Shown: positions 1 to 64,000 of the stretch, in pieces
How the letters are laid out: the number at the start of each line of letters is the position of its first letter
Position numbering within the stretch: the stretch's first letter is position 1
Source of the DNA: an uncultured Eubacteriales bacterium
GTDB taxonomy: Bacteria > Bacillota > Clostridia > Peptostreptococcales > Anaerovoracaceae
Length of the DNA stretch: 64,000 nucleotides
Reading direction: 5' to 3'
Assembly (NCBI GenBank): GCA_902786815.1
Contig: CADADV010000005.1
Span: 160,857-224,856, forward strand
Program-made: the position numbers and the translations under genes
Notes under the pieces: generated by a model
Databases searched by the model: none
What the model was told of the DNA's origin: nothing
Seen by the model: the letters and a program-made list of their open reading frames with translations, nothing else

Positions 1-890
1 GAAGCGTTTCCGCGGGCGGACGCCAGATGGGCGCGTCCCCAGCGCAGCAGATCCCGGACATTCGAAGTCAGCGTTGAGCTCGGTGCGTGCTGACGCGTAT
101 AGGGATAATACTGCACAGGTCCGATCGAACGGTCGGACTTTTTTTCATGGGGTTTTGCCATGTGCTCGTTCGATGCAAAATCAGGAGCGCTCGGTCGTTC
201 GAATGTTTTCATAGTTGATGAAGTCATACCGGCAGGTTCGAACAGATAGCGGGCGACGAAGTCTTCGTAAGTCAGAGAGTCCTCCGCACCCGGCATGTGG
301 ACGGAACACTCTGAGACGATCTGGCCGAGGATCTCGTAGGCGATATTGCTGTAGCGGAAGCGGCATTCCTGCGGTTCCCACAGCATCGGCTGTGTCAGCA
401 CCTCATCGTTTTCATAGACATAGCGCCGGAGCGAGTCTTCGTCTGTTTCGAAATCGTACCAGTGATAATCGTCTACATCACCCAGCCCGGAGGTGTGCGT
501 TAGCATGTTCCAGAGTCGGATCTCTTCATATCGCTTATCGGCGATGCACAAGTTCGGCAGGATGTCGCACAGCCTGGCGTTCAGATCCAGCACGCCTGCT
601 TCCACAAGCTTCATGATTGCAGTGGAAGTGAACAGCTTCGATACTGACGCGCAGTGAAAGATATCATCCTCTGCGAGTGGCGTGCGTGCAGCATGATCCT
701 GATACCCGCGCACACCGATGAACTCGGCCGTTGCTTTAGGCGTGGCAGGATCCGGCACAACGCCGGCGCTGCCATCTGACACACTGACGCCGCCGATTGA
801 CACACCGATTGCCAGTCCGGGCAGGTCGTTCAGATTCATCGTTTCATCGAGAAACGAGTTGCAGTTGTTCGTAAGTACATCATATTCCAT
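1..890 (-). CDS. Beta-lactamase-fold serine hydrolase, 3' end off window
   Basis: Reading the minus strand from ATG at 890 gives about 296 codons with no stop before the window edge, so the C-terminus is missing. The frame shows a class C/penicillin-binding fold signature: SVSK (S82-K85, the SxxK nucleophile motif), MLTHTSGL near residue 130, and YSN at 180-182. No signal peptide is visible, so it is probably a cytoplasmic or non-classical esterase/peptidase of the beta-lactamase-related family rather than a true resistance enzyme. There is no Shine-Dalgarno sequence; an extended -10 (TGG then TATACT, 902-897) ends 6 bases before the ATG, suggesting a leaderless mRNA. The substrate cannot be told. 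Confidence 0.85.
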   Translation of the reverse strand, partial: MEYDVLTNNCNSFLDETMNLNDLPGLAIGVSIGGVSVSDGSAGVVPDPATPKATAEFIGVRGYQDHAARTPLAEDDIFHCASVSKLFTSTAIMKLVEAGVLDLNARLCDILPNLCIADKRYEEIRLWNMLTHTSGLGDVDDYHWYDFETDEDSLRRYVYENDEVLTQPMLWEPQECRFRYSNIAYEILGQIVSECSVHMPGAEDSLTYEDFVARYLFEPAGMTSSTMKTFERPSAPDFASNEHMAKPHEKKSDRSIGPVQYYPYTRQHAPSSTLTSNVRDLLRWGRAHLASARGNA

Positions 891-896
891 ACCGCA

Positions 897-904
897 AGTA
901 TACC
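897..904 (-). promoter_or_regulatory. Extended -10 of hydrolase, probably leaderless
   Basis: TATACT preceded by TGG lies on the minus strand with exactly 6 bases to the ATG, which would place the transcription start on the start codon. No convincing -35 is seen. Confidence 0.5.
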
Positions 905-1025
905 ATACGGACCCTACGAGGCGGTCGCCCTGCTGAATATTTGTTAATATCACGAAATCGACACAGTCATCTGTTATATAATATTCTCCGGAAATAATCA
1001 GCTAAGATCAGGAAAGGGGTATGAG

Positions 1026-1850
1026 ATGAGAACAAAGAAATCAATCGCGGTCGTTCTTGCTTTTGCATTAGCATTTACCATGAGCTTGAGCTCGAGTGCT
1101 TTTGCGGCGGAGAGCGAGGGCTATCTGTCGCTGGGTGCGGATCTGTCGGAGGAAGAGCGCAACACGGTGATGGATCTGATGGGCGTGGATGATCCGGACA
1201 ATTACGAGGTGCTCTATGTGACAAATGCGGACGAGCACAAGTATCTGGACAGCTATGTGAATTCGGATCAGATCGGAAGCCGCGCGCTGTCATCCGTTCT
1301 GATCAAGGAAAAGAGCGGCGACGACATCGATGTGGAAACCCACAACATCGGCTACTGCACGGAGGGCATGTACCGGAACGCGCTGCAGACAGCGGGCGTG
1401 GAAGGTGCGGACGTTGTGGTCGCGGGACCGTTTGAGATCTCGGGCACGGCGGCATTGGTCGGAACAATCAAAGCCTATGAAAAGATGAGCGGCGAAACAG
1501 TAGATGACGAGGTCATCGAAGGAGCCGTGGATGAGCTGACAACGACAGGCGAGGTCGGTGAGGAACTCGGCGACAAGGAAGCCGCGGAAGACATCGTCTC
1601 GGATGTCAAAGAAGAACTTGCAGACAATCCGGACATGTCCGATGAGGAGATAGAAGAAGCGATTCGTCAGGCGGCCAACGAAGCGGGCTACGATCTGTCA
1701 GAAGAAAACATCCAGAAAATCAAAGAAATGATCAAGAACCTGCAGGGGCTGGATATCGATTGGGGCGGACTCAAGGAAAAGATTGAAGGCATTGACGCCG
1801 GCAACTGGATCCAGAAACTGATCAACTGGTTTGTGGGGCTCTTTGGTTAA
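1026..1850 (+). CDS. Secreted DUF1002-family protein
   Basis: 274 aa. Residues 1-28 form a typical signal peptide (MRTKKS start, hydrophobic core, AFA-AE cleavage region), so the protein is exported. The rest matches my memory of the DUF1002 family, secreted proteins of Firmicutes with unknown function: an N-terminal alpha/beta part, then an acidic helical C-terminal half and a short hydrophobic tail (WIQKLINWFVGLFG). The start is fixed by AAAGGGG about 7 bases before the ATG. A TATAAT at about 977-982 is a plausible -10. The family assignment is from pattern memory; the biochemical role is unknown. Confidence 0.8.
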   Translation: MRTKKSIAVVLAFALAFTMSLSSSAFAAESEGYLSLGADLSEEERNTVMDLMGVDDPDNYEVLYVTNADEHKYLDSYVNSDQIGSRALSSVLIKEKSGDDIDVETHNIGYCTEGMYRNALQTAGVEGADVVVAGPFEISGTAALVGTIKAYEKMSGETVDDEVIEGAVDELTTTGEVGEELGDKEAAEDIVSDVKEELADNPDMSDEEIEEAIRQAANEAGYDLSEENIQKIKEMIKNLQGLDIDWGGLKEKIEGIDAGNWIQKLINWFVGLFG

Positions 1851-1878
1851 GATGTATAAGCCAAGAAGGTGAAGTCGA

Positions 1879-2292
1879 ATGAACGATGGTTTGAGTGAAG
1901 AAAAGAAGGGCTTGTCGCAGGACGAAATGGCCCGGGAGAGGACAGAGTTGTCAGAGCTTCGGACCGGTATGGCGACGGAGCGGACAGACCTGGCATACGA
2001 ACGGACAGCATTGACCAATTCGCAGACATTTCTCGCCTACTGCCGGACGGCGATAGGTACGTTTGCTGCGGGCATCGGAATGTTTGAGTTCATCAACAAC
2101 CCTAACATCATCCACGTTGGGGTCGGGCTGATGATCGCTTCGCCGATCATCGTCATCATCGGCGTGATCCACTTCCTGCGGGTCCGTCACAGGATCGAAA
2201 TCGAAGCGACACGACGTAAACAAGTCACGGAGATACTGGAGCGCGAGTTCAGGGAGACTGCTGACGAGATAGCAGCGAACGAGAAAAAATAA
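1879..2292 (+). CDS. DUF202 membrane protein
   Basis: 137 aa. An N-terminal run of repeated LxxERTxLAxxRT-like segments (residues 20-55) leads into YCRTAIGTFAAG, the hallmark of DUF202/YidH-like small membrane proteins. Two hydrophobic helices follow (about 55-75 and 80-100), then a basic and charged tail. GAAGGTGA precedes the ATG. It starts 28 bases after the DUF1002 gene with no terminator between, so the two are probably co-transcribed. Function is unknown in the family. Confidence 0.8.
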   Translation: MNDGLSEEKKGLSQDEMARERTELSELRTGMATERTDLAYERTALTNSQTFLAYCRTAIGTFAAGIGMFEFINNPNIIHVGVGLMIASPIIVIIGVIHFLRVRHRIEIEATRRKQVTEILEREFRETADEIAANEKK

Positions 2293-2301
2293 AGAAATTA
2301 A

Positions 2302-3243
2302 TTACAGGAACATTTCCGTCAGGAAGAGTGTCCACAGCGCCAGGGTGCCAAGAGAGAAGAACGTGGTGGAAGCCGCGCCTTCTGCGGCGAGCTTGGCGTT
2401 TTTATTATACCGGCTGCAGAGCACGGTGATGATAGCAGCTGACGGCATGGCCATGAGGAACACATGGATCACGAGGACCATGTTGCTCACAGGAAGCAGC
2501 AGGTCGATACCCAGAGTCAGGAACGGTACGACGATAAGAGAGATCACGCAGAGGATCAGATTCTTCGGTGTAAAGATCTCTTTGATTTTGCTGTTGGAAA
2601 GGTTGATGCCCACGATGAACATGGCGACCGGCGAGACCGTCGCAGCCATGAGCGACAGCGTATCGTCGATGAATCCCGGGAAGTGGAAGCCGCTGATGAA
2701 AATGACGAGCCCTGCGATCGACGCGAGGAACGGAACGCTCAGCATCCGCACCATCAGCTTCATGGTGAACAGCTTCTCGCCTTTTTTATGCAAAAGCATC
2801 ACGACCCCAAGGGAATACATGAATGTGGTGAAGATGATGTTCATGATGATGGCCAGAAACAATGCGTACCTGCCGAAGAGTACCGTCGTCAGCGGATACC
2901 CCATAAAGCCGCAGTTCGTGAAGGCCATCTGCACCATATAGATCCCCTTGTCATCTTCCGGGATCGACTTGACATTGCGGATGATGAGGGCTGCGATTCC
3001 CGCAATGAGCAGCGTCACGAGCGCAAAAGCAATCAGCGACCAGATGATATCATTGAAGACCTGATCGTTGATCTCGTCCCGCTGCATGCTTTGCAGGACC
3101 AGGCACGGCACCGCCACGTTCAGCACGAAAGCGTTGAGCGTCTTCAGCGCATCATAAGGAACCAGCCGGATCTTGTACACGAAGTACCCGATTCCCACCA
3201 GCAGAAATATACTTAAGATTTTCAGCAGAATCTCCAGAAACAT
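2302..3243 (-). CDS. AEC-family transporter
   Basis: 313 aa, almost entirely hydrophobic, with about ten predicted helices in two halves separated by a short polar loop. This is the layout of auxin efflux carrier (AEC/MdcF-like) permeases. The N-terminus (LLKILSIFLLVGIGYF) and the NVAVPCLVLQSM region fit the family, which exports or imports small organic acids such as malate or malonate. The gene lies just downstream of the amino-acid decarboxylase on the same strand, so its substrate might be linked to that pathway, but nothing in the sequence proves this. No Shine-Dalgarno is present; TACAAT ends 6 bases before the ATG (possible leaderless mRNA). Confidence 0.85.
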   Translation of the reverse strand: MFLEILLKILSIFLLVGIGYFVYKIRLVPYDALKTLNAFVLNVAVPCLVLQSMQRDEINDQVFNDIIWSLIAFALVTLLIAGIAALIIRNVKSIPEDDKGIYMVQMAFTNCGFMGYPLTTVLFGRYALFLAIIMNIIFTTFMYSLGVVMLLHKKGEKLFTMKLMVRMLSVPFLASIAGLVIFISGFHFPGFIDDTLSLMAATVSPVAMFIVGINLSNSKIKEIFTPKNLILCVISLIVVPFLTLGIDLLLPVSNMVLVIHVFLMAMPSAAIITVLCSRYNKNAKLAAEGAASTTFFSLGTLALWTLFLTEMFL

Positions 3244-3249
3244 ACAGGT

Positions 3250-3257
3250 ATTGTATC
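3250..3257 (-). promoter_or_regulatory. Extended -10 of AEC gene, probably leaderless
   Basis: TG-A-TACAAT on the minus strand (3257-3250) leaves 6 bases to the ATG at 3243. The spacing is the same as at three other genes in this window that lack a Shine-Dalgarno. Confidence 0.45.
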
Positions 3258-3262
3258 ACAGG

Positions 3263-3296
3263 AATGTGTCAATAGGGACGGTTCTTTTGACACATT
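3263..3296. repeat. REP-like palindrome (TGTGTCAA / TTGACACA)
   Basis: AATGTGTCAA and TTGACACATT form a perfect 10-bp inverted repeat around a 14-base loop containing GGGACGGTTCTTTTGACA. This looks like the dispersed REP-type palindromes carrying GGGACGGTTC found in many bacteria. It lies between the decarboxylase stop, which it overlaps, and the AEC promoter, so it may act as a weak terminator or mRNA-stabilising hairpin. Confidence 0.55.
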
Positions 3297-4800
3297 ATTT
3301 CCCAACGGCGATGCGTCCGTCTGCACCGACGCCTATGACTTTGTCTCCCTGGTTTCGCAGGCTGGTGATGTAGTCGATTTCTTCAGCCCCGATTTCTTCG
3401 CCCGGACAGATGAGCGGGATGCCCGGCGGGTACGGAATGAGGGAAGCTGCGCAAATGCGTCCGGCGCATTGCTGCAGGGGCACGAGTTCCTTGACGCGCG
3501 GCATCTCGTGCAGCGTGCGGTGCTTCGTCCAGAGCGCTGCGCCGGCTGTGGCCGCATCAGTTGAGCCGGAGTCTGCCGCAAAGGCAATATTCTGCATAGC
3601 CGGATGCGTTTCGGAAATCTCCCGCAGGGCCGCAAGCAGTCTGTCGAAATCTTCCCTGCTGTTGCCGATGCCTGTCATGCACATGAGGATGTTCCCTGTC
3701 ACAAGTTCCGCGTAGATTTCATGTGCCAGCAGGGCCTCTTCAAGCTGGTGTCCGTCCAGGCCGCAGGCGCTCATGTCAAGATTGATCTTCGTCATGTCCA
3801 TTGCCTGGCGCGCGCCGTCTTTTACCTGCATGAACGCCAGCCCGTCGATTCCGGCGGCCTCCTGGTAGAAGTAATTCAGATTATCGCGCCACGCCTCGAA
3901 GAGTTCACCGCCGTGGGCTGACAGAATATCCGCATTGATATCGAGTGAGGCCATGAGCAGATAAGACGGGCTGGTGCTCTCCATCTGCTGCAGCTTGTCC
4001 TCCAAGTGGTAGAGGTCATCGAACCGGCTGCCGGCCGGCACGTTGAGAATGGCGCTTTGGGTAAACGAGCACAGCGTCTTGTGGGTGCTGTTGATGACAA
4101 GATCTGCGCCCTGTGTTTCCGCCGATTCCGGGACGGCGAAAGGACCGTCAGCAGAAGCGCCGGCAGCATCCGCTGCCGCGCCGCACGTTTCGAAGAACTT
4201 CAGGTGCGCGCCGTGGGCCTGATCCACGATCAGGAACTTGCCGGCAGCGTGCACGATCTCCGCAATGGCACGGATGTCGCTGCAGATTCCGTAGTAATTC
4301 GGACTCGGCAGGATCACCGCCGAGGCGTCAGGATTCTCGGAAAGGAGCCGCTCGATCTCCGACGGTTCGACCGGTCCGGTGATGCCGTATTCCTCCACCA
4401 TGGAAGGATAGGCGTACACAGGACGGATCCCGCCCAGCGCAAGGCCGCTGAACACAGACTTATGGCAGTTCCGCGCCATGATGAGTTTGCCGCCCTGAGG
4501 GACGCAGGCCATGATGGACGCGATGATTCCTCCGCTCGAGCCGTTGATCAGAAGATAGGATGCTTTTGCATCAAAGAGCTTGCGGTATTTGGCCATGGTA
4601 TCGGCGATGATGCCTTCGGTCTGGAACAGGTTGTCAGCGCCCACGATCTCGGTGATGTCGCAGCCGACTATGTTATCCAGAAACGAGTCATAGCCGAAGC
4701 GCTTGTACAGGCGCGCGCCCTTGTGGCCGGGCATGTGGAAGGACACGGTGTCCCTGCCCGCGTGATCGATCAGAAATTTCGTGATGCCGGTTGTGTTCAT
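3295..4800 (-). CDS. Orn/Lys/Arg decarboxylase, PLP-dependent
   Basis: 501 aa from ATG at 4800, preceded by AAAGGAG; an upstream in-frame ATG at 4833 lacks such a site. The N-terminus (SFHMPGHKG) and the PLP lysine motif STHK (K241) identify the fold-type I Orn/Lys/Arg decarboxylase family in its short Gram-positive form (SpeA/YaaO-like). These enzymes remove CO2 from arginine, lysine or ornithine to give agmatine, cadaverine or putrescine. The exact substrate cannot be read from sequence. A C-terminal domain with PPGIPLICPGE is complete. It sits upstream of the AEC transporter on the same strand with a REP-like palindrome between them. Confidence 0.9.
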   Translation of the reverse strand: MNTTGITKFLIDHAGRDTVSFHMPGHKGARLYKRFGYDSFLDNIVGCDITEIVGADNLFQTEGIIADTMAKYRKLFDAKASYLLINGSSGGIIASIMACVPQGGKLIMARNCHKSVFSGLALGGIRPVYAYPSMVEEYGITGPVEPSEIERLLSENPDASAVILPSPNYYGICSDIRAIAEIVHAAGKFLIVDQAHGAHLKFFETCGAAADAAGASADGPFAVPESAETQGADLVINSTHKTLCSFTQSAILNVPAGSRFDDLYHLEDKLQQMESTSPSYLLMASLDINADILSAHGGELFEAWRDNLNYFYQEAAGIDGLAFMQVKDGARQAMDMTKINLDMSACGLDGHQLEEALLAHEIYAELVTGNILMCMTGIGNSREDFDRLLAALREISETHPAMQNIAFAADSGSTDAATAGAALWTKHRTLHEMPRVKELVPLQQCAGRICAASLIPYPPGIPLICPGEEIGAEEIDYITSLRNQGDKVIGVGADGRIAVGK

Positions 4801-4907
4801 GGTAGTACTCCTTTCGCAGGAACATTGTATCACAAAGAAGCGTGATTTGTGAGAATGCGATTTGTTTTGTATAATAGTTGGAAAAAACTGATGTCTTAGG
4901 AGCGGCC

Positions 4908-5432
4908 ATGAACTACATGAGAATTATAACCATAACGGCGATCATCATATCGCTGACAATAACGGCTTTCGGACTGTGTTCCTGCAGCGAAAATGGAGAC
5001 GATAACACAGTAGTCCCTAAAGTGTTCAAAGGGAAGTGGGAGATGTGCGGCCTTGCCCCGAAGGACAAGGACATGACCGCCGAAAACATACTCACGGGAG
5101 ATGCGCTGCGGGATGAATACGGCTTTGACCCGGAACCGGGAAAGCTCCGCGAGAACACTGTTGAATTCAACGAGGGCGGCGGGATGGCGCCATACACTGA
5201 CGGGTCTATTCCGGGCATGAGCACGAAAACGATCACCCGCGTAAGCGATACAGAAGTCTGTTACGAACTTGAGATCCTGGAGATGGACGGAAAAGAGCTG
5301 TACGACAACCCAATCAATATGAATGTACACGCCAGGATCGCAGATGATTATCTATTTGTCTGGGAAGAGTACCCCGATACAGATGAATACGACGAAAGCG
5401 ACACGTATCAGGTGTACGAAAAGGTCAATTAA
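4908..5432 (+). CDS. Putative lipoprotein, unknown
   Basis: About 174 aa from the ATG at 4908 (AGGAG 5 bases upstream). The N-terminus has a hydrophobic signal and a lipobox-like LCSC, so it is probably lipid-anchored on the outer face of the membrane. The mature part (GKWEMCGL start, short beta-strand-like segments, YQVYEKVN end) resembles small lipocalin-like or calycin-type beta proteins, but I do not recognise a family. A promoter-like TTTTG-TATAAT lies at about 4866-4876, so it is a single-gene unit divergent from the decarboxylase. A second small lipoprotein at 49707 has a similar GxWE/GxWEC start to its mature part. Confidence 0.65.
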   Translation: MNYMRIITITAIIISLTITAFGLCSCSENGDDNTVVPKVFKGKWEMCGLAPKDKDMTAENILTGDALRDEYGFDPEPGKLRENTVEFNEGGGMAPYTDGSIPGMSTKTITRVSDTEVCYELEILEMDGKELYDNPINMNVHARIADDYLFVWEEYPDTDEYDESDTYQVYEKVN

Positions 5433-5460
5433 TCTTCTGGCGGCAAAAGAATATATGTTC

Positions 5461-5489
5461 TTGAACATGTGTTCCTTCCGAGGTATAAT
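5461..5489 (+). promoter_or_regulatory. Strong promoter, leaderless start
   Basis: TTGAAC (5461-5466), a 17-base spacer and a perfect TATAAT (5484-5489). Only 6 bases separate the -10 from the ATG at 5496, so transcription should begin at or next to the start codon. No Shine-Dalgarno exists. Confidence 0.75.
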
Positions 5490-5495
5490 ATACCC

Positions 5496-6941
5496 ATGGA
5501 AGAGATACTCATGCAAAAGCTTCAGATTCTGGCTGACAGCGCGAAGTACGATGTGTCCTGTTCGAGCAGCGGGTCGAGCCGGGCGGCGGCAGGCCGGATG
5601 GGCAACGGCCACATGGCGGGGATCTGCCACAGCTGGTCCGCGGACGGCAGGTGCGTTTCGCTGCTGAAGGTGCTGTTCACCAACAAGTGCGTCTACAACT
5701 GCGAGTACTGCGTGAACAAACGGACGAACGATTTCCCGCGGGCGTCCTTCGAACCGGACGAACTGGCCAGACTGACCATCGAATTCTACAAAAGAAACTA
5801 CATCGAAGGACTGTTTCTGAGCTCAGCTGTTGAAGTGTCGCCGGACTACACAGCGGAGCGGATTTTGCAGTGCCTGGAACTGCTCCGGTACAAGTACGGG
5901 TTCGCCGGGTATATCCACGCCAAGATCATTCCCGGCGTGTCGCCGGAGATTTTGCACAGGATCGGGCTGGTGGCGGATCGGCTCAGCGTGAATATCGAAA
6001 TGCCCTCTAGCAAAAGCCTGGCAGCCTTCGCGCCCCAGAAGAAGCCGAAGCAGATCTTCGCGCCCATGCGGCAGATCACCAATACCTTGATCGAGACACG
6101 CTCCCTCAAGGGACCGGGAACCATGTTCAAGGGGCAGCGGCTGAACACGGAAGCCAACTATCTGGGACCGATGGGACTGGAGGAGAACGTGATGGGACAG
6201 GCGGACGAATCCGATCCGGGGGCGGATCTGCCTGTGCTTGCGCGTGCCGCTGGCGCGCCGGCCGCACGCGGGAAGGGAACCTTCGCCGCAGCGGGGCAGA
6301 CCACCCAGATGATCATCGGCGCAGGCGGGGAGACGGACGCCGGTATTCTGGCGACGAGCGAGAACCTCTACCGCACGTTCAAAATGAAACGAGTCTATTA
6401 TTCTGCTTATATACCCGTTGTCGATTCTCCGATTTTGCCGGACAAGCAGACAGCGCCTCCGCTGAAGCGGGAGCACAGGATCTACCAGGCCGACTGGCTG
6501 CTGCGTTTTTATGGGTTTACGGTCAGCGAGCTGTTCCGCAGCGGCGGAGAAAATCTGGATCCGGATCTGGACCCGAAGGTGACCTGGGCTCTGCGGAATC
6601 TGGATCTGTTCCCGATGGAAATCAACACGGCGTCTTACGAAGAACTCATGCGTATACCGGGGATCGGGCACAAGTCGGCCAAGCGCATCATGCATCAGCG
6701 GCGGTTCGCAGCGGTCCGGTTCGACGACCTGAAAAAGATGGGCGTCGTGGTCAAGCGTGCCAAGTATTTCCTGTTGTGCTGCGGCAGGTATTACGGCAAC
6801 AGATTGTTTGAACCGGAGACGATCCGGAATTCCCTGCTGCAGATGGAAAGCGGACTGCAGCTTTCTATGTTCGACAATGACTGGAAGCGGATCGAGGAAG
6901 GCGAGCGGCAGGAAAAACTGGCCGCAGCCGGGGTGATCTAA
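5496..6941 (+). CDS. Radical SAM putative DNA modification/repair protein
   Basis: 482 aa. The radical SAM cluster motif CVYNCEYC (Cx3Cx2C) lies near residue 65 and binds a 4Fe-4S cluster. The C-terminal part contains a helix-hairpin-helix (EELMRIPGIGHKSAKRI, about residues 390-405), as in DNA-binding proteins. This combination is the TIGR03916 family, named a putative DNA modification/repair radical SAM protein and usually paired with a TIGR03915 partner, as here. The start at 5496 is chosen because the promoter -10 lies 6 bases upstream. The stop is 2 bases before the next gene, so the two are co-expressed. The reaction is not established. Confidence 0.85.
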   Translation: MEEILMQKLQILADSAKYDVSCSSSGSSRAAAGRMGNGHMAGICHSWSADGRCVSLLKVLFTNKCVYNCEYCVNKRTNDFPRASFEPDELARLTIEFYKRNYIEGLFLSSAVEVSPDYTAERILQCLELLRYKYGFAGYIHAKIIPGVSPEILHRIGLVADRLSVNIEMPSSKSLAAFAPQKKPKQIFAPMRQITNTLIETRSLKGPGTMFKGQRLNTEANYLGPMGLEENVMGQADESDPGADLPVLARAAGAPAARGKGTFAAAGQTTQMIIGAGGETDAGILATSENLYRTFKMKRVYYSAYIPVVDSPILPDKQTAPPLKREHRIYQADWLLRFYGFTVSELFRSGGENLDPDLDPKVTWALRNLDLFPMEINTASYEELMRIPGIGHKSAKRIMHQRRFAAVRFDDLKKMGVVVKRAKYFLLCCGRYYGNRLFEPETIRNSLLQMESGLQLSMFDNDWKRIEEGERQEKLAAAGVI

Positions 6942-6943
6942 TA

Positions 6944-7747
6944 ATGATCGATTATTTATATGACGGAACATTTGAAGGACTGCTCACTTGCGTCTACCAC
7001 CATTACTACACAGATAAGGCTGCGGGCATCTTCCCGCGGGAGGAGTACCAGCCCAGTATGCTGCACGGGTTCATGGAGGTGGAGACAGAGGAGGACAAAG
7101 CCGCGCGGGTGTATGAGGCCATTGAGGAGAAGATTTCCGGTTACGCCCTGCGCATGGTCTACCGCGCCTTCCTTTCGGATGCGCCTGGTAAGGAAACTGT
7201 GATTCTCAAGTTTGTGGTGTTGGGATTTCGGATCGGCCCGGCGATCGGATCTCTCCATGCGCGCCCCGAGGTCTACGAGCTGGAGGATCTCGTCCGCAAG
7301 GTCGGCAACGAGCGGGAGCGCATGCTGCAGTTCGTGCGTTTCGAAGTCATGGAGGCTGCCGGCGCTGCATCGGGCACTGCGCCCGGCGCCGCCCAGATTC
7401 TCTACGCGAAGATCGAGCCGACCTGCGATGTGCTCGCCCTTGCGGCGCATCATTTCGCCGAACGGTTCAGCCACGATCCGCTGATCATCCATGACGTCGG
7501 ACGAAACAAGGCGGTCTTTGCATATGAAGGGGATTGGTATGTAGCTGATTTCGACGGGATCCATCTGCCCGACGGCACCGCCATCCTGCAGTCTGAGGAC
7601 GAGCGGTCCTACCAGAATCTCTGGCGGACCTACTTCGACCACATCGCCATCAAAGAACGCACCAACCCGCGCTGCCAGAAGAACCACATGCCCGTCAGGT
7701 ACTGGAAGCACCTGACCGAAGTGAACGGATTGACAGAGCCTGTATAA
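6944..7747 (+). CDS. TIGR03915-type DNA metabolism protein
   Basis: 267 aa. The N-terminus (YLYDGTFEGLLTCVY) and the later pattern of a DUF4130-like C-terminal domain fit the TIGR03915 family, which is nearly always encoded beside the radical SAM protein found immediately upstream. Some family members are fused to a uracil-DNA glycosylase domain; no such domain is seen here. No membrane segments or signal. The spacing of 2 bases implies translational coupling. The pair is thought to act in nucleic-acid repair or modification, but this rests on domain association only. Confidence 0.8.
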   Translation: MIDYLYDGTFEGLLTCVYHHYYTDKAAGIFPREEYQPSMLHGFMEVETEEDKAARVYEAIEEKISGYALRMVYRAFLSDAPGKETVILKFVVLGFRIGPAIGSLHARPEVYELEDLVRKVGNERERMLQFVRFEVMEAAGAASGTAPGAAQILYAKIEPTCDVLALAAHHFAERFSHDPLIIHDVGRNKAVFAYEGDWYVADFDGIHLPDGTAILQSEDERSYQNLWRTYFDHIAIKERTNPRCQKNHMPVRYWKHLTEVNGLTEPV

Positions 7748-7757
7748 TAGTCATGAG

Positions 7758-8312
7758 ATGACTATGAAAGACACAACAACCAAACCAACAAAAAAAGAAT
7801 CTGCAAAGTCTTTTCTGATAGATCTTATCAAAGACATCATTATCGCGCTTGTCGTCGTGCTGATCATTACGGCATGCGTCAAGCCGACTATCGTCAGCGG
7901 CCAGTCCATGGATGATACGCTCCACAACGGCAACTATCTGATCGTCAACAAACTGGCCTACAAATTCGGTGAACCGGCACGCGGCGACATCATCGTCTTC
8001 GACAGCGGCGATGAGGAACACGAACTCTGGGTCAAGCGCGTCATCGGCCTGCCCGGCGATGTTATCAAGACCGACGGCAAGACCCTCTACATCAATGATG
8101 CAAAAGCCTCCGAGCCCTATATCAAAAAAGGAACGGTGGCCCAGGGCGAGATGCAGACATGGACAGTGCCGGAAGGCGCGGTCTTCGTCATGGGCGATAA
8201 CCGGAACAACAGCACTGACAGCCGGATCATCGGCTGCGTGGAAGAGAGCGCGGTCCTGGGCAAAGCAGTGGTGCGGCTGTGGCCGCCGGGCAGTATCGGA
8301 CGGGTCGAGTAG
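7758..8312 (+). CDS. lepB: Signal peptidase I
   Basis: 184 aa. One N-terminal transmembrane helix (about residues 22-42) is followed by the catalytic serine in SGQSMDDTL, the catalytic lysine in KRVIGLPGD, and the GDNRNNSTDSR box. These are all conserved features of the Gram-positive type I signal peptidase, which cleaves signal peptides on the outer face of the membrane. A TATAAT (7743-7748) overlaps the end of the previous gene and lies 9 bases before the ATG; no Shine-Dalgarno is seen, so the leader would be only a few bases long. Confidence 0.95.
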   Translation: MTMKDTTTKPTKKESAKSFLIDLIKDIIIALVVVLIITACVKPTIVSGQSMDDTLHNGNYLIVNKLAYKFGEPARGDIIVFDSGDEEHELWVKRVIGLPGDVIKTDGKTLYINDAKASEPYIKKGTVAQGEMQTWTVPEGAVFVMGDNRNNSTDSRIIGCVEESAVLGKAVVRLWPPGSIGRVE

Positions 8313-8329
8313 GATAACATGATGCAACT

Positions 8330-8360
8330 GCCGGTTGGATGACAACCGGCTTTTTGTTTT
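8330..8360 (+). terminator. Intrinsic terminator after lepB
   Basis: GCCGGTT (8330-8336) pairs with AACCGGC (8344-8350) around a 7-base loop, followed directly by TTTTTGTTTT. Confidence 0.9.
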
Positions 8361-8422
8361 GTAGAATGTGTACAGAAAGCAAAGGGAAAGAGAAAAAGAA
8401 AAAGAAAAGAAAGGGGTATTTT

Positions 8423-8944
8423 ATGAAATACACATCTGCAGAAGCAAACAAACTGCTCAAAAGCATCCAGGGCAGAATCAACGACATCACCCGCAAGGAG
8501 GACCTGACGTCGAGCTTTCGGGTCGCGGCGGGAGAGGATGTCGAGTCCCTCAGACCGCAGTACGACTTCGCGGCAACACAGGAGGAACTCGCCAGCCTCG
8601 AGGAGAAGGCGCGCGTGGTCAAACACGTCATCAACACCTTCAACCTCACACACACCCTGCCTGGGTTCGACGGCCTGACCATCGACCAGGCGCTGGTCTT
8701 CATCCCGCAGGTGATGAACAGAATCAGCAAGCTGAGAAGCATGTCGGGTGTGCTTCCTAAGCAGCGCATTATCGACCGCTACAGCTCCGCAAACTTTGTT
8801 GACTATCAGGTCAGCAACTACGACATCGAGGAGGCAGAGCAGGCATACATCAAGGCCAAGGAACTGCTCGCGTCCCTCCATCTGGCCCTTGACACGGTCA
8901 ACACAACCGAGACGATGGACATCGACATCGTCCTCGAAGACTAA
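8423..8944 (+). CDS. Hypothetical helical protein, DIP1984-like
   Basis: 173 aa from ATG 8423 with AAAGGGG upstream. It is soluble and mostly helical by composition. The C-terminal half (YIKAKELLASLHLALDTVN) faintly resembles the DIP1984/septicolysin-like family, whose members end with a similar helix of the form LRELDLxIQxxN. I am not confident of this. No catalytic motif, signal peptide or membrane segment is seen. It follows the lepB terminator, so it should be its own transcription unit; the A-rich stretch 8380-8415 before it holds no clear promoter. Confidence 0.6.
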   Translation: MKYTSAEANKLLKSIQGRINDITRKEDLTSSFRVAAGEDVESLRPQYDFAATQEELASLEEKARVVKHVINTFNLTHTLPGFDGLTIDQALVFIPQVMNRISKLRSMSGVLPKQRIIDRYSSANFVDYQVSNYDIEEAEQAYIKAKELLASLHLALDTVNTTETMDIDIVLED

Positions 8945-9234
8945 AACTGCATACCGACGGACGCCTCCGGGGCGTCCGCCAGACGGCAGATGCTTGGTGG
9001 TTCTTGTGTCTCTTATTCCGGTTTACAGTGAAAGAGGTCCAGGTCCACAGATCATGGTAATACGTTATTAGCTGTGTTATTGCTTATTGACCAATGTTCA
9101 TGCAACTATCAATGATCCCAGACAAAGAAGCGTCAGCGTGTGCTCGTCAAAAACTTACGGCGGCGGAAGTTTGGTTTCATGCCGCCGCTTTCTTTTTCGG
9201 AATTTTGCAACAATTTCGGCATCTGGGCGATTGG
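8945..9234. other. Non-coding interval with two hairpins
   Basis: No convincing gene was seen in about 290 bases. It contains a GGACGCC/GGCGTCC hairpin near 8958-8978 without a T-tract, and a true terminator at its end (9160-9197). The stretch between might be transcribed from the upstream gene or be a small RNA; I found no promoter that decides this. Confidence 0.4.
9160..9197 (+). terminator. Intrinsic terminator
   Basis: GCGGCGG (9160-9166) pairs with CCGCCGC (9182-9188), followed by TTTCTTTTT. It closes the interval after the 8423 gene. Confidence 0.7.
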
Positions 9235-9263
9235 TTGTAACACGACGGCATTTTGTTTATAAT
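9235..9263 (+). promoter_or_regulatory. Promoter of 9304 gene
   Basis: TTGTAA (9235-9240), a 17-base spacer and TATAAT (9258-9263). It predicts a start near 9270 and rules out the upstream in-frame TTG and ATG codons as translation starts. Confidence 0.6.
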
Positions 9264-9303
9264 GATTCAGAGCATAGAGGAAGGACTAGTTGAATACTTA
9301 GCT

Positions 9304-10512
9304 ATGGAAAAGAAAGAAAGCAGAATACCGAAGCCGTTACTCCCGTTCGCAACACTGTTATCTACGGCAATTGCGATCTTCAATGCTATATCGGGGACAA
9401 TGAATCTTATCGATCAGCTTGATAAATACGGGGCCAGTGGAGTACTGAAGGGGCTGGTCGTACCGGGGCTCATCGCTGTTGTTGCACTGATCATCTCAGT
9501 CATATACCTGAGATCATACAAACAATCGCAAAAGAGCGGCGCAGACAATGCGGAGGGAGGTCTTTTCGCCAGATTCTTCAATGCGCTTGCGAAACTCTTT
9601 ATTGCCCTGTTTATACTGGCCGTCATTGCATGCGGCGTCTTCGGGTACATGCATTATAAAGACATCACACAGCGGCCGCAGATCCCGATTACCGATAACT
9701 ATGATTTGGCAGGTGCCATTACTGGCTATAATGGTTCCGGAAAGTTCGTTGCGTCCGAGGTGGAAGAGGACCTTCTTTCTGATTTTGCAGAGACGTTCAA
9801 GAAGTACGATAAGCATAACCAGTCTGGCAAGCAGGAGATATCCGATGAAAAACAAAGCATGTGGTCGGACTTCCTGAGGAATATTGATATCGATTGTGAA
9901 GACCAGGATGGCCTTTCGAATGACAGCATGCTGAAAGTAACCGTTTCATATGTCGGGCAGGAAGAAGACGTCAAGAAGCTGGAGCACGATCTCCATATCA
10001 AAATAAAGGAGTTGAACAAACCGATCGAACGACCCGTCGGCAAAATCAAAAAATTGCCGGACAGATTGTCAGGTGCGGAGCAGGCGGCATCCGAAAAAGG
10101 AGATGTGATCCGTGCAGTAGCTGAAAGACTTGAGACCGATATCAGAAACAATCATGAAGACCTTATAGATTACAGCTGGGAAGCGCTGTTTTGCACGCCT
10201 GGATACAGCAGTGACAATGAGCCTGATGCACTGGTTATCAGAGCAGCTTACAGCTACTATTTTCTCGGTGATCCAAACGACGTGGAGAAATTGTACTCGA
10301 TCAGTTATATATATCCCTTTGACGGAAGAGTCGATGTGGATATGTTAAGTGATAACAGCGACCGGGAACTGGAAGACGGTGTCACTCTTGAGTATGAAAA
10401 GTACTGTTATACAAATAAAGATCCGGACGCACTGGACAATTTGATAAGGTCTGGCTCCTTGTTTAACAGCAGTGTGAATTACCATATCGAAAAGATTCCG
10501 GTCGGTGAGTAA
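9304..10512 (+). CDS. Hypothetical membrane-anchored protein
   Basis: 402 aa from ATG 9304. Two N-terminal transmembrane helices (roughly residues 12-32 and 45-68) and a third near residue 95-120 are followed by about 280 residues of soluble sequence. The soluble part holds two similar halves, each a short alpha/beta stretch with acidic patches, and appears to lie outside the membrane. No family recognised. The start is uncertain: AGAGGAAGG lies 15 or more bases upstream, which is far, but the promoter at 9235-9263 excludes earlier starts. Codon use is more AT-rich than its neighbours, which may mean recent acquisition. Confidence 0.6.
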   Translation: MEKKESRIPKPLLPFATLLSTAIAIFNAISGTMNLIDQLDKYGASGVLKGLVVPGLIAVVALIISVIYLRSYKQSQKSGADNAEGGLFARFFNALAKLFIALFILAVIACGVFGYMHYKDITQRPQIPITDNYDLAGAITGYNGSGKFVASEVEEDLLSDFAETFKKYDKHNQSGKQEISDEKQSMWSDFLRNIDIDCEDQDGLSNDSMLKVTVSYVGQEEDVKKLEHDLHIKIKELNKPIERPVGKIKKLPDRLSGAEQAASEKGDVIRAVAERLETDIRNNHEDLIDYSWEALFCTPGYSSDNEPDALVIRAAYSYYFLGDPNDVEKLYSISYIYPFDGRVDVDMLSDNSDRELEDGVTLEYEKYCYTNKDPDALDNLIRSGSLFNSSVNYHIEKIPVGE

Positions 10513-10541
10513 AATTTTTCGTCAGCTTCTGCAGTTTTTAG

Positions 10542-10582
10542 TTGCATTTGGCAGTGCATCGCTGTATAATACCGAACTGTTG
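10542..10582 (+). promoter_or_regulatory. Promoter and half-operator of XRE gene
   Basis: TTGCAT (10542-10547), a 17-base spacer and TATAAT (10565-10570). Immediately downstream lies CGAACTGTTG (10573-10582), a 10-mer that also forms the left half of the dyad before the helicase operon at 12859. This suggests one repressor for both promoters. Confidence 0.65.
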
Positions 10583-10604
10583 AGAGCAGAAGGGAGTGAT
10601 GCGA

Positions 10605-10991
10605 ATGAAGACCGTTAATTCCCAAAGAACTCCGGTCACCCAGGTTCAGGTAACCATCAACCTCGAAAAGACTGGAGAACAACTAAAAACTATAACCAAA
10701 GAAAAAGGCTATGAGGTCAAGGACCTGATGACGCTGACCGGGTACAGCTCCCAGGCAGTGTACAAATGGTTCAACGGGAAGTCCCTTCCCTCCATCGACA
10801 CTCTCGTGGTGCTCAGCAAAGCCTTGAATATGGACATCAACGAACTCCTCGTCATTGACGGGGAGTTTGTTTTTTTGCGTGCAACTGCTGGTTCGATGAC
10901 GGAGCGGCGGTGCAGCAGTTACAATCAATATGAAAGCGCATTGCGCAAAAGCATCACGACTGGTAAGGAGGGATTGGGATGGAGCATATAA
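10605..10991 (+). CDS. XRE-family helix-turn-helix regulator
   Basis: About 128 aa from ATG 10605, 8 bases after AAGGGAG. Residues 25-80 carry a Cro/CI-type HTH (LMTLTGYSSQAVYKWFNGK, then SLPSIDTLVVLSKALNMDINELL), a DNA-binding repressor fold. The C-terminal 45 residues show no known domain. The gene overlaps the next by 13 bases, so the regulator and the 609-aa protein are translationally coupled. The recurrence of CGAACTGTTG at its own promoter and before the helicase suggests it autoregulates and controls the operon downstream; this is inference. Confidence 0.85.
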   Translation: MKTVNSQRTPVTQVQVTINLEKTGEQLKTITKEKGYEVKDLMTLTGYSSQAVYKWFNGKSLPSIDTLVVLSKALNMDINELLVIDGEFVFLRATAGSMTERRCSSYNQYESALRKSITTGKEGLGWSI

Positions 10992-12808
10992 AACAAATAA
11001 ACAGGCTTTTGAAACAGCTACGGCAGGAGCCGATAAACAATTATGAACATTTGGAGGAAACGGCGCGAAGTGCATATCCGCTGCTGGTGGAGCTGGCACG
11101 GATGGGCGGCGCCGGACGCTGCGAACTAAATGATCTGCGGGTGGCGCTACGATGCAATCTCCGGAGGAATATCATATACGATTCAGAGGAGGAGTGGACG
11201 GAGAAACGGACTGTTCTGATTAATGCAATCGTAGAGGCTGTCAATGCGGGGAGCAACAGCATGATCTGGCTGCGGCTGCTGCAGGACAGTCTGCCGGGAA
11301 GAGAAGCGGAGATGATCATCAGCAAACTTCGGGACGAGCAAATCGACCGGAATCTGTTCCCTGCGCTGGAGGCGGAGACAGAATTCCAGCCAACGGGAAG
11401 GCTTATGGACTGGTACTGCGCCACGCTGGACAGAAGCCGGCAGCACAAGGAGCAGATCTACAACCGGCTGGCTTACTTCTTCCTGTGGTACGGAGAGTTT
11501 AACTGCGATGAAGAAAAAGCGAAGTATTATTTCCGGGAAATGAGGCGGCAGGGGATCAAGCGGCGAAATCCGTATTCGGGAACATTCGGACCGCATGGGC
11601 ACGATGAGATGATCCGGCGGTTGCTGGACAGCGACACAGATCCTGCTGCGGAGTGCGAGCCGGAGAGCAACAGGGATGCCGCCGGTTTCCGGCTCCTTAC
11701 AAAGTATGCGAAGCAGCAGCTTGAACATGTGGCAGCACGCGGTATGCGCGGGAGCGTCGAAAAAACTGAACACGAGGTCGGAACGGTATGGGAAGCATGG
11801 CTCGAAGACCCCTGCTGCAGGGATCTGCGTGAAAGCATGCGGAGAATCTACGATGATCTGCTGTCGCAGCCATCAGAGGAAGAGCTTTGTTTGTTCGACG
11901 ATTATCTCCAAGACTACGGTGCAGCAATCAAACAGCTTGCGGCAGGCGAAGGCGCGCAGGGAGAACGGCCTGTTCGGCTGCCGCAGCAGGACCGGGACAA
12001 AGCCGTGGTCTTCCTGCTGGCGCTCCTGCTCAATTACGACAACTGGCTGCTCCGTATCATCGATCTGGAAGGAGGGCCAGCCTGCACTGACGCGGATCAC
12101 AGCGCTGGCATCGAGCGCTGGATCACTGCGATCGAACCTTTCTGCGGTAAAGAATTTGCCTTCGGCGATGAGCTGCTCGTTCTGAACAGTCTGCAGGAGA
12201 ATCTGATCAGCTATTACGAGAAACAAGGAAACCGAGAGGATATGAAGCGGTTGCTTGAGCAGCAAGTCTACGGTGCGGATGCGTTGGCGGTGCTGTCAGG
12301 TATCGGCGAAGACGTCAGCGCAGAGTTGTTCGGACATCCCTACTGCACCCACAACGCAATGGCGCTTCTGAGGCTCTACGAAGAAACCGGAGAAGATGCA
12401 AAGGCAAATCAACTGAAGCAGGACATTGGGAAGACGGAGGAAACGCTGCCGCCGGAACTGTGGGAGATGGCATTCAAGGAAAGCCGCGGGATGCTTTGGA
12501 AGAAATACGAAGCGTTCCTGGCCGGAGAACAGGAATGGACTGGTCCGGAGGACGATGAGAATCAGGCGGACCATACAGAGACGGATAAAAAAGACTGCAA
12601 AGGCCTGCTGAGCATAAGCGGATATGTCATTGCAACCAGGCGGACATCTGAAGAGGAATGGCTGCTGGAACACACCTTCCTGCCCGCATCTCCGACGCTG
12701 CGGGGCGACTTCATCCGGTTTGTATACTCACCGCCGGATGGACGGGACTGGTTCGGCATGACAGAAGAGAGAAGGGAGGAGCTGATCAATAGTATTACTT
12801 CTGCCTGA
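10979..12808 (+). CDS. Large unknown protein beside XRE regulator
   Basis: 609 aa, start at ATG 10979 with AAGGAGG 7 bases upstream and inside the end of the regulator gene. The protein is soluble, helix-rich and acidic, with many Leu/Trp/Tyr helices of about 35 residues (for example RLAYFFLWYGEFNCDEEKAK), which may be TPR- or HEAT-like repeats acting as a scaffold. The C-terminal 60 residues (SGYVIATRRTSEEEW on) look like a separate small domain. I recognise no family. A terminator follows, and the helicase operon begins after it under a promoter that shares a regulator half-site with this unit. Confidence 0.75.
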   Translation: MEHIKQINRLLKQLRQEPINNYEHLEETARSAYPLLVELARMGGAGRCELNDLRVALRCNLRRNIIYDSEEEWTEKRTVLINAIVEAVNAGSNSMIWLRLLQDSLPGREAEMIISKLRDEQIDRNLFPALEAETEFQPTGRLMDWYCATLDRSRQHKEQIYNRLAYFFLWYGEFNCDEEKAKYYFREMRRQGIKRRNPYSGTFGPHGHDEMIRRLLDSDTDPAAECEPESNRDAAGFRLLTKYAKQQLEHVAARGMRGSVEKTEHEVGTVWEAWLEDPCCRDLRESMRRIYDDLLSQPSEEELCLFDDYLQDYGAAIKQLAAGEGAQGERPVRLPQQDRDKAVVFLLALLLNYDNWLLRIIDLEGGPACTDADHSAGIERWITAIEPFCGKEFAFGDELLVLNSLQENLISYYEKQGNREDMKRLLEQQVYGADALAVLSGIGEDVSAELFGHPYCTHNAMALLRLYEETGEDAKANQLKQDIGKTEETLPPELWEMAFKESRGMLWKKYEAFLAGEQEWTGPEDDENQADHTETDKKDCKGLLSISGYVIATRRTSEEEWLLEHTFLPASPTLRGDFIRFVYSPPDGRDWFGMTEERREELINSITSA

Positions 12809-12809
12809 T

Positions 12810-12843
12810 ACCGGTAGTTTACTGTCCGGTTTCGTGTTTTTTT
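12810..12843 (+). terminator. Intrinsic terminator after 609-aa gene
   Basis: ACCGG (12810-12814) pairs with CCGGT (12826-12830), followed by a T-rich tract TTCGTGTTTTTTT. The stem is short but the T-tract is strong. Confidence 0.6.
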
Positions 12844-12858
12844 GTGTTCTTATTACCG

Positions 12859-12895
12859 CGAACTGTTGTTTGCAAACATGAGTTCGTGGTATAAT
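12859..12895 (+). promoter_or_regulatory. Palindromic operator and extended -10 of helicase operon
   Basis: A 28-bp dyad spans 12859-12886: outer arms CGAACT and AGTTCG, inner core TGTTTGCAAACA, with 22 of 28 positions symmetric. It overlaps the -35 region of an extended -10 promoter (TGG then TATAAT, 12890-12895). The left 10 bases CGAACTGTTG recur after the XRE gene's own -10. Confidence 0.65.
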
Positions 12896-12941
12896 GCTGT
12901 TCCCGGTTGGTCCGGGGACTGTTTGTGAAAGGGGGTTCTTA

Positions 12942-15900
12942 ATGGGAAAATACGATGCAGCAAACAAGACAAGCCTCGCCTTCAAGGGAGACGATATTAT
13001 TGATCTTCCTCTTGATGAGTCTGTGCTGATCCTGGAGGAGCCGGGGGCAGGCTATGATGCGGACAGTCCGGTCGGCACGGACAGTTCGGACAGCATATCC
13101 GATGCCCTCATCCGGTGCATCCGGGATACCGGATCCGTGGACGTCAGGCGCATTGCGGAATACGCAGGCGTCTCTGCAGGCGAGGTCATCTCCAGTCTAA
13201 GAGGCGTGATCTATCAGAATCCGGAGACATGGAACGGCGATTCATACGAAGGCTGGGAGATGGCGGATGAGTACCTTTCAGGGAATCTGAGGTACAAATT
13301 CCTCAAGGCGCGTGTGGCGCAAAAGAGTTTTAGGGGTATGTTTGAAGATAACGTCAAGGCCCTTGAGGAACTGCTTCCGCCGGAGATGAAGGCGGAGGAC
13401 ATCTACGTCACTCTCGGCTCTCCATGGATTCCGGAAGAGATCATCGATGACTTCGTCAACCATCTGATCCAGCCGCACAGCTACCACAGATACAGCGGCA
13501 CGCGGCACGACAGTGAGACCGGCAGCTGGGAGCTGGTCAACAAGTATAAGCTCTCAGGATATGTGCGCAATAAGGTCACTTTCGGCACGCCGCGTATGGA
13601 CGCGGTCACCATCCTGGAGAGAACACTGAACATGCGGACGATCCGCATTACGGACGAGGTGTCTGCTCCTGATACGAAATCGGGCGTCAGGCGGGAACTC
13701 AACCGCGCAGAGACAGCGGCGGTGCAGGAGAAGCAGAAGCTGATCATCGCAGAGTTCCGCAGATGGATCTGGCAGGATGAAGAGCGCAGCAAGACGATCC
13801 GGCAGATCTACGAGTACAAGTACGGCTGTAATGTGGCGCGCAGGTTCAACGGCAGTTTCCTGGAGTTTCCGGGGATGGCAGAGGATGCGGAACTGTATCC
13901 GTATCAGAGGAACGCTGTGGCCAGGATCCTGTTCACGCCGAACATCTTGCTGGCTCATGATGTGGGCGCAGGCAAGACCTACATCATGATTGCGGCAGCC
14001 ATGGAGATGCGGCGCATGGGGATGGCGAAGAAAAGCATGTTCGTGGTGCCCAACAATCTGGTCGAGCAGTGGCAGAGCATCTTCGGCAAGCTCTATCCGG
14101 ACGCCGAGGTCCTCAGCATCGAACCCAAAGACATGAAGCCGGAGCGCAAAAGCCGCACTCTGAGGAAGGTCATCCACAACGACTATGACGGCATCATCAT
14201 CGCCTACAGCTGCTTTGACAGCATTTCGCTCTCCAGAAGTGCGCACATCGACGAGCTGAAAGAGGAATGCGAGAAGATGCGGCGGATCGTGAAAACCCGG
14301 AGAACGGTCACGGGACGATTCAAGCGTAAACTGGAGAAGCTCGAAAAGGAACTCAGCGAGATGTCCCTCGAAAAAGATCCGGCAGGACAGATCTACTTCA
14401 ACGATCTTGGTATCGACCGGCTCTTCGTGGATGAGGCGCACAACTACAAGAATGTTTCCATAGAGACTTCCATCACCGGCGTCTACGGCATCAGCCAGAG
14501 CGGCTCCGGCAAGTGCAACAGCATGATGGACAAGGTCCACTATGTCCAGAAAACCCATGGCGGAGGGGGCGTCGTCATGGCGACCGGCACGCCGATCACC
14601 AACTCGATCTCGGACATCTATGTTTTCCAGAAGTATCTGCAGAGCGGCGAGCTCGAGATTTTGGGATTCCAGACGTTTGACAACTGGATCGGGATGTTTG
14701 CCGAGAAGACGACGGAGTTTGAGATCGCGGTGGACACAGGCAGCTACAGGCTCGCCACAAGGTTCTCCCGGTTTCATAACATCCCGGAACTGACGACGAT
14801 CCTGGCGTCCATCGCGGACTTCCACAGCATCGAAGAAGATGTGGAACTCCCTCAGTTTGACGGCTATACAGACGTGAAGATCCCGCGTACGCCAGCCCTC
14901 AAATCCTATTTGGAAGAGATCTCCAAGCGGGCGGATAAGGTCCACAATCATGAGGTCAAGACGGACGAGGACAATATGCTGAAGATCACAAGCGACGGGC
15001 GTAAAGCAGCGCTGGACATCCGCCTTGTGGATGAAACAGGACCGGAGGCTTTTGCAGATGAAGCGGTCGTATACGGAAAACCCGTCGGTGTCTGCAAAGT
15101 GACGGAGTGCGCGGAGAAGGTGGCGCTCATCTACCATAGAACGAAGGAGACGCATCTGACCCAGCTTGTCTTCTGCGACACCTCTACGCCGAAGGCCGGT
15201 TTCAACGTATACGACGATCTGCGGCAGCGTCTGATCGATCTCGGAGTGGATGCAGCTGAGATCGCCTACATTCATGACGCGGCAACGGCGTCAAAGCGTG
15301 AGAAGGTCTTTAAGGCTGTGCGCGAAGGGCGCATCCGTGTACTGATCGGCTCCACCTTCAAACTGGGTCTGGGCGTCAACGTGCAGGACCGGCTGGTGGC
15401 AGTGCACCATCTGGACGTTCCGTGGAGGCCTTCGGACATGACGCAGCGGAACGGGCGGATCCTGCGTGCAGGCAACCGGAACGAGAAAGTGGAGATCTAC
15501 CGCTATGTGACGGAGGGCAGCTTCGACGCTTATTCCTGGCAGCTTCTGGAGACCAAGCAGCGCTTCATCACGGATATCCTCTCCGGCACCATCGCCGGCC
15601 GCAGTGGCAGCGAAGTGGATAATACGGCGCTGGACTACGCAGAGGTCAAGGCGCTGGCTCTCGGCAATCCGCTCCTGAAGAGCAGAGTCAGGATGCGCAA
15701 CGAGCTGACAAGGCTGTCCGCGCTCCAGCGCAAGAGCGTCGAGAACCGGCTCAGACTGGAGCAGAGATACAAGGCTCTGCCGGACGATATCGCGGCCAAG
15801 GAACTGGAACTGAACATCTGCAAGTCGGACTGCGCGTTCCTCGCAGAGAAGGGCAGGGACATATACGACGGGATGACGACCAGGGAGAAGCAGCGTATGG

Positions 15901-16313
15901 CAGATCACCGCCGGCTCCTCAGGGATATCCTGGGCAGAAATCTTTACGGGTACGTGAAGCGGGCGGATGACCGGGTGCTCTTTGATTATCGCGGTTTCAT
16001 GATCGCGCTGCCTGCAGGTATGGACGCGGATCACCCGTACCTGTATCTGATACGGGAGGGCCGCTATAAGGTCGATATGAGCGATAAAGAGATAGGCATG
16101 CTCATCCGGATCGACAACTTCCTGGACAAAATGGGCGAGTACGTCGACAGAGTGCGGCGCGAGAAAGAACTGCTGGAGCAGGAACTTAAGGAGATCGAGA
16201 TCGAGCTGGCCGAGGCGGACAGTTATGCAGACATGATCGAAGAATGCACGGCGAAACTCGATAAACTGGACGAGGAACTTGGCGTCAAAGAACAGAAGAA
16301 CGCAGTAAGGTAA
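12942..16313 (+). CDS. SNF2/DEAD-type helicase, mobile-element-like
   Basis: 1123 aa from ATG 12942, preceded by AAAGGGGG. Superfamily 2 motifs are complete: Walker A HDVGAGKT (about residue 338), DEAHNYKN (about 495), MATGTP motif III, and the QRNGRILRAG motif VI (about 834). The C-terminus is a long coiled coil (about 1050-1120). The 330 residues before the helicase core resemble the corresponding part of the giant methylase-helicase proteins of conjugative elements and phages, but no adenine methylase NPPY motif is present. It is followed at 12 bases by the MoxR gene. It probably remodels DNA or protein-DNA complexes; the role is unknown. Confidence 0.85.
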   Translation: MGKYDAANKTSLAFKGDDIIDLPLDESVLILEEPGAGYDADSPVGTDSSDSISDALIRCIRDTGSVDVRRIAEYAGVSAGEVISSLRGVIYQNPETWNGDSYEGWEMADEYLSGNLRYKFLKARVAQKSFRGMFEDNVKALEELLPPEMKAEDIYVTLGSPWIPEEIIDDFVNHLIQPHSYHRYSGTRHDSETGSWELVNKYKLSGYVRNKVTFGTPRMDAVTILERTLNMRTIRITDEVSAPDTKSGVRRELNRAETAAVQEKQKLIIAEFRRWIWQDEERSKTIRQIYEYKYGCNVARRFNGSFLEFPGMAEDAELYPYQRNAVARILFTPNILLAHDVGAGKTYIMIAAAMEMRRMGMAKKSMFVVPNNLVEQWQSIFGKLYPDAEVLSIEPKDMKPERKSRTLRKVIHNDYDGIIIAYSCFDSISLSRSAHIDELKEECEKMRRIVKTRRTVTGRFKRKLEKLEKELSEMSLEKDPAGQIYFNDLGIDRLFVDEAHNYKNVSIETSITGVYGISQSGSGKCNSMMDKVHYVQKTHGGGGVVMATGTPITNSISDIYVFQKYLQSGELEILGFQTFDNWIGMFAEKTTEFEIAVDTGSYRLATRFSRFHNIPELTTILASIADFHSIEEDVELPQFDGYTDVKIPRTPALKSYLEEISKRADKVHNHEVKTDEDNMLKITSDGRKAALDIRLVDETGPEAFADEAVVYGKPVGVCKVTECAEKVALIYHRTKETHLTQLVFCDTSTPKAGFNVYDDLRQRLIDLGVDAAEIAYIHDAATASKREKVFKAVREGRIRVLIGSTFKLGLGVNVQDRLVAVHHLDVPWRPSDMTQRNGRILRAGNRNEKVEIYRYVTEGSFDAYSWQLLETKQRFITDILSGTIAGRSGSEVDNTALDYAEVKALALGNPLLKSRVRMRNELTRLSALQRKSVENRLRLEQRYKALPDDIAAKELELNICKSDCAFLAEKGRDIYDGMTTREKQRMADHRRLLRDILGRNLYGYVKRADDRVLFDYRGFMIALPAGMDADHPYLYLIREGRYKVDMSDKEIGMLIRIDNFLDKMGEYVDRVRREKELLEQELKEIEIELAEADSYADMIEECTAKLDKLDEELGVKEQKNAVR

Positions 16314-16325
16314 GGAGGGGTACAC

Positions 16326-17465
16326 ATGGCAAATACGAAATCTAATGCAAAGGCAGTAACGCTCGGCAATGTGCCTTCTGTGAACGTCGGGCAGGCGGTG
16401 GGCAAACTGTCGGATATGTACTGCAGCGTAATCGGAGCGGGCGAAGCCGGGATCGGGGTTCTCCCGTCGGTCATGCTGTGGGGCGCGCCGGGCGTCGGCA
16501 AGTCACAGGGCGTCAGACAGATCGGGGAGCGGATCGAGTCGGTCACCGGCAAGACCGTGCACATCACGGATGTGAGGCTCTTGCTCTTCAATCCTATCGA
16601 CCTGCGGGGCATCCCGACTGCCAGCGAGGACAAGACGCTGGCCGTATGGCTGCGGCCGCAGATCTTTGACATGGATCCTGCAGATGACGTGGTCAACATC
16701 CTGTTCCTCGATGAGATATCCGCGGCGCCCCCATCGGTGCAGGCAGCCGCGTACCAGATCGCTCTGGACCGGACGGTTGGCGAGCACAAGCTGCCCGCGA
16801 ACTGCATCGTCATCGCAGCAGGCAACCGCGTAACGGATAAGTCTGTCGCTTACAAAATGCCCAAAGCCCTGGCGAACAGGCTTTTGCACATGGAGGTCTA
16901 TGCGGACCTGCAGTCCTGGCGGGCGTGGGCAGTATCCCACGGCGTCAACGAGAAGGTGACAGGATTCCTCGCCTTCAAGCCGGACATGCTCATGTCCTTT
17001 GATCCGTCGAAGGACGATCTGGCGTTCCCGACGCCCCGCGCGTGGGAGATGGTCAGCAATCTGCTGAACCATGTCAACAGCGACATCAACGAGATGTTCA
17101 CGCTCATCGCCGGGCTGGTGGGAAGCGGCGCAGCGGCGGAACTGCGCACCTGGTCGCGGGTCTACGACAGCCTGCCTGACGTCAAAGGCATCTTCGCGGG
17201 CACCGAACACAGGGTGCCGAAGGAAACGGACGTGCTGTATGCCCTCGTCTCCTCAATGGTCAAGTACGCTTCGATGCATCGCGATGACATGGACGCCATC
17301 GCGCGCTCGATCCGGTATGCGGAGAAACTGCCGCCGGACTTCTCCGTTGTCCTTATGCAGGACTACCTGTATCTGGAAGAGGATTATCGGCAGAAACTCA
17401 TGATGCTGCCGGACTTCATGAAATGGATGCGCAGCAAAGGCGCTCTGCTGAACGGGGTGATGTGA
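16326..17465 (+). CDS. MoxR-type AAA+ ATPase
   Basis: 379 aa, AAGGAGG before the ATG. Walker A GAPGVGKS (about residues 53-60) and Walker B ILFLDEIS (about 125-132) with a sensor-like AAGNRVTD place it in the MoxR branch of AAA+ ATPases. MoxR proteins work as ATP-driven chaperones for VWA-domain partners. The VWA protein is encoded next with a 1-base overlap (the stop TGA shares its A with the next ATG), strongly implying a functional pair. The helicase upstream is an unusual third partner. Confidence 0.9.
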   Translation: MANTKSNAKAVTLGNVPSVNVGQAVGKLSDMYCSVIGAGEAGIGVLPSVMLWGAPGVGKSQGVRQIGERIESVTGKTVHITDVRLLLFNPIDLRGIPTASEDKTLAVWLRPQIFDMDPADDVVNILFLDEISAAPPSVQAAAYQIALDRTVGEHKLPANCIVIAAGNRVTDKSVAYKMPKALANRLLHMEVYADLQSWRAWAVSHGVNEKVTGFLAFKPDMLMSFDPSKDDLAFPTPRAWEMVSNLLNHVNSDINEMFTLIAGLVGSGAAAELRTWSRVYDSLPDVKGIFAGTEHRVPKETDVLYALVSSMVKYASMHRDDMDAIARSIRYAEKLPPDFSVVLMQDYLYLEEDYRQKLMMLPDFMKWMRSKGALLNGVM

Positions 17466-18658
17466 TGGAACTGAGTGCAGCGAAACAGCAGGAGTACATG
17501 CGCAGGATCCTGATCGCGCGCATGACGGTGCTCAGCCGCAATGGCTTTTTCGGGCTTCTCCTGATGCACATGAAGTTTGCTCTTGATCCGAGTATCGGAA
17601 CAGCTGCAACAGACGGGGAGAGGATCTACTTTGATCCGCAGTTTCTGGAAGAACTCTCCGATAGGGAACTGGTCTTCATTCTGATGCACGAGATCATGCA
17701 CGTAGCACTCCGGCACACATCGAGAACGGGAGACCGGGATAACCTCCTGTTCAACATTGCCTGCGATATCGTGGTCAACTCCAACATCCTGCAGGCTGCA
17801 GGGATGGACCATGCGAGCATCACGCTCAGCAAATATGGGGAATCCATGCACCTGACGCCAAAGGGCGATGAAGGACATCATTATACGGCAGAAGAGGTCT
17901 ATGAGATGTTTTCAGGCTTGTCTGCCGCCCGTCGAAAACAGAAGAAGGGCGGATTCACAGACGACCACTCCAAGTGGGGCACTGCAGATGACGAGGCGCT
18001 GGACGCGCTCTGGAAGAACCGGATCCGGGACGCTCTGGAAGCGTGCAAGTCCCGCGGGAAAGGGACAGGCCGAGGAACGATCCCGCTTGGTGTCGAGCGG
18101 AAGATCGAGGAACTGATGCATCCGAAGACCGACTGGCGAGTGCTGCTGAACGACTTCGTGCAGGAAGAGGTCACTGACTATTCCTTCTTGCCGCCGGACC
18201 GCAGGTTCTCAGACAGTCCGTTCATGCTGCCTGACTTCAACGAGACCGAGACCACGGTCAAGAACATCCTGTTCATGATCGATACTTCAGCGTCCATGAG
18301 CAAAAAAGAAATCACACAGGCCTATTCCGAGATCAAAGGCGCCATCGACCAGTTCGGCGGCAAGCTGGAGGGCTGGCTCGGCTTCTTCGACGCCGGGGTA
18401 GTGCCGCCCATACCGTTCACTGATGAGAACGAGTTCAAGATCATCCGTCCGAAGGGCGGCGGCGGAACTGATTTCGAAGTGATCTTCGACTACGTCCGCA
18501 TGGAGATGGCGGAGCAGGAGATCGCCAGCATCATCATTCTGACGGATGGCTGCGCACTCTTCCCGGAAGAATCCGCCGCCATGGGCATCCCGGTCCTTTG
18601 GATGATCAACAACACCTACGTCGAACCACCCTGGGGGAGAGTAGCAGTGATGAAATAG
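17465..18658 (+). CDS. HEXXH metallopeptidase-like VWA protein (DUF2201)
   Basis: 397 aa, start overlapping the MoxR stop, with GGGGTGAT upstream. The N-terminal half carries HEIMHVALRH (H75), a zinc-metallopeptidase HEXXH motif typical of DUF2201. The C-terminal half is a von Willebrand A domain with an intact metal-ion adhesion site: DTSAS (D273), GGGTD and LTDG (about residue 359). MoxR partners often use the VWA metal site to bind targets. The arrangement suggests an ATPase-gated peptidase or adaptor working with the helicase. Whether the peptidase is active is unknown. Confidence 0.85.
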   Translation: MELSAAKQQEYMRRILIARMTVLSRNGFFGLLLMHMKFALDPSIGTAATDGERIYFDPQFLEELSDRELVFILMHEIMHVALRHTSRTGDRDNLLFNIACDIVVNSNILQAAGMDHASITLSKYGESMHLTPKGDEGHHYTAEEVYEMFSGLSAARRKQKKGGFTDDHSKWGTADDEALDALWKNRIRDALEACKSRGKGTGRGTIPLGVERKIEELMHPKTDWRVLLNDFVQEEVTDYSFLPPDRRFSDSPFMLPDFNETETTVKNILFMIDTSASMSKKEITQAYSEIKGAIDQFGGKLEGWLGFFDAGVVPPIPFTDENEFKIIRPKGGGGTDFEVIFDYVRMEMAEQEIASIIILTDGCALFPEESAAMGIPVLWMINNTYVEPPWGRVAVMK

Positions 18659-18684
18659 TTCGGCAATACAAAAAGAATACTCGG

Positions 18685-18713
18685 TTGACAAATGTATCAA
18701 AGGATACTAATAA
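18685..18713 (+). promoter_or_regulatory. Promoter of 18732 lipoprotein
   Basis: TTGACA (18685-18690), a 17-base spacer and TAATAA (18708-18713), a good sigma-A promoter. It separates the lipoprotein from the helicase operon. Confidence 0.65.
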
Positions 18714-18731
18714 TACTTCAGGAGGCTAGTT

Positions 18732-20189
18732 ATGAAAAAGAACACAATCATTACATTAATACTCACAAGTGCATTGCTGATTGCGGGAGCTTTTGCATTC
18801 ACGGGATGCGGCTCCAATGACGCAGAAAGCACCAGCGGGGAAGAACCGACAGCAGCGTCTTCTGAAGAACCGGCTCCGGCCGGTGAAGTATCCGAAGGAG
18901 AGTGGAAATCCGCATACCGCGAGATCCTGGAAGCCAACGAGGACGGGATCCGCAACTATGAGGACCCGGAAGAACTCGGCGATACCTTCGGGGGCCGGAA
19001 GTCTGCGGCGCTGTGCGATCTTGACGAAGACGGAACGCCGGAGCTGCTGTTTATGGAACTCGATGAATACCTTGATGTGCTTCACATCTATTCCTATAAG
19101 GACGGCGAAGCCAGTGAGCTGACTTATCCCTGGACGCCCAGTGTTGCATATGAGGACGATGCCACAAACTATGACAGACTGAGCGCTGCGCAGGTTGCCG
19201 GCGGATCACAGTTTGTCATCTATAAAGAGAAGAACATCAAAGGATTCACAGCGTATTCCACAATTACGGATGCGACGCTTGAGGCTGCAACAAACAGGTA
19301 CAAGTTCGGAGATGACGGGAAAATCGAACGCATCTCGCAGATCGGGATGATGTTTTCCTATATGGACGAAGACGGCACCGGGGAATACGGACCGGAACAT
19401 GCGACGTATTACGATGCGTACAAAGAAATCACCGGCGATGAGTACGAAAAAACCATGACGGAGTCCGTGAACAATATGGACACCGTATTGTTCCGGTTCG
19501 AACTCATCGGTGAAGACGTCGATGCAGACACCTATGAACAGGACAACAATCCTGAACTTTGGAAGAAGTCCAAGGGCAAAGAAATCTGCATCACCTACGA
19601 TGAGATGCTGCAGCAGCTGCCTGCCGGAGAGAAGAAAGAGGAAGCAAAAGCAGGAAATGCTGTGTCAGAGGACGGCAAAAACATGGAAGCCCTGCTGAAA
19701 GCATACGGAGCGGGCGACTTCGCAACGGCCGAAGAAATCAACAGCAAATTGCCGGAAACTGTGAAAGAGATGGACGTCTCAGAGGAAGAGGCAGATGCGT
19801 ATCAGGCGCTTTATCAGTCGGCCCTCGACCAGGAGATCGCAGACGAGTACACGTTCCACTTCATTACAGACATCGATAAAGATGGAAAGGCAGAATACCT
19901 TCTGCAGACCGGGACCTGTGAGGCGGATTATATGCTGAACGTTTATCAATACAGAAACGGCGCATCCAATTTCGTCGGCGAAGAGGGCTTCGGTCACAGT
20001 TATGTCTGCCAGTATCCTGACCACAACGGGATCATCGTAGTCTCGGGTCATATGGGCGGAGAAAGGCTTTCCGTCGTTTCCCTCGAAAACGGGGAACTAA
20101 AAGAGAAAGACGTACTGGAAGGCGGCAGAGAAATAGACTCTCAGGATGCAGATGCTTATCTGGAATTAGGCTGCAGAGCAGAGAACTAA
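18732..20189 (+). CDS. Lipoprotein with acidic D-x-D-x-D-G repeats
   Basis: 485 aa. Signal peptide with lipobox FTGC (cysteine about residue 26), then a Ser/Glu/Pro-rich linker. The mature part has three DxDxDG-type loops (DLDEDGTPELL, MDEDGTGEYG, DIDKDGKAEYLL) like calcium-binding EF-hand or VCBS-type loops. It is otherwise acidic and of unknown family. GGAGG precedes the ATG. It is probably anchored on the cell surface. No enzyme motif seen. It lies back to back with the Uma2 gene (1 base between stops) with no clear terminator. Confidence 0.75.
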   Translation: MKKNTIITLILTSALLIAGAFAFTGCGSNDAESTSGEEPTAASSEEPAPAGEVSEGEWKSAYREILEANEDGIRNYEDPEELGDTFGGRKSAALCDLDEDGTPELLFMELDEYLDVLHIYSYKDGEASELTYPWTPSVAYEDDATNYDRLSAAQVAGGSQFVIYKEKNIKGFTAYSTITDATLEAATNRYKFGDDGKIERISQIGMMFSYMDEDGTGEYGPEHATYYDAYKEITGDEYEKTMTESVNNMDTVLFRFELIGEDVDADTYEQDNNPELWKKSKGKEICITYDEMLQQLPAGEKKEEAKAGNAVSEDGKNMEALLKAYGAGDFATAEEINSKLPETVKEMDVSEEEADAYQALYQSALDQEIADEYTFHFITDIDKDGKAEYLLQTGTCEADYMLNVYQYRNGASNFVGEEGFGHSYVCQYPDHNGIIVVSGHMGGERLSVVSLENGELKEKDVLEGGREIDSQDADAYLELGCRAEN

Positions 20190-20190
20190 A

Positions 20191-21048
20191 TTACACATCT
20201 TCCTGCGATTCACTTTCGTCGCGCACTTCCCGGACCTTTCGGGCAATCAGCGCGAAATCGATCACACAGTCCCCGTCCCATATGGTGACGGGGATTTTGT
20301 CATCAAAGGTGTAAACGTTGACGATATCCTTGTCTGCGAAGTCATGCACGATGATTCGTTCATTTTTCGGATCTACGATCCAGTATTCCCGCACACCATA
20401 GGCTCTGTATTTCACATATTTAGCCGAGAAATCGCGGTCTCTGGTGGATGGAGAATTAATTTCGATGACCAGGTCCGGAGCGCCCCAGATTTTGTCATCC
20501 TGTATTACGCTCCTGTCACACACGACGATGATATCAGGCTGCAGTACAGTCTTCTTGTTCTTCTCAATGTAGACGTCAAGAGGGGGAGTGAACGGAATGC
20601 AGCTGCCGCCTTTGCTGTCGATGTAGTTTTGAATGCAGGTGTAAAGGCGGGACTGGATTAGCTGGTGAGACACGCCCGGAGATGTCATGTTAAAGATCAC
20701 GCCATCGATCAGCTCGCCCCAGCCGTCGTCGCCGCGCAGTCTGTCCAGATCATCCGCAGTATACTGGCCGTCGTGATAAACCTGATAGTAGTATTCTTCG
20801 GGCATGCGCTCTTTCACCACAACGGGTGGCTGGCCGGGATAAAAGTCGTAGACAGGCCCGGGATAGTTTGGTGCGTGCGGATCCGCGAACAGCTTCTCCA
20901 GTGCCTGCAACGTTTCAAAACGCGGATGTTTGGTTTCTCCGGAAAAGATCTTCCGGACCGTTCCAAGCGGCACCCCTGACAGATCGCAGATCTGCTCATT
21001 GGAATATCCCCGTTCTTTTTTTAACCTTTTCATTTCTTCCAGATTCAT
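20191..21048 (-). CDS. HTH plus Uma2 (DUF820) nuclease-like protein
   Basis: 285 aa, GGAGGT before the ATG. Residues 1-55 form an XRE-type helix-turn-helix (EQICDLSGVPLGTVRKIF). Residues 110-260 match the Uma2/DUF820 family, a PD-(D/E)XK restriction-endonuclease-like fold: LQPDIIVVCD, PDLVIEINSPSTR and YGVREYWIVDP are its signature. Most Uma2 proteins lack an HTH, so this is a fusion of a DNA-binding regulator and a nuclease-like domain. The cellular role of Uma2 proteins is not established; they are often multi-copy. Confidence 0.9.
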   Translation of the reverse strand: MNLEEMKRLKKERGYSNEQICDLSGVPLGTVRKIFSGETKHPRFETLQALEKLFADPHAPNYPGPVYDFYPGQPPVVVKERMPEEYYYQVYHDGQYTADDLDRLRGDDGWGELIDGVIFNMTSPGVSHQLIQSRLYTCIQNYIDSKGGSCIPFTPPLDVYIEKNKKTVLQPDIIVVCDRSVIQDDKIWGAPDLVIEINSPSTRDRDFSAKYVKYRAYGVREYWIVDPKNERIIVHDFADKDIVNVYTFDDKIPVTIWDGDCVIDFALIARKVREVRDESESQEDV

Positions 21049-21342
21049 CTCGTTACCTCCGATTTTCTTCGCCCCTTGATGCTTTTTGCCTTTACTGTTG
21101 TAATGTAAGTATAATCACATGATACCCCGAAGTCAACCCGAAACATACCCGAATACGACCCAAGAAATCCGAAAGCCGAAACAGAGGGAGAAGCCCATTG
21201 AACGCATATAACCGGGAAAGGATATCAGGAAAAGGATATCAAATGTAACTTCAGGTGTGGTATAATTACCTACAAGTTTCTATAATTATTTCATCTGAAT
21301 GATTTGATCTGCCTGTGCACAGGCGGCAGAAGGATAAACGAA

Positions 21343-23262
<1,920 letters not shown>

Positions 23263-23267
23263 ATGAC

Positions 23268-23472
23268 ACGCTGTCCGCAGGGCATCGGCTCTCTTAACTG
23301 CTGATGTCCTCGAAATGGGTGATTTCAGATGAACATCACCGGCGGCTCACTAAGAAATATCGGCGAACAGCCGCCATGATATTTCTAAGCTCCCGCCGGC
23401 GCTCTTCATCGAAATCGCAGCCATTTCTGCGGAGTACAGCCGTTAAGTTCGCCGATGTCCCTGCTGCAGGAA
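23268..23472. repeat. 205-bp imperfect inverted repeat
   Basis: Nearly the whole gap between the DUF2207 gene and surE folds on itself. Paired segments from outside in are CAGGG-CATCGGC / GCCGATG-TCCCTG, CTTAAC / GTTAAG, GAAATGG / CCATTTC, GATTTC / GAAATC, GATGAA / TTCATC, CCGGCGG / CCGCCGG and AAGAAATATC / GATATTTCTT-like around 23352-23388. The interior loop holds GGCGAACAGCCGCC. It has no coding frame of note. It could be a MITE or a structured RNA. It contains CCGCAGAAAT (minus strand, 23423-23432), which also begins the repeat units at 29858. Confidence 0.75.
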
Positions 23473-23502
23473 GTCTAAAACGAAAAGAGGAGAATAGGTT
23501 GA

Positions 23503-24270
23503 GTGAATATATTAGTAGTGAATGATGATGGGATCGAGGCGCGGGGCCTTAAGGAACTTGTGACGGCGCTGAGGTCGCGCGCGGGTGCGGATGTTTATGT
23601 GTGCGCGCCGGACGGGCAGCGGAGCGCAGCGAGTCACGCCATCACGCTGAGGAGCCCTGTCAGTGCCTGGCCGGTTGCGTTCGACGGAGCCGCGGAGGCT
23701 TTTGCATTGGACGGAACGCCGGCGGATTGTGTGGCGGTGGGTCTGAAGCTGCTGAAGCGGCTTGGCGTTGAGATCGATATGGTGTTCGCGGGAATCAACC
23801 ACGGAGCCAATGTGGGAACAGACACTATCTATTCGGGAACGGTTGGCGCGGCTCTTGAAGGATCGATTCAAGGATACCCTTCGGTGGCAGTTTCGGTGGA
23901 CAGCCACAAGGCGACCCACTTCGAATACGCCTGTGATCTTGCCGTGGACACGATCCGGAAAACCGGCGGCAAGTGGGACGCCCGCATCATGCTGAACATC
24001 AACACGCCCGACCTGCCGGCAGATGAGATCAAAGGCGTCTGCCATACGGTGCTGGGTGAGCGGGAATACCTCAACGACGTACAGGTCGAGACGGAGGGGG
24101 AAGTCACCACCTTCATCTACGGCGGAGATGCAGTGCTTTACGAGAGCGACGAGAACCACTTAGACGTGATTGCCCTGGAGAACGGGTACGCATCCATCAC
24201 GCCGCTCCAAAAAGATATGACAGCGTATAAAGCCGGCGACATGCTGGCGGACTGGAGGATAGGAAAATGA
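23503..24270 (+). CDS. surE: 5'/3'-nucleotidase SurE
   Basis: 255 aa starting with GTG at 23503; AGAGGAG lies 10 bases upstream. The N-terminal NDDGIEARG motif supplies the metal-binding aspartates (DD) of SurE, followed by APDGQRSAASHAITL and the GINHGANVGTDTIYSGTVGAA box, all family hallmarks. SurE removes phosphate from nucleoside 5'- and 3'-monophosphates and short polyphosphates in stress survival. It overlaps the next gene by 4 bases (ATGA), so the pair is translationally coupled. Confidence 0.95.
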   Translation: MNILVVNDDGIEARGLKELVTALRSRAGADVYVCAPDGQRSAASHAITLRSPVSAWPVAFDGAAEAFALDGTPADCVAVGLKLLKRLGVEIDMVFAGINHGANVGTDTIYSGTVGAALEGSIQGYPSVAVSVDSHKATHFEYACDLAVDTIRKTGGKWDARIMLNINTPDLPADEIKGVCHTVLGEREYLNDVQVETEGEVTTFIYGGDAVLYESDENHLDVIALENGYASITPLQKDMTAYKAGDMLADWRIGK

Positions 24271-24809
24271 CATTGAACAGAGAAGACACACTGGCAGTGT
24301 TCATCGATTTTCAGGAAAAACTCGTGCCGGCCATGCACCATAAGGAAGATCTCATAGACAAGACCTGCAGGCTGGCGAAGGGCCTTGGCGTGCTGGGCAT
24401 CCCGCACATCGTGACTCAGCAGTACACCAGAGGTATCGGTGAGACCATTCCGGAAGTGGCGCAGGCTATCGGCGAGTTCGAACCAATCGACAAGACAACG
24501 TTCAACTGCCTGGGACATGTGGATTTTGTAAACCAGCTCGAGATCGAGGCAAAAAAGAATATCATCGTGTGCGGCGTCGAGGCGCACATCTGCGTGCAGC
24601 AGACCGTCGAGCAGCTGCTGGAGGACGGGTATAAAGTATACGTACCGGTGGACTGCCTCTCATCCAGAAGCCAGAACGACTTTCTCTGGGCGGCGGAGAG
24701 GATGGAAACGGCAGGTGCTGTCATGACCACCTATGAGTCGATACTCTACGAGATTCTCAAAGACTCAAAGGCGGAAGGGTTCCGGGAGATCTCGAAAATC
24801 GTGAAATAG
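24267..24809 (+). CDS. Isochorismatase-family cysteine hydrolase
   Basis: 180 aa. Catalytic layout of the isochorismatase-like superfamily: Asp in FIDFQEKL (about residue 14), a Lys near KTTFNC, and the nucleophile Cys in GVEAHICVQQT (about residue 111) with the preceding cis-peptide region VCGVEAH. These enzymes hydrolyse amides or enol ethers such as nicotinamide or isochorismate; the substrate is not decided here. The start overlaps surE by 4 bases. The combination with surE could point to nucleotide salvage, but this is only context. Confidence 0.88.
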   Translation: MTLNREDTLAVFIDFQEKLVPAMHHKEDLIDKTCRLAKGLGVLGIPHIVTQQYTRGIGETIPEVAQAIGEFEPIDKTTFNCLGHVDFVNQLEIEAKKNIIVCGVEAHICVQQTVEQLLEDGYKVYVPVDCLSSRSQNDFLWAAERMETAGAVMTTYESILYEILKDSKAEGFREISKIVK

Positions 24810-24839
24810 CCGCAGCCGGCCGCGCGGCGAGGTACATAA

Positions 24840-25769
24840 ATGTTTTTATTCGATAACAGAATCACATTGGAAAACAGAGACGTACTGGAGGAATACCTGA
24901 ACGGTTTCGAGTACAAAACTTCCGGGCTCTCTTACAGTGCACTCTACATGTGGCGCGACATCAACCAGTTCAGCTGGGACATGATCGGAGACTACATGTG
25001 CATGAGCGGCGTCAGCCATCTGGAACTGGAGCAGGGAATCGAGCTTCCCTTCCTGTTCCCGCCGCTGACCAAAACGGGATCCTACGACAAGGAGTCGCTC
25101 CGCGCGACGATTTTTGAAGCACGGGATTTCTTCGAGAGCAAAGGCCACCCATTCAGTCTGCGCCTGGTGCCGTTCCACATTCTGGAGATCATCAAGGAAG
25201 CAGTTCCGGAGATGAAGTGGGAAGACGACCGGCCCAACTATGACTACATCTATTTGACAAAGGATCTCATTGAACTGGCGGGGAGGGACTTCCACAAGAA
25301 GAAGAACCATCTGAACTATTTCAAGAAGACATATGAGTACGAATATGTTAAAATGACATCTGACATGGCAGATGAAGCTATGCAGTTCATTGAGGAGTTC
25401 AACCAACGCAAGGAGATCCCGGCACACGAGATGGAGATGCTGAAGATGGAAGCGGAAGCCATGGATGATGTGTTCCGCAACCTCGAGGCAGTCGGCTATG
25501 AAGCGGGCGCGATCCGCATCGGAGGCAAAATTGAAGCCGTCGCTGTAGGCGGTCACCTGGGCACGAAGATGATCACGGAACACGTGGAGAAAGCCAACGT
25601 GGAATACCGGGGACTGTACCAGGCCATCAACAACGAATTCTGCAAACACGTAGCCGGATGGGCCAAGTACATCAACCGGGAGGAGGACATGGGGATCCCG
25701 AACCTGCGCAAGGCGAAACTGTCCTACCGGCCGTGCCAGCTGCTGGAAAAATACATCGGGCACTTCTGA
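24840..25769 (+). CDS. DUF2156 protein, aminoacyltransferase-like
   Basis: 309 aa, no membrane segments. The sequence matches the DUF2156 family, whose fold is shared with the C-terminal catalytic GNAT-like domain of MprF lysyl-phosphatidylglycerol synthases: DFHKKKNHLNYFKK and IGGKIEAVAVGG are typical. Here the domain stands alone without the MprF flippase. It may transfer an acyl or aminoacyl group. It starts 30 bases after the hydrolase without a terminator and so may belong to the surE operon. Confidence 0.82.
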   Translation: MFLFDNRITLENRDVLEEYLNGFEYKTSGLSYSALYMWRDINQFSWDMIGDYMCMSGVSHLELEQGIELPFLFPPLTKTGSYDKESLRATIFEARDFFESKGHPFSLRLVPFHILEIIKEAVPEMKWEDDRPNYDYIYLTKDLIELAGRDFHKKKNHLNYFKKTYEYEYVKMTSDMADEAMQFIEEFNQRKEIPAHEMEMLKMEAEAMDDVFRNLEAVGYEAGAIRIGGKIEAVAVGGHLGTKMITEHVEKANVEYRGLYQAINNEFCKHVAGWAKYINREEDMGIPNLRKAKLSYRPCQLLEKYIGHF

Positions 25770-25814
25770 TGGACCCAAACGGAATAGAATGCTTTTGCAT
25801 TAAGGGATACCAAC

Positions 25815-25830
25815 TGTTAAAAATTTAACA
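25815..25830 (+). promoter_or_regulatory. Rex-like operator, upstream site
   Basis: TGTTAA-AAAT-TTAACA is a perfect 6-bp inverted repeat with a 4-base spacer, matching the consensus for Rex, the NADH-sensing repressor (TTGTTAAnnnnTTAACAA). It lies about 18 bases before the thiolase -35. Because it is followed by TTTTTT it could also terminate the preceding operon. Confidence 0.6.
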
Positions 25831-25847
25831 TTTTTTCGTCAAAACCC

Positions 25848-25876
25848 TTGACAACCCTTGATGCGACAGGTATTAT
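25848..25876 (+). promoter_or_regulatory. Thiolase promoter
   Basis: TTGACA (25848-25853), a 17-base spacer and TATTAT (25871-25876). It predicts a start near 25883 and a leader of about 100 bases. Confidence 0.8.
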
Positions 25877-25914
25877 AGCAAATGCAAAGAACATTTTGAT
25901 TTTATCGGACAAGC

Positions 25915-25931
25915 CGTTAAAATATTAACAA
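25915..25931 (+). promoter_or_regulatory. Rex-like operator, downstream site
   Basis: CGTTAA-AATA-TTAACAA matches the Rex consensus in one half fully and the other but for the outer base. It lies about 30 bases inside the thiolase transcript, a position suited to repression. Confidence 0.6.
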
Positions 25932-25981
25932 ACCCAAACAATATACCCAGAATAAGTATATTAATTAAGGAGGAAAAAAGA

Positions 25982-27163
25982 ATGAGAGAAGTTGTAATCG
26001 TAGGTGCAGCAAGAACAGCTATTGGTAAGTTCGGCGGAACACTGAAGAATGTCCCGACAAGACAACTCGGCGCTGTATGTATTGAAGAAGCTCTGAAGAG
26101 AGCAGGCGTTGAGAAGGATCAGGTCGATGAAGTTATCATGGGCTGCGTACTGCAGGGCGGACTTGGCCAGAACGTTGCGAGACAGATGATGCTCGACGCT
26201 GGTCTGCCGGTAGAAGTACCTTGCTTCACCATCAACAAAGTCTGCGGTTCAGGTCTGAGAGCAGTTGAACTGGCTGCACAGATCATCAAGGCCGGAGATG
26301 CTGATATAATCGTTGCAGGTGGTGCTGAGAACATGTCGGCAACAGCATTTGCAATGCCGGCAGCAAGATGGGGCGCCAGAATGTTCAATTCAGAGATGGT
26401 CGACATGATGGTCAACGACGGTCTTTGGGATGCGTTCAATAACTATCACATGGGCATGACAGCTGAGAACGTTGCAGAGCAGTGGGGCATCACAAGAGAA
26501 GAACTGGATGAGTTCTCCGTCATCTCACAGCAGAGAGCCGAGAAGGCTGTTGACAGCGGCGTATTCGATGACGAGATCGTTCCGGTCACCATTCCGCAGA
26601 GAAAGGGCGATCCAATCGTATTCGATAAGGACGAGCACCTGACACGCGGATCCACAATGGAGAAGGTTGCGAAGCTGAAACCAGCATTCAAGAGACCTGA
26701 CGGTGTTGTAACAGCTGCTAACGCTTCCGGTATCAATGACTCCGGTGCTGCAGTCGTCGTTATGAGCAAGGAAAAGGCTGACGAGCTGGGAATTAAGCCG
26801 ATGGCAACCATCAAGTCCTATGCATCCGGCGGCGTAGATCCGTCAATCATGGGCGTAGGTCCTGTACCTGCTTCCAGAAAGGCTCTGGAGAAGGCTGGCC
26901 TGACCATCGAAGACATGGATCTGGTAGAAGCAAACGAAGCTTTCGCGGCACAGTCACTGGCAGTCAGAAAAGACCTGGGTCTGGATCCTGAGAAGACAAA
27001 CGTCAACGGCGGCGCTATCGCTCTGGGACACCCGATCGGAGCATCCGGCTGCAGAATCCTGATCACACTTCTGTACGAGATGCAGAGAAGAGGAAGCCAC
27101 TACGGCCTCGCTACACTGTGCATCGGCGGCGGCATGGGAACATCCGTCATCGTAGAGATGTAA
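25982..27163 (+). CDS. thlA: Acetyl-CoA C-acetyltransferase (thiolase)
   Basis: 393 aa, AAGGAGG before the ATG. All thiolase catalytic elements are present: the acyl-accepting Cys in NKVCGSG (C88), [27 protein letters not shown] with the active His, and the C-terminal CIGGGMGTS Cys. The enzyme condenses two acetyl-CoA to acetoacetyl-CoA, or cleaves it, feeding butyrate formation, and would also use the acetoacetyl-CoA arising in lysine fermentation. Two Rex-like operators bracket the promoter, implying control by the NADH/NAD ratio as known for clostridial butyrate genes. Codon use favours AT-ending codons more than its neighbours, typical of a highly expressed gene here. Confidence 0.95.
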
Positions 27164-27187
27164 TCATAATATGTAACTGACGCATTC

Positions 27188-27219
27188 GGCCGCTGTGGAT
27201 TCCGCAGCGGCCCTTTTTT
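27188..27219 (+). terminator. Intrinsic terminator after thiolase
   Basis: GGCCGCTG (27188-27195) pairs with CAGCGGCC (27205-27212), followed by CTTTTTT. Confidence 0.9.
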
Positions 27220-27256
27220 AGCTTCGTAAACGGTCTGCTATATGCATAATAGATTG

Positions 27257-27295
27257 ATAATCCGCACGTTTTATGCAATAATATATGCGGATTAT
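27257..27295. promoter_or_regulatory. Toxin-antitoxin operator dyad
   Basis: ATAATCCGCA (27257-27266) and TGCGGATTAT (27286-27295) are a perfect 10-bp inverted repeat just upstream of the antitoxin gene. It is AT-rich between the arms with -10-like TATA stretches. This is the expected position for autoregulation by the antitoxin. Confidence 0.65.
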
Positions 27296-27318
27296 ATTTA
27301 TTATAAGGAGGTGCATCG

Positions 27319-27600
27319 ATGTCGAAAGTGAGCACAAATATCAACCTGGATCAGGAACTGAAGCGCAGCGCGCAGGAACTGTTTAACGCACTCGGAATGG
27401 ATCTGACGACGGCTGTTACGGTATTCTTGAAACAGGCAGTTCAGGCACAGGCGATCCCTTTTGAAATCAAAAGGGAAACTGTGAACAGCGAAACGATGGC
27501 CGCAGTCGGGGAGTATTACGATATGCTCAACAATCCTGCTGAGTATAAGCGGTACAGCTCGTTCGCGGAAGCAATGGAGGATGTGCTCGATGAAGTATAG
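27319..27600 (+). CDS. RelB/DinJ-family antitoxin
   Basis: 93 aa, AAGGAGG upstream. The N-terminus (STNINLDQELKRSAQELFNALGMDLTTAVTVFLKQAV) is the ribbon-helix-helix DNA-binding domain of RelB/DinJ antitoxins. The C-terminal half (FAEAMEDVLDEV) would wrap the toxin. It overlaps the toxin gene by 11 bases. The dyad at 27257-27295 is its likely operator. Confidence 0.9.
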   Translation: MSKVSTNINLDQELKRSAQELFNALGMDLTTAVTVFLKQAVQAQAIPFEIKRETVNSETMAAVGEYYDMLNNPAEYKRYSSFAEAMEDVLDEV

Positions 27601-27871
27601 CATCGTTCTCTCAAACAGATTTAAGAAGGATCTGAAACGCTTAAAGAAGAGACAGTACGATCTGACGCTTCTTGAAAAAACTGTAGACAAACTGGCGGCA
27701 GGGGAAGCCCTTGAGCTGAAATACCATGACCACAATTTGAGCGGGGGTCTGTCCGGATTCCGGGAATGCCATATAACGCCGGACTGGCTTTTGGTGTACA
27801 GAATTGAAGAGAACGATCTGATACTGCTCCTGATGCGAACGGGGACACACGCGGATGTACTGGGGATGTGA
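27590..27871 (+). CDS. YafQ-type mRNA interferase toxin
   Basis: 93 aa from ATG 27590, chosen because GGAGG lies 9 bases upstream; another in-frame ATG at 27581 is less well placed. The RelE/YafQ fold is clear: SNRFKKDLKRLKKR, the loop YHDHNLSGGLSGFRECHITPDWLLVYRI with its conserved histidines and the C-terminal acidic/aromatic part. YafQ toxins cut mRNA on the ribosome. It pairs with the overlapping antitoxin. A radical SAM gene follows 5 bases later, perhaps only by chance read-through. Confidence 0.9.
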   Translation: MKYSIVLSNRFKKDLKRLKKRQYDLTLLEKTVDKLAAGEALELKYHDHNLSGGLSGFRECHITPDWLLVYRIEENDLILLLMRTGTHADVLGM

Positions 27872-27876
27872 TAGCA

Positions 27877-29028
27877 ATGAGTGATAAAGTATTCCGGATC
27901 GGACCGATCCGCCCGCCAAGTGAAGCAAACAGTTTGCTGATCCAGGTGACCAACGGCTGCACCTGGAACAAGTGCCGGTTCTGCCAGCTGTACCGCCACA
28001 CGAAATTCAAGGCCTACAGTGCGGACAGCATCCGGGCCGACATCGACAACATCGCCTACTGGGCGGACCGCGTCCGCAAATACCAGCGCAAAGGCAGTCC
28101 GGGTACATCCTGGGACATCGACGGGATCAACGCGGAACTCGCTGCCTTTGCCGACGACGATGAGAGGCAGTGCATGTACACGGTCGCCAACTGGCTCCTT
28201 GCCGGCGGCGAAAATGTCTTCCTGCAGGACGGTAACAGCACGGCGCTGAGCAGCGGCAGACTGACCGATGTCCTGGTCTATCTGCGGCAGGTGTTTCCGC
28301 AGATCAAGCGGATCACATCCTACGGCAGGGCAGAGAATCTGTCCCGCTCGACTGCGGCAGATTACGCTGAACTCAAGGCGGCCGGTCTCGACCGCATCCA
28401 CTCAGGGTTTGAGTCAGGCTCTGACGCAGTGCTCACACGTATCAACAAAGGCGTGACCCAGGAGCAGCAGATTCGTGCCGGTCAGTCGGTGAAAGCCGGC
28501 GGTATCGAGCTGAGCATCTACTTCATGCCCGGCGTCGGCGGCAAAGACCTGTCTGCCTCCAACGCAGAGGGGACTGCGGAGGTCATCAATGCGGTCGACC
28601 CTGATTTCGTTCGCGTCAGGACCGCAGCCATCAAGCCCGGGACAGAACTCTACCAGGACTGGCAGGAAGGAAAGTTCGAACTCTGCAGCGATGACGATAA
28701 AGTCCGGGAGATCCGCCGGGTGATTGAGCTGGCAGACGAGAGCCTTTCGACTTACCTCGTCAGCGACCATATGATCAACCTGCTGCAGAACGTAGAAGGG
28801 TATATTGCCGATAAACGCATGCTGCAGGTGATCGACCGCTATCTGGATCTGCCTGAAGAGGATCGCCGCGTCTTCCAGCTTTTGCGCAGGACTCTGCGCG
28901 CCTATGATCTTGATGACATGAAACGTCTGGGCAGTATCGAACGCGCGCGGCTCCGAAACGATGTCATGAAGGAGGATGAGCTCGGCTGGAGCGTGCGGAT
29001 GAACGGATATATCTGCAGGTACGTATAA
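27877..29028 (+). CDS. Radical SAM protein, Cx4Cx2C type
   Basis: 383 aa from ATG 27877. The cluster motif is CTWNKCRFC (about residues 28-36), which spaces the first two cysteines by four residues instead of the usual three. It belongs to a known radical SAM subfamily with NGCTxNxCxFC. Later motifs GRAENL, GFESGSDAVL and MPGVGGKD fit the radical SAM barrel. The C-terminal 100 residues lack known domains. Substrate unknown. It follows the toxin gene by 5 bases. Confidence 0.8.
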   Translation: MSDKVFRIGPIRPPSEANSLLIQVTNGCTWNKCRFCQLYRHTKFKAYSADSIRADIDNIAYWADRVRKYQRKGSPGTSWDIDGINAELAAFADDDERQCMYTVANWLLAGGENVFLQDGNSTALSSGRLTDVLVYLRQVFPQIKRITSYGRAENLSRSTAADYAELKAAGLDRIHSGFESGSDAVLTRINKGVTQEQQIRAGQSVKAGGIELSIYFMPGVGGKDLSASNAEGTAEVINAVDPDFVRVRTAAIKPGTELYQDWQEGKFELCSDDDKVREIRRVIELADESLSTYLVSDHMINLLQNVEGYIADKRMLQVIDRYLDLPEEDRRVFQLLRRTLRAYDLDDMKRLGSIERARLRNDVMKEDELGWSVRMNGYICRYV

Positions 29029-29035
29029 CATATGC

Positions 29036-29818
29036 ATGACCGATAATGGACAACTAATGGACAGTAAGGAAATCGACAACACAATCAACAGCACAAACAA
29101 CACCGACGCGACGTCGCGCGGCACAACGCATCGCACGGCAGCCCAGCAGGTGCGGCGCTATCTGCTGATCGCACTTGGCCTCGCCATCTTGAACTTCGCC
29201 TACGTCATGGTGACGGTTCCCCACGGGATCATCAACGGGGGCGTGACCAGCTTCAGCATGATACTTGCGCGACTGCCGGTGACGGACGCGCTGCCGGTCA
29301 ACGCGTGGGTGGCGATCGTGACCGCGATTCTGGCGGCACTGTGCTGCATCTTTCTGGGGCGGGACATTTTCGTTGCAAGCATATACAGCTGCGCGGTCGG
29401 AGTGGCAGCGTTCAATTTCTTTACCCTAATCGTGCCGGCAAAAGCAATCGACGCCATGATCCAGTTCGGGCGATTTGGACCGATCGGCAGTATGACCATG
29501 CCGGACGGGACTCCGGTGATCACGGTCGGGCTCGCACTGGAGCTGATCGCGGCAGCCATTGTCGTGGGCGCGGGGTACTATTTCTGCCTGAGCAATGATT
29601 CCACTGCGGTGGGAATGGACACCATTGCGCTCATCCTGCACAAGCGGAACGAGAAGATCCCGGTCGCCTACGCCATGTACGCCATCAACATCATCGTACT
29701 TTTACTTGGTCTCTACACCTACGGCCTGCGGTGCGTGATCATGGGGATCCTCTTCGCAGGAATCCAGGCGAAGACGCTGAACACCATGCTCGGCTTCAGG
29801 CAAAGGAAGAAAGCTTAA
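29036..29818 (+). CDS. YitT-family membrane protein
   Basis: 260 aa. A polar Asn/Thr-rich N-terminus (residues 1-40) precedes about five transmembrane helices; VPHGIINGGVTSFSMIL and the C-terminal YGLRCVIMGILFAGIQAK are typical of YitT proteins, bacterial membrane proteins of unknown transport function. No Shine-Dalgarno is seen; TATAAC (29024-29029) ends 6 bases before the ATG, so a leaderless start is possible but weaker than in other cases. An IS256 insertion lies 180 bases downstream. Confidence 0.8.
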   Translation: MTDNGQLMDSKEIDNTINSTNNTDATSRGTTHRTAAQQVRRYLLIALGLAILNFAYVMVTVPHGIINGGVTSFSMILARLPVTDALPVNAWVAIVTAILAALCCIFLGRDIFVASIYSCAVGVAAFNFFTLIVPAKAIDAMIQFGRFGPIGSMTMPDGTPVITVGLALELIAAAIVVGAGYYFCLSNDSTAVGMDTIALILHKRNEKIPVAYAMYAINIIVLLLGLYTYGLRCVIMGILFAGIQAKTLNTMLGFRQRKKA

Positions 29819-29841
29819 TCTGAAGCATGTTGCACTAACTC

Positions 29842-29996
29842 CCCGGCGAGCGAGTCGCCGCAGAAATACAGCGAAAGTAAATCAAATTCTGCGGGAATAT
29901 AGAGTGCAGACCGGAATCACTAGGTCAGGACCGCAGAAATCAGTTGTTGAATCGAAAAAACTGCGACTCTTCACTTGCCGTGAGCCTTCCGTGAGT
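29842..29996. repeat. Tandem hairpin repeat, left part
   Basis: Two units begin with CCGCAGAAAT at 29858 and 29931 (73-base period). Each unit folds: CCGCAGAAAT with ATTCTGCGG (29886-29894), and CGCAG with CTGCG (29961-29965). The outer edge CCCGGCGAGCG (29842-29852) is exactly complementary to CGCTCGCCGGG at 31450-31460 beyond the inserted IS. Together they formed one palindromic array of three units before the insertion. Confidence 0.7.
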
Positions 29997-31389
29997 CAAG
30001 TCCGAAATTGTGTGTAAAATACCTTTAGGCATATTGCTTCGTTTTTCATGCGGCCTGCCGTTGTTGCTGTCCTGCAATCGCCATCAGTTTCCTTGGAACT
30101 TCCGATGCCAGCAATGACTCATAGGTCTTATGTTCGAAAATCGTTTTCTGCAATTGGAGCACATCATTCCTCTCCATCAGTACAGCTCCCATAAGACGAA
30201 GAATCGACCGACTGTTCGGAAAGACTCCCAATGCCTTTGAGCGGCGCTTCAGTTCTCCGTTCAGCCTTTCTATGTGGTTGGAGGTTCGGAAAAACCTTCG
30301 CATCCCGTTCGGAAGGGTCATTACGGTCATGGCGTCTTCAAAGCCTTCGTCCAGACACTCCATTGCGGCTTCTGCTACATCCCTGTAGTCCTCGATGATG
30401 GAATTTCTTTTCCTCCTCGCCGCTTCTATCGTCTTGCTGTTGAACATCTCGTGCAGTTCGGTCGAGAGTCCCGCCTGATACTTCTTCGGTGCTTTATCTG
30501 TTATGTTCCGGATAAAATGGAACTGACATCTCTGCCATGGAACTCCGGGATATTGATTGGTCACAGCATTTATTATGCCTTCATGGGCATCCGATGTGAT
30601 CATGAGGAGTCCGGTAAGGCCACGTTTTTTCAAACCGCGAAAAAACGCGTTCCAGGTTTCTTTCGTTTCGGCGTGACATACATCAAAACCGAGGATCTCT
30701 CTTGTTCCGTATTCATTGACTCCGTAGGCGATCATGAATGCCTTGGATATGATTCTGTGCTTTTCTCTTACCTTGAAATATGTGGCGTCGACCTCAAGAA
30801 AGGGGTATCTCCCTTCCAGCGGTCGGCTTCGGAATTCTTCCACTTTTTCGTCGAGTTCTTTGCACAGGTCTGACACTGTCGACTTCGTATAAGTTTCACC
30901 GCAGAGCGTTTCCACTACCTTTGCGACCTTGCGTGTGGAGACCCCGTTTACCACCATCTCCGCCATGCTGGCGATGAGCGCTGCCTCACTGCGTGAGTAA
31001 TTGTCGAAAATCATCGTCTTGAACGGAACGTTTCTGTGTCTTGGAACATGTAGTGTTATCCTGCCTATACGTGTTGTGAGATCTCGGTCTCTGGAACCGT
31101 TGCGACTGTCTGTCCGCTCGTCTGAACGCTCATAGGGTGCCGCTTTGAGCTGTTCTGCCGACTCCGCTTTCAGGACGCTGTTCAGACTGTCCTGAAGCAG
31201 TTGACGAAAAGCCTCATCACGGTCATTACAAAGTAATTGTAGTATTTCTTCCTGATTTAATGTAATATTGAGTTGAGCCATCGTGTTCTTCCTCCTTGGT
31301 ACTATGTTGTTTTGGTAGACTTACATTATACCTAAAGGTCGAGCATCTGGCTCTTTTATTATTAATTTACACCATTATATGGACGTAAC
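29997..31389 (-). mobile_element. IS256-family insertion sequence
   Basis: The element holds one transposase gene on the minus strand. Its ends form imperfect terminal inverted repeats: CAAGTCCGAAATTGTGTG on the left against the complement of GTGTAAA/GGACGTAA on the right (about 15 of 23 positions). It is flanked by the 12-bp direct repeat CCTTCCGTGAGT at 29985-29996 and 31390-31401. This is longer than the usual 8-9 bp target duplication of IS256, so part of the match may pre-date insertion. Length 1393 bp fits the family. Confidence 0.85.
30046..31281 (-). CDS. IS256-family (Mutator) transposase
   Basis: 411 aa, AAGGAGG before the ATG. Full-length for the family. DDE catalytic aspartates are visible in FLEVDATYFKVR and LLMITSDAHEG, followed by CQFHFIRNI, the C(2)H motif of Mutator transposases, and a late glutamate region in SNHIERLNGELKRR. 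The gene is intact with no frameshift, so the element may still be mobile. Confidence 0.95.
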   Translation of the reverse strand: MAQLNITLNQEEILQLLCNDRDEAFRQLLQDSLNSVLKAESAEQLKAAPYERSDERTDSRNGSRDRDLTTRIGRITLHVPRHRNVPFKTMIFDNYSRSEAALIASMAEMVVNGVSTRKVAKVVETLCGETYTKSTVSDLCKELDEKVEEFRSRPLEGRYPFLEVDATYFKVREKHRIISKAFMIAYGVNEYGTREILGFDVCHAETKETWNAFFRGLKKRGLTGLLMITSDAHEGIINAVTNQYPGVPWQRCQFHFIRNITDKAPKKYQAGLSTELHEMFNSKTIEAARRKRNSIIEDYRDVAEAAMECLDEGFEDAMTVMTLPNGMRRFFRTSNHIERLNGELKRRSKALGVFPNSRSILRLMGAVLMERNDVLQLQKTIFEHKTYESLLASEVPRKLMAIAGQQQRQAA

Positions 31390-31407
31390 CCTTCCGTGAG
31401 TGAAATC

Positions 31408-31460
31408 CCGCAGAAATAAGGTGCAAAATCAAGAAATACTGCGGCTGCCCGCTCGCCGGG
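31408..31460. repeat. Tandem hairpin repeat, right part
   Basis: Third unit of the interrupted array: CCGCAGAAAT at 31408-31417, CTGCGG at about 31439-31444, and the closing arm CGCTCGCCGGG at 31450-31460. Removing the IS and one direct repeat restores a spacing of about 72 bases to unit two. Confidence 0.7.
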
Positions 31461-31493
31461 CAGTCTCCGGAAATGTTGAAATAACCCGCAACG

Positions 31494-31526
31494 AACCGCC
31501 TCAATGAGGCGGTTTTGTGTTATACT
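31494..31526 (+). promoter_or_regulatory. Hairpin followed by extended -10 of ior operon
   Basis: AACCGCCTC and GAGGCGGTT (31494-31514) form a perfect 9-bp stem with a 3-base loop and a short T-tract, probably ending upstream transcription. It is followed by TG-T-TATACT (31521-31526), an extended -10 leading to a start about 30 bases before the iorA ATG. Confidence 0.55.
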
Positions 31527-31563
31527 ATATTCTGTATTGGTATGTGCAGCAGAAGAGGAATAT

Positions 31564-33462
31564 ATGAAAGAACTGTTAATGGGAAATGAAGCGGTGGCCG
31601 TGGGTGCGCTGGCTGCAGGAGTGCAGGTGGTCGCAGGTTATCCGGGCACGCCGTCTTCAGAAGTTCTGGAAACGATCGCAAAGAGAAATCCGGGCCATGT
31701 TTATGTGGAGTGGTCCGTCAACGAAAAAGCCGGTGCGGAGGTTGCCGCGGGTGCGGCGTATGCCGGCGCGCGCAGTCTCGTGACAATGAAACAGATGGGG
31801 CTGAACGTAGCGTCCGATCCGGTCATGTGCGTCAACTATATCGGCGTCAAGGGCGGTATGGTCATCTATGTCTGTGATGACCCGGGTCCGATTTCATCCC
31901 AGACGGAGCAGGATACAAGAAGCTTCGCCCGTTACGCGCACATCCCGTGCTTCGACTGTGACAGTCCCGAACAGGCCTTCCAGGCAGTGCAGGATGCTTT
32001 TGCATTTTCGGAAGAGCACGAAACGCCGGTCATTTTGAGATCGACCACGAGAGTCTGCCATGCCTGCGCGGACATTGAAGTTCCGGAAATCGGGGATCCT
32101 GCGCCGGCGGACGGATTCGTCAAAGACCCCCGGTGGGTCATCTTCCCGAAACTGGCGTATGAAGCCAAGCTCCGAGTTGCCGGCCGCGAGCCGCAGCTTG
32201 CTGCAGATTTTTCGGAATACAAAGGCAACACACTGGAGGGAACCGGACCGATCGGGATCGCCTGCGGCGGGGTCAGCTATTCCTATGTCAGGGAAGCCAT
32301 CCGCGGACACGAAGACAAGTTCACCATCCTGAAAATCGCAACGCCCTATCCGTTCCCGGCGGAGCTGGCAAGACAGTTCCTGCTCGGCGCGGAGAAGGTC
32401 ATCTGCTTTGAAGAACTGGATCCTTATATTGAGGATTCTCTCATATATGAGTACGGCAGCCTGAGCCTTGAGATCGACAATCTTATCGAAGGCAAGCGTA
32501 CAGGCGCTGTTCGCCTCGGCGGCGAACTGAGCGCCACGGAAGTCGCGGAAGTGATCCAGAAGGTCACCGGCATTCCGACTGCGGCAGACGTCAGCGAACC
32601 GGAGAACGTACCGCCCCTTCCCGTCAGACCGCCGGTGCTTTGCGCGGGATGTCCGCACAGAGGCGCATTCTATGCGGTCAAATCGGCAGTAGGTAAACGG
32701 CCGGCGATCTACAGCGGCGATATCGGCTGCTACACATTGGGGAACGCAGCGCCGCTGGACATGGTCGATACGTGCCTTTGCATGGGCGCAGGAATCACCA
32801 TGGCCCAGGGACTCGATCACGCGATCAACGGTTCCGGCATTCCGGACCGCGATGCGGCGGATGCAGAAGCGGCGGACGCGACGGGCGACACTGCCGCGGA
32901 TGCGGTGGTGAGCAGCGCTGCGGCTGCCTGCTTTGCTTTTGTCGGTGATTCCACGTTCTTTGCCAGCGGCATCACAGGAACGGTCAACGCGGTCTATAAC
33001 CAGTCGGACATGATCCTGTGCGTGCTGGACAATTCCACGACAGCTATGACGGGGCATCAGCCCCATCCGGGCATGGGCGTCACCATGATGGGCAAGAAGG
33101 TCGAGCCGGTGGACATCGCGAAGGTCCTCGAAGGCATCGGCGTCAAATGGATCCGGACCGTGGATCCGCAGAACCTGAAGCAGTCGCAGGACGCAGTCAA
33201 TGAAGCGTTGGAGGAGAAAGGCGTGCGCGCCATCATTTTCAAGTCGCCTTGCATCGCTCTGGTGAAGCCGGACGCGCCGAAGCAGGTTGATGCGGATACA
33301 TGTGTCAGCTGCATGCGGTGCATCAATGAGATCGGATGCCCGGCGCTGATCACTGACCAGTCTGCAAATGCGGCAGGCAAACCAAAAGCAACGATAGATA
33401 CGGCCCTCTGCACAGGCTGCGGTCTTTGCACCCAGCTTTGTCCGACAGAGGCGATCAGATAG
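31564..33462 (+). CDS. iorA: Indolepyruvate ferredoxin oxidoreductase, alpha subunit
   Basis: 632 aa from ATG 31564 (AGAGGAA upstream). N-terminal pyrimidine-binding domain (GNEAVAVGALAAGVQVVAGYPGTPSSE) and a second thiamine diphosphate domain (CAGCPHRG, GDIGCYTLG, FVGDSTFFASG). The C-terminal ferredoxin domain carries two cysteine clusters, CVSCMRC-x-C-type and CTGCGLCTQLC. The enzyme oxidatively decarboxylates arylpyruvates to arylacetyl-CoA with ferredoxin reduction. A 30-residue Ala/Asp-rich insert (about residues 435-460) looks like a loop expansion. It opens a four-gene operon for aromatic amino-acid degradation. Confidence 0.93.
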   Translation: MKELLMGNEAVAVGALAAGVQVVAGYPGTPSSEVLETIAKRNPGHVYVEWSVNEKAGAEVAAGAAYAGARSLVTMKQMGLNVASDPVMCVNYIGVKGGMVIYVCDDPGPISSQTEQDTRSFARYAHIPCFDCDSPEQAFQAVQDAFAFSEEHETPVILRSTTRVCHACADIEVPEIGDPAPADGFVKDPRWVIFPKLAYEAKLRVAGREPQLAADFSEYKGNTLEGTGPIGIACGGVSYSYVREAIRGHEDKFTILKIATPYPFPAELARQFLLGAEKVICFEELDPYIEDSLIYEYGSLSLEIDNLIEGKRTGAVRLGGELSATEVAEVIQKVTGIPTAADVSEPENVPPLPVRPPVLCAGCPHRGAFYAVKSAVGKRPAIYSGDIGCYTLGNAAPLDMVDTCLCMGAGITMAQGLDHAINGSGIPDRDAADAEAADATGDTAADAVVSSAAAACFAFVGDSTFFASGITGTVNAVYNQSDMILCVLDNSTTAMTGHQPHPGMGVTMMGKKVEPVDIAKVLEGIGVKWIRTVDPQNLKQSQDAVNEALEEKGVRAIIFKSPCIALVKPDAPKQVDADTCVSCMRCINEIGCPALITDQSANAAGKPKATIDTALCTGCGLCTQLCPTEAIR

Positions 33463-33486
33463 AGGGATTAGAAAAAAGGATAGGAA

Positions 33487-34089
33487 ATGAACGAACATGA
33501 AGTGAAAAGCTGTCTGCTCTGCGGCGTAGGCGGGCAGGGAACAGTCCTGGCCTCGAGGATCATCGCGGCGGCAGCCATGGCCAAAGGTCTCCACGCAAGA
33601 ACTGCTGAGACCATCGGCATGGCCCAGCGGGGCGGAAGCGTTGTCAGCCACGTGCGGATCGGCGAGGAAATCGCATCGTCGACGATCCCTCTGGGGACGG
33701 CGGATGTGATCATCGGATTCGAACCGGGCGAAGCAGCGGCCAACCTCAAATACCTGAAGGAGGACGGCGTGCTGATCCTGAGCAGCAAGCAGGTGAAGCC
33801 GGTGACGGCATCCCTCGGACAGAGCGCTTACGACGGCGACGAATGCCTGGCTTGGCTCAAAGACAAAGGAAGCCGGTGCATCGTGATCGATCCCGACGAG
33901 ATCATAGCAGCCTGCGGATCGCCGAAGGTGCTCAACGTCGCCATGACAGGCGCGCTGGCAGCAAGCGGAGCAATGGACCTCAGCCTCGGCGATATGGAAG
34001 AGGCGCTTAGAATAAGAATGAAACCTAAGCTTTTGGAAATGAATCTGAAGGCTTTGCATATGGGCGCGCAGTGTGCGACGGAGAGGTAA
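33487..34089 (+). CDS. iorB: Indolepyruvate ferredoxin oxidoreductase, beta subunit
   Basis: 200 aa. CLLCGVGGQGTVLASRIIAAAA is the gamma-type domain of 2-oxoacid:ferredoxin oxidoreductases, and TIGMAQRGGSVVSHVRIG is the conserved IorB core. It forms the heterodimer with IorA, supplying CoA binding. It lies 24 bases after iorA and 6 bases before the ligase gene. Confidence 0.93.
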   Translation: MNEHEVKSCLLCGVGGQGTVLASRIIAAAAMAKGLHARTAETIGMAQRGGSVVSHVRIGEEIASSTIPLGTADVIIGFEPGEAAANLKYLKEDGVLILSSKQVKPVTASLGQSAYDGDECLAWLKDKGSRCIVIDPDEIIAACGSPKVLNVAMTGALAASGAMDLSLGDMEEALRIRMKPKLLEMNLKALHMGAQCATER

Positions 34090-34095
34090 ACGATT

Positions 34096-35340
34096 ATGAA
34101 GATGAAAAAAGCAACGTTGAAGGACATCAGAAGGCAGATCACGAGAGTCCAGGCGGCAGGCGGTTTTTACGCGAAGCGGCTGAAGGGCATCGACCCGGAG
34201 GACATCAAGACCCAGGAGGATTTCGAGAAACTGCCGTTCTCGGAGAAGGATGATCTGCGGGATGCTTATCCGCTGGGGCTGGCGGCCGTTCCGGATGAGG
34301 AAATCGTCAGGATCCATTCCTCAAGCGGTACGACAGGACTGCCATGCATCATTCCGTATACGCAGAAGGATGTCGAGGATTGGGCGGAGCTGTTCAAGCG
34401 CTGCTACGAGATCGCAGGCATCACGAATAAAGACAGGATCCACATCACGCCGGGTTACGGACTGTGGACGGCGGGTATCGGATTCCAGCTGGGCGCCGAG
34501 AAGCTGGGCGCTATGACGATCCCTATGGGACCGGGCAACACAGATAAGCAGATCAAGTTCATGCAGGACATGGAGTCGACCGTGCTCTGTGCGACGTCTT
34601 CCTATGCGCTGCTTCTCGCCGAGGAGATAGAAAAGCGCGGCGTGAAGGATACGATCAAACTGAGGAAGGGCGTCATCGGTTCGGAACGCTGGGGTCCGAA
34701 GATGCGTGCCCGCATCGCCAACGAACTGGGTGTCGAGCTCTATGACATCTACGGGCTGACCGAGGTCTACGGACCGGGCATCGCCATCAACTGCGAGTAC
34801 GAGACCGGCATGCACTACTTCGACGACTATCTCTACTTCGAAGTCATTGATCCGAAGACAGGCAAAGTCCTTCCGGACGGCGAACTGGGCGAGCTGGTCA
34901 TCACGACTTTGAAGAAAGAGGGAGCACCGCTCATCCGTTACAGGACCCACGATTTGACGAGGATCATTCCGGACGATGTGCCGTGTCCGTGCGGACGCAA
35001 GCTTCCGCGGATCGACGTTATTCTGGGCAGGACCGACGACATGGTCAAGGTCAAGGGCGTCAACATCTTCCCGGGTCAGATCGAGGACTGCCTGAAGGAC
35101 ATCGAGGGAGCATCCAGTGAGTACCAGATCTTCATCGACCACGAGGACGGCAAGGACGTGATCAACCTATTCGTCGAGACCATCTTCACGAAGAAGGGCG
35201 AACGCCGTAAACTCGAGAAGGCGATCAAGGATAAAATCAAGAGCGTCATCAATGTCGGCGTCGTACCGAAGGCAGTCGACATTGGAGACTTGCCGAGAAG
35301 TGAGAAGAAGACCACCCGCGTCTTCGACTACAGATATTAG
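34096..35340 (+). CDS. Phenylacetate-CoA ligase-like enzyme
   Basis: 414 aa. Adenylate-forming family: P-loop SSSGTTGLPC (about residue 75), YDIYGLTEVYGPG, and the C-terminal RTDDMVKVKGVNIFPGQIED hinge and lysine region typical of PaaK. In this operon the likely direction is from arylacetyl-CoA, made by IorAB, to arylacetate with ATP gain, or the reverse activation. GAGAGG is about 9 bases before the ATG. Length is near the family's usual 430 aa. Confidence 0.9.
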   Translation: MKMKKATLKDIRRQITRVQAAGGFYAKRLKGIDPEDIKTQEDFEKLPFSEKDDLRDAYPLGLAAVPDEEIVRIHSSSGTTGLPCIIPYTQKDVEDWAELFKRCYEIAGITNKDRIHITPGYGLWTAGIGFQLGAEKLGAMTIPMGPGNTDKQIKFMQDMESTVLCATSSYALLLAEEIEKRGVKDTIKLRKGVIGSERWGPKMRARIANELGVELYDIYGLTEVYGPGIAINCEYETGMHYFDDYLYFEVIDPKTGKVLPDGELGELVITTLKKEGAPLIRYRTHDLTRIIPDDVPCPCGRKLPRIDVILGRTDDMVKVKGVNIFPGQIEDCLKDIEGASSEYQIFIDHEDGKDVINLFVETIFTKKGERRKLEKAIKDKIKSVINVGVVPKAVDIGDLPRSEKKTTRVFDYRY

Positions 35341-35353
35341 AAAGGGATAGTAC

Positions 35354-36556
35354 ATGACTGCAAAATCAATGATGCCATATGTGGAGGGAAACTCCGCGAT
35401 CAGGGCCATGTTCGAAGAGGGAGCACGCATGGCGGCAGAGTTCGGAGCAGAGAATGTTTTCGACTTCAGCCTGGGCAACCCGAGCGTGCCTGCTCCGCCT
35501 GAAGTGGACGATGCGATCCGGAGCATCCTCGCAGAAGAGGACACGCTTCTGGTACACGGCTACAACAAGAGCAACTCCGGTTATGAGGATGTGCGCCAGA
35601 CAGTGGCGGAGCATCTGAACATGCTCCACGGAACGAGCTTCTCTTCGAAGAACATTATCATGACGGTGGGAGCAGCCAGCGGACTCAACGTGGCGATCAA
35701 AGCCCTCGTTGATCCCGGTGAAGAAATTCTTGCCTTTGCACCTTACTTCGTCGAGTACGGAAACTACGCCAAGAACCACGGAGCACAGCTCCGGGCAGTG
35801 CCAGCGGATACGAACACTTTCCAGCCGAACCTGGAAGTGATGGAGCAGATGATCACGGAGAAGACACGCGCGATCATCATAAACTCTCCGAACAACCCGA
35901 CCGGCGTCGTGTACAGCGACGAGACCATCCGGCGGCTGGCGCAGATTCTGAAAGCGAAGCAGGAAGAACTGGGAACGGAGATCTACATCATCTCCGACGA
36001 GCCGTACAGAGAGCTTGCTTACGACGGCGTCAACGTGCCGTACGTCACGAAATACTACGACAACACTGTCGTTGGGTATTCCTGGAGCAAGAGTCTGTCC
36101 CTTCCGGGCGAGCGGATCGGGTATCTGGTATTCCCGAGCGAGCTGGCGGATTTCGAAAACGCTATCCAGGCGGCGAACATCGCCAACCGCGTGCTGGGAT
36201 ACGTCAATGCGCCGACTCTCATCCAGCGAGTCGTTGCCCGCTGCATTGACTGCAAAGTCAATGTTGCCGCTTACGACCGCAACCGTCAGAACCTCTACGA
36301 CGGACTGGTGGACGCAGGGTACGAATGCGTGTATCCGGAAGGAGCGTTTTACCTGTTTGTTAAATCGCCAATAGACGATGATGTGGAGTTCTGCGCCCGC
36401 GCAAAGGCTCACAACATCCTGGTAGTGCCCGGAAAGTCCTTCGCCTGCCCGGGATATGTGCGGATCGCTTATTGCGTCTCCCACGAAACAATCATGAATT
36501 CCATTCCTGCTTTTGCAGAACTGATGAAAGAAATAAAAGAAGAAAACAAGGAGTAA
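35354..36556 (+). CDS. PLP-dependent aminotransferase (class I/II)
   Basis: 400 aa, AAAGGGAT upstream. Fold-type I motifs: [26 protein letters not shown] and the PLP lysine in [16 protein letters not shown] (S-W-S-K). It probably converts aromatic amino acids to arylpyruvates for the IOR just upstream, closing a transamination-decarboxylation route to aryl acids. The specificity is inferred only from the operon. It ends 4 bases before glnS. Confidence 0.9.
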
Positions 36557-36560
36557 CAAA

Positions 36561-38225
36561 ATGGCTGAAGTGATCGAGATGACAAATTTTATCCACGATA
36601 TCATTGACAAGGATCTGGAAAACGGCAAGTACGGAGACAAGGTACTGACAAGATTCCCGCCGGAGCCGAACGGCTACCTGCACATTGGTCACGCCAAGTC
36701 CATCTGCCTGAACTTCATGACAGCGCAGAAGTACCACGGCGGATGCAACCTGCGGTATGACGACACCAACCCGGTCAAGGAAGACATGGAGTATGTGGAC
36801 TCCATCGAAGAAGATGTCAGATGGCTGGGCTTCGAGTGGAAGAACAGGCTTTGGGCGTCGGACTATTTCGATGAGATGTACGAGTGCGCCGTGACTTTGA
36901 TCAAGAAGGGGCTGGCTTTCGTCTGCGACTTCAGCGCCGACGAGATCAGGGCCAACAGAGGGACCCTGACTGAGCCGGGTAAGGAATCTCCTTATCGGAA
37001 CCGGAGCATCGAAGAGAATCTGCAGCTCTTCGAAGAGATGCGCGAAGGCAAGTACGCGGACGGCGAGAAGGTGCTCCGGGCCAAGATCGACATGGCCTCT
37101 CCGAACATCAACATGAGAGACCCTGTCATCTACCGCATTGCCCATGCGGAGCATCACAATACAGGCGACAAGTGGTGCATCTACCCGATGTACGATTTCG
37201 CCCACCCGATCGAGGACGCCATTGAGGGCATCACCCACTCCATCTGCACACTGGAGTTCGAAGATCACAGACCGCTGTATGACTGGGTGCTCCAGGCAGT
37301 CGGCAAGTGGCCGACTCCGCCGCAGCAGATCGAGTTCGCGCGTCTGAATATCACCAACACCATTATGTCCAAGCGTTATCTGAAAGCGCTTGTTGACGAC
37401 GGTGTTGTGGAAGGATGGGATGATCCGCGTATGCCGACCATTGCAGGTATCCGCCGCAGAGGCTACACGCCGGAAGCGGTCCGTGATTTTTGCGAGAGAA
37501 TCGGCGTTGCAAAGGCAAACTCCACGGTCGATGTAGCTTTGCTGGAGTCCTGCGTCCGTGACGACCTGAAAACTAAAGTCGAAAACAGAAACGTCGTCGA
37601 GAATCCGATCAAGGTCGTGATCACGAACTATCCGGAGGATCAGACGGAAATGATGCCGATCGAAAACAACCGCGAAGTCCCGGAGATGGGCGAGCGCATG
37701 GTGCCGTTCAGCAACGAGCTGTGGATCGACGGTGACGACTTCATGGAAGTTCCGGTGAAGAAATACTTCCGACTTTTCCCGGGCAACGAAGTGCGTTTCA
37801 AAGGCGCGTACTTCCTCACCTGCAACGAGGTGGTCAAGAACGAAGACGGTTCCATCAAAGAACTGCTGTGCACCTATGATCCGGATACCAAGAGCGGAAC
37901 GGAAGGCGCCAACCGCAAGGTCAAAGGCACCATCCACTGGGTCGACGCGAAGACGGCTGTCAAGATCAGGATCAGAAACTACGACTATCTGATGATCGAG
38001 GATGAGAACGGCGAGATGGATCTGAATCCGGATTCCCTCATAGAATCCTGGGGCTACGCAGAGCCGCTGCTCGGCGAGGCAGACCCGGGCGAGCGTTTCC
38101 AGTTCTTCCGCAAAGGCTATTACATCGCGGACAGCGTGCTGTGCGGCGAGGAAGACGATGGATCTGAGCTGAAGGTGTTCAACAAGATTGTCGGACTGAA
38201 GTCGTCCTTTAAGGTGAAGAAGTAA
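36561..38225 (+). CDS. glnS: Glutaminyl-tRNA synthetase
   Basis: 554 aa; AAGGAG overlaps the end of the aminotransferase gene. Class I signature HIGH in [11 protein letters not shown] (about residue 38) and the KMSKS counterpart IMSKRYL (about residue 265), with the GlnRS anticodon-binding C-terminus. It charges tRNA-Gln directly, so this organism need not rely only on the GatCAB route. Its position inside the aryl-acid operon, 4 bases after the aminotransferase, is unexpected and probably only a shared transcript. Confidence 0.95.
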
Positions 38226-38258
38226 TAGAAGACAGACATTAAAAGGAAAGGCTGATAA

Positions 38259-38408
38259 ATGGATAAAGATGACCTGAAGGAAAAAGTTGGGTACAAGCCC
38301 GACGACTCTTTGAAGAAAAACAAAAAACTAATTTGGATATTTCTTGCGATTGTGCTGATCCCGCTGTTCATCGGATTAATTGCAGTTGCAGGTGGAGGAT
38401 TGGAGTAG
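38259..38408 (+). CDS. 49-aa single-pass membrane peptide
   Basis: A short frame with a good ribosome site (AAGGAAAGG, 7 bases before ATG 38259). The product has a charged N-terminal half (MDKDDLKEKVGYKP) and one clear transmembrane helix (LIWIFLAIVLIPLFIGLI). It ends in VAGGGLE. It lies between glnS and the U32 peptidase gene, whose ATG follows 5 bases after its stop. Probably genuine; role unknown. Confidence 0.65.
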   Translation: MDKDDLKEKVGYKPDDSLKKNKKLIWIFLAIVLIPLFIGLIAVAGGGLE

Positions 38409-38413
38409 TCAGA

Positions 38414-40723
38414 ATGAAAGGGATTTGGCCGCTGCCGGAGCTGCTTGCTCCGGTCGGCGGAAGAGCACAGCTTGAAGCAGCAGTGAATCATGGAGCGGAT
38501 GCCGTCTATATGGGCGGCTCCCTTTTTAATGCGCGGATCAATGCAGAGAACTTCACAGACGAAACCCTTGCCGATGCTATCGGGTTTGCGCACGAGCGGG
38601 GCGTGAAGGTATATATCACGTTCAATACGCTGGTGAAAGACAGCGAACTGGAGCGGGCGTTCCGGTACGCGTGCTTTCTGTACGAGATCGGTGCGGACGC
38701 GCTGATCCTGCAGGACATGGGACTGGCGCGTCTGATCCACAAGTACCTGCCGGACTTCCCACTGCATCTGTCGACGCAGGGGACGGTCTACAATGTGCAG
38801 GCGCTGAATCTGGTCCGTCAGCTTGGCTTCTGCAGAGTCGTGCCCGCACGGGAGCTGTCTCTTACGGAGGTCCGCAAGCTGTGTGCGGCGGCGCGTGGCG
38901 CGGCGGCGGATGACACTGTGGCGCATGGCGCACCAGTGTTGCATAATACAGCAGAGTGCGGGACAGCGTCAATTGGCGAAGCGCCGCTGGAGATTGAAGT
39001 GTTCGTCCACGGTGCGCTTTGCATGTGCTACTCCGGCCAGTGCCAGATGAGCAGGGCGTTCGGGGGCGGCGGACGAAGCGGCAACAGGGGCCTTTGCGCC
39101 CAGCCGTGCAGACTGCCCTATACAGACGACAAAGGGCGCACCGGCTACTTCCTCAGTCCGAAGGATCTGTGTGCTTTGGAGCTGATGCCGCAGCTGATCG
39201 AAGCGGGCGTGGATTCTTTCAAAATCGAAGGGCGGCTCAAGTCGCCTGAGTATGTCGCTGTCACGACATCGGTGTACCGAAAGTATCTGGACCTGTACGC
39301 ACAACACAGCGACGCGGATGCTCCCGACGCCGGGATCACACCTGACGAATGGAAGAAGATGATCGACCCTGCAGATATGCAAAAGCTGAAGCGTGCATTC
39401 AACAGAGGCGGCTTCACGACCGGATACCTTGAGGGCAATCCAGGAAGAAAGATCCTGTCCGGAGAAAGTCCGAAGAACCAGGGCGTTTATGTGGGTGTCG
39501 TCGATTCTGTCCGTCAGGTCAGGAGCAGCTCTGCAAGCAGAGATAAGGTGCTGGTTGATGTCGCGCTGAAGGGACGCCATGAGAGCATCGCCCAGGGTGA
39601 CGGCGTGGAAATCCGGGACAGAGCATCCGGCGTGACCACCGGCAATGTGGTGACCTATGTTGAAGAGCGGCCGGGCGGAACGCTTCGCATCGGAGATTTC
39701 GACCGGGGAATCCGTGCCGGCGACAGAGTCTATAAAGTCACCGACAAGGCGCTTCGGGAAGAGGCGCTGTCAGTGCCTGCGAAGAAGATCCCGGTCGGGA
39801 TGCGCTTCCTCGGGAAGGTCGGACAAGCACCGGAACTTACATTGTTATTAGGCGATGAGCCTTGCGGCGCAAGGGCTGGCTCTGACGGAGATTCAGACAG
39901 GGGTACCGTCAGAGTATGCGGTGATTTTGCGGTAGAAAAAGCGCTGAAGCGGCCTTTGACGGAGGAGAAAATCAGAAGCCAGCTTATGAAACTGGGCGAC
40001 ACGTGCTTTGCGACTGGAGAGGAGGATATCGAGGTCGACATCGATCCGGATATCATGATCCCGGTTTCTGTCATCAATCAGATGCGGCGCGAGGCAGCTG
40101 ATGAATTGGCAGGCAGCCTGCGTGCGGCCGTGATAGTCACTCGCACGCCGCTTCCGGAAGGGAGCATCGTCGAGATCATCGAGCAGGAACAGCTTGGAAA
40201 TGAAGACGAACTTCGTCAATTAGAACAGGCTGCAGAAGGGGTCGGATCCAGATTGGTTCCTGTGGAGGAATTCTATGTGAAGAGGATGCATCAGGACAGA
40301 TCAGACAAAGCCGTGCTCCCATATATTCTGAACGTAAGCAAAGGAGCGCTCGATGATCTGTTGGAGCAGGATTTCGATGCTATCGCGGAAGCCGTCCGCG
40401 ATACCGGCATCCTGGTCGGCAATCTCGGGTGGATCAAACAGTTCCTGGACGCAGGGGTGACGGTCTACGGCGACTACGGACTGAACGCATACAATAGCCA
40501 GTGCGTCAAAGCCTATGAGGAACTGGGCGTGAGGATGCTGTTTCCGTCACATGAATGTTATGCCGGGGAACGCGGAGCCGGAATGAGGACCTCCGATCCG
40601 CGCTTTGGCGGGCGCGTTCCGCTGATGATAACAGAACACCCCTTCGGAACAGATCACTTGATCGACCGAAAGGGTGCAGTGCATGGGATTATTAAACGCG
40701 GGGATAAATATATTATCCTCTAA
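38414..40723 (+). CDS. U32-family peptidase with C-terminal DUF3656
   Basis: 769 aa from ATG 38414 (GGAG 8 bases upstream). The N-terminal U32 (collagenase-like) domain is clear: PELLAPVGGRAQLEAAVNHGADAVYMGG, YITFNTLVKD, HLSTQGTVYNV, and the four-cysteine iron-sulfur-type segment ALCMCYSGQCQMSRAFGG with LCAQPCRLPY. The later part matches DUF3656. Some U32 members (RlhA, TrhP) act in RNA hydroxylation rather than proteolysis, so the product may be an RNA-modifying enzyme. No signal peptide. Confidence 0.9.
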   Translation: MKGIWPLPELLAPVGGRAQLEAAVNHGADAVYMGGSLFNARINAENFTDETLADAIGFAHERGVKVYITFNTLVKDSELERAFRYACFLYEIGADALILQDMGLARLIHKYLPDFPLHLSTQGTVYNVQALNLVRQLGFCRVVPARELSLTEVRKLCAAARGAAADDTVAHGAPVLHNTAECGTASIGEAPLEIEVFVHGALCMCYSGQCQMSRAFGGGGRSGNRGLCAQPCRLPYTDDKGRTGYFLSPKDLCALELMPQLIEAGVDSFKIEGRLKSPEYVAVTTSVYRKYLDLYAQHSDADAPDAGITPDEWKKMIDPADMQKLKRAFNRGGFTTGYLEGNPGRKILSGESPKNQGVYVGVVDSVRQVRSSSASRDKVLVDVALKGRHESIAQGDGVEIRDRASGVTTGNVVTYVEERPGGTLRIGDFDRGIRAGDRVYKVTDKALREEALSVPAKKIPVGMRFLGKVGQAPELTLLLGDEPCGARAGSDGDSDRGTVRVCGDFAVEKALKRPLTEEKIRSQLMKLGDTCFATGEEDIEVDIDPDIMIPVSVINQMRREAADELAGSLRAAVIVTRTPLPEGSIVEIIEQEQLGNEDELRQLEQAAEGVGSRLVPVEEFYVKRMHQDRSDKAVLPYILNVSKGALDDLLEQDFDAIAEAVRDTGILVGNLGWIKQFLDAGVTVYGDYGLNAYNSQCVKAYEELGVRMLFPSHECYAGERGAGMRTSDPRFGGRVPLMITEHPFGTDHLIDRKGAVHGIIKRGDKYIIL

Positions 40724-40751
40724 TCTATTGTCCTCCTATTATTCTCTGACG

Positions 40752-40943
40752 TCACAGCTCGTTGGCGTTCTTGAACATGAGCACGGCCAGGAAGATCATG
40801 ACAAGCCCCACGATGACAGACCAGGTCGTGCTGAAATGGGACTGGGCCGAGATCAGAATGCATATAACGCCGACTATGAGCAGGAACAACGAACTGAAGA
40901 TATATCTCGGACTGCGTTTTCTACCATTGTTTCTAAAAGACAT
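40752..40943 (-). CDS. Small two-helix membrane protein
   Basis: 63 aa, with GGAGGT 7 bases before the ATG. A basic N-terminus (SFRNNGRKRSPRY) and two transmembrane helices (IFSSLFLLIVGVICILIS and WSVIVGLVMIFLAVLMF) give a hairpin topology. No family recognised. It converges on the U32 gene and is followed on the other side by a long non-coding repeat region. Confidence 0.65.
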   Translation of the reverse strand: MSFRNNGRKRSPRYIFSSLFLLIVGVICILISAQSHFSTTWSVIVGLVMIFLAVLMFKNANEL

Positions 40944-41079
40944 ATTTCTACCTCCAAATCGAAACTATACTAACATATAATCTCCGCCCTTTCAATGAAG
41001 AAGTGATGTTATTCACCTGCGGCGGGGTGTTGGAGAATGTACAAGAAAAACGCTGTTGATCGTTTCTACTTGACTCGCG

Positions 41080-41217
41080 GTGCAAGATATGACCGGTTTC
41101 CCGGAATCTCTTGCACAAAACAACTTGAAACCTAGATGAAAGCTCTGCTTTTGGCAAGAAATGATTTGTATTCCGTCATTTCTTGTATTGGCAAATCTGA
41201 TTGTGCAAGAGATATTG
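41080..41217. repeat. Cluster of nested inverted repeats
   Basis: GTGCAAGA (41080-41087) with TCTTGCAC (41109-41116); CAAGAAATGA (41155-41164) with TCATTTCTTG (41176-41185), a perfect 10-bp stem; and TCTCTTGCAC (41107-41116) with GTGCAAGAGA (41202-41211), so alternative folds are possible. Confidence 0.65.
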
Positions 41218-41278
41218 GAAATGCCAATCTTTCTTGACCTATGGTACAAGAAGAGGCCCTTAAACACTTTTCTCTTGA

Positions 41279-41334
41279 CCAATTCACCAATTCACCAATC
41301 GACCAATCCACCAATCCACCAATCCACCAATCCA
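41279..41334. repeat. Seven tandem 8-bp repeats
   Basis: Units CCAATTCA twice, CCAATCGA once and CCAATCCA four times, each 8 bases, without gaps. The unit length, not a multiple of three, means any reading frame through it is not a real protein repeat. Confidence 0.9.
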
Positions 41335-41434
41335 CCTTCACCTGATATCAGCGGAAACACAGCATGCACATATGATGCATCCAATTATCTTCAACGACCG
41401 ATTGCGAGCATGATCAGGAGGTGAATAATAATAC

Positions 41435-41466
41435 ATAAAAAAGCGGCGTCCCGAGGACGCCGCTTC
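41435..41466 (-). terminator. Intrinsic terminator of NhaC gene
   Basis: GCGGCGTCC and GGACGCCGC form a 9-bp stem with a 3-base loop; on the minus strand it is followed by TTTTTTATG. The stem starts about 80 bases after the antiporter stop. Confidence 0.9.
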
Positions 41467-41545
41467 TGGTGTATACGTATACTGTTTTATTGGTCCGGCC
41501 AAAGCCGGTGTTCGGCTTACGCCGTTTGAAGCATAACCGCTAAGC

Positions 41546-43036
41546 TTACGCTTCTGCAGCTTCCAGAGCTGCCTTCTTGTCTTCTTCTCTCTGGTGAAGA
41601 ATGTGCTGGTATTCTTCCTCGGTCATCTCTACCATTGTGATACCTGTTACTCCATAGAACATGGATACGAGCGGGTTCACATAGTTGAGTATTGCGAATG
41701 GAATGTAAGCACTGTTGACGCCCAGGAATGATCTCATGGTAGCACCGCAAGTATTCCATGGGAAGAAGTTGGAAGTGATTGTTCCGGAGTCTTCCAGACA
41801 TCTGGACAGGTTCTTCGGAGCAAGTCTTCTGTCTTCGAATGCTTCCTTGTACATTCTGCCCGGCAGGATGATGGACAGGTACTGGTCGCAGCAGATCGCG
41901 TTTACGAATACGCATGTGAGCTCTGTTACGATGACCAGTCCGCCTCTTGTGCCTCTTGCCAGCTTCAGAATTGAGTTCGCCAGGTTGGCCATGATTCCGG
42001 TGGAGTCTACGATACCGCCGAAGCACATCGCCAGCATGATCAGGGAGATTGTCCACATCATGGACTGGAGACCACCGCCGGAAAGCAGTGACAGCAGTTC
42101 TTCTGCAGCACCTTCATCGATGCCATCAGGAATCTGCAGGTTCTCGGAATCCCAACCATTGTTCAGGATGTAACCGATCTGGGATGGGCCGCCACCCGGG
42201 AAGATCTTGACGCCCTGCATAGCTGCGAACGGAACACCGAGGAATACACCGGCGATCAGAGCAGGCAGAGCAGGCATCTTGACGATAACTGCAACGATTA
42301 CGAATACTGGTGGAATCAGGTACAGCAGGCTTACCTTGTAGTTCATGGTGATGAACTCAAGATACAGCTGGATCGTTGACTCGTCCGCAGCGCCGCCCTT
42401 GTGGGTGAAGCCGAGAATCAGGTAAACGATGAATGCGATGATCAGTGACGGGCCTACCGTGTAGACCATGTGTTTGATGTGATCAAACAGTGTAGCGCCA
42501 GCAACCGCCGGAGCCAGGTTTGTCGTATCGGACAGCGGTGACATCTTGTCGCCGAAGTACGCGCCGGATACGATCGCGCCGGCTGTCATGTAGGATGGGA
42601 ATCCCAGAGCCGCACCGATACCGATCAGAGCAACGCCCATGGATCCTGCTGTTGACCAGGATGAACCGGTCGCCAGGGATACGATTGAGCACAGCAGGCA
42701 AGCTGTGAACAGGAAGATGCTCGGAGCAATAACTTTGATTCCATAATACATCATGGACGGAATAACACCGCCGCACTTCCATGAAGCGATCATGGCACCT
42801 ACAACTGCCAGGATCAGCATAGCCTGCATGGATCTGTTGATCGCAGCCAGGATGCCCTGCTCCATGTAAGACCATTTCCAGCCGTTCGCCGCACCGATGA
42901 GACCGGATACGCAAGCAGCCAGGATCAGGCCGACATGTGCTTCTCCTCCATCGTCGAACATAACGTTCCAGAACAGGAACACTACCATGGCGACGATAGC
43001 AAGGATGCACTGCCACATAGGTACTTTTCTACCCAT
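41546..43036 (-). CDS. nhaC: NhaC-family Na+/H+ antiporter
   Basis: 496 aa, AAGGAGG before the ATG. About eleven transmembrane helices; the family signatures GAYFGDKMSPLSDTTNLAP and CFGGIVDSTGIM are present. NhaC proteins exchange Na+ (or in some relatives malate/lactate) for protons across the membrane, serving pH and sodium homeostasis. The C-terminal 15 residues are charged and Ala/Glu-rich. Codon use is of the highly expressed kind. A sigma-A promoter with an 80-base structured leader lies upstream. Confidence 0.93.
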   Translation of the reverse strand: MGRKVPMWQCILAIVAMVVFLFWNVMFDDGGEAHVGLILAACVSGLIGAANGWKWSYMEQGILAAINRSMQAMLILAVVGAMIASWKCGGVIPSMMYYGIKVIAPSIFLFTACLLCSIVSLATGSSWSTAGSMGVALIGIGAALGFPSYMTAGAIVSGAYFGDKMSPLSDTTNLAPAVAGATLFDHIKHMVYTVGPSLIIAFIVYLILGFTHKGGAADESTIQLYLEFITMNYKVSLLYLIPPVFVIVAVIVKMPALPALIAGVFLGVPFAAMQGVKIFPGGGPSQIGYILNNGWDSENLQIPDGIDEGAAEELLSLLSGGGLQSMMWTISLIMLAMCFGGIVDSTGIMANLANSILKLARGTRGGLVIVTELTCVFVNAICCDQYLSIILPGRMYKEAFEDRRLAPKNLSRCLEDSGTITSNFFPWNTCGATMRSFLGVNSAYIPFAILNYVNPLVSMFYGVTGITMVEMTEEEYQHILHQREEDKKAALEAAEA

Positions 43037-43086
43037 AACAAAATCCTCCTTACTAGATAATAGTAAAAAATGAAAAATTCCGAATA

Positions 43087-43154
43087 GAGTGTCCTATACA
43101 CCACCAAACACTCTAGTCGTAAAAAATTATAACTGTATGATATAAAATTGTCAA
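43087..43154 (-). promoter_or_regulatory. NhaC promoter and leader hairpin
   Basis: Minus-strand TTGACA (43154-43149), a 17-base spacer and TATAAT (43131-43126). The transcript then begins with AGAGTGT ... ACACTCT (about 43116-43087), a 7-bp stem at its very 5' end. It does not match a riboswitch I know. Confidence 0.8.
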
Positions 43155-43231
43155 TGATTCAGGCACTTAAAATTCCTTAAAAAAGCAGTGCTTTACCGCT
43201 CTACAAAGCCATTCTTGAGGCGCTTTAAAAT

Positions 43232-43270
43232 GCAAAAGCCCCGCATTGCTTTCGGAATATTGCGAGGCTT
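43232..43270 (-). terminator. Terminator-like hairpin after recombinase gene
   Basis: AAGCC-CGCA against TGCG-GGCTT with one mismatched position, an about 15-base loop, and TTTTGCATTTT on the minus-strand 3' side. It lies about 35 bases beyond the recombinase stop. Confidence 0.6.
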
Positions 43271-43304
43271 GTTCACTGGGTTGGAAAATGGCGGATTCCG
43301 GCCT

Positions 43305-44189
43305 TTATTTCGCTCTCGGATGGGATCTGTCATACACATCCTTGATGTGGTTCTTTGTTGCTGCCAGATAGACCTGCGTGGCGGATATATCTTCGTGCCC
43401 CATGAGCTCCTGTAGGGACTTGAGGTCGGCCCCGTTCTGGAGCATATGGACAGCGAAGGAATTCCGGAGTGTGTTTGGGGTAAGCTTGTGTTTGATACCG
43501 GATTTTTCTCCGTATTCCTTCAGGACTTTCCAGAGCCCCTGCCGCGTCAGGCGCTTTCCGTAGTAATTGACAAAGAGCGCCGGCTCGTCCTTGTTCTCGC
43601 CGAGGAGCTGGTCGCGCACTTCGTAAACATAATCCTCAAGCGCGGCTCTGGCAGGACGCCCCATTGGGATGATGCGGGTCTTCCGGCTCTCGCCGTAGCA
43701 GGTGATGAAACCCATGCGGAAGTTCACATCTTCCAGATTGGCGTCGATCAGTTCGCTGACCTTGATACCCGTGGCATAAAGCACCTCCAGGATCGCCCGG
43801 TCCCGTCTGCCCTTCAGAGAATCATCGGGACTTTCAAGAAGTTTATCGATCTCTTTGATTGAAAGGTACTCCAACTCCTTTTTCTCGACGCGCGGCGTCT
43901 TGACGCCGCGGGCCGGATTGTCAGTGATGACATGCTTGTCCTGCAGGTAATTATAGAAGGTCCTGATGGAAGCCATCTTTCTGTTCAGCGTCGACGGCGA
44001 TCTGCCGTCTGCCTTCAGTTTATTCAGAAAAGCAGTCACATCATTGCGCGTGGCCCCGGGAAGACCCGCTGCGCCGCGCTCCGATAGGAATTGTTCAAAA
44101 TCACGGATGTCTCTTCCATAGGCGTCCAGAGAATTGGGCGCCATCTTTTTTTCACTTTTGAGATAGTCGATAAACTGTTCAATATACAT
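43305..44189 (-). CDS. Xer-like tyrosine recombinase, altered active site
   Basis: 294 aa, with the N-terminal SAM-like core-binding domain and the C-terminal catalytic domain aligning along their full length to XerD. Compared with XerD, the first catalytic Arg (ATGLRVSEL) reads ATGIKVSEL, and the HxLRH box reads NTLRN, while the second Arg, the GHxD histidine (MGHED) and the nucleophile Tyr (ATQVYLA) are kept. It is therefore either an unusual recombinase or a weakened one. It is last in a five-gene operon with proC, so it is a chromosomal housekeeping-like gene rather than an element integrase. Confidence 0.85.
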   Translation of the reverse strand: MYIEQFIDYLKSEKKMAPNSLDAYGRDIRDFEQFLSERGAAGLPGATRNDVTAFLNKLKADGRSPSTLNRKMASIRTFYNYLQDKHVITDNPARGVKTPRVEKKELEYLSIKEIDKLLESPDDSLKGRRDRAILEVLYATGIKVSELIDANLEDVNFRMGFITCYGESRKTRIIPMGRPARAALEDYVYEVRDQLLGENKDEPALFVNYYGKRLTRQGLWKVLKEYGEKSGIKHKLTPNTLRNSFAVHMLQNGADLKSLQELMGHEDISATQVYLAATKNHIKDVYDRSHPRAK

Positions 44190-44211
44190 TTACAAACATC
44201 TCCTCATTATG

Positions 44212-44748
44212 TTATTCCTGCAGCCGGCCTTTCGCCATAAGCAGGGCGGCAAGCGTTTTTGAGTCTGCGATTTCTCCGCGCACGGCCATGTCATAGACTT
44301 CATCAAAAGGCATCTCTACGATTTCGATCACTTCATCATCGTCCAGTTCCTGCTCGCCCTTGGACAGTCCGCGCATGAGATAGAGGTGGATCACTTCTTC
44401 TGAATAAGCGCAGCTCGGATTCACACCGCCCAGATAGATGATCTCAGACGCAGTGTAGCCGGTCTCTTCCTTGAGTTCGCGTTCAGCTGCAGCCTGCGGG
44501 TTTGTTTCGCCCTTGTCGATCTTCCCGGCAGGGATTTCGAGCACCGCGCGTTTGCATGCATACCGGTACTGCCGCTCCATGATGATGTTGCCTTCATCTG
44601 TGAGCACCACCATGGCGACAGCGCCGTTGTGCTCCACGATCTCCCTGTAAGAAGATCCTGTTACCGTCGTGACCTTGTCACGGCGCAGATTCAGAATACG
44701 CCCCTCGTAAATTCTTTCGCTCTCAATCAGTTTTTCTTCAAAAATCAC
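44212..44748 (-). CDS. Nudix hydrolase, ADP-ribose pyrophosphatase-like
   Basis: 178 aa. Complete Nudix box GETNPQAAAERELKEETG (about residues 80-97) with the preceding EIPAGKID typical of ADP-ribose pyrophosphatases (NudF-like). It hydrolyses ADP-ribose or similar nucleoside diphosphates. Its ATG overlaps the proC stop by 4 bases (ATGA), so it is translationally coupled to proC. Confidence 0.92.
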   Translation of the reverse strand: MIFEEKLIESERIYEGRILNLRRDKVTTVTGSSYREIVEHNGAVAMVVLTDEGNIIMERQYRYACKRAVLEIPAGKIDKGETNPQAAAERELKEETGYTASEIIYLGGVNPSCAYSEEVIHLYLMRGLSKGEQELDDDEVIEIVEMPFDEVYDMAVRGEIADSKTLAALLMAKGRLQE

Positions 44749-45587
44749 TGTGCTGTCATCTCCTTCGATCTGTCTACAGCTGCCTGGAATGCCTCGGTGA
44801 CATCATCCATGAATCCGTTCGCCTGCAGTTTCTTCACTGCCTCGATGGTTGTGCCGCCGGGGGAGCACACGTTGATGCGCAGCTGCTCCAGCGTCTCCTT
44901 GCTCTCGAGAGCCAGCTTCGCAGCGCCGATGACTGCCTGGCAGGCAAACACGCGGGCCTTATCCGGAGCCATACCGTTGCTGACGGCTGCTTTTGCGAGA
45001 GCCTCCAGATACATGAAGGTGTACGCAGGGCTCGATCCGCTGACGCCGATGACGCAGTCGATCAGATCCTCGGACACTTCTTCCGCTCTCCCGATGGAAT
45101 CAAAGATCGTCTTCGCCAATGCGAAATCTTCGTCGCTGACGTTGGCGTTTCTGCACATAGCTGTCATCGCTTCCCCGACCTGGGCAGGCGTGTTCGGCAT
45201 GATGCGGATGATCTTCGCCGTGTCCCCGCTTCCCGCCGAGGCTTCGTTCAGGAAGCCTTCCATGCTTTCGATGCTCGTGCCGGCCGCCATGGAAACAATG
45301 ATTTTGCCGGCTGCGGGAGCGATCTCCCGGAGGACATCATCGACATTGCTTGGTTTGACGCCAAGAATGATGATGTCAGACTGCGTCGCCAGATCCTTGT
45401 TGTCGTTGCAGATCCGGATCTTCGTGTTTGCGAAGCCGCTCAGACTCATCGCCTCCGCCATAATGGAGTTGTGTTCCGTCAGTTTGTTGTGTATCAGGAT
45501 CTCGTTGCCGTCGCTGGCAGATGAATTGGCGTAGCCTTTGAGGATGGCGCCGCCCATATTTCCCGTTCCAATAAATCCGATTCTCAT
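44745..45587 (-). CDS. proC: Pyrroline-5-carboxylate reductase
   Basis: 280 aa from ATG 45587, placed 6 bases after GGAGGA. Rossmann motif IGFIGTGNMGGAI, and the C-terminal dimer signature with CVIGVSGSSPAYTFMYLEALAKAA and VCSPGGTTIEA. It makes proline from pyrroline-5-carboxylate with NAD(P)H, the last step of proline synthesis. It overlaps its upstream and downstream genes by 4 bases each. Confidence 0.96.
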   Translation of the reverse strand: MRIGFIGTGNMGGAILKGYANSSASDGNEILIHNKLTEHNSIMAEAMSLSGFANTKIRICNDNKDLATQSDIIILGVKPSNVDDVLREIAPAAGKIIVSMAAGTSIESMEGFLNEASAGSGDTAKIIRIMPNTPAQVGEAMTAMCRNANVSDEDFALAKTIFDSIGRAEEVSEDLIDCVIGVSGSSPAYTFMYLEALAKAAVSNGMAPDKARVFACQAVIGAAKLALESKETLEQLRINVCSPGGTTIEAVKKLQANGFMDDVTEAFQAAVDRSKEMTAQ

Positions 45588-46603
45588 AAGCATTCCTCCA
45601 TAATTTTCTTTGTGAACTCTATAATAAAATGATTTGTCTCTCTGTATTTGATGCCGCCTGCGTCTTCGATGACAAGGAATCCGCTCGCGCAGCCCGGGTA
45701 ATCCTTAAAGCAAAAGCCGGAAGGCATGGCTGCGTCCAAAAGCCTCGCAGCTTCCAGGTCGATCACAGCCAGACCGCTCTGACGGATGACGGGCACGGAC
45801 AGTTCGAAGCCGCTTCCTGTGAACCGGCTTCCGGCCGGCCACCCGTGGTAGTCATATCCCATGTATGCAGCAGGCAGGCGGTTCTGATCACCGCTCCATT
45901 CAAGCCTGTCCTGACGAAGACGGATGCTTGTGACAGTGACCATCGCCGGTCCGCGTTTCACAGGAAATCCGATGTGGAACATGGCCTTGTGGAAATCGCT
46001 CTTGGTGATCGCTTTGGTCAGACGAGTGAGCTGTCTCACGTCATCGTTGTTGTGCAGGAGGATCTTCGCTTCGGCATCCGGGTCTGCTGTCCGCTCATAC
46101 AGGTGATATAACTCGACGCTTTCGGCGCCGGAGATTTCGTCCGCTCTCGTCTCCCACAGCCCCATGTAGTTTTCAACTGTCTTCTGCTTCATGTTCGGCA
46201 GAAGCCGACGAAGGGGTGAATGTTTGCTGAGCACCGGATAGAGATCCAGGTCATACAGATAGCTGCATGAGAGGGAAGCCGTCTCCGGGTGCTTCCGAAG
46301 CCTGGTGTCCAGAAACGGAATGTCGAAGTGATTGCCGTTATAAGTGATCAGCACATCCAGCTCTGCCAGCACGTCCATATATTCACCCAGCGCCAGAGGT
46401 TCTTCCGTCTGGTTTTCTGCGAGGATCTGGTGGAGCTGATGCTTCTTCACATCGTAGACGCCGCCCAGAATGAATTTGTTCCGGTAAGGATCAAGGCCGG
46501 TCGTCTCGATGTCCAGCACGCCGACTTTCAGTCCGTCGAAATAAAAGTCCCACAAAGCGGAATGGCAGATGTCCTGCTGCCAGTCTTCTATGATGTGCTT
46601 CAT
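45584..46603 (-). CDS. RNase H-fold 3'-5' exonuclease-like protein
   Basis: 339 aa. The N-terminal part has the DEDD exonuclease layout: GVLDIETTGLDP (D-x-E), TYNGNHFDIPFLD (second Asp) and HNNDDVRQL (last Asp). This is the ribonuclease H-like YprB family of Firmicutes. The C-terminal 140 residues add a beta-rich domain of unknown role (MVTVTSIRLRQDRLEW). Expected to be an exonuclease on DNA or RNA; the substrate is unproven. 4-base overlaps on both sides. Confidence 0.85.
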   Translation of the reverse strand: MKHIIEDWQQDICHSALWDFYFDGLKVGVLDIETTGLDPYRNKFILGGVYDVKKHQLHQILAENQTEEPLALGEYMDVLAELDVLITYNGNHFDIPFLDTRLRKHPETASLSCSYLYDLDLYPVLSKHSPLRRLLPNMKQKTVENYMGLWETRADEISGAESVELYHLYERTADPDAEAKILLHNNDDVRQLTRLTKAITKSDFHKAMFHIGFPVKRGPAMVTVTSIRLRQDRLEWSGDQNRLPAAYMGYDYHGWPAGSRFTGSGFELSVPVIRQSGLAVIDLEAARLLDAAMPSGFCFKDYPGCASGFLVIEDAGGIKYRETNHFIIEFTKKIMEECL

Positions 46604-47160
46604 GACTCACTGCCGTCTCCGATTGGCTCGCCATCGTCTTCGGCGCCGTAAGGATCTTCTTCGATCTCCCGTTCAAACTCTACGACATATGCGCCCAGGA
46701 TTTCCTCCACAGGGAGCTTGATGAAACTGCGGATCCTCTCATCGTCGTCAAAGAAGGCGTTGGCGGGAGGCAGTTCCCAGTCCAGGGAGCAGTCTGCGTA
46801 TTCCTTATTCTCATTGATGACTTCTGCTTCCAGGAAGCCGTAGGATCCGGTGTTGTAGTCCCAGTAAAAGCAGCCGTCGTTGTCCGCTTCATGGGGACAG
46901 CCGCCGGCCTTTCCGGTGGGCGTGAATTCCAGATGCATGTAGTCAGGCTTCTCCAGCCATGAGCAGATGTTCAGCCATCCGCGTTTCCCTTCGGCTGCAA
47001 CAGGTGTATTGAATTCCACATAGCCCCAGTCATCATCTCCGTCGAAGCACTCCACGTTGATGCGGAGAACCGGACGCAGAGATTCGAACCCCGGCGGAAG
47101 CAGCCTCTTGATTTCATTTTCATCGGCCCGGTAGGCCATTACATACTGTTTGATTTTCAT
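46600..47160 (-). CDS. Hypothetical, acetoacetate decarboxylase-like fold?
   Basis: 186 aa from ATG 47160, preceded by CGGAGGAA; earlier in-frame ATGs lack a site. A basic start (MKIKQYVMAYRADEN) with IKRLLPPGFESLRPVLRINVE recalls the acetoacetate-decarboxylase-like superfamily, but the key lysine region is not clear to me and the call is weak. The acidic tail (EEDPYGAEDDGEPIGDG) is unusual. It is first in the operon, with an extended -10 (TGG TATACT, 47183-47178) about 20 bases upstream. Confidence 0.6.
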   Translation of the reverse strand: MKIKQYVMAYRADENEIKRLLPPGFESLRPVLRINVECFDGDDDWGYVEFNTPVAAEGKRGWLNICSWLEKPDYMHLEFTPTGKAGGCPHEADNDGCFYWDYNTGSYGFLEAEVINENKEYADCSLDWELPPANAFFDDDERIRSFIKLPVEEILGAYVVEFEREIEEDPYGAEDDGEPIGDGSES

Positions 47161-47221
47161 TGCGTTCCTCCGGTTAGAGTATACCACATTTTATGGTAAA
47201 CCAATGCGAGGCAAACAAAAA

Positions 47222-47251
47222 AACAAAAGAAACCCGAAGGTTTCTTTTGTT
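47222..47251. terminator. Perfect hairpin, bidirectional terminator-like
   Basis: AACAAAAGAAACC (47222-47234), loop CGAA, and GGTTTCTTTTGTT (47239-47251): a perfect 13-bp stem. It lies between two divergent genes, so no known gene needs it; it may end a small transcript or belong to a repeat. GGTTATC/GATAACC (47282-47299) forms a second hairpin nearby. Confidence 0.55.
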
Positions 47252-47435
47252 AAAAGGGGTATTGGGATTAGAGATTAATGAGGTTATCAGGGGATAACCA
47301 CAGGTAAATAGTAACCTACAATCCGCTAAAAATCAAGGTTTTTTTGTTTATTAAAAAATATTAAGTTTCATATGGACATGCTCTCATATATAATTATGTA
47401 ACAAGTATAATGCCATTGATATGTGAGAGAAGAGT

Positions 47436-48863
47436 ATGCGCAGGAAAAAAACAGCCGCCATCGCTCTGCTTACAGTCCTTATTTTAGTGGTTTCACTGAT
47501 GCCTTTGGATGCCTTTGCGGTATACAGGACATCGGTTGGAGACGCCGAGACGCCGGCCAAGTACAAGGACGGATTTGTCCAGCGCAACTGCCTGGATATC
47601 TCGTCATGGAACGGTGATCTGGACAATGATGACTGGGAAGCCATTAAGGACGCAGGCGTAGACAGCGTCATCATCAGAGCGGGCTACAGCAAACTCAATA
47701 CGAACAGACTCAAGAAGGACGAACGTTTCGAGCAGAACATCAAACGTGCGAGGAAACACGGCCTTGATGTTGGCGTGTACTATTTCACAACGGCCCTGAC
47801 CCATAAGGAAATGGAGCGGGAAGCGAAGTTCTTCATGGAGATCATCGAGCCGTACAGAAGCAAGATCACACTTCCTGTTGCCCTTGACTTCGAGACCAAC
47901 AGCCACGGCAGACTCAACGCATATACTCTCAGGGAATTAGGACAGAAGAACTGCACGGAGCTCTGCATGACCTTCTGCGACATCATTGCAGAAAACGGAT
48001 ACGATCCGATGCTCTATGCGAGCCGGGCATTGTTCAATTATTATCTCGATGCGGAAAAGCTCGAGGATAAGTACGCTATCTGGATCGCGCAGTATACATA
48101 CGATCTTTCGGCCACCGGTTATCCGGGTGAATATTATATGTGGCAGTACAGCTCCAATGTGAGGATCCCGGGCATCCGCTGCAGGTTCGACGGAAACTAT
48201 TTATATGAAAAGGACTACACGGTGCAGCACAAGCCGAAGGAAATCAAGTCATCCAAAGGGAAGACGGTGACCTACAAGCTGTCTGCTCCGGTCAAGTCTG
48301 TTCTGCCGGTCAAGAGCAACAAGAAAAAAGCCAAAGCGCAGGTCACAGACAGTTTAGGTGTGAAGCATGAATATACGATCTGGAAGTCAGCAGATGTAGA
48401 GCAGAGCACTGGCGAATGCATCATCGCAGGGCTGCTCTCCGGCCTCGGCTACGAAAACGACAAGGGCGAACTCCTGAGCCCGGCAGCGGTCAGGAAATAC
48501 ATCACAGGAAGCAAGGATAAAAAGACCGATCTTGACGACCTGGAGGATTACATGGACGCCTTTGATAAACTCGGCGTCATCGGCGATCTGCACGATGACG
48601 ATGACAATGTATATGTGGATATCAAAGGCAACCTCGCAGGCGGCATGCCGGTCATCCTCTCCATCGACGCGGACAGCGGCCCATGGAAGGGCGATAGCCA
48701 GCGGCTGCTCCTGATCGGCATGGACGAGGACGGCAGGGCGATCGTTGCGGACTCGAAAGACCGCAAGTGGTTCGAAACGGATCAGCGTTTCAAGCTGACG
48801 GATATCGACGAGCTGGTCAGCTACATCGACAAAGGATATATCATCATCAGAGGCGCGCACTAG
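47436..48863 (+). CDS. Secreted GH25 lysozyme with C39-like domain
   Basis: 475 aa. Signal peptide (residues 1-27, ending DAFAV). GH25 muramidase domain (about 48-250): CLDISSWNGDLD and LPVALDFETNS carry the catalytic acids, and YMWQYSSN is the family end motif. The C-terminal 180 residues resemble a C39-type cysteine peptidase-like domain (STGECIIAGLLSGLGYEND with one Cys, later LLLIGMDEDGRAIVADS), of doubtful activity because no clear His box is seen. It cleaves peptidoglycan outside the cell. GAGAAG-like site before the ATG. Confidence 0.85.
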   Translation: MRRKKTAAIALLTVLILVVSLMPLDAFAVYRTSVGDAETPAKYKDGFVQRNCLDISSWNGDLDNDDWEAIKDAGVDSVIIRAGYSKLNTNRLKKDERFEQNIKRARKHGLDVGVYYFTTALTHKEMEREAKFFMEIIEPYRSKITLPVALDFETNSHGRLNAYTLRELGQKNCTELCMTFCDIIAENGYDPMLYASRALFNYYLDAEKLEDKYAIWIAQYTYDLSATGYPGEYYMWQYSSNVRIPGIRCRFDGNYLYEKDYTVQHKPKEIKSSKGKTVTYKLSAPVKSVLPVKSNKKKAKAQVTDSLGVKHEYTIWKSADVEQSTGECIIAGLLSGLGYENDKGELLSPAAVRKYITGSKDKKTDLDDLEDYMDAFDKLGVIGDLHDDDDNVYVDIKGNLAGGMPVILSIDADSGPWKGDSQRLLLIGMDEDGRAIVADSKDRKWFETDQRFKLTDIDELVSYIDKGYIIIRGAH

Positions 48864-48903
48864 ACAGCGTACACTAAACAGCGCACACAAAAAACGACAA
48901 TGA

Positions 48904-48940
48904 AAAACCGGTCTGCAGGAAACTCCCGCAGACCGGTTTT
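48904..48940. terminator. Bidirectional terminator, GH25/rubredoxin
   Basis: AAAACCGGTCTGC and GCAGACCGGTTTT form a perfect 13-bp stem with an 11-base loop and T-runs on both strands, between two convergent genes. Confidence 0.92.
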
Positions 48941-48951
48941 CTGTTATAGAC

Positions 48952-49131
48952 TTATTCTTCTTCTTTTACGCCGACAGGCTCAAAGTACTCTTTGCCTACG
49001 CCGCATTCCGGGCAAATCCAGTTTTCAGGAAGATCTTCAAAAGCTACTCCAGGAGCAACTCCGCCTTCCCTATCACCCTTCTGAGGGTTGTAAACATAAT
49101 CACATGCCTTGCAACAATATTTCTGTGCCAT
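48952..49131 (-). CDS. Rubredoxin
   Basis: 59 aa, AGGAGGTG 5-7 bases before the ATG. The two iron-binding motifs are CKAC (with an extra adjacent Cys, CCKAC) and CPECGV, with the core YNPxxGD and [11 protein letters not shown] of rubredoxins. A one-iron electron carrier of anaerobes, probably donating to oxygen- or peroxide-detoxifying enzymes. The C-terminus is acidic (VKEEE). It lies with thioredoxin on the same strand, 120 bases downstream of it. Confidence 0.95.
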
Positions 49132-49251
49132 ACTGCACCTCCTGTTAACAACTAACTGTCTTCGTTTCTAAGGCCTATAACTTACGCCACAATTCTAACT
49201 ATCTGCAGCCATGATGTCAATGAGATATAGGCATAATGAACCGGGTTTTTT

Positions 49252-49560
49252 TTAGAACATTTTAACGATTTCGTCCTTTTGCGCGAAGCCGACGATCTGA
49301 CCGTCAACCTCACCGTTCTTGAACACGAAAAGCGTCGGGATGGCAGTGACTTTGAACTGCATGGCAAGCTGCGGTTCCTCGTCTACATTTACCTTGCCGA
49401 CTTTGACTTTGCCTTCGTATTCTTCTGCGATCTCCGCAACGATCGGGCCGACCATCTTGCATGGGCCGCACCATGTCGCCCAGAAATCTACCAGAACCGG
49501 AATGTCCGATTCGAGAACTTCCGCCTGGAAGTTATCCTGTGTGATTTTAAGTTCTGCCAT
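49252..49560 (-). CDS. trxA: Thioredoxin
   Basis: 102 aa with the WCGPC active site ([12 protein letters not shown], about residue 30) and the cis-Pro region [11 protein letters not shown]. Full length for the family. It reduces protein disulfides and supplies electrons to reductases. GAGGAAAAT site before the ATG. Followed by an eight-T tract, then rubredoxin 120 bases on, possibly in one redox transcript. Confidence 0.95.
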
Positions 49561-49706
49561 TATATTTTCCTCCTGTTTTGTTGTGTGCTGATTTTTTGTA
49601 CTGCTACATTATAGTATATAACCGCAACATGCGCAAAAAGTTTGTGCTGTTTTGTGCTATAATGTTTTCGCATAGGAAAGACATAAAGAGAGGTAGTGAT
49701 AGAGAG

Positions 49707-50132
49707 ATGAAAAGAATTCTGATCACAACAATTGCGCTGGCGGCGGTGATCGCGATGGCAACGGCCTTCGCGGGTTGCGGCGGGGCAAAAGTCCCGGAGC
49801 GTCTGATTGGTCACTGGGAATGCGCTGATTTGGCTTCAGACGGCCTTACCGATACGAGTTTTTACGCCCTGACCATCGAGAAGGACGGGACGTTCAGTCT
49901 ATATGATTACGCTGCAGGAAATCCTGGCATCTCCGGAACGATGAAGGGAGATGACACGGGCAAGCTTGGTATACTCGAGCTGACATGCAATGAAGATGAT
50001 TTCGATCCGCCGGTCTGCTGGTCCAAGATGCAGACTAAGTCCCGCGTACGGTATAAGATCATGGCCGACGGCACGATCCGTCTCGGCTACGTTGGTATCT
50101 GGCTTATTTTCAACAAAGCCGGGGAAGAGTAG
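49707..50132 (+). CDS. Small putative lipoprotein
   Basis: 141 aa from ATG 49707. Signal peptide (KRILITTIALAAVIAMATAF) and lipobox FAGC, then RLIGHWECADL, similar in style to the start of the lipoprotein at 4908 (GKWEMCGL). The rest is a beta-rich domain (YRYKIMADGTIRLGY). Probably a lipocalin-like extracytoplasmic protein of unknown role. An extended -10 TG-C-TATAAT lies near 49655-49663 upstream. Confidence 0.6.
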   Translation: MKRILITTIALAAVIAMATAFAGCGGAKVPERLIGHWECADLASDGLTDTSFYALTIEKDGTFSLYDYAAGNPGISGTMKGDDTGKLGILELTCNEDDFDPPVCWSKMQTKSRVRYKIMADGTIRLGYVGIWLIFNKAGEE

Positions 50133-50155
50133 TTTCCAGGAAGAGTAGTTTTTAG

Positions 50156-51190
50156 ATGAAAGCACTGATTGCGATGAGCGGCGGGGTAGATTCCTCCGTC
50201 GCAGCAAAATTGATCCGCGAAAAGGGATTCGAGTGTGTTGGCTGCACCATGAAATTATTCGAATCCGCAGCTGCCGGAAATGCGGAAGATGCGCGCAGCG
50301 TGACGGAACGTCTCGGCATGCCGTTTTATCTCCTGGATCTGCAGGAAGAATTCCGCAGCTGCGTCATCGACAAATTCATCGATTCCTATTCCCGGGGCGT
50401 GACTCCGAACCCTTGCATCGACTGCAATAAGAACCTCAAGTTCGGGAAGCTTTTGCAAAAGGCAAATGAGCTCGGCTGTGATTACATCGCAACGGGACAT
50501 TACGCCCGCATCGAGCGTGATCCCGCGACGGGGAAATACCTGCTTCGGAAAGCCCTCGACACATCCAAGGATCAGAGCTACGTGCTCTACAACCTGACCC
50601 AGGAGCTGCTGGCGAGGGTGCTTTTGCCTCTCGGGGATCTGACGAAGCAGCAGGTGCGGGAGCTGGCGGAGGCGGACAGATTCGTGAACGCCAACAAGCC
50701 GGAGAGCCAGGACATCTGTTTCGTTCCGGACGGTGATTATGCTTCTGTCATCAAGGCGTATTCCGGCCGTGAGTTTCCCGCAGGCGAGTATGTGGATCTC
50801 GACGGGAATGTCATCGGAACGCACCGTGGCATCATCCACTACACCATCGGCCAGCACAAGGGCCTGGGGCAGGCGTTCGGCGAGAAACGCTATGTCTGCC
50901 GCATCGACGCTGAGAAAAACCAGATCGTCCTCGGAAGCAACGAAGACGTCTTCTCTCCTAATGCAAAAGCAACCGGCGTGAACTGGATCAGCGGAGAGGT
51001 GCCGGCCGGCGAGATCCGCTGCCGCGTGCGTCTGCGCTACAAACAAAAGGAGCAGTGGGCGACCGTGCGCCCGTCCGGCGAAGACGCTGTTGAAATCATC
51101 TTTGACGAACCCCAGCGCGCCATCACCCCCGGCCAAGCAGCCGTCTTCTACGATGAAGACATCGTCCTCGGCGGTGGGACATTGATCTAA
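50156..51190 (+). CDS. mnmA: tRNA-specific 2-thiouridylase MnmA
   Basis: 344 aa. PP-loop SGGVDSS at residues 8-14, first catalytic Cys in NPCIDCNKNLKF (about 85) and second Cys in SQDICFVPDGDY (about 185). It adds sulfur to U34 of Lys, Glu and Gln tRNAs. Starts 23 bases after the lipoprotein stop, without a strong ribosome site (GGAAGAG lies about 12 bases off). Confidence 0.95.
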   Translation: MKALIAMSGGVDSSVAAKLIREKGFECVGCTMKLFESAAAGNAEDARSVTERLGMPFYLLDLQEEFRSCVIDKFIDSYSRGVTPNPCIDCNKNLKFGKLLQKANELGCDYIATGHYARIERDPATGKYLLRKALDTSKDQSYVLYNLTQELLARVLLPLGDLTKQQVRELAEADRFVNANKPESQDICFVPDGDYASVIKAYSGREFPAGEYVDLDGNVIGTHRGIIHYTIGQHKGLGQAFGEKRYVCRIDAEKNQIVLGSNEDVFSPNAKATGVNWISGEVPAGEIRCRVRLRYKQKEQWATVRPSGEDAVEIIFDEPQRAITPGQAAVFYDEDIVLGGGTLI

Positions 51191-51220
51191 AAGACTCCGG
51201 TTCTCCGGAGCCTTGTTGCA

Positions 51221-51619
51221 TTACCAATCTTTCAGAAACTGTTTCGGGGTGATTGCCCGCACTGGTGATTTTGCGAAATCTTTCGCATTGCGGGTGACCA
51301 GGCAGTCGGCCTTATTGCGTTTGGCGCAGGCCGCCAGCAGAGCGTCTTCAAAATCCGGCATATCGGATTTGACGGCTTCATTGAAGTCGTCTGCGGTCAC
51401 GTCGGTCAGGCTGATCATATAGGATAATTTCAGCAGTTTGTCTTTGACGTCACCGGACTTTCTTAAAATGTATGCAATGTCAGTAACCGCGGATACCGGC
51501 ATCATGCAGAGATCACCGTTCTCCAATGCGTTTAGGAGAACAAGATAAGAGTTGGCAAAGAAAGGCTCTCTTTTCTCGAGAATATCAATTACGATATTCG
51601 TGTCCAGCATGATCTTCAT
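51221..51619 (-). CDS. PIN-domain ribonuclease toxin (VapC-like)
   Basis: 132 aa. PIN-domain acidic residues: D6 in MLDTNIVIDIL, Glu/Asp near PDFEDALLAACA, and Asp in the VTRNAKDFA region. Such toxins cut tRNA or rRNA. Its ATG overlaps the antitoxin stop by 4 bases (ATGA). Confidence 0.9.
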   Translation of the reverse strand: MKIMLDTNIVIDILEKREPFFANSYLVLLNALENGDLCMMPVSAVTDIAYILRKSGDVKDKLLKLSYMISLTDVTADDFNEAVKSDMPDFEDALLAACAKRNKADCLVTRNAKDFAKSPVRAITPKQFLKDW

Positions 51620-51834
51620 TGTTTTGCCAGCCTTTTTTCTTTGACTTCATCCAAAGTCAGGTTTTCAGATTCTGCCGCTCCGACCAAACTATTCAGGATA
51701 TCGATCTTTTCACGGTTCGGATTGCTGAGCTTGACCAGAATGTGCCCGTTCTTCGTGATGTAGATATCTTCCTCCAGCGCCTTGAGCATGTACATGCCGA
51801 GGTTCTTTTTGAATTCTGTTGCTGTAATTGTCAT
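51616..51834 (-). CDS. Antitoxin, Phd/YefM-like
   Basis: 72 aa from ATG 51834 (GGGGAT 6 bases before). The N-terminus TITATEFKKNLGMYMLKALEEDIYITKNGHILVKLSN is the Phd/YefM DNA-binding fold; a short C-terminal helix (LTLDEVKEKRLAKQ) would hold the PIN toxin. The upstream iterons at 51851-51909 are its likely binding sites. Confidence 0.85.
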   Translation of the reverse strand: MTITATEFKKNLGMYMLKALEEDIYITKNGHILVKLSNPNREKIDILNSLVGAAESENLTLDEVKEKRLAKQ

Positions 51835-51850
51835 GATAGTATCCCCGCTG

Positions 51851-51909
51851 ATTTCACACGAATAATGCCAATATTTCGCACGAATTATTATAGTATTTCG
51901 CATGAAATA
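51851..51909. promoter_or_regulatory. Three 22-bp-spaced iterons, antitoxin operator
   Basis: ATTTCACACGAATA, ATTTCGCACGAATTA and ATTTCGCATGAAATA begin at 51851, 51873 and 51895: exact 22-base period (two helical turns). They cover the antitoxin promoter region and give a cooperative binding array. Confidence 0.75.
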
Positions 51910-51938
51910 TGTCAACGATATACGCAGATCGAAAATTA

Positions 51939-51965
51939 TTAGCACTCTCGTGCAGTGAGTGCCAA
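51939..51965. promoter_or_regulatory. CIRCE element (HrcA operator)
   Basis: TTAGCACTC, 9 bases, GAGTGCCAA: the CIRCE consensus with one mismatch, immediately upstream of the clpB -35. HrcA should repress clpB and relieve on heat stress. Confidence 0.92.
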
Positions 51966-51972
51966 AAAAGTG

Positions 51973-52001
51973 TTGACTTTGGTATATACGGGTATTACAA
52001 T
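51973..52001 (+). promoter_or_regulatory. clpB promoter
   Basis: TTGACT (51973-51978), 17 bases, TACAAT (51996-52001). Confidence 0.85.
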
Positions 52002-52063
52002 GAAATCGGACGAGGGGTCAAGCCCCAAATCCGTGACACTGTATAAAGGGGGATAACAAAGAT

Positions 52064-54658
<2,595 letters not shown>

Positions 54659-54699
54659 CAGAAGACTGACGTTTTCCGCTAAGTAACAGAGACCAATAA

Positions 54700-54775
54700 A
54701 AGAGCGGCTGGGGAGACATGCAGCTGTAATCCGCAGGAACGAGGACATCAGCGGAATGTCTCCCCAGCCGCTCTT
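54700..54775. terminator. Long 20-bp-arm bidirectional terminator
   Basis: Perfect 20-bp inverted arms at 54700-54719 and 54756-54775 (core GCGGCTGGGGAGACAT) with a 36-base loop, between the convergent clpB and 54786 genes. The right arm is followed by TATTATGTTTATT. The arm length is unusual for a terminator and may hint at a structured RNA or repeat. Confidence 0.8.
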
Positions 54776-54785
54776 ATTATGTTTA

Positions 54786-55319
54786 TTAGTGTACGAGCTT
54801 GAGGTTCTCCGGGCTGCCTTTGAAGCGGCGGCGGTACCAATTGATGAGGAAGGTCATGACGTAGTCGTAGAGAAGCGCCATGACGATACCGGCTGCGAAC
54901 AGTCCGCCGGTTGGCCATTCGGGCATGTGCACGCCGGAAGTGAGAACCGACTTGAAGAAAAACAAACCGATGAACAGTACAGCGGCGAAGTAGCAGGCCT
55001 TGACAACCAGCTGCAACACGCCGCTTTTTATTTTCTCAATATAGTATTTCAGAACGGCGTAATAGCCGAAGCAGAACACGTAAGGAATCAGGGCGAGCTT
55101 GTTGGGAATGAGAATGAGCCCCAGAAGGCTCGCCGCGGCAAAGACAGAGAGCCCGCCCGCAGCGCCTGCTTCGATGACCATGACAGCCGTAAAAAGAGAG
55201 CTGATCAAAAAGAGAGTCAGCTCGATTCCCGGCACGAAAGACGCGCCGAACATAAATATGACAGCGAGGGCGGTGCAGATCCCGCCCATCGCGATTTTAC
55301 CGGTTTTGTTTTGTTTCAT
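54786..55319 (-). CDS. Multi-pass membrane protein, unknown
   Basis: 177 aa with five or six transmembrane helices (AMGGICTALAVIFMFGA, LTLFLISSLFTAVMVI, LSVFAAASLLGLILI, ACYFAAVLFIGLFF, GLFAAGIVMALLYDY) and a basic C-terminal tail. The shape resembles an ECF-type S component, but no family signature is clear. No good Shine-Dalgarno lies before the ATG. It follows the DnaJ gene by 16 bases. Confidence 0.65.
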   Translation of the reverse strand: MKQNKTGKIAMGGICTALAVIFMFGASFVPGIELTLFLISSLFTAVMVIEAGAAGGLSVFAAASLLGLILIPNKLALIPYVFCFGYYAVLKYYIEKIKSGVLQLVVKACYFAAVLFIGLFFFKSVLTSGVHMPEWPTGGLFAAGIVMALLYDYVMTFLINWYRRRFKGSPENLKLVH

Positions 55320-55335
55320 TATATATGTGCGTTAT

Positions 55336-56007
55336 TTATATGCAGTCGCAGCAGCAGTCTGCGCAGATGTAGCACTGAAGCGCCTGGCAGCACAGATCGT
55401 CATTGCCCATGGAATTGTAGCCGTGACCCTGCGCCTGGTTCTGGTAGACATTGCCCTGGTTCATTAGGCTGGCGTAGTGGCGCCGGTATTCCTGATTGGC
55501 CGGTTCCATGTTGCAGGCGGTCTGCAGGTTGTTGACAGCATCGTCGTACCAGCCTTTGCGTGAGGACAGCACGCCTTTGAGGAAGAACCATTCGGCGTTC
55601 CTGACGGACATGCCGTTCAGCGCTGCTTCCGCGCTGTCGAGCCGGCCTCTGTCGATGTCCTGACGGATCCGCTGGAAGTCCGCGGTGTAGTCATAGTCGC
55701 TCTGCGAGTCGTAGCTGGCCTGTGAGTCGTAGCTGCTCTGGGATGCGTATCCGCCCTGAGAAGCATAGCCGCCCTGTGACGCGTAGCCGCCCTGGGACGC
55801 GTAGCCGCCGGAGCCGGAACTGCCCGGCTTCTTCATGAGCATATCATAGGCTTCATTGACCTCCTGAAGCTTTTTCTCCGCCAGATCCGCGAGAGGATTA
55901 TCGATATACTTGTCCGGGTGGTATTTCTTGACGAGCTCTTTGTACGCCGCCTTGATTTCTTCTTCTGATGCCCCTGGTTTTATTCCCAATACTTCATATG
56001 GATTCAT
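55336..56007 (-). CDS. J-domain protein with GGYASQ repeats
   Basis: 223 aa. J domain at residues 1-65 with the HPD motif (YHPDKY) for stimulating DnaK. A linker of four near-identical GGYASQ repeats and YDSQ repeats (about 70-105), then a TPR-like helical stretch (ADFQRIRQDIDRGRLDSAEAALNGM, and FLKGVLSSRKGWYDDAV), and a tail with eight cysteines in the last 20 residues. The tail could be lipidated or bind metal. It overlaps the upstream gene by 14 bases. A DnaK co-chaperone for a special client. Confidence 0.85.
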   Translation of the reverse strand: MNPYEVLGIKPGASEEEIKAAYKELVKKYHPDKYIDNPLADLAEKKLQEVNEAYDMLMKKPGSSGSGGYASQGGYASQGGYASQGGYASQSSYDSQASYDSQSDYDYTADFQRIRQDIDRGRLDSAEAALNGMSVRNAEWFFLKGVLSSRKGWYDDAVNNLQTACNMEPANQEYRRHYASLMNQGNVYQNQAQGHGYNSMGNDDLCCQALQCYICADCCCDCI

Positions 56008-56932
56008 TTGATTCTCCTTTGTCTGTTTTGTTTAGGATCTCCTCGGTCTTCCGGTTCATGCCGAGGTAGATCACATTGTCTATTATACCTTGATTCTTTC
56101 GAATATCAAGTGATCCTGTCTGCTGGCTGAGAACTGCCAGATACTGATAGAGGTTGAACTCCAGATCGCCGCGGATCCGCTCCCGGAATTGCTGCGGCGT
56201 TTCCACGTCCGGTGCAGTGTCCGAACCGGCATCGTGCGCGCTGGCAATGCCCCTGTATTCGAACCGGTACAGCAGCGGGTTGTAGGCGCCGCTTTCGATG
56301 TTCTCCTCGATGTCGTCGGCGGCGTCCATCAGGTATATCCACTTGCCCATATGGTACCCGATGCGTCCGAAGGTTTCGTGAAGTTCCTGCAGATCCGGAT
56401 ACAGAGCCCGCGCGCCTTCCCGGAAAATGACGTCCATGATCTTCGAAAAACTCTCCGCAGCTTCATCCAGACTCGCGCACTTGGCCTTTTCTAGACCGTT
56501 CAGCTTCGCCAGATTGATTTCGATGCCGTCGCACAGGGCAGGGTACTTCTTCTGCAGCTTCCGGTGCAGTTTTTTCAAAAGCCGCGCGGATGCTTTTGCA
56601 TAGAGCTTGCCTTCGTCCTGCGCGTCGTCGAGCATCTTGTACCAGGCGAGGATCAGCATCACGTCGCCGGCGTATTCCACAGCGCGGTTGCGGATGATCG
56701 TCTTGTCCTTGATGTGGTGCGCGATGCAGTGTTCCTGGACCGGCGCGTCCGGCGTTTCGTCAACGCACGCCAAAAGCAGTGCCAGAAAAGCAGCGTCGTA
56801 ACTGAGGACCATGCGCGGCAGATGGCCATACTCGGCGCCGATGTATTTGCACACGCCGCAGTAGTAGCCCATATATACTTCGTATTCCCGGACCTTGAGT
56901 TCCGGTTTGAAAATCTGCACGTAACCTAACAT
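55994..56932 (-). CDS. DUF5685-family protein
   Basis: 312 aa. MLGYVQIFKPELKVREYEVYMGYYCGVCKYIG with its CxxC and the following Asp/His-rich helical segments (SYDAAFLALLLA, MLILAWYKMLDDAQDEGK) fit DUF5685, an all-helical family of Clostridia usually beside J-domain genes. The acidic residues (DDAQD, DAADDIEEN) recall polyprenyl-synthase-like metal sites, but this is only a look-alike. Unknown role. It ends inside the DnaJ-like gene and starts 13 bases after the DUF815 gene. Confidence 0.8.
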   Translation of the reverse strand: MLGYVQIFKPELKVREYEVYMGYYCGVCKYIGAEYGHLPRMVLSYDAAFLALLLACVDETPDAPVQEHCIAHHIKDKTIIRNRAVEYAGDVMLILAWYKMLDDAQDEGKLYAKASARLLKKLHRKLQKKYPALCDGIEINLAKLNGLEKAKCASLDEAAESFSKIMDVIFREGARALYPDLQELHETFGRIGYHMGKWIYLMDAADDIEENIESGAYNPLLYRFEYRGIASAHDAGSDTAPDVETPQQFRERIRGDLEFNLYQYLAVLSQQTGSLDIRKNQGIIDNVIYLGMNRKTEEILNKTDKGESNESI

Positions 56933-56945
56933 TTTAGTTCTATCT

Positions 56946-58175
56946 TCATAACCCTATCTTCAGAAGCTCGATGAACTGGCGCGCTGTCCGCGGGCTTCTG
57001 CCGTTTCTGCGTATCGCAAAAGCCTCCGCTCTTTTCATGAGTTCCTCTTCGGAAATCTCGTCCTCGCCGTCGCCGACTGCGACGCCGTATTCATCCGCCA
57101 GAGAACGCACGATGGAAAGGTACTCATCCTTGCCGGGTTTGCTGAAGGTGATGGTGAGTCCGAAGCGGGCCGCGAGGCTCATGGTCTCCTGCATGGTGTC
57201 GTTCAGATGCAGGTCATCATCGAAGCCGGCGCCGCTCACGCGGTCGGATGCCGATTCGCGGACCAGATGGCGGCGGTTGCTCGTCGCGTAGATGACGGAG
57301 TTGCCGGTGCATCCGGTGATACTGCCTTCCAGGGTCGCCTTGAGGGCAGAGAAGTTATCATCGTTTCCTGCGAAACTCAGGTCGTCGATGAAGATGATGA
57401 ACTTGAGCGGATTCGACGCGATTTCCTCCATAACAGAAGGAATCTGGAAGAGCTGCTCTTTTTTCATCTCGATCAGACGCAGACCCTGATCAGCATACGC
57501 GTTTGCCACTGCCTTGATAGTGGAGCTTTTGCCTGTTCCCATGTCGCCGTAGAGGAGCATGTTGCTGGCGCCGCTGCCGCTCAGGAGGGCCTCCGTATTG
57601 CGGATGACGAGATCCCGCTCGCGCTTGTATTCAAAGAGCTGGTCGATGCTCTGCACATCCGGATGCGCGACGGGAACGATCTGTCCGTCCTCAACCCGGA
57701 AGAAGGTGTATTTCGCGTAGATGCCGTAGCCGGTCTGTGCGATGTCCGACAGCTTATGGGTGAAGTCCTTCACGAGGTTCAGGTCCGTCGTTTTCCACTT
57801 CGGAAGGGCAAGGCTGCTCTCCGGTGAATCGGAATCCAGCACCATCTGCCGGATCTCGGCAGAAGTCACGCCGGCGATTTCGCAGATCGTATTCAGCTCG
57901 CTTTTGACGGCCGCCGCGATTTCCGGATCGATTTTCTGCCCGGCTGCTACAGCCTTGACGTAAAAATTGTCATCCTCCAGAACGAGCTTGCGGATATACT
58001 CAGAAAAGTTCGCCCCTTCGGGGTAAAGCAGCGAAATGAAATCGCTGTATGCTGCGACGCTCCTCTCCTCGAGCAGTTTCCGCAGGGCGGCCACAGCCGC
58101 GTCTTCTCTGACATGGCGAAAGACAGCCAAAGAATCGATTTTTGTTTTCAGTTCGTTATATGCGTTTGCGCTCAT
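56946..58175 (-). CDS. DUF815 AAA+-type ATPase
   Basis: 409 aa, AAGGAGCC before the ATG. Walker A GDMGTGKSS (about residue 206) and Walker B KFIIFIDDLSF match DUF815, a P-loop ATPase family. It is first in the strand-wise group DUF815-DUF5685-DnaJ-membrane protein with short or overlapping spacings, so it is probably one operon. A promoter is expected in the 58176-58260 AT-rich stretch. Confidence 0.85.
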   Translation of the reverse strand: MSANAYNELKTKIDSLAVFRHVREDAAVAALRKLLEERSVAAYSDFISLLYPEGANFSEYIRKLVLEDDNFYVKAVAAGQKIDPEIAAAVKSELNTICEIAGVTSAEIRQMVLDSDSPESSLALPKWKTTDLNLVKDFTHKLSDIAQTGYGIYAKYTFFRVEDGQIVPVAHPDVQSIDQLFEYKRERDLVIRNTEALLSGSGASNMLLYGDMGTGKSSTIKAVANAYADQGLRLIEMKKEQLFQIPSVMEEIASNPLKFIIFIDDLSFAGNDDNFSALKATLEGSITGCTGNSVIYATSNRRHLVRESASDRVSGAGFDDDLHLNDTMQETMSLAARFGLTITFSKPGKDEYLSIVRSLADEYGVAVGDGEDEISEEELMKRAEAFAIRRNGRSPRTARQFIELLKIGL

Positions 58176-58279
58176 TGATCTGGCTCCTTAATTTCTCTTC
58201 TTTATTATTCTGCACAGATTATACAACAAAAAGCAAAAGTGGTTTAAAAACTTTTTTTGTACAAATTGCCCGGAATGGG

Positions 58280-58308
58280 TTGACACCAAAAGCTACGAGG
58301 GCTATTAT
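58280..58308 (+). promoter_or_regulatory. Promoter of short transcript
   Basis: TTGACA (58280-58285), 17 bases, TATTAT (58303-58308). It points toward a terminator only about 75 bases after the predicted start. Confidence 0.7.
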
Positions 58309-58315
58309 ATGAATG

Positions 58316-58409
58316 CGTTACTGATTTAATTCAATAAAGCAACCTGAATCAGTCTAGTAGCATAACATCTATCTTCTTGAATTGAGACCTTCGGGTCTCT
58401 TTTCATTTT
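58316..58409 (+). ncRNA. Candidate small RNA / terminated leader
   Basis: A strong promoter ending at 58308 is followed within about 95 bases by a classic terminator. In between, ACTGATT (58320-58326) pairs with AATCAGT (58347-58353) and no sensible reading frame appears. It is either a small RNA or an attenuated leader of the pseudouridine synthase gene, though that gene has its own -10. Confidence 0.55.
58384..58409 (+). terminator. Intrinsic terminator (TTCG tetraloop)
   Basis: GAGACC-TTCG-GGTCTC followed by TTTTCATTTT. Confidence 0.9.
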
Positions 58410-58417
58410 AAATGTGT

Positions 58418-58423
58418 TATACT
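58418..58423 (+). promoter_or_regulatory. -10 of pseudouridine synthase, leaderless
   Basis: TG-T-TATACT extended -10 with exactly 6 bases to the ATG at 58430 and no Shine-Dalgarno. Confidence 0.5.
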
Positions 58424-58429
58424 ACTTCC

Positions 58430-59134
58430 ATGAGACTGAATAAATACATCGCGTCAGCGGGCGTCTGCTCCCGGAGAAAAGCAGACGAGCTGATCGCCAA
58501 CGGAAATGTGAAAGTCAACGGCGCCGTCTGCCGGGAGATGGGGACGCAGGTCGAGGAGGGAGATGCGGTCTCCGTCAACGGCAAGATCATTGAAGCGGAT
58601 GCGGCCAAGGTCTACGTGGTCGTTAACAAGCCGCTTGGTTATATTACGTCCATGGATGATGACAAGAACCGCCCGACGGTGGCGGATCTCGTTTCAGACA
58701 TTCCGGAGCGTCTGTTTCCTGTGGGCCGTTTGGACTACAATACTACAGGCCTTCTGATCATGACCAACGACGGCGATCTCGCCTACGCGCTGACCCATCC
58801 CAAACACGAAGTCAGCAAAACTTACATCGCCACAGTTGCAGGCGTGGTTTCAAACGTCCGTCTTGCCAAGCTCCGCAAGGGAGTCGACATCGGAGGCTTC
58901 GTCACATCGCCGGCTAAGGTGCGCGTCCTGAAACAGAATCCTCGTTCCGCGGTCGTGGAGATCTCCATCCATGAAGGCAAAAACCGCCAGGTCCGCAAAA
59001 TGTTCGCCGCCGTCGGGAACAAAGTCCAGTCCCTGGAACGCGTCGCCATCGGCGACATCCGCCTCGGCCGGCTCCTGCAGGGCCACTACCGCAAACTCAC
59101 CCGCGCCGAGATCGAGTACCTCAAGTCCCTGTAA
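58430..59134 (+). CDS. rluB: Pseudouridine synthase, RsuA/RluB family
   Basis: 234 aa from ATG 58430 (MRLNKYIASAG). An S4 RNA-binding domain (residues 1-60) and the RsuA/RluB catalytic core GRLDYNTTGLLIMTNDGDLA with the Asp nucleophile (about residue 105). It isomerises a specific uridine of 23S or 16S rRNA. Assignment between RluB and RsuA is not firm. The preceding -10 lies 6 bases before the ATG. Confidence 0.9.
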   Translation: MRLNKYIASAGVCSRRKADELIANGNVKVNGAVCREMGTQVEEGDAVSVNGKIIEADAAKVYVVVNKPLGYITSMDDDKNRPTVADLVSDIPERLFPVGRLDYNTTGLLIMTNDGDLAYALTHPKHEVSKTYIATVAGVVSNVRLAKLRKGVDIGGFVTSPAKVRVLKQNPRSAVVEISIHEGKNRQVRKMFAAVGNKVQSLERVAIGDIRLGRLLQGHYRKLTRAEIEYLKSL

Positions 59135-59142
59135 GCATGGAA

Positions 59143-59251
59143 CTGCAGCAGAGTGCCGCGGGTGCAGTGAACGTTTTCCGCAGGAGCTGGAAGAGGGAAC
59201 CAACGAGCTGCGACAGACGTGGCGGGTGCGACGAACGATTTCCACAGGAGC
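59143..59251. repeat. Imperfect tandem repeat, about 64-bp unit
   Basis: The stretch 59143-59187 and the stretch 59208-59251 align: both contain GCGGGTGC, then GAACG, TTTCC and CAGGAGC in the same order. Probably a local duplication in the gap after rluB. Confidence 0.6.
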
Positions 59252-59277
59252 GTTACGAGAACAGACGAAACGAACAT

Positions 59278-59342
59278 AGACAAAAGCAAAACCCAGAGAT
59301 TGTCTGAGCCGCAAGGCGAGTTTCTCTGGGTTTCTTTTGTCT
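59278..59342. terminator. Bidirectional terminator, rluB/kal
   Basis: AGACAAAAG-AAACCCAGAGA pairs with TCTCTGGGTTT-CTTTTGTCT (one bulge each), a long stem with T-runs on both strands between the convergent rluB and kal genes. Confidence 0.85.
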
Positions 59343-59419
59343 GTGAGTGAGTCGTTGTGATCGTTCGCGACGAGGACTTAGTGAGTCGTATCCGCCGCGC
59401 TCTGTCTCAATCGAGTCGC

Positions 59420-59809
59420 TTATTTTCTCTTCATCTCTTTCGGTGTCACGCAAGTTCCGGAAGCTCTTGCAACGATGATCGGCTCTTCCAGGAAGTCAGC
59501 AGCGGAATCGTTGATGTCTTTTCTGGAAACGATGACCTTTCTTGCTTCGAAAGTCATGTGTCTTGAAGTGTTGCCGATCTTGTCGATCTCGCCGTAAGCT
59601 TCGATGTAGTCGCCGGCATAAGTCGGAGCCAGGAACTCTACATTATCATAAGCGCAGAACAGACCTTCGTCTCCGTCCAGCTTGATCAGCAGCTCGGTAG
59701 CAACGTCACCAAAGAGGTGTACCATGTGTGCGCCGTCAACCAGTTCTCCGCCGTAGTGAGCATCCTTTGCAGACATTCTGAGTCTCAGTGTTGAAGTAAT
59801 TTTTTCCAT
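59420..59809 (-). CDS. kal: 3-Aminobutyryl-CoA ammonia lyase
   Basis: 129 aa from ATG 59809; AAAGGAGA lies 6 bases upstream, so the in-frame ATG at 59827 is not the start. The hot-dog fold segments ([39 protein letters not shown]) match Kal, which removes ammonia from 3-aminobutyryl-CoA to give crotonyl-CoA in clostridial lysine fermentation. The small size is right for the family. It has its own sigma-54 promoter, divergent from the regulator gene. Confidence 0.88.
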
Positions 59810-59874
59810 CTTGAATCTCCTTTTCATATTATTGATAAAAAAGTGTGTACTGTTTTTGCACTGCGATTATATAT

Positions 59875-59891
59875 TGCAAAACCAATGCCAA
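59875..59891 (-). promoter_or_regulatory. Sigma-54 promoter of kal
   Basis: Minus strand TTGGCA-TTGGTTTT-GCA: the -24 GG and -12 GC dinucleotides are exactly 12 bases apart, matching the TGGCAC-N5-TTGCA consensus closely. Start predicted near 59864, about 55 bases before the gene. Confidence 0.8.
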
Positions 59892-59918
59892 GCGTTTATC
59901 ATATGAATCAGAGGAAAA

Positions 59919-59936
59919 CGAACCGATTTCGGTTCG
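59919..59936. promoter_or_regulatory. Activator palindrome CGAACCGA/TCGGTTCG
   Basis: Perfect 8-bp arms with a TT spacer. It lies about 64 bases upstream of the predicted kal start and 15 bases before the regulator's start codon. The same palindrome with AA spacer recurs at 62057. Confidence 0.8.
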
Positions 59937-59950
59937 GGAGGAAAAGGAAA

Positions 59951-62017
59951 ATGAACACATTTGGAATTGACAGGTCCCTGACGCCGCGCCGTACGTTTAC
60001 GCCGCTGGCATGGGAACTGGATAACAGCAGCCAGCTGAAAAGCGGCGAAGTCAGGATCGCTTTGGGAAAGGTTCATGTGGAAGGGACCAGTTTCCGGCAG
60101 ATCTGCCAGGAGGCGGGCAACGACGAGGAACAGATCAAAGAGAAGATCAAGGACATCGTTATCCGCAGGGGCAAACTACACAACCCGGTCACTGACACGG
60201 GCGGGCTCTTCTGCGGAGTCATAGAGGAAATCGACGGTGATTATCCGAACACCAAAGGCTTGAAGCCCGGGGATGAAGTCATCTGCAACTCTTCGCTGGC
60301 CGGCATTCCCATGTACATCGATAAGATTACAAGCATCGACAAGGTCTACCCGCAGTTCGACGCGGAAGGGTACGCCATCTCGCTGCCCGGCATGCCTATC
60401 GTCAAACGGCCTAAGGATATCCCCATAGGCCTTCTTATGTTTACGCTCAACGAATCGGGAACGATCTACAAAGTTTCGAAGGAAGCAAAGAACAAGAAAC
60501 GGTTCGCGGTTCTTGCAAACAATGTGATCATGGCGACCATTTACGGGTATACGATCCGGAAAGCGGCGGGGGAAGACGCAGAGATCTTTTGCCTGCTGGA
60601 CAGGAATACGCCGGTGGCGATGAAAGGTCCCGGTATAGAGAGGCTCAAGGCGGAGGTTTTCACAGACCTTTTCTATGTTAACATGATGCGGCCGGCCGAG
60701 TGCCTGAAACAGTTTGACGGAAAACAGCAGGTGGATATGGTCGTGAACTGCGCTGACGTTCCGGGAGCTGAGACCATCAGCGTCGTGGCGGCGAAATCCG
60801 GCGGGACGCTGATTTTTGCCAACTTCAACAGCAATTACAACATCGCGCTGTATGTCACTGAGGCGACATCCAAAGATCTGCAGATCAAATGCGCCGACGG
60901 TTATCTGGAACAGTACGATGAATTCGACTTCGAGATCGTCAGGGAGCTGGCGCCGTATATTGAGGGCAGTCTAGTGCCGCGGGAAAAGACTGTCCGGGGC
61001 GGACAGCGGTCGGAAGTCGACCGGGAGATCCTGCAGCAGTACACCCAGCATAATCTGGAGGAAGCGGAGGACTTCGTGTCCGTCAGCTCCCGCATGCAGT
61101 CGGTGCTCGATGAGATCATGAGCGTATCCAAGTACGACTGCAATGTTCTCATCACCGGTGAAACAGGCGTCGGCAAAGAAAAAGTCGCGAATATCATACA
61201 GAAAAACAGCCGTCGCAAGATGCAGCCCTTCGTCAAGATCAACTGCGCGTCCATCTCCCCGAACCTCATCGAATCCGAGTTCTTCGGGTATGAGAAGGGC
61301 GCCTTCACAGGCGCGGACAGCAAAGGCAAGATCGGCTATTTCGAAGCGGCGGACAACGGCATCATATTCCTGGACGAAGTGGGGGAACTGCCTATGGATA
61401 TGCAGGCGAAACTGCTGCGTGTCATACAGGACGGTGAGTTTCTCAAGGTCGGCGGAACAAGGCCGGTGAAAACGGACGTCAGGATCATTTCCGCGACAAA
61501 TAAGGACCTTGAGGACCTTGTGGAGAAGCGGGTGTTCCGGCGGGATCTATACTACAGACTCAATGTTTTCCCGATCAAAGTTCCCGCACTTGACGAACGG
61601 ACGGAAGACATCCCGCATCTGGCTGAGAGCTTTGTGCGGAAATACAATGAGAAGTTCGGTTTGAGCAAGTACATTGACGAGGATGCCAAGGAGAGACTGG
61701 CGTCCCACAAATGGCCGGGGAATATCAGGGAACTGGAAAACGTCGTGCAGAGGCTGCTGATCGGCAGCAGCGGCGACGCAATCACGGTCATGGACGTGGT
61801 CAAGGAGTTGGACAGAGACCTGATCAAGGGAATCGATGCGGCGTCACCTGACGCAGACGACGAAGGAAACATCGATCTGACAAGCATGGTGGAAGCTTTT
61901 GAGAAAAACATCATCCGTCAGGCCTGCGAGAAATACGGGTCCACCCGCAAGGCCGCAAAAGCAATCGGAATTTCCCAGACCCAGTTCGTCAGAAAAAAGA
62001 ATAAATACGGGCTGTAA
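59951..62017 (+). CDS. Sigma-54 activator with Kdd-like sensor domain
   Basis: 688 aa from ATG 59951 (AGGAAAA site). Residues 1 to about 345 align along their length with Kdd (62368): both share KDIV-x3-GK-x2-NP and the GG-I-G-x-I-EEI pattern, but the dinucleotide loop GGGGKSG of Kdd is replaced by VLANNVIM, so NAD binding is probably lost. The AAA+ domain follows (about 375-610): Walker A GETGVGKE (about 401), GAFTGA (about 450) that contacts sigma-54, and Walker B IIFLDEVGEL. A Fis-type HTH ends the protein (KAAKAIGISQTQFVRKKNK). It probably senses a lysine-pathway metabolite and drives kal and kdd-kamA. Confidence 0.92.
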   Translation: MNTFGIDRSLTPRRTFTPLAWELDNSSQLKSGEVRIALGKVHVEGTSFRQICQEAGNDEEQIKEKIKDIVIRRGKLHNPVTDTGGLFCGVIEEIDGDYPNTKGLKPGDEVICNSSLAGIPMYIDKITSIDKVYPQFDAEGYAISLPGMPIVKRPKDIPIGLLMFTLNESGTIYKVSKEAKNKKRFAVLANNVIMATIYGYTIRKAAGEDAEIFCLLDRNTPVAMKGPGIERLKAEVFTDLFYVNMMRPAECLKQFDGKQQVDMVVNCADVPGAETISVVAAKSGGTLIFANFNSNYNIALYVTEATSKDLQIKCADGYLEQYDEFDFEIVRELAPYIEGSLVPREKTVRGGQRSEVDREILQQYTQHNLEEAEDFVSVSSRMQSVLDEIMSVSKYDCNVLITGETGVGKEKVANIIQKNSRRKMQPFVKINCASISPNLIESEFFGYEKGAFTGADSKGKIGYFEAADNGIIFLDEVGELPMDMQAKLLRVIQDGEFLKVGGTRPVKTDVRIISATNKDLEDLVEKRVFRRDLYYRLNVFPIKVPALDERTEDIPHLAESFVRKYNEKFGLSKYIDEDAKERLASHKWPGNIRELENVVQRLLIGSSGDAITVMDVVKELDRDLIKGIDAASPDADDEGNIDLTSMVEAFEKNIIRQACEKYGSTRKAAKAIGISQTQFVRKKNKYGL

Positions 62018-62056
62018 GACGTCTGGCCAAATAACACGATAACGCCTTAACACAAT

Positions 62057-62076
62057 GCGAACCGAAATCGGTTCGC
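62057..62076. promoter_or_regulatory. Activator palindrome GCGAACCGA/TCGGTTCGC, also terminator-like
   Basis: Perfect 9-bp arms with AA centre, the same core as at 59919. It stands about 218 bases before the predicted kdd start, a usual distance for a sigma-54 enhancer site. It is followed by GTTTTTT and so could also end the regulator transcript. Confidence 0.8.
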
Positions 62077-62090
62077 GTTTTTTGTGTTTA

Positions 62091-62106
62091 GAACACGTTT
62101 CGGTTC
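62091..62106. promoter_or_regulatory. Second, degenerate activator site
   Basis: GAAC-8-GTTC with the same spacing as the perfect sites and a TCGGTTC right half. Its centre is 32 bases (three turns) from the first site, suited to cooperative binding. Confidence 0.6.
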
Positions 62107-62257
62107 AATAATTGACAAAAAATTGACAAAAACAGGACGTGATCGGGAAGCATAACCGGCCGGAAGGAGCGGCAGATACCCAAATAATGGCGAAATCCCA
62201 AGCGGGAAGGGGCTGAAACAGTGTTGACAGGGTATTGAGAGGCCTGAAATCAACCGG

Positions 62258-62274
62258 TTGGCACGCATATTGCT
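62258..62274 (+). promoter_or_regulatory. Sigma-54 promoter of kdd-kamA
   Basis: TTGGCACGCATATTGCT matches the -24/-12 consensus (TGGCACG-N4-TTGCW) at every conserved base, with the GG and GC 12 bases apart. Start predicted near 62286. Confidence 0.93.
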
Positions 62275-62299
62275 AAATAATTAACATAACGTTAAAGTT

Positions 62300-62333
62300 G
62301 CCTTTGCATCAAAGGCGGGCCTTGAGCAAAGGC
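62300..62333 (+). promoter_or_regulatory. Leader hairpins before kdd
   Basis: GCCTTTG (62300-62306) pairs with CAAAGGC (62310-62316); alternatively GCCTT (62319-62323) pairs with AAGGC (62329-62333), and the last CAAAGGC can also pair with the first arm. Probably a stability or attenuation structure. Confidence 0.45.
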
Positions 62334-62367
62334 TGAAATACAAATAATATTTTTTAGGAGGAACATC

Positions 62368-63429
62368 ATGAAAAAAGGTAATCCGTACGGAACACACAGA
62401 GTTATTTCACCGAAGGGCGTTCTGCCGCAGCCAGCAGACGTTGTCGACAACACAATGGAAATCTATGACAACGAGATCCTGATCGACGTTAAGACACTGA
62501 ACATCGACTCCGCTTCCTTCACAGAGATCTGCAAGCAGGTCCTGGGCAAGAAGCCGGCTGAGATCGAAACGCAGGAAGATAAGGACAAGGTTGCACAGTG
62601 CATGAAGGACATCGTTGCTAAGGCCGGAAAGCACAAGAACCCTTGGACTGGTTCAGGCGGAATGCTGATCGGAACCGTTAAGGAAATCGGACCGGAGTGG
62701 AAGGGCGACCTGAAGGTTGGCGACAAGATCGCTACACTGGTATCCCTGTCACTGACACCGCTGGTGATCGAAGAGATCCACGAGATGAGACCGGCAATCG
62801 ACCAGGTCGACATCACCGGACAGGCGATCCTGTTCCAGAGCGGCATCTATGCTAAGCTGCCTGATGATATGCCGGAAGGTCTCGCACTTTCAGCACTGGA
62901 CGTTGCTGGCGCTCCTGCACAGACAGGCAAGCTGGTTCAGCAGGGACAGAAAGTCCTCGTAATCGGCGGTGGCGGCAAGTCAGGTCTGCTGTGCCTCTAC
63001 GAAGCAAAGAAGAGAGCCGGCGTAACAGGTCTGGTTGTATGCGCGGCTGGTTCACAGAAATCAGAAGACAGAGCAAGAGCTCTCGACCTGGCAGACGAAT
63101 ACTTCCACATGGACGCATCTGATGCAGTAGGAATGTATGAGAAGGCTATGGAACTGACCGGCGGCGAACTGTATGACGTAGTCATCAACTGCGTATCCAT
63201 CGAGAACACTGAGATGGGCTCCATCCTGAGCTGCAAGGACGACGGAACAGTTTACTTCTTCTCCATGGCTACAAGCTTCACAAAGGCTGCCCTGGGTGCA
63301 GAAGGCGTTGGCAAGGACGTCAACATGATCGTCGGCAACGGCTACACAAAGGGCCATGCAGAAATCACTCTGCAGGAGCTGAGAGAGCATGAAGGCCTCA
63401 GAAAGCTCTTCGAAGAAATGTATGCGTAA
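62368..63429 (+). CDS. kdd: L-erythro-3,5-diaminohexanoate dehydrogenase
   Basis: 353 aa, AGGAGGA before the ATG. A dinucleotide-binding loop VIGGGGKSGLL (about residue 200), preceded by the GROES-like half (VGDKIATLVSLSLTPL), fits the Kdd family. It oxidises 3,5-diaminohexanoate to 5-amino-3-oxohexanoate with NAD+ in lysine fermentation. It heads the operon under a sigma-54 promoter; kamA follows 31 bases later. Codon use is strongly biased, as in highly expressed genes of this window. Confidence 0.93.
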   Translation: MKKGNPYGTHRVISPKGVLPQPADVVDNTMEIYDNEILIDVKTLNIDSASFTEICKQVLGKKPAEIETQEDKDKVAQCMKDIVAKAGKHKNPWTGSGGMLIGTVKEIGPEWKGDLKVGDKIATLVSLSLTPLVIEEIHEMRPAIDQVDITGQAILFQSGIYAKLPDDMPEGLALSALDVAGAPAQTGKLVQQGQKVLVIGGGGKSGLLCLYEAKKRAGVTGLVVCAAGSQKSEDRARALDLADEYFHMDASDAVGMYEKAMELTGGELYDVVINCVSIENTEMGSILSCKDDGTVYFFSMATSFTKAALGAEGVGKDVNMIVGNGYTKGHAEITLQELREHEGLRKLFEEMYA

Positions 63430-63460
63430 GCAAGTAAGATAGGATGTAAAGGAGAATACT

Positions 63461-64000
63461 ATGGCTATTAGAAACTGGAAAGACATCCCTCTTTTCAAGG
63501 ATGTTACAGATGAGCAGTGGAACGACTGGCACTGGCAGGTAGCGAACAGACTGGACTCCGTAGAAAAAATCAAGCAGGTCGTAAACCTCACACCGCAGGA
63601 AGAAGAAGATATTACTAAGGTAATGGACGGCTTCAGAGTCGGCATCACACCGTACTATGCTTCCCTGATGGATCCGGACGATCCGCATTGCCCGGTCAGA
63701 ATGCAGGCAGTTCCTACGCTGGCTGAGACCCATAGAGGCGAAGCTGACATGCTCGACCCGCTGCACGAGGACGAAGACTCCCCGGCTCCGGGACTCACCC
63801 ACAGATATCCGGACAGAGTTCTGTTCCTGATCACAGACCAGTGCTCCATGTACTGCAGACACTGCACCAGAAGAAGACTGGCCGGCGAAACAGACGGCGC
63901 TAGATCCATTGAAGATATCAATGCATGCATCGATTACATCAAGAGAACGCCGGTCGTCAGAGACGTACTGCTTTCCGGCGGTGACGCTCTGTGCGTAGAG
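63461..64000 (+). CDS. kamA: Lysine 2,3-aminomutase, 3' end off window
   Basis: 180 codons to the window edge, start ATG 63461 (AAAGGAGA upstream). Radical SAM motif CSMYCRHC (C128, C132, C135) with LTHRYPDRVLFLITDQ before it, both hallmarks of KamA. It converts L-lysine to beta-lysine using a 4Fe-4S cluster, SAM and PLP, the first step of the pathway. The PLP lysine lies beyond the window. Genes such as kamDE and kce are expected beyond the edge. Confidence 0.97.
   Translation, partial: MAIRNWKDIPLFKDVTDEQWNDWHWQVANRLDSVEKIKQVVNLTPQEEEDITKVMDGFRVGITPYYASLMDPDDPHCPVRMQAVPTLAETHRGEADMLDPLHEDEDSPAPGLTHRYPDRVLFLITDQCSMYCRHCTRRRLAGETDGARSIEDINACIDYIKRTPVVRDVLLSGGDALCVE

Follow-up and report, generated by a model that had tools for sequence, protein, structure and literature searches.

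A Kdd-related N-domain as predicted sensor of a sigma-54 activator at a lysine fermentation locus, with relatives that have probably moved away from sigma-54

Analysis was carried out on a 64,000-nucleotide stretch (hereafter the window) from an uncultured Eubacteriales bacterium. Close to its end, a regulator gene of 688 codons is flanked by kal (minus strand) and kdd (plus strand). The ATG at 59951 is immediately preceded by GGGAGG, a ribosome-binding-like sequence. The next gene, kamA, scores under the cut-off of its best model because just 180 aa are present; the window ends where the contig ends, so the operon is interrupted inside kamA. Lysine fermentation is a butyrate route of gut bacteria. 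Features of the locus are collected in Table 1.

Table 1. Genes, protein domains and predicted control elements of the locus (window positions)
Feature	Position	Strand	Evidence
Fusion regulator of 688 aa, a sigma-54 activator with Kdd-like domain	59951..62017	+	ORF, Pfam, NCBIfam
N-terminal Kdd-homologous sensor domain, residues 1-345	59951..60985	+	BLASTP, NCBIfam, profile, AlphaFold model, fold match
Site of the former dinucleotide loop (GGGGKSG in Kdd, ANNVIMA here)	60515..60535	+	alignment
AAA+ sigma-54 interaction domain, residues 378-542	61082..61576	+	Pfam
GAFTGA motif	61298..61315	+	sequence
Helix-turn-helix HTH_50, residues 641-688	61871..62014	+	Pfam
kal, 3-aminobutyryl-CoA ammonia lyase	59420..59827	-	NCBIfam NF052388, 187.1 bits, cut-off 160
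kdd, L-erythro-3,5-diaminohexanoate dehydrogenase	62368..63429	+	NCBIfam NF052381, 246.6 bits, cut-off 200; 7dl3 E=6.5e-105
kamA (lysine 2,3-aminomutase), incomplete at contig end	63461..64000	+	best NCBIfam model TIGR03820, E=2.3e-64, below cut-off
-24/-12 promoter of kal, TGGCATTGGTTTTGCA	59875..59890	-	motif match
-24/-12 promoter of kdd, TGGCACGCATATTGCT	62259..62274	+	motif match
Predicted operator palindrome, kal side; centre 51 bp from kal -12, directly 5' of regulator start codon	59920..59935	.	perfect GAACCG-N4-CGGTTC
Predicted distal kdd operator; with T-run (62054-62079) may also terminate the regulator transcript	62059..62074	.	perfect GAACCG-N4-CGGTTC
Predicted proximal kdd operator; palindrome with 2 mismatches, distal copy 32 bp away	62091..62106	.	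motif match

Pfam search of the regulator detected the AAA+ sigma-54 interaction domain (PF00158, E=2.3e-68) and, in the C-terminal half, an AAA lid and HTH_50 (E=1.2e-13), while no Pfam domain scored above cut-off in residues 1-345. These residues align with the Kdd encoded 350 bp downstream (25% identity over 349 columns, BLASTP E=6e-35) and match the NCBIfam KDD model NF052381 with 108.8 bits (E=2.9e-31), below the curated cut-off of 200 bits that Kdd itself passes. A profile built from 18 such N-domains matched in the PDB solely three distinct Kdd chain sequences (best E=4.5e-62). An AlphaFold model of the N-domain, computed from 55 sequences of the window and its relatives, had pLDDT 86 and pTM 0.87; in a Foldseek search with this model seven Kdd chains ranked first (E 3.6e-24 to 3.3e-23, TM 0.68-0.83), followed by other alcohol dehydrogenases from E 1.8e-10. 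The whole two-domain fold of Kdd (PDB 7dl0, 7dl1, 7dl3 and 7dl7) is common to the sensor, which differs from the enzyme in its place on a separate side of the tree (see below), in falling under the family cut-off and in lacking the dinucleotide loop GGGGKSG (62965-62985 in kdd). The PrdR model NF041552 matched the AAA+ and HTH part only, with 333.7 bits, and its cut-off of 795 was not reached. The AAA+ domain, GAFTGA, HTH, nearby -24/-12 promoters and rpoN, found in the window's own genome, are all those of a bacterial enhancer-binding protein (bEBP). As judged from its sequence, the 59951 protein is a one-component bEBP with a Kdd-related N-domain whose dinucleotide loop has been lost. An earlier sequence-only reading had described the same succession of Kdd-like region without the nucleotide loop, AAA+ domain, GAFTGA and HTH, had called for a structural comparison and had named failure to align with Kdd in a profile search as one possible refutation. 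Since sequence, profile and fold comparisons all showed the N-domain to be homologous to Kdd, the reading passed that test.

The same reading took the N-domain for a decayed copy of Kdd, which was wrong as to both origin and state. In an N-domain tree, regulator domains and free Kdds fall on either side of one branch with 100/100 support (the tree is unrooted and similarity-thinned to 37 of 104 Kdds and 37 of 93 fusions), and 56 columns are invariant across 55 regulator N-domain sequences. Recent decay of the local kdd as the source of the sensor was ruled out by this split. Given the fully supported branch, the sensor domain belongs, on this phylogeny, to an ancient, conserved family with paralogues, under strong constraint. 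Among 127 columns invariant (at least 97%) in 35 Kdds, two Kdd paralogues (L036_K8516 and L037_K8392) being excluded from the comparison, 31 are identical in at least 95% of the 78 regulators (best 80 of at least 594 stretches). Concerted change relative to Kdd is seen at many further positions; the ligand may therefore be something other than a Kdd substrate. In the AAA+ tree, also unrooted, the fusions group as one clade (support 93), apart from the PAS-type activators that precede kdd in other Clostridia; three rows labelled as other EBPs within this clade are fusions found again. A PAS-type activator of other lysine fermenters was ruled out by this tree as the direct parent of the AAA+ part. 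A single old fusion would fit the trees, unrooted as they are. The proposal that enzyme duplication gave rise to a sensor thus stands in its Kdd homology and its link to the kal and kdd promoters and falls in the recent decay of the local kdd; it is partly supported, right in outline and wrong in history.

Related N-domains were searched for at increasing taxonomic distance. Matches were found in 48 of 61 close genomes, with fusions and free Kdds counted together, in 161 of 349 genomes of the window's family (E<=1e-60), in 31 of 391 genomes of a class sample, where most were free Kdds and the fusions came from families f1, f31 and f51, and in 82 of 398 genomes of a phylum sample, where long fused frames occurred solely in the window's genome and one other (G601). 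Among the named hosts are Aminicella lysinilytica, Clostridium aminobutyricum, Emergencia timonensis, Eubacterium infirmum, Sinanaerobacter and Hornefia. The locus survey (hereafter the first set) covered the best 80 of at least 594 stretches. The fusion frame was found in 78 of these 80; in L146 it runs off the contig, and L090 and L100 are cut too short. Where there was room for the neighbours, kal lay upstream in 71 of 72 loci (exception L102) and kdd was present in 68 of 69 (exception L158), again among the best 80 of at least 594. A tandem kdd pair, whose copies share 64-70% and 79-87% identity with the Kdd of the window, follows the regulator in L123-L125, L127, L129, L130, L132, L134, L136, L139, L142, L143, L148, L150 and L151. 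In L149 and L163 the entire kamC-kamB-kamA-kdd-kal operon is divergent from the regulator, so that one intergenic region serves all.

Paralogous fusions occur in other surroundings. L035 lies at a cluster of kamA, CoA-transferase, thiolase and class III aminotransferase genes; L039 has CoA-transferase, thiolase, aminotransferase and TRAP transporter genes nearby and is without kamA; L040 is near pyruvate formate-lyase. The GAFTGA-like loops of L039, L041 and L043 are FTGA forms. Kdd-domain activators form tandem pairs at L035:7071-11312 and L038:2258-6423, and the L035 pair precedes its cluster as expected for a variant lysine pathway with a beta-transaminase. A second kind of fusion adjoins a Kdd-like gene (L036:5980-9589, L037:8392-11988, L204 and L206). 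This neighbour is 46-48% identical to Kdd in L036 and L037, and in L036, whose fusion domain has a near-intact dinucleotide loop, a TRAP transporter then follows.

We infer that the N-domain senses a metabolite. It would keep a small-molecule pocket and no longer act as a dehydrogenase, with lysine or an intermediate (beta-lysine, 3,5-diaminohexanoate or 5-amino-3-oxohexanoate) as candidate ligand. Another reading is that it senses the Kdd enzyme itself, docking with Kdd subunits via the dehydrogenase dimer surface and reporting the amount of enzyme or of substrate-loaded enzyme. Dehydrogenases of the Kdd kind form dimers, and both the homology of the two folds and the near-constant kdd neighbourhood agree with docking; however, no free Kdd was detected in the 10-18 kb stretches around the paralogous fusions L035, L039 and L040, and we consider this reading unlikely. 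That the N-domain is a redox sensor still binding NAD(P)H appears very unlikely. The fusions attaching closest to Kdd do retain near-complete loops in a graded series (L060 GANGKVG, L061 GASSKIG, L036 GAWTKLG), and the glutamate which, according to passages of PMC9902596, binds the NADPH amide in Cloacimonas Kdd (E310) is kept as E304 in 78/78 regulators from the best 80 of at least 594 stretches; yet loop residues K204 and G206 are retained in none of the same 78 lysine-locus regulators.

To return to metabolite sensing, the genes that such a regulator would control are marked by two elements. Exact matches to the -24/-12 consensus TGGCAYN5TTGCW occur in the 64 kb only twice (0.14 expected), before kal and before kdd, as had been noticed from the sequence. 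Matching palindromes had been noted before both genes as well: perfect GAACCG-N4-CGGTTC is found in the window at two sites only (0.00 expected), one on each side, while the site at 62091 is a copy with two mismatches, beyond which seven further 2-mismatch matches lie elsewhere in the window. In the first set (best 80 of at least 594 stretches), -24/-12 sites were called when they scored beyond the 99th percentile for shuffles: 55 of 71 loci have one before kdd, 51 of 74 have one before kal, and 0 of 74 have one directed at the regulator gene. The same palindrome ranked first in a de novo count of gapped palindromes over both regions. With up to two mismatches it is present on the kal side in 67 of 74 regions and on the kdd side in 66 of 71 (shuffles 0.5% and 0.4%; best 80 of at least 594), counts made on the loci from which the motif was derived. 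Held-out loci gathered afterwards, 39 after 41 near-copies and 10 loci without a full regulator by pattern (L233, L262, L264, L265, L268, L283, L294, L295, L304 and L307) had been removed from 90, contain it in 27/39 upstream and 33/39 downstream regions.

Spacing between the two elements is fixed on the kal side, where the distance from operator centre to -12 element is 51 bp in 37 and 52 bp in 13 of the 50 GAFTGA-bearing loci with both. On the kdd side the operator often comes in pairs spaced 31-33 bp, and the copy closer to the -12 lies 49-286 bp from it. The operator-to-kdd -12 spacing is phased, with a best period of 11.1 bp (R 0.63, cluster-jitter p 0.002, a rough value as the loci are related).

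GAFTGA is present in 64 and missing in 14 of the 78 orthologues from the best 80 of at least 594 stretches. A sigma-54 promoter was found at 60 of 63 testable GAFTGA-bearing loci of this first set and at 0 of 14 GAFTGA-less loci (Fisher 8e-13); in the 39 distinct held-out loci the figures are 28/29 and 0/10 (Fisher 1.7e-8), both Fisher values ignoring kinship among loci. Both sets were also compared in equal 600-bp windows, covering 115 of 117 loci (the pattern found no full regulator in L108 and L131; L245 has only 195 bp downstream), with a sigma-54 promoter at 88 of 91 GAFTGA-bearing vs 0 of 24 GAFTGA-less loci. L111, L147 and L162, whose earlier regions were shortened by ORF starts, have the promoter in these windows. 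The GAFTGA-bearing L157, L158 and L276 have none within 600 bp; L158 has merely 199 bp upstream, and in L157 the promoter is farther off. GAFTGA changes about six times in the best joint tree. Only two independent pairs rest on starred branches of that tree, too few for the association to become significant in a pair test. Genome-wide rpoN loss as the cause was ruled out: rpoN is kept in 14/14 GAFTGA-less genomes of the first set, and among 49 genomes searched it was missed in three (L126, L139 and L146). Synteny, conserved operators and the co-loss of GAFTGA with sigma-54 promoters support a tie between the regulator and the kal and kdd promoters.

The GAFTGA-less proteins could be dying regulators without function, and worn Walker motifs in several of them are in line with this. 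Their reading frames are nevertheless full-length, the N-domain and HTH remain conserved and at least one operator persists within 600 bp of 22 of the 24 loci. Moreover, a sigma-70-like promoter (at least 10/12 matches) begins 54-55 bp from the operator centre in 11 of 12 GAFTGA-less kdd regions of the first set (shuffle 0.25%), a peak absent from the GAFTGA-bearing loci of that set. The 54-55 bp offset was picked after seeing these data; the fair test is therefore the held-out set, weaker than 11/12, with 4/8 (at least 9/12 matches) or 3/8 (at least 10) GAFTGA-less regions vs 0/28 GAFTGA-bearing. We thus give loss of function little credence. On the co-loss and spacing data, the loss of sigma-54 use in these lineages is well supported and the gain of a positioned sigma-70 promoter moderately so; control in the 24 GAFTGA-less relatives is, by prediction, no longer of the sigma-54 type. 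It is scarcely credible that the palindromes are terminators rather than operators. In favour, 62054-62079 scores terminator-like with a T-run, and of the 10 bases after the distal kdd copy 5 or more are T in 23 of 46 pairs. Against it, this is so for only 4 of 46 proximal copies and for 4 of 72 sites on the kal side (counts from the best 80 of at least 594 stretches); the fixed 51-52 bp spacing, the common 31-33 bp pair spacing and the helical phasing are further counter-evidence. The distal kdd copy may serve as both operator and terminator.

Taken together, it is likely that a Kdd-derived ligand sensor switches lysine fermentation on, and that about six lineages were re-plumbed away from sigma-54. 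Ligand binding would lift repression of the AAA+ ring, and the freed ring would open sigma-54 polymerase at kdd-kamA and kal. The operator directly before the regulator's own start codon would also dampen its own expression. In the roughly six lineages, GAFTGA and both -24/-12 promoters would have been lost together, the same sensor and HTH then using ordinary promoters.

In other Clostridia the place before kdd is taken by PAS-domain EBPs, the known system closest in position, for which PrdR is the nearest NCBIfam model. As here, an AAA+ activator, in their case of about 460 aa, lies directly 5' of kdd-kamA (L045, L046 and L054; partial frames in others). They differ in having a PAS domain (over the Pfam cut-off in L045 and L054, just under it in L046) and no Kdd-like domain, and their AAA+ domains form another clade. 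Reuse of a metabolic enzyme fold as the sensor of a catabolic regulator is described, in passages of PMC6917764 and PMC5320631, for MocR/GabR proteins, in which a GntR HTH is fused to an aminotransferase fold. Those, unlike the window regulator, have a PLP aminotransferase fold and a winged helix, neither found here by Pfam or fold search, and are without AAA+ or sigma-54. TyrR, DhaR, HupR, Rhodobacter and Caulobacter NtrC and VpsR have, according to parts of PMC3162934 and PMC10274813, lost GAFTGA and act at sigma-70 promoters, as predicted for the GAFTGA-less fusions. In contrast to them, fusion orthologues with and without GAFTGA share genes, HTH and operator, and the promoter change is visible alongside. 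No regulator of lysine fermentation and no description of this regulator or domain was found in the open literature at the level of titles, beginnings of abstracts and term counts, a search that leaves most subscription papers outside and does not prove absence. The words 'lysine' and 'kdd' are absent from the main text of a paper on Clostridiales sigma-54 regulons (PMC6615313), and 'regulator' from PMC4697335 and PMC3149608. While bEBPs, enzyme-derived sensors and GAFTGA loss are already known, what appears new is the sensor domain, together with repeated re-plumbing within a single regulon.

A fuller account, to which we would give an even chance, is that sigma-54 activators of a class not described before use the Kdd-related domain to sense a metabolite; that several lineages moved the same sensor, HTH and operator to sigma-70 polymerase, each losing GAFTGA and both -24/-12 promoters and often gaining a promoter at a set distance; and that the branches nearest Kdd are near-enzyme intermediates still binding NAD(P). 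An enzyme-derived sensor offers a concrete guess at the signal and a possible biosensor for lysine-pathway intermediates. Repeated loss of sigma-54 control within a single regulon that retains its sensor and operator would be a natural experiment on a transcription factor changing its polymerase partner.

The perfect operator occurs three times in the whole 2.2 Mb genome: on the kal side, on the kdd side and at a third site (L217:5700-5830; contig C10:61700-61829 of the window's own genome). Of the 11 exact -24/-12 matches in the genome, one lies about 105-120 bp downstream of this third site. It is possible that the third operator is an extra target outside lysine metabolism. The promoter there reads into a gene for a 187-aa ECF-like sigma factor (Pfam Sigma70_r2 and r4_2) and then into one for a repeat protein of 1425 aa whose start is signal-like.
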